6,432 nt of DNA. Source: Actinomycetes bacterium. GTDB lineage: Bacteria; Actinomycetota; Actinomycetes; Propionibacteriales; Nocardioidaceae. This document shows, piece after piece, positions 1-6,432 of the stretch (positions are counted from its first letter, which is position 1; every line of letters begins with the position of its first letter). The notes below the pieces were generated by a model. That model was not told where the DNA came from and searched no databases. It worked only from the letters and a program-made list of their open reading frames with translations. The DNA lies in NCBI GenBank assembly GCA_029779385.1, contig JAKPAQ010000564.1, forward strand, positions 1 through 6,432, written 5' to 3'. The position numbers and the translations under genes are program-made.

Positions 1-447
1 CACTCTCGCCGTGGCGTAAACCAAAATGGTGGCGCCGAAGCCGCCGATAAACGCGAATGCGGCCACTGACCAGCTGCCCAATGCGACCGCACCGAACGCG
101 ATCGCCACCGCCGCACCAAATGCCGCGCCGGCCGAAACGCCGACCACACCAGGTTCGGCCAAGGGGTTACCGAAGATCGCCTGCATCACCGCACCAGCAA
201 CTGCCAGCGCCGCACCGACAAGGATGCTCATGGCGACTCTGGGGAATCTGATGTAAAGCAGGGTGTTCTCAGTGATTTCATCACTGGGGCGCCAACTGGT
301 GTCGATGCCTAGGCCATGCAGGGCAGCGCCGACCACCTCGCGTGGGCCAACAGCCAATTGACCCACCGACGCTGAAACGAAAATGCCAGCAAGAAGTAGA
401 ACGACGAATCCGCCGATGACCGCAGTTCTGCGGCCGGAAGTCACCAC
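1..447 (-). CDS. hmuU: HmuU-like haem ABC transporter permease (FecCD family), 3' part cut by the window edge
   Basis: Membrane permease of a haem/iron-chelate ABC importer; it would form the translocation channel and receive haem from HmuT. The first 149 residues are visible and the frame is open to position 1; the family is usually about 330-350 residues, so over half is missing. Seen: a first membrane segment at about residues 9-28, then the FecCD hallmark region with RFPR (67-70), a small-residue helix, Q89, and NPLAEPGVVGVSAGA (94-108), followed by further hydrophobic segments (109-125 and 128-145). Start: the frame is closed upstream by a TGA inside hmuT, and the only usual start codons before the first membrane helix are two adjacent GTGs (447 and 444). 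I choose 447 because GAGG at 462-459 lies 11 bases upstream. It starts 13 bases after the hmuT stop, so it is in the same operon. Haem rather than siderophore specificity is inferred from the neighbours. Confidence 0.93.
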   Translation of the reverse strand, partial: MVTSGRRTAVIGGFVVLLLAGIFVSASVGQLAVGPREVVGAALHGLGIDTSWRPSDEITENTLLYIRFPRVAMSILVGAALAVAGAVMQAIFGNPLAEPGVVGVSAGAAFGAAVAIAFGAVALGSWSVAAFAFIGGFGATILVYATARV

Positions 448-463
448 GGTCGAATCAGCCTCA
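442..463 (-). promoter_or_regulatory. hmuT stop / hmuU ribosome-binding site and GTG start
   Basis: On the minus strand the hmuT stop TGA (463-461) forms part of the sequence TTGAGG. The GAGG (462-459) is the only Shine-Dalgarno-like run before hmuU. Its spacing is 11 bases to the GTG at 447 and 14 to the GTG at 444, which favours 447. Overlap of the Shine-Dalgarno with the upstream stop suggests re-initiation by ribosomes finishing hmuT. Confidence 0.6.
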
Positions 464-1552
464 ATCTTGGGGGACGTAGATGGCGCGAGCCAGCGCTTCG
501 AGAGTCATCGCCGAACGCGGACCAAACGACAGGATATCGCCGTCGGCCATGTCCACGATTCGCTTGTTCTTGCCGGCCGTCGTCAACGCGATGGCGGGCT
601 TCTCGGCCAACAGCCCGTCGACCCCGCCCGCGGAGTCGAGTCCGTGGGTCATCACGAGGATCAAATCGGGATCAGCCTTGACCATCGCCTCGTCGGTTAG
701 TGGCTGCATTGCCCGCCAGCCGAGCTCCTCGGCAACGTCGAAAGCGCCGAGCCCGTCCAGCAGGCTACTAACGCCTGCTTCTTTGCCGAAAAGGTAGTAG
801 ACGCCGGAGTTTCCGCGGACATACAGAAAAACGACCCGTAACTTCTCGGACTCGTTGGTGGGGGCGAACCGCTCAATCTCGGTCCTCACCTCGGCAATCT
901 CTGCCTCAATCCGGTCGGCGAGTTTTTTGCCGGTCGCCACTAGCCCTACTGCTTGACCTACGTCTTTGGCTAGTTGAGCCGCACCGGCAAAGCTGGGATC
1001 ATTCTCAACAAAAATCACCGGAACGCCGGTATCGGCAAGTTGTTCGACGACATCGCGCGGCCCCATTGAACCGTCAGTAATGATGACCGTCGGCTTTTGC
1101 GCCATCACTGCTTCGGCGTTTACCGCGTGGCCTTCTGAGGTGATCAGCGGCAACTTTTCGGAACCGGGGAACTCAGTCGAGATGTCGCGAGCGACTAGGT
1201 TGTCGCCGAGCCCTAGGCCCCAAAGAGTGCCTGCGATCGAACCGGCCATGTCGAATGCAACGATTCGCGAAGTGTCGGTCACTGTCACCGTCTTGTCGCC
1301 GCCGCGAAGATGCGAGACGACTTTGGCCGGCAACTTCGCCTTTTCAGTCGACTCAACGACTTCAACATCACGATCGCGCAGGACCGCAGTGCTAGGCCCG
1401 GTGATTTCTTTCGGCTTCTTTAGGGGTTCTAGTTCGCTAAGTGCCGGCTGCGGCGTCGAGTCGGACCCTTTTCCTGTTGTCTCGTAGTCGCCACAGGCCG
1501 CCAGCGAGGCCATTAGTAAAACGATGACCAACGCCGAGAGTTTCTTGGTCAT
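461..1552 (-). CDS. hmuT: HmuT-type haem-binding lipoprotein (ABC transporter substrate-binding protein)
   Basis: Extracytoplasmic, membrane-tethered receptor that takes haem from surface HtaA proteins and hands it to HmuU. 363 residues. Seen: a lipoprotein signal peptide with lipobox LAAC and lipidated C20 (the only cysteine), a charged, probably flexible stretch (21-85), then a two-lobe periplasmic-binding fold (about 95-360, TroA/Peripla_BP_2 type) with a long linking helix around 205-230. Haem-ligand candidates: H142 in SEGHAVN, and Y244 and R246 in FLYVRG. In Corynebacterium diphtheriae HmuT the ligands are known to be His136 and Tyr235, with Arg237 next to the tyrosine; the spacing here (102 against 99 residues) and the Tyr-x-Arg pattern fit. 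Start: an in-frame upstream extension exists to 1732, but it lies inside htaA and has no signal peptide. The ATG at 1552 gives an immediate lipoprotein signal, has GGAG 7 bases upstream, and overlaps the htaA stop as ATGA. Confidence 0.95.
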   Translation of the reverse strand: MTKKLSALVIVLLMASLAACGDYETTGKGSDSTPQPALSELEPLKKPKEITGPSTAVLRDRDVEVVESTEKAKLPAKVVSHLRGGDKTVTVTDTSRIVAFDMAGSIAGTLWGLGLGDNLVARDISTEFPGSEKLPLITSEGHAVNAEAVMAQKPTVIITDGSMGPRDVVEQLADTGVPVIFVENDPSFAGAAQLAKDVGQAVGLVATGKKLADRIEAEIAEVRTEIERFAPTNESEKLRVVFLYVRGNSGVYYLFGKEAGVSSLLDGLGAFDVAEELGWRAMQPLTDEAMVKADPDLILVMTHGLDSAGGVDGLLAEKPAIALTTAGKNKRIVDMADGDILSFGPRSAMTLEALARAIYVPQD

Positions 1553-1563
1553 GCAGTTGCTCC
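1549..1563 (-). promoter_or_regulatory. ATGA stop/start overlap of htaA and hmuT, with hmuT ribosome-binding site
   Basis: Minus strand: GGAG (1563-1560), a 7-base spacer, then ATGA, in which ATG (1552-1550) starts hmuT and TGA (1551-1549) ends htaA. This is the typical arrangement for translational coupling, and it fixes the hmuT start. Confidence 0.85.
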
Positions 1564-3891
1564 AGATATCCGTCGACGCATGATCATCACGGTAACTATT
1601 GCCGAGGCCACGGCCCCAAGCACCATTCCGCCAACCCACGGCAACCAACTGGGGCCGTTTCCGCCGCCGCTGGTGGGCGTTACGACAACCTGTTCGTCGG
1701 TTTGCGTGCTGGCCAAATTGGTGGCGGCACAATCTGTGGCAACAGTGAACGTCAACGTGACTGGGTCGAGCGCCGCGCCGGCGGCGTAGTTGGGGAAGAC
1801 TGCGTTCCCGGCCGCAGTGAGCGTTGCCGGAATGTCCGTGATCGTCACAACTTGACCGTCGGTGGTCATCTTGCCGGCAGCCAAGTCAAGGTCAGCAAAT
1901 TGAACGCCAGCTGTGGTGGTGCTGTCGTCCTTGCCTGCCATTGCCGCGTCCATCGTCCCGCCGGAATAGTCCACGGCCAGGGCTGCAGTTTCGTTGTCCA
2001 CAAACGTGACGACCGGGTTGGAGATCGACGTGTCCAACGCCCCGCTGTGCCCGGTGAAGTTCACTGCGCCGGTGAACTTGAGTTCGCCAGAATCGCCGTC
2101 TTCGGCCTGGACGCCAACACCCTTACTCCAAGTGAATTTGGGCGTCTTGTAGCTAGCGTTTCCGCTGGTGGACCAGTCGCCGTTGGCAATCGACCCGGAA
2201 ACATAGGCCCGGAACGACTCCTTGAAGCCCCAGTCGAGGCGGCCGTCAGTGAGTTCACAACCGACGATCTTTTCAGCCGCGCCAATCTCCAATACAACGC
2301 CACGGCTCACCGTTCCTTGGAAGGTCAGCGTGTGTTCGCCCGGTTCGACCGTCGCCGGAATGACGCCTTGCCAAGTGGCCTTGCCGGCCCCATCGGCGGT
2401 CACGTCTTGGGCGAGGATCGTCGGGGTCGAATAGAGCACGACCCGGATGCCCGTTTCGTTTGGCGCAAAGCCTTCACCCGAGACGGCGATCTCGTCGCCG
2501 GCGTTCACTTCGTCTTGTTTCACCAAAAGTCCGGTGGTCGCTGGTGGTGAAGTCGGCGCGGTCCAGTTGCTTGCGGTTGAGGCCGCCGAGACCACGCTCG
2601 TTCCGGCCGCAGTTGCGCGACTGGATTTGCTCGCGCTCGACCCGATCGAGAAGGTCACCGGGTCCATCGGTGTTCCCGGCGGGTAAAACTCACTGCCGTC
2701 GCGAGCGAACAGAGTCGACCCGGCCGGGGTGAGTGCCGCCGGTGCGCTGGCGTATTGCACCCATCCGGCCGCCGTGGTGCGTTTCGCTGCGCTCAGGGTG
2801 ACGACGGCAACGTCGACTCTCCCCTTGCCTGCAACGTGGGCGGTGAGCATGGCCGAGTTGGCCGAGGTCACCCGAACGGCCGGGGCAGAAAGCGCAAGAT
2901 TCAACTCCCCGTGATGGCCCGTGAATTGGACGCCACCGCGATAGGTGGTGGTGCCGACCGGGTTCGGCGCTTTGGCGCTCGTGCTCGATTGGCCGAACCA
3001 GTATCCGCCGGAGGTCGCCTTCGCCCCAGCCGAAACGGAAACACTTCCTCTGGCGATCGGGCCGGTGATGTAGGACCTAAAACTCGTCTTGACGCCCCAG
3101 ACCAACTCGCCGGACTTTGCCTTCGGGCTGGTGTTCGGCTTGGGTTTTGGGCTCGGCGAGACGGTCGGCTGAGTGGTCGCTGCCGTTGTGGGCGCCGTGG
3201 TTGGTTCGACCGTCGGCTCAGCAGTGGGTGCTGTTGTCGGTCCGGTGGTCGGCTCAGTCGGCTCTGGCGTAGAGGCGACGTCGAAGGTCGCGCTGATCGG
3301 ATCCAACTGCTCACCTGCGGTGTACATCGGGAAACCGTCGTAGATGAAGGCCGCTTCGCCGGCTTTGGTGAGTGTTGCCGGCGCGGCATTGACCTTCACC
3401 GTGGTGGCAGTTTTGGTGACCCGGCCGGCCAGGTTGACGGTGGCGAAAACGACGTCGGTTTTGCTTGCGCCGGTGCTGTCGAGAACGTCGACGACCAATT
3501 GTGCGCCGCTTGCCTTGTTCACCAGCCGCGGGTTGGAAATGGTCACGTCCAGCTCATTTTTGTGGCCGACAAAACGCACTGATCCTGCGGTACGAGCCTC
3601 GCCAGCACTATCGGACCAGTCACCCGTGGCATTGACGAAGGTGGTGACCGAGCCGTTGTCGGTTGCACCGCCGGCGACGGTCACCGAGCCGTGGGCGATG
3701 TTGCTGACGATGTAGCTGCGGAAACTTTCCTTTACGCCCCAGGTGATCGAGCCGCCGGTGACCGGTTCGCTCGGTTCGTTCGCGTCCGCGGTCATCATCG
3801 GCAGCGAAAATACTGCCAAAACCAATGCAGCGGAGACAACCACTGATCGCCGCCATATTCCGGCTCGATTCGACTGAATCGGGTCGCTCAT
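1549..3891 (-). CDS. htaA: HtaA-family surface haem-binding protein with three HtaA domains and a C-terminal membrane anchor
   Basis: Cell-envelope haem receptor, first gene of the htaA-hmuT-hmuU operon; 780 residues from the ATG at 3891. Domains in order: Sec signal peptide (1-37, cleavage likely ADA/NE); HtaA domain 1 (about 45-207); Pro/Thr-rich linker (208-258); HtaA domain 2 (261-417); Ser/Ala/Thr-rich linker (418-452); an Ig-like domain (454-536) with the GEGFAPNE turn; HtaA domain 3 (545-721); membrane helix (about 750-771) and the positive tail RRR. Each HtaA domain has the opening WG(V/F)K.SFR.Y with its tyrosine (Y60, Y274, Y563), the histidine of F.GH (H110, H326, H615), and a late tyrosine (Y190, Y403, Y702); the first Tyr and the His are the known haem-contact residues of the family. 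The only cysteines, C545 and C721, bracket domain 3. Start: a TTG at 3897 is also in frame, but GGGAG lies 7 bases before the ATG and only 1 before the TTG. Three domains plus an Ig insert is more than the two haem-binding domains of C. diphtheriae HtaA. Confidence 0.95.
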   Translation of the reverse strand: MSDPIQSNRAGIWRRSVVVSAALVLAVFSLPMMTADANEPSEPVTGGSITWGVKESFRSYIVSNIAHGSVTVAGGATDNGSVTTFVNATGDWSDSAGEARTAGSVRFVGHKNELDVTISNPRLVNKASGAQLVVDVLDSTGASKTDVVFATVNLAGRVTKTATTVKVNAAPATLTKAGEAAFIYDGFPMYTAGEQLDPISATFDVASTPEPTEPTTGPTTAPTAEPTVEPTTAPTTAATTQPTVSPSPKPKPNTSPKAKSGELVWGVKTSFRSYITGPIARGSVSVSAGAKATSGGYWFGQSSTSAKAPNPVGTTTYRGGVQFTGHHGELNLALSAPAVRVTSANSAMLTAHVAGKGRVDVAVVTLSAAKRTTAAGWVQYASAPAALTPAGSTLFARDGSEFYPPGTPMDPVTFSIGSSASKSSRATAAGTSVVSAASTASNWTAPTSPPATTGLLVKQDEVNAGDEIAVSGEGFAPNETGIRVVLYSTPTILAQDVTADGAGKATWQGVIPATVEPGEHTLTFQGTVSRGVVLEIGAAEKIVGCELTDGRLDWGFKESFRAYVSGSIANGDWSTSGNASYKTPKFTWSKGVGVQAEDGDSGELKFTGAVNFTGHSGALDTSISNPVVTFVDNETAALAVDYSGGTMDAAMAGKDDSTTTAGVQFADLDLAAGKMTTDGQVVTITDIPATLTAAGNAVFPNYAAGAALDPVTLTFTVATDCAATNLASTQTDEQVVVTPTSGGGNGPSWLPWVGGMVLGAVASAIVTVMIMRRRISGATA
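1729..2259 (-). repeat. HtaA domain copy 3 (membrane-proximal)
   Basis: Residues 545-721 of HtaA. It holds WGFKESFRAY (Y563), NFTGHSG (H615) and NYAAGAALDPV (Y702). It is the only copy framed by cysteines (C545, C721), which could close the domain with a disulfide. It is followed by a short linker and the membrane helix, so it is the copy best placed to pass haem to HmuT. Confidence 0.9.
2641..3111 (-). repeat. HtaA domain copy 2
   Basis: Residues 261-417 of HtaA. It holds WGVKTSFRSY (Y274), QFTGHHG (H326) and FYPPGTPMDPV (Y403), and has no cysteine. Between the Tyr and His motifs it carries a Gly/Ser/Pro-rich stretch (about residues 294-318) with aromatic residues. Confidence 0.9.
3118..3270 (-). 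repeat. Low-complexity Pro/Thr-rich linker coding region
   Basis: Encodes about 51 residues (208-258) of degenerate PT-rich repeats such as TEPTTGPTTAPTAEPT, ending in a lysine/proline stretch. At DNA level it shows imperfect short repeats of the TCGGCTCAG type. It probably forms an extended spacer between HtaA domains 1 and 2 that spans the wall. Repeats of this kind often vary in length between strains. Confidence 0.85.
3271..3759 (-). repeat. HtaA domain copy 1 (outermost)
   Basis: Residues 45-207 of HtaA. It holds WGVKESFRSY (Y60), RFVGHKN (H110) and MYTAGEQLDPI (Y190), and has no cysteine. Being N-terminal and furthest from the anchor, it is the likely first point of haem contact. Confidence 0.9.
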
Positions 3892-3898
3892 CGTCAAA

Positions 3899-3903
3899 CT
3901 CCC
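3899..3903 (-). promoter_or_regulatory. Ribosome-binding site of htaA
   Basis: GGGAG on the minus strand, 7 bases before the ATG at 3891 but only 1 base before the in-frame TTG at 3897. It therefore decides the start in favour of the ATG. Confidence 0.7.
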
Positions 3904-3954
3904 ATCGAGTCCATCGTTTGGACCCCGTCGCCAACCACTTGACCCACCCTAGTC

Positions 3955-3973
3955 TAAGGTGTGCCTTACCTAC
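3955..3973. promoter_or_regulatory. Candidate DtxR/IdeR iron-regulator operator
   Basis: TAAGGTGTGCCTTACCTAC matches the known 19-base DtxR/IdeR consensus TWAGGTTAGSCTWACCTWA at 16 of 19 positions, counted by eye; the mismatches are positions 7, 8 and 19. It sits in the divergent gap, 64 bases before the htaA ATG and 40 before the 4014 ATG. With Fe(II), a DtxR-type protein bound here would be expected to repress both directions; under iron limitation both would be expressed. The role is known for corynebacterial hta/hmu operons and inferred here. Confidence 0.82.
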
Positions 3974-4003
3974 ATCGGTCGGCGGGTAGTCGGCCCAATC
4001 TGG

Positions 4004-4008
4004 AAGGA
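4004..4008 (+). promoter_or_regulatory. Ribosome-binding site of the 4014 gene
   Basis: AAGGA inside GGAAGGAAC, 5 bases before the ATG at 4014. It supports this start, which is also the one that gives a normal signal peptide. Confidence 0.8.
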
Positions 4009-4013
4009 ACCCA

Positions 4014-5870
4014 ATGAGGTCCAAATCCCTCGTGCGCAGTCGCCGCGCATTGGCGTGGAGTTCAGCAACCGCACTAGCCGCAGGCCTGCTCGCGTTCGTC
4101 CCCACCTCGGCGGCACAAGCCGACGAAACTCCCGTAGTGCCGACCGTCAGTGTTTCAAAAGTCTCGTTCTTCGCCGATGAAACGGCTACCGTCACGGTAA
4201 CCGGCACCGGGTTCAACCCCGACTCGGCAATCGGCGCCCGCCCGCCACTTGCTGGCAAGAAGTCCGGCGCATACGTGATCTTCGGCAAATTCGCCGCCAA
4301 CTGGAAACCGTCAGCAAGCGCACCATCGTCTGCACGAAAGGTCGCCAACCAGGTGTGGGCACTACCCGAGCCCTCACTGAGCGAACCGACCCTAGCCACC
4401 TCCTGCGCCAATGGTGGTTGCGTCGAACTGAAATCAGACGGATCCTTCACAACCACCATCTCGGTCTCGAAGGCAGCAGCCGACACCGCCGCTGGAACTG
4501 ATCAAAACCTAGTCAACTACGGCATCTACACCCTCGCCGGCAGCGGCGCCGTGGTCGCCGACTACGAGACCTATACCCCAATCGAGTTCGTTAAGCATGA
4601 AAGCAATCTTCAACTAGCGGACGCGGTCGCGTTCGCGGGTTCAACTAAGTCGCTGACTGCCACGCTTGCAACAGGTGCAACCGGCAACGTGACGCTTTCG
4701 GGCTTGCCCGATGGCAACCTAGTTAGCCCTGTCGATGACGGGGTGGCCACGTTCACTGTTCCGGCGAATCTTCCCATTGGTTCCTACGAACTTTCCGTTT
4801 CGTACGAAGGTGACGATAACTACGCCCGATCTGAACACACCGCTAACCTTCGGGTCGTCACCTCAACGCCGAGCGTGACCGTGTCGACGACCGAGTTCCA
4901 GGCAGACGAAGTAGCCACGATTACCGTCGAAGGATCTGGGTTTGACCCGAGCGCCGTGACATCACTTACGCAGCCACTGGTCAACCGACCCGCAGGCGTA
5001 TCCATCACCTTCAGCAAGTTCTCCGAAGAGTGGCAGCCCAGCAAGAGTGCCCCCGCAGAGAATCGTCTGCGTAACAACAACTCGCTCAAATGGGCGGTGC
5101 TCGCTGAAGACTCCGCGGCCGTCGGCGGCCCCGCAGCAGGTGCGATCGAGTTGAAATCAGACGGTACGTTCACGGCAGAATTGACTGTCGACAAGGCCGC
5201 TTTAGACGAACTTGTGCCTCAGCAGGGTGCAGATCAACCAATGCGCTACGGCATCTATACCTATGCCGGTGGGGTCAATACGAAGCACGAGCCTTACGAG
5301 ACGTTCACTCCGATCAAGTTCAAGACCACGGTCGACACGGCCGGCCTGAATACGACGTTCGGCAAGGGTGGAAGCCTCACCCTTACGACGTCGGCCGAAG
5401 GAACTGTCAACGTGCCTGGCCTGGGCGAAAAGTCCACCACGGACGGCAAGGTCACTTTCTCCGTCCCGACGAACACCGCAGTCGGCTCGAAGACCTACAC
5501 CGCCACGTTCACCCCAAGCGATGGCGCGTTCCTGACCTCAACCAAGTCCTTCACGGTCACCGTCGCTAAGGCGACCGTGAGCACTTCGGCCAAGGTCACC
5601 AAGAAGCCGACGAAGCGCAAGACTGGGTCGGCCACGATCTACGTCGCCGGAGTTCGTGGCGTCACCGCACCATCAGGGGCAGTCACCCTGAAGCTAACCA
5701 AGGGCAAGAGCGCCAAGTACGTGCGCGCCACGGTACGCAACGGCGCGGTGAAGGTCAGTTTGCCCAAGCTAGCCAAGGGCAAATGGACCGTGCAGGCCGC
5801 CTATGGTGGCAACGCGAACTACAACGCGCGCGGCTACGCAGTGGTGGGATCGATCAAGGTCACCAAGTGA
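4014..5870 (+). CDS. Secreted protein with two ~150-residue repeat modules and three Ig-like domains; function unassigned
   Basis: 618 residues, divergent from the haem operon and sharing its iron box. Seen: signal peptide with RSRR, a hydrophobic core and likely cleavage AQA/DE after residue 36; module A (43-193); Ig-like domain (about 194-283); module B (285-436); Ig-like domain (437-518); a lysine-rich Ig-like domain (519-618) that ends the protein. The modules share ADE.AT, a V.G.GF.P turn, KF...W.PS.SAP, ELKSDG.FT, YGIYT.AG and YET.TPI.F. There is no C-terminal membrane helix and no LPXTG motif, so it is released or held only by its basic end. The only cysteines (C131, C136) are in module A. 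It contains no WGVKxSFRxY/GH pattern, so it is not an HtaA domain. The order of turns in the module recalls the neocarzinostatin-like beta-sandwich with an insertion (inference, weak). A haem- or iron-related role is inferred from context only; an adhesin or wall protein remains possible. Confidence 0.9.
   Translation: MRSKSLVRSRRALAWSSATALAAGLLAFVPTSAAQADETPVVPTVSVSKVSFFADETATVTVTGTGFNPDSAIGARPPLAGKKSGAYVIFGKFAANWKPSASAPSSARKVANQVWALPEPSLSEPTLATSCANGGCVELKSDGSFTTTISVSKAAADTAAGTDQNLVNYGIYTLAGSGAVVADYETYTPIEFVKHESNLQLADAVAFAGSTKSLTATLATGATGNVTLSGLPDGNLVSPVDDGVATFTVPANLPIGSYELSVSYEGDDNYARSEHTANLRVVTSTPSVTVSTTEFQADEVATITVEGSGFDPSAVTSLTQPLVNRPAGVSITFSKFSEEWQPSKSAPAENRLRNNNSLKWAVLAEDSAAVGGPAAGAIELKSDGTFTAELTVDKAALDELVPQQGADQPMRYGIYTYAGGVNTKHEPYETFTPIKFKTTVDTAGLNTTFGKGGSLTLTTSAEGTVNVPGLGEKSTTDGKVTFSVPTNTAVGSKTYTATFTPSDGAFLTSTKSFTVTVAKATVSTSAKVTKKPTKRKTGSATIYVAGVRGVTAPSGAVTLKLTKGKSAKYVRATVRNGAVKVSLPKLAKGKWTVQAAYGGNANYNARGYAVVGSIKVTK
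4140..4592 (+). repeat. Repeat module A of the secreted protein
   Basis: Residues 43-193. Landmarks: FFADETATVTV, GTGFNPDSA, AYVIFGKFAANWKPS, VELKSDGSFT, NYGIYTLAG and YETYTPIEF. It contains the protein's only cysteines in SCANGGC (C131, C136), which module B lacks. DNA similarity to module B is patchy, so the duplication is old. Confidence 0.85.
4866..5321 (+). repeat. Repeat module B of the secreted protein
   Basis: Residues 285-436. Landmarks: FQADEVATITV, GSGFDPSAV, VSITFSKFSEEWQPS, IELKSDGTFT, RYGIYTYAG and YETFTPIKF. It has no cysteine. The best conserved DNA stretch against module A is around the shared TTGAAATCAGACGG / CTGAAATCAGACGG. Confidence 0.85.
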
Positions 5871-5885
5871 GCTGATCTTCACTAC

Positions 5886-5933
5886 CTAAGCTCGAGGGCT
5901 GACGTCACCTGGTGACGTCAGCCCTCGACTTAG
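5886..5933. terminator. Long perfect inverted repeat, probable bidirectional terminator
   Basis: Arms CGAGGGCTGACGTCACC (5893-5909) and its exact complement (5911-5927) around a single T, giving a 15-16 bp stem with a 3-5 base loop. Outer arms CTAAG/CTTAG (5886-5890 and 5929-5933) extend it past a small bulge. It lies 15 bases after the stop of the 4014 gene and between convergent genes. There is no T-run on either side, as is common for actinobacterial terminators. The stop codon of the convergent gene lies inside it. Confidence 0.85.
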
Positions 5934-6432
5934 TTGTGGCCAAAGCGCAATCGGGGCCGCAGCTTTTGGGGTCTCCCTCCCAGCCGTTCGCCGCGAGAAC
6001 CGCTGCCACTTTCGCAGCGGTTGCACATGGACGCTCAAAGACCTGGCCCCAGCCAAGCCGGATTGCCAACCGGCCTTCGGACGCAATTTCAAGATCGCGC
6101 TCAAGGTCGCGATCGCGCTGTCTGCTTGAAGAATGAAACTGCCGACCGTCGAGTTCGATTACGGCAAGTCCAGCTAAATCGACATCGCGATACTCCACAC
6201 CATTTGGACTGACGTGGCGGAACTGCCTCGTGCCAACCGGCAATCGGTGCGGCCGTTCAACTTGGTCGAGGTAGCCATGCTCAAGTACTGACCAAGTACC
6301 GGTCGCGAGGTCTTCAATGACTCGACTCAGGAAACCTCGCCGGCGTATTCGAGCACGACTGCTTAGGGCCGCGCTAAGGCGTTCAGCAGTGGTCCGACGA
6401 GAGCCAACCGCGGCCGCCAAAACCGCTACTGA
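5905..6432 (-). CDS. Protein with DUF559/Vsr-like (PD-(D/E)XK) C-terminal domain, 5' end cut by the window edge
   Basis: 175 residues visible, frame open to 6432. A TTG at 6420 could be read as a start, but the residues before it continue the typical helix of this family, so the true N-terminus is outside the window. The family, as I know it in actinobacteria, is about 270-310 residues with an N-terminal winged-helix AbiEi-like domain and is often annotated as an AbiEi-family antitoxin-domain or DUF559 protein. Visible: SVLEHGYL (48-55), YRDVD (81-85), IELDGRQFH (92-100), a charged run QRDRDLERDLE, then IRLGWGQVF (124-132). D85 and E93/D95 fit the acidic residues of PD-(D/E)XK nucleases. Three cysteines (C136, C158, C162) near the end match the family's CGP.C tail. 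Nuclease activity is not proven, and no toxin partner is visible. The last seven codons and the stop lie in the terminator hairpin. Probably unrelated to haem uptake. Confidence 0.85.
   Translation of the reverse strand, partial: SVAVLAAAVGSRRTTAERLSAALSSRARIRRRGFLSRVIEDLATGTWSVLEHGYLDQVERPHRLPVGTRQFRHVSPNGVEYRDVDLAGLAVIELDGRQFHSSSRQRDRDLERDLEIASEGRLAIRLGWGQVFERPCATAAKVAAVLAANGWEGDPKSCGPDCALATTKSRADVTR

Follow-up and report, generated by a model that had tools for sequence, protein, structure and literature searches.

The 6,432-nucleotide stretch of Nocardioidaceae DNA analysed here (the window) raises the question of why a gene for a putatively secreted protein of 618 amino acids, catalogued as 'MAG TPA: Ig-like domain-containing protein [Aeromicrobium sp.]' (P0001), lies back to back with a haem-uptake operon, and what the repeated module in its product could do there.

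Architecture of the 618-residue protein and the divergent haem operon

The open reading frame starts with ATG, as the earlier note gave it, and encodes a protein in which two copies of a module of about 150 residues, termed M below, alternate with Ig-like domains in the order M-Ig-M-Ig-Ig (Table 1). The duplication described in the note was borne out, as M1 and M2 share 42% identity (66/156, E 4e-35) and the landmark motifs it had named are visible in their alignment. Its Ig-like domains were also found, with Big_3_5 matching three stretches above the Pfam cut-off (E 1.6e-18). By reading, the C-terminus carries no hydrophobic, membrane or LPXTG/sortase anchor segment. Terminator-like sites in the window numbered three against a shuffle mean of 2.3 and are thus not in excess, a sigma-70 promoter scan of the window found none, and a tblastn search against plasmids gave no match. 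A convergent gene at window positions 5905-6420 (-) has a weak similarity to MTES_1575/DUF559 endonucleases (E 0.00055, under the cut-off).

Table 1. Features of the window
Feature	Positions	Strand	Basis
hmuU-like FecCD permease gene, cut by window end	1..447	-	PF01032 E 4.6e-29
hmuT-like gene for haem-binding lipoprotein, overlaps htaA stop	461..1552	-	PF01497 E 8.9e-31; ATG, lipobox by reading
htaA-like gene with three HtaA (CR) domains and, by reading, a membrane anchor at the C-terminus	1549..3891	-	PF04213 E 3.4e-109
DtxR/IdeR-type iron box between divergent genes	3955..3973	.	16/19 vs consensus
Gene for 618-aa putatively secreted M-Ig-M-Ig-Ig protein	4014..5870	+	ORF, ATG start
Putative signal peptide, residues 1-36, ending AQA	4014..4121	+	reading of sequence
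Module M1, residues 43-193, predicted neocarzinostatin-like fold	4140..4592	+	
Ig-like domain Big_3_5, residues 206-281	4629..4856	+	Pfam
Module M2, residues 285-437	4866..5324	+	M profile E 8e-52; 42% identity to M1
Second Ig-like domain, residues 446-519	5349..5570	+	own profile E 1e-07
Third, C-terminal Ig-like domain, residues 528-618	5595..5867	+	own profile E 3e-18
Terminator-like hairpin 3' of gene	5892..5928	+	18-bp perfect arms; weak T-tail

The haem operon from which the gene was said to diverge proved to consist of a gene for a protein with three HtaA domains, followed by genes for an HmuT-like lipoprotein and a FecCD permease. The motifs SFRxY, GHx[GN]xL[DN] and YxxGxx[LM]DP each occur three times in the htaA gene product. 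According to PMC12494546, CR domains bind haem through an axial tyrosine, and the motifs present in all three HtaA domains of the window would correspond to this tyrosine, its serine neighbour, the helper histidine and the propionate-binding tyrosine described there.

The divergent start codons lie 122 bp apart, and between them is the best DtxR/IdeR-like site of the window when scored against a 19-bp consensus. The score of 16/19 lies above all randomisations, the best of which reached 14 when the 116-bp intergenic region was randomised 300 times (first order) and 15 when the whole window was randomised 60 times. The gene thus has a predicted 19-bp operator upstream that scores above chance, as in the DtxR/IdeR regulon. 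The same 19-mer is located between the divergent genes of two related loci (L034 and L040), and boxes at the divergent site score 17/19 in L030 and 18/19 and 17/19 in L080, so that the iron box which the earlier note considered to be shared by both transcription units recurs at the same position in relatives.

Linkage of module M to haem-uptake genes

A protein search with the 618-residue query found 179 relatives among the best 7997 candidates, and the best 120 of the 179 were analysed. All 120 contain M, which is expected since the query has two copies of it. An HtaA-type domain (H) was detected in 106 of these 120 proteins with our own profile (E<1e-5) and in 37 by precomputed Pfam. Our profile, iterated from one HtaA domain of the window, took in 35 proteins at first and 107 after four rounds, never overlapped M and recovered all 37 Pfam-labelled proteins; Pfam HtaA reached only E 0.39 in the H-M protein of locus L031 and gave no match in the two-H-domain gene product of L033. 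Of the 14 listed proteins without an HtaA-type domain several are fragment-like; among the remaining ones is the window protein, as are further putatively secreted M-Ig proteins that stand alone.

To place M in its genomic surroundings, 81 genomes from the family of the Nocardioides lianchengensis genome G001 were surveyed. M was present in 17, Pfam HtaA in 17 and both in 10, which by Pfam alone corresponds to HtaA in 10 of 17 M-positive and 7 of 64 M-negative genomes (Fisher p 1e-4). As Pfam HtaA occurs without M in 7 of its 17 genomes, the module is dispensable for an HtaA system. For each M-positive genome one region of 20 kb around M was examined (n=17); HtaA-type domains were found without exception (17/17) and in 15 cases in the same ORF as M. 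Homologues of hmuT and hmuU were present in 15 of the 17 loci, the nearest module being 3.6-6.9 kb away from hmuT and 4.4-6.1 kb away from hmuU. The other two loci are L036, which lies at a contig edge, and L027. M proteins encoded by an ORF of their own at loci with HtaA-type genes were also observed in L026 and L035. Among 246 phylum-wide genomes, scored for the best 16 candidates per genome, M was found in at least four, two of which already belong to the family set; in L079 and L080 from this survey M and HtaA are joined in one protein each, with a weak M match in L080 (E 2e-14). A scan of genome contigs yielded L001 as the sole locus, and in it only the Ig-like part was matched; its genome does contain M.

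In 12 of the 15 further loci among the 17 of the family, inspected by eye, the best iron box of the 20 kb immediately precedes the gene that opens the cluster, with scores of 14 to 17. In 20 kb a score of 14 to 15 does not exceed chance, and for these boxes it is therefore the position alone that speaks. The best box of L027 (score 18) precedes the HtaA-M gene, and in L025 and L036 the best site of the 20 kb is not upstream of the first cluster gene or of the HtaA-M gene. The earlier note had stated that its reading would fall if the module occurred mostly away from haem genes; the family loci showed the opposite. Together with hmuT and hmuU in 15/17 loci and the box at the divergent position in relatives, the constant presence of HtaA-type domains strongly supports the assignment of the M protein to a haem-uptake system, which the note had proposed for it as a secreted haem/iron-uptake component.

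The closest positional counterparts differ in domain arrangement. In L030 and L034 the gene that diverges from hmuT/hmuU and a gene with four HtaA domains encodes an HtaA-M-Ig-Ig protein, with 67% and 83% identity, respectively, to the Aeromicrobium choanae protein P0010. The gene at the divergent position in L040 encodes HtaA-Ig-Ig without M, and L024 encodes a protein (P0003) of the order HtaA-M-Ig-M-Ig-Ig-Ig, which resembles the window protein with HtaA placed in front. In view of these HtaA-bearing relatives at the divergent position, the window protein seems to belong to the same family and to have M in the place of HtaA.

A haem binder from Dietzia may also belong here. According to PMC8027190, DtHtaA of Dietzia sp. 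DQ12-45-1b is induced more than 50-fold under iron limitation, binds haem and is encoded next to haem ABC-transporter genes, haem passing from HtaA to HmuTUV; by that description the protein has a single HtaA domain, and the text accessible does not mention an M-like module. Four proteins of other Dietzia proved to be H-M proteins (H E 1e-13 to 4e-15, partial; M E<=6e-53), and DtHtaA itself is therefore probably an H-M protein. Like the window protein it is encoded beside haem transporter genes, and it differs from that protein by having an HtaA domain.

A second neocarzinostatin-like protein, apparently membrane-anchored, was noted in the haem operons (L031:13258-14415, minus strand, with equivalents in 11 of the 17 loci). 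In L031, L033, L037 and L039 its gene is positioned between the ABC-transporter genes and the HtaA-type gene. It has 456 relatives, and C-x4-C and AHG motifs are invariant in 43 aligned sequences.

Predicted fold and conserved residues of module M

No Pfam family reached its cut-off in M. The statement of the earlier note that M is not an HtaA domain was correct, since profile-profile comparison with HtaA domains by hhalign gave a probability of only 1.4%, over 19 columns. PF04213 did not match the 618-residue protein at E<=1 in the same scan that recognised the adjoining htaA product, and a divergent HtaA domain was thereby ruled out. Another Big_3_5 Ig domain was rejected as well (hhalign probability 0.3%).

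The best structural matches of predicted M are members of the neocarzinostatin family (PF00960), and the match of the second operon protein to this family is clearer still. Over the whole domain the predicted fold agrees with that of the neocarzinostatin-family apoproteins, and we consider it very probable, on the basis of the model, that M has a neocarzinostatin-like fold. Foldseek by itself returned nothing significant (E>=0.012), with mostly antibody chains on top and neocarzinostatin absent among the 50 best listed, and sequence searches of the PDB with the whole protein, the M profile and the second operon protein gave no neocarzinostatin match. At the sequence level M1 scored 16.7 bits against PF00960 (gathering cut-off 25 bits). 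Matches at E<=1 to this family occurred in 6 of 24 modules (best 0.0078) and to TIG in 10 of 24 (best 0.003). P0048, a relative built of M modules, passes PF00960 with 32.3 bits, its best stretch covering profile positions 1-26 only. Profile alignment of M to neocarzinostatin gave 91% probability; as it is confined to 25 N-terminal columns that are also TIG-like, the link of M to the neocarzinostatin family rests on the fold.

Compared with neocarzinostatin, macromomycin, C-1027 and actinoxanthin, M shares the N-terminal signature and differs in staying below the Pfam cut-off, in being about 40 residues longer and in its location in haem operons. The neocarzinostatin family has conserved disulfide cysteines, which M lacks, no column exceeding 20% Cys among 174 module instances, whereas the second operon protein has kept the invariant C-x4-C pair. 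A cysteine pair in M1 (CANGGC, residues 130 and 135) is absent from M2 and from the other 22 modules of a 24-module alignment. In a hand alignment that used the second operon protein as a bridge, YGIYTY of M would fall on the strand of neocarzinostatin around Cys93-Ser98, the side chains of which we take to line the chromophore cleft. The fold in general is not haem-specific, since 12 of 14 examined loci with PF00960 matches elsewhere (11 genomes) have no HtaA-type domain; an hmuT homologue was present in one of these 12 (L075).

Residue conservation was determined for the 174 module instances that remained after 80% dereplication of 223 instances from 193/201 proteins. G85, Y87, W97, W115, G143, F145, Y172, the Tyr at position 174 and E185 are conserved at 91-100%. 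The conserved tyrosines postulated by the earlier note held for the YGIYT pair (81% and 91% Tyr) and failed for that of YET, where only 52% of the instances have Tyr. Each window module has moreover lost another near-invariant tyrosine: the position of Leu174 in M1 is Tyr in 92% of the instances, and that of Ser330 in M2, which is equivalent to Y87, in 97%. The note's suggestion of a haemophore with haem held by the conserved tyrosines gains a plausible structural footing from the predicted ligand-cleft fold. The loss of one tyrosine per module speaks mildly against two equivalent haem sites. W97/W340, W115/W360 and Y172/Y415 are retained in both modules.

Among known haem-uptake proteins, the CR-domain haemophores and surface proteins of the HtaA/ChtA type (PF04213) share with the window protein the type of operon with hmuT and hmuU, the type of iron box and a secreted or surface location, putative for the window protein, and their CR domain is fused to M in relatives; they differ from it as M is not HtaA by Pfam or profile comparison and the window protein has no HtaA domain at all. 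The NEAT haemophores of Isd systems likewise serve Gram-positive bacteria in taking up haem, with Ig-type modules that are secreted or displayed at the surface. NEAT domains have a tyrosine-rich strand. The 618-residue protein has no Pfam NEAT match at E<=1, and NEAT was absent from the structural match rows for M, which does not exclude a likeness. A search covering mostly open-access papers found no literature linking neocarzinostatin with HtaA or haem uptake. No paper was found in mostly open-access literature on HtaA in Nocardioides or on an HtaA domain together with Ig-like domains and heme, and in one paper examined among those on neocarzinostatin with porphyrin the match was a reference-list entry on artificial metalloenzymes. 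Neocarzinostatin apoprotein together with heme led to one drug-resistance review, and neocarzinostatin together with PF00960 to one phage-metagenome paper. We thus found no earlier description, mainly within open-access literature, of a link of M to haem uptake.

Possible roles of module M in haem uptake

From the computed architecture, predicted fold, operon layout, iron box and HtaA fusion or linkage we infer export, repression by iron, haem binding and transfer to HtaA. At low iron a DtxR/IdeR-type repressor would leave the box, and the htaA-hmuT-hmuU operon and the gene of the 618-residue protein would then be co-expressed. The protein would be exported and act outside the membrane, where its two neocarzinostatin-like modules, spaced by Ig-like domains, could each capture haem or a haem-bearing ligand in a cleft partly lined by the conserved Y-G-I-Y-T-Y strand. 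The ligand might be handed to the membrane-anchored three-domain HtaA, from there to HmuT and then to the ABC importer. That the gene encodes such an iron-repressed, exported accessory protein of HtaA-HmuTUV haem uptake, with modules that capture haem or a haem-bearing ligand, appears to us an evenly balanced proposition, and haem binding by M itself falls somewhat short of that. The fusion to HtaA, the homologues at the divergent position, the domain order of the L024 protein, the iron box, the small-molecule-carrier fold and the near-invariant aromatics count in favour of a haem accessory, as do the haem-contact motifs of the three window HtaA domains and the iron-limited induction and haem binding of DtHtaA. 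Against it count that in fusions all of the binding could be due to HtaA, that Leu174 and Ser330 replace tyrosines, that M is dispensable, that Foldseek was not significant, that the M profile matched no neocarzinostatin in the PDB and that the fold is not haem-specific.

Some of the same observations would suit a module that never touches haem. M could instead be a docking module for a haemoprotein substrate, for the HtaA domains, for the M-like protein anchored in the membrane or for the cell surface, and the window protein would then tether or concentrate haem sources near HtaA. The usual joining of M to an HtaA-type domain, its chaining with Ig-like domains and the lack of one conserved tyrosine in each window module agree with docking, and according to PMC4069089 non-haem domains of IsdB matter in taking haem from methaemoglobin. 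We nevertheless regard docking as rather unlikely, since the near-invariant aromatics in the YGIYTY strand and a fold with a small-molecule cleft suit a small ligand better. Such a ligand need not be haem: members of the fold bind diverse hydrophobic compounds, namely the neocarzinostatin chromophore and, judging from titles of structure entries, testosterone in evolved mutants, and M might broaden the imports by binding a siderophore, a metal-free porphyrin or another tetrapyrrole. The neighbours are of the haem type, however, with HmuT, HmuU and an HtaA protein carrying haem-contact motifs, which makes another ligand improbable. We give equally little credit to M as a ligand-free Ig-like domain that serves purely as spacer or adhesin. 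Ig-fold matches dominate the Foldseek result and TIG matched 10 of the 24 modules, but many aromatics are conserved beyond the N-terminal Ig-like signature and the linkage to haem genes is close.

If haem capture by M applies, the neocarzinostatin fold could also be a natural haem-capturing fold and would add a Gram-positive module type to NEAT and HtaA/CR, employed by M in secreted arrays and by the second operon protein in a relay anchored in the membrane. The carriers of antibiotics and these modules of nutrient uptake might have a common ancestor; we put all of this forward tentatively. It would connect the fold of an anticancer-drug carrier to iron nutrition and offer a possible origin for the enediyne apoproteins. 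The HtaA-HmuTUV system of Actinomycetota gains protein families that are mostly named hypothetical, Ig-like or HtaA-type, if they are named at all, and in DtHtaA a tested haem binder may hold a second, overlooked domain.

Several further neocarzinostatin-like proteins were noted outside the M loci. Genome G321 encodes a 486-residue ORF with four tandem neocarzinostatin-like domains (L066:5309-6769), with no homologue of HtaA, hmuT or hmuU in 16 kb. In L075:5373-10867 neocarzinostatin-like domains, one of them combined with cell-wall-binding repeats (PF04122), flank hmuT/hmuU-like genes, and no HtaA-type domain was detected there. In G001 and G020 small proteins over the PF00960 cut-off (37.5 and 32.8 bits) are encoded immediately 5' of HtaA genes, at loci other than those of M (L069:9246-9707 and L073:9283-9759).
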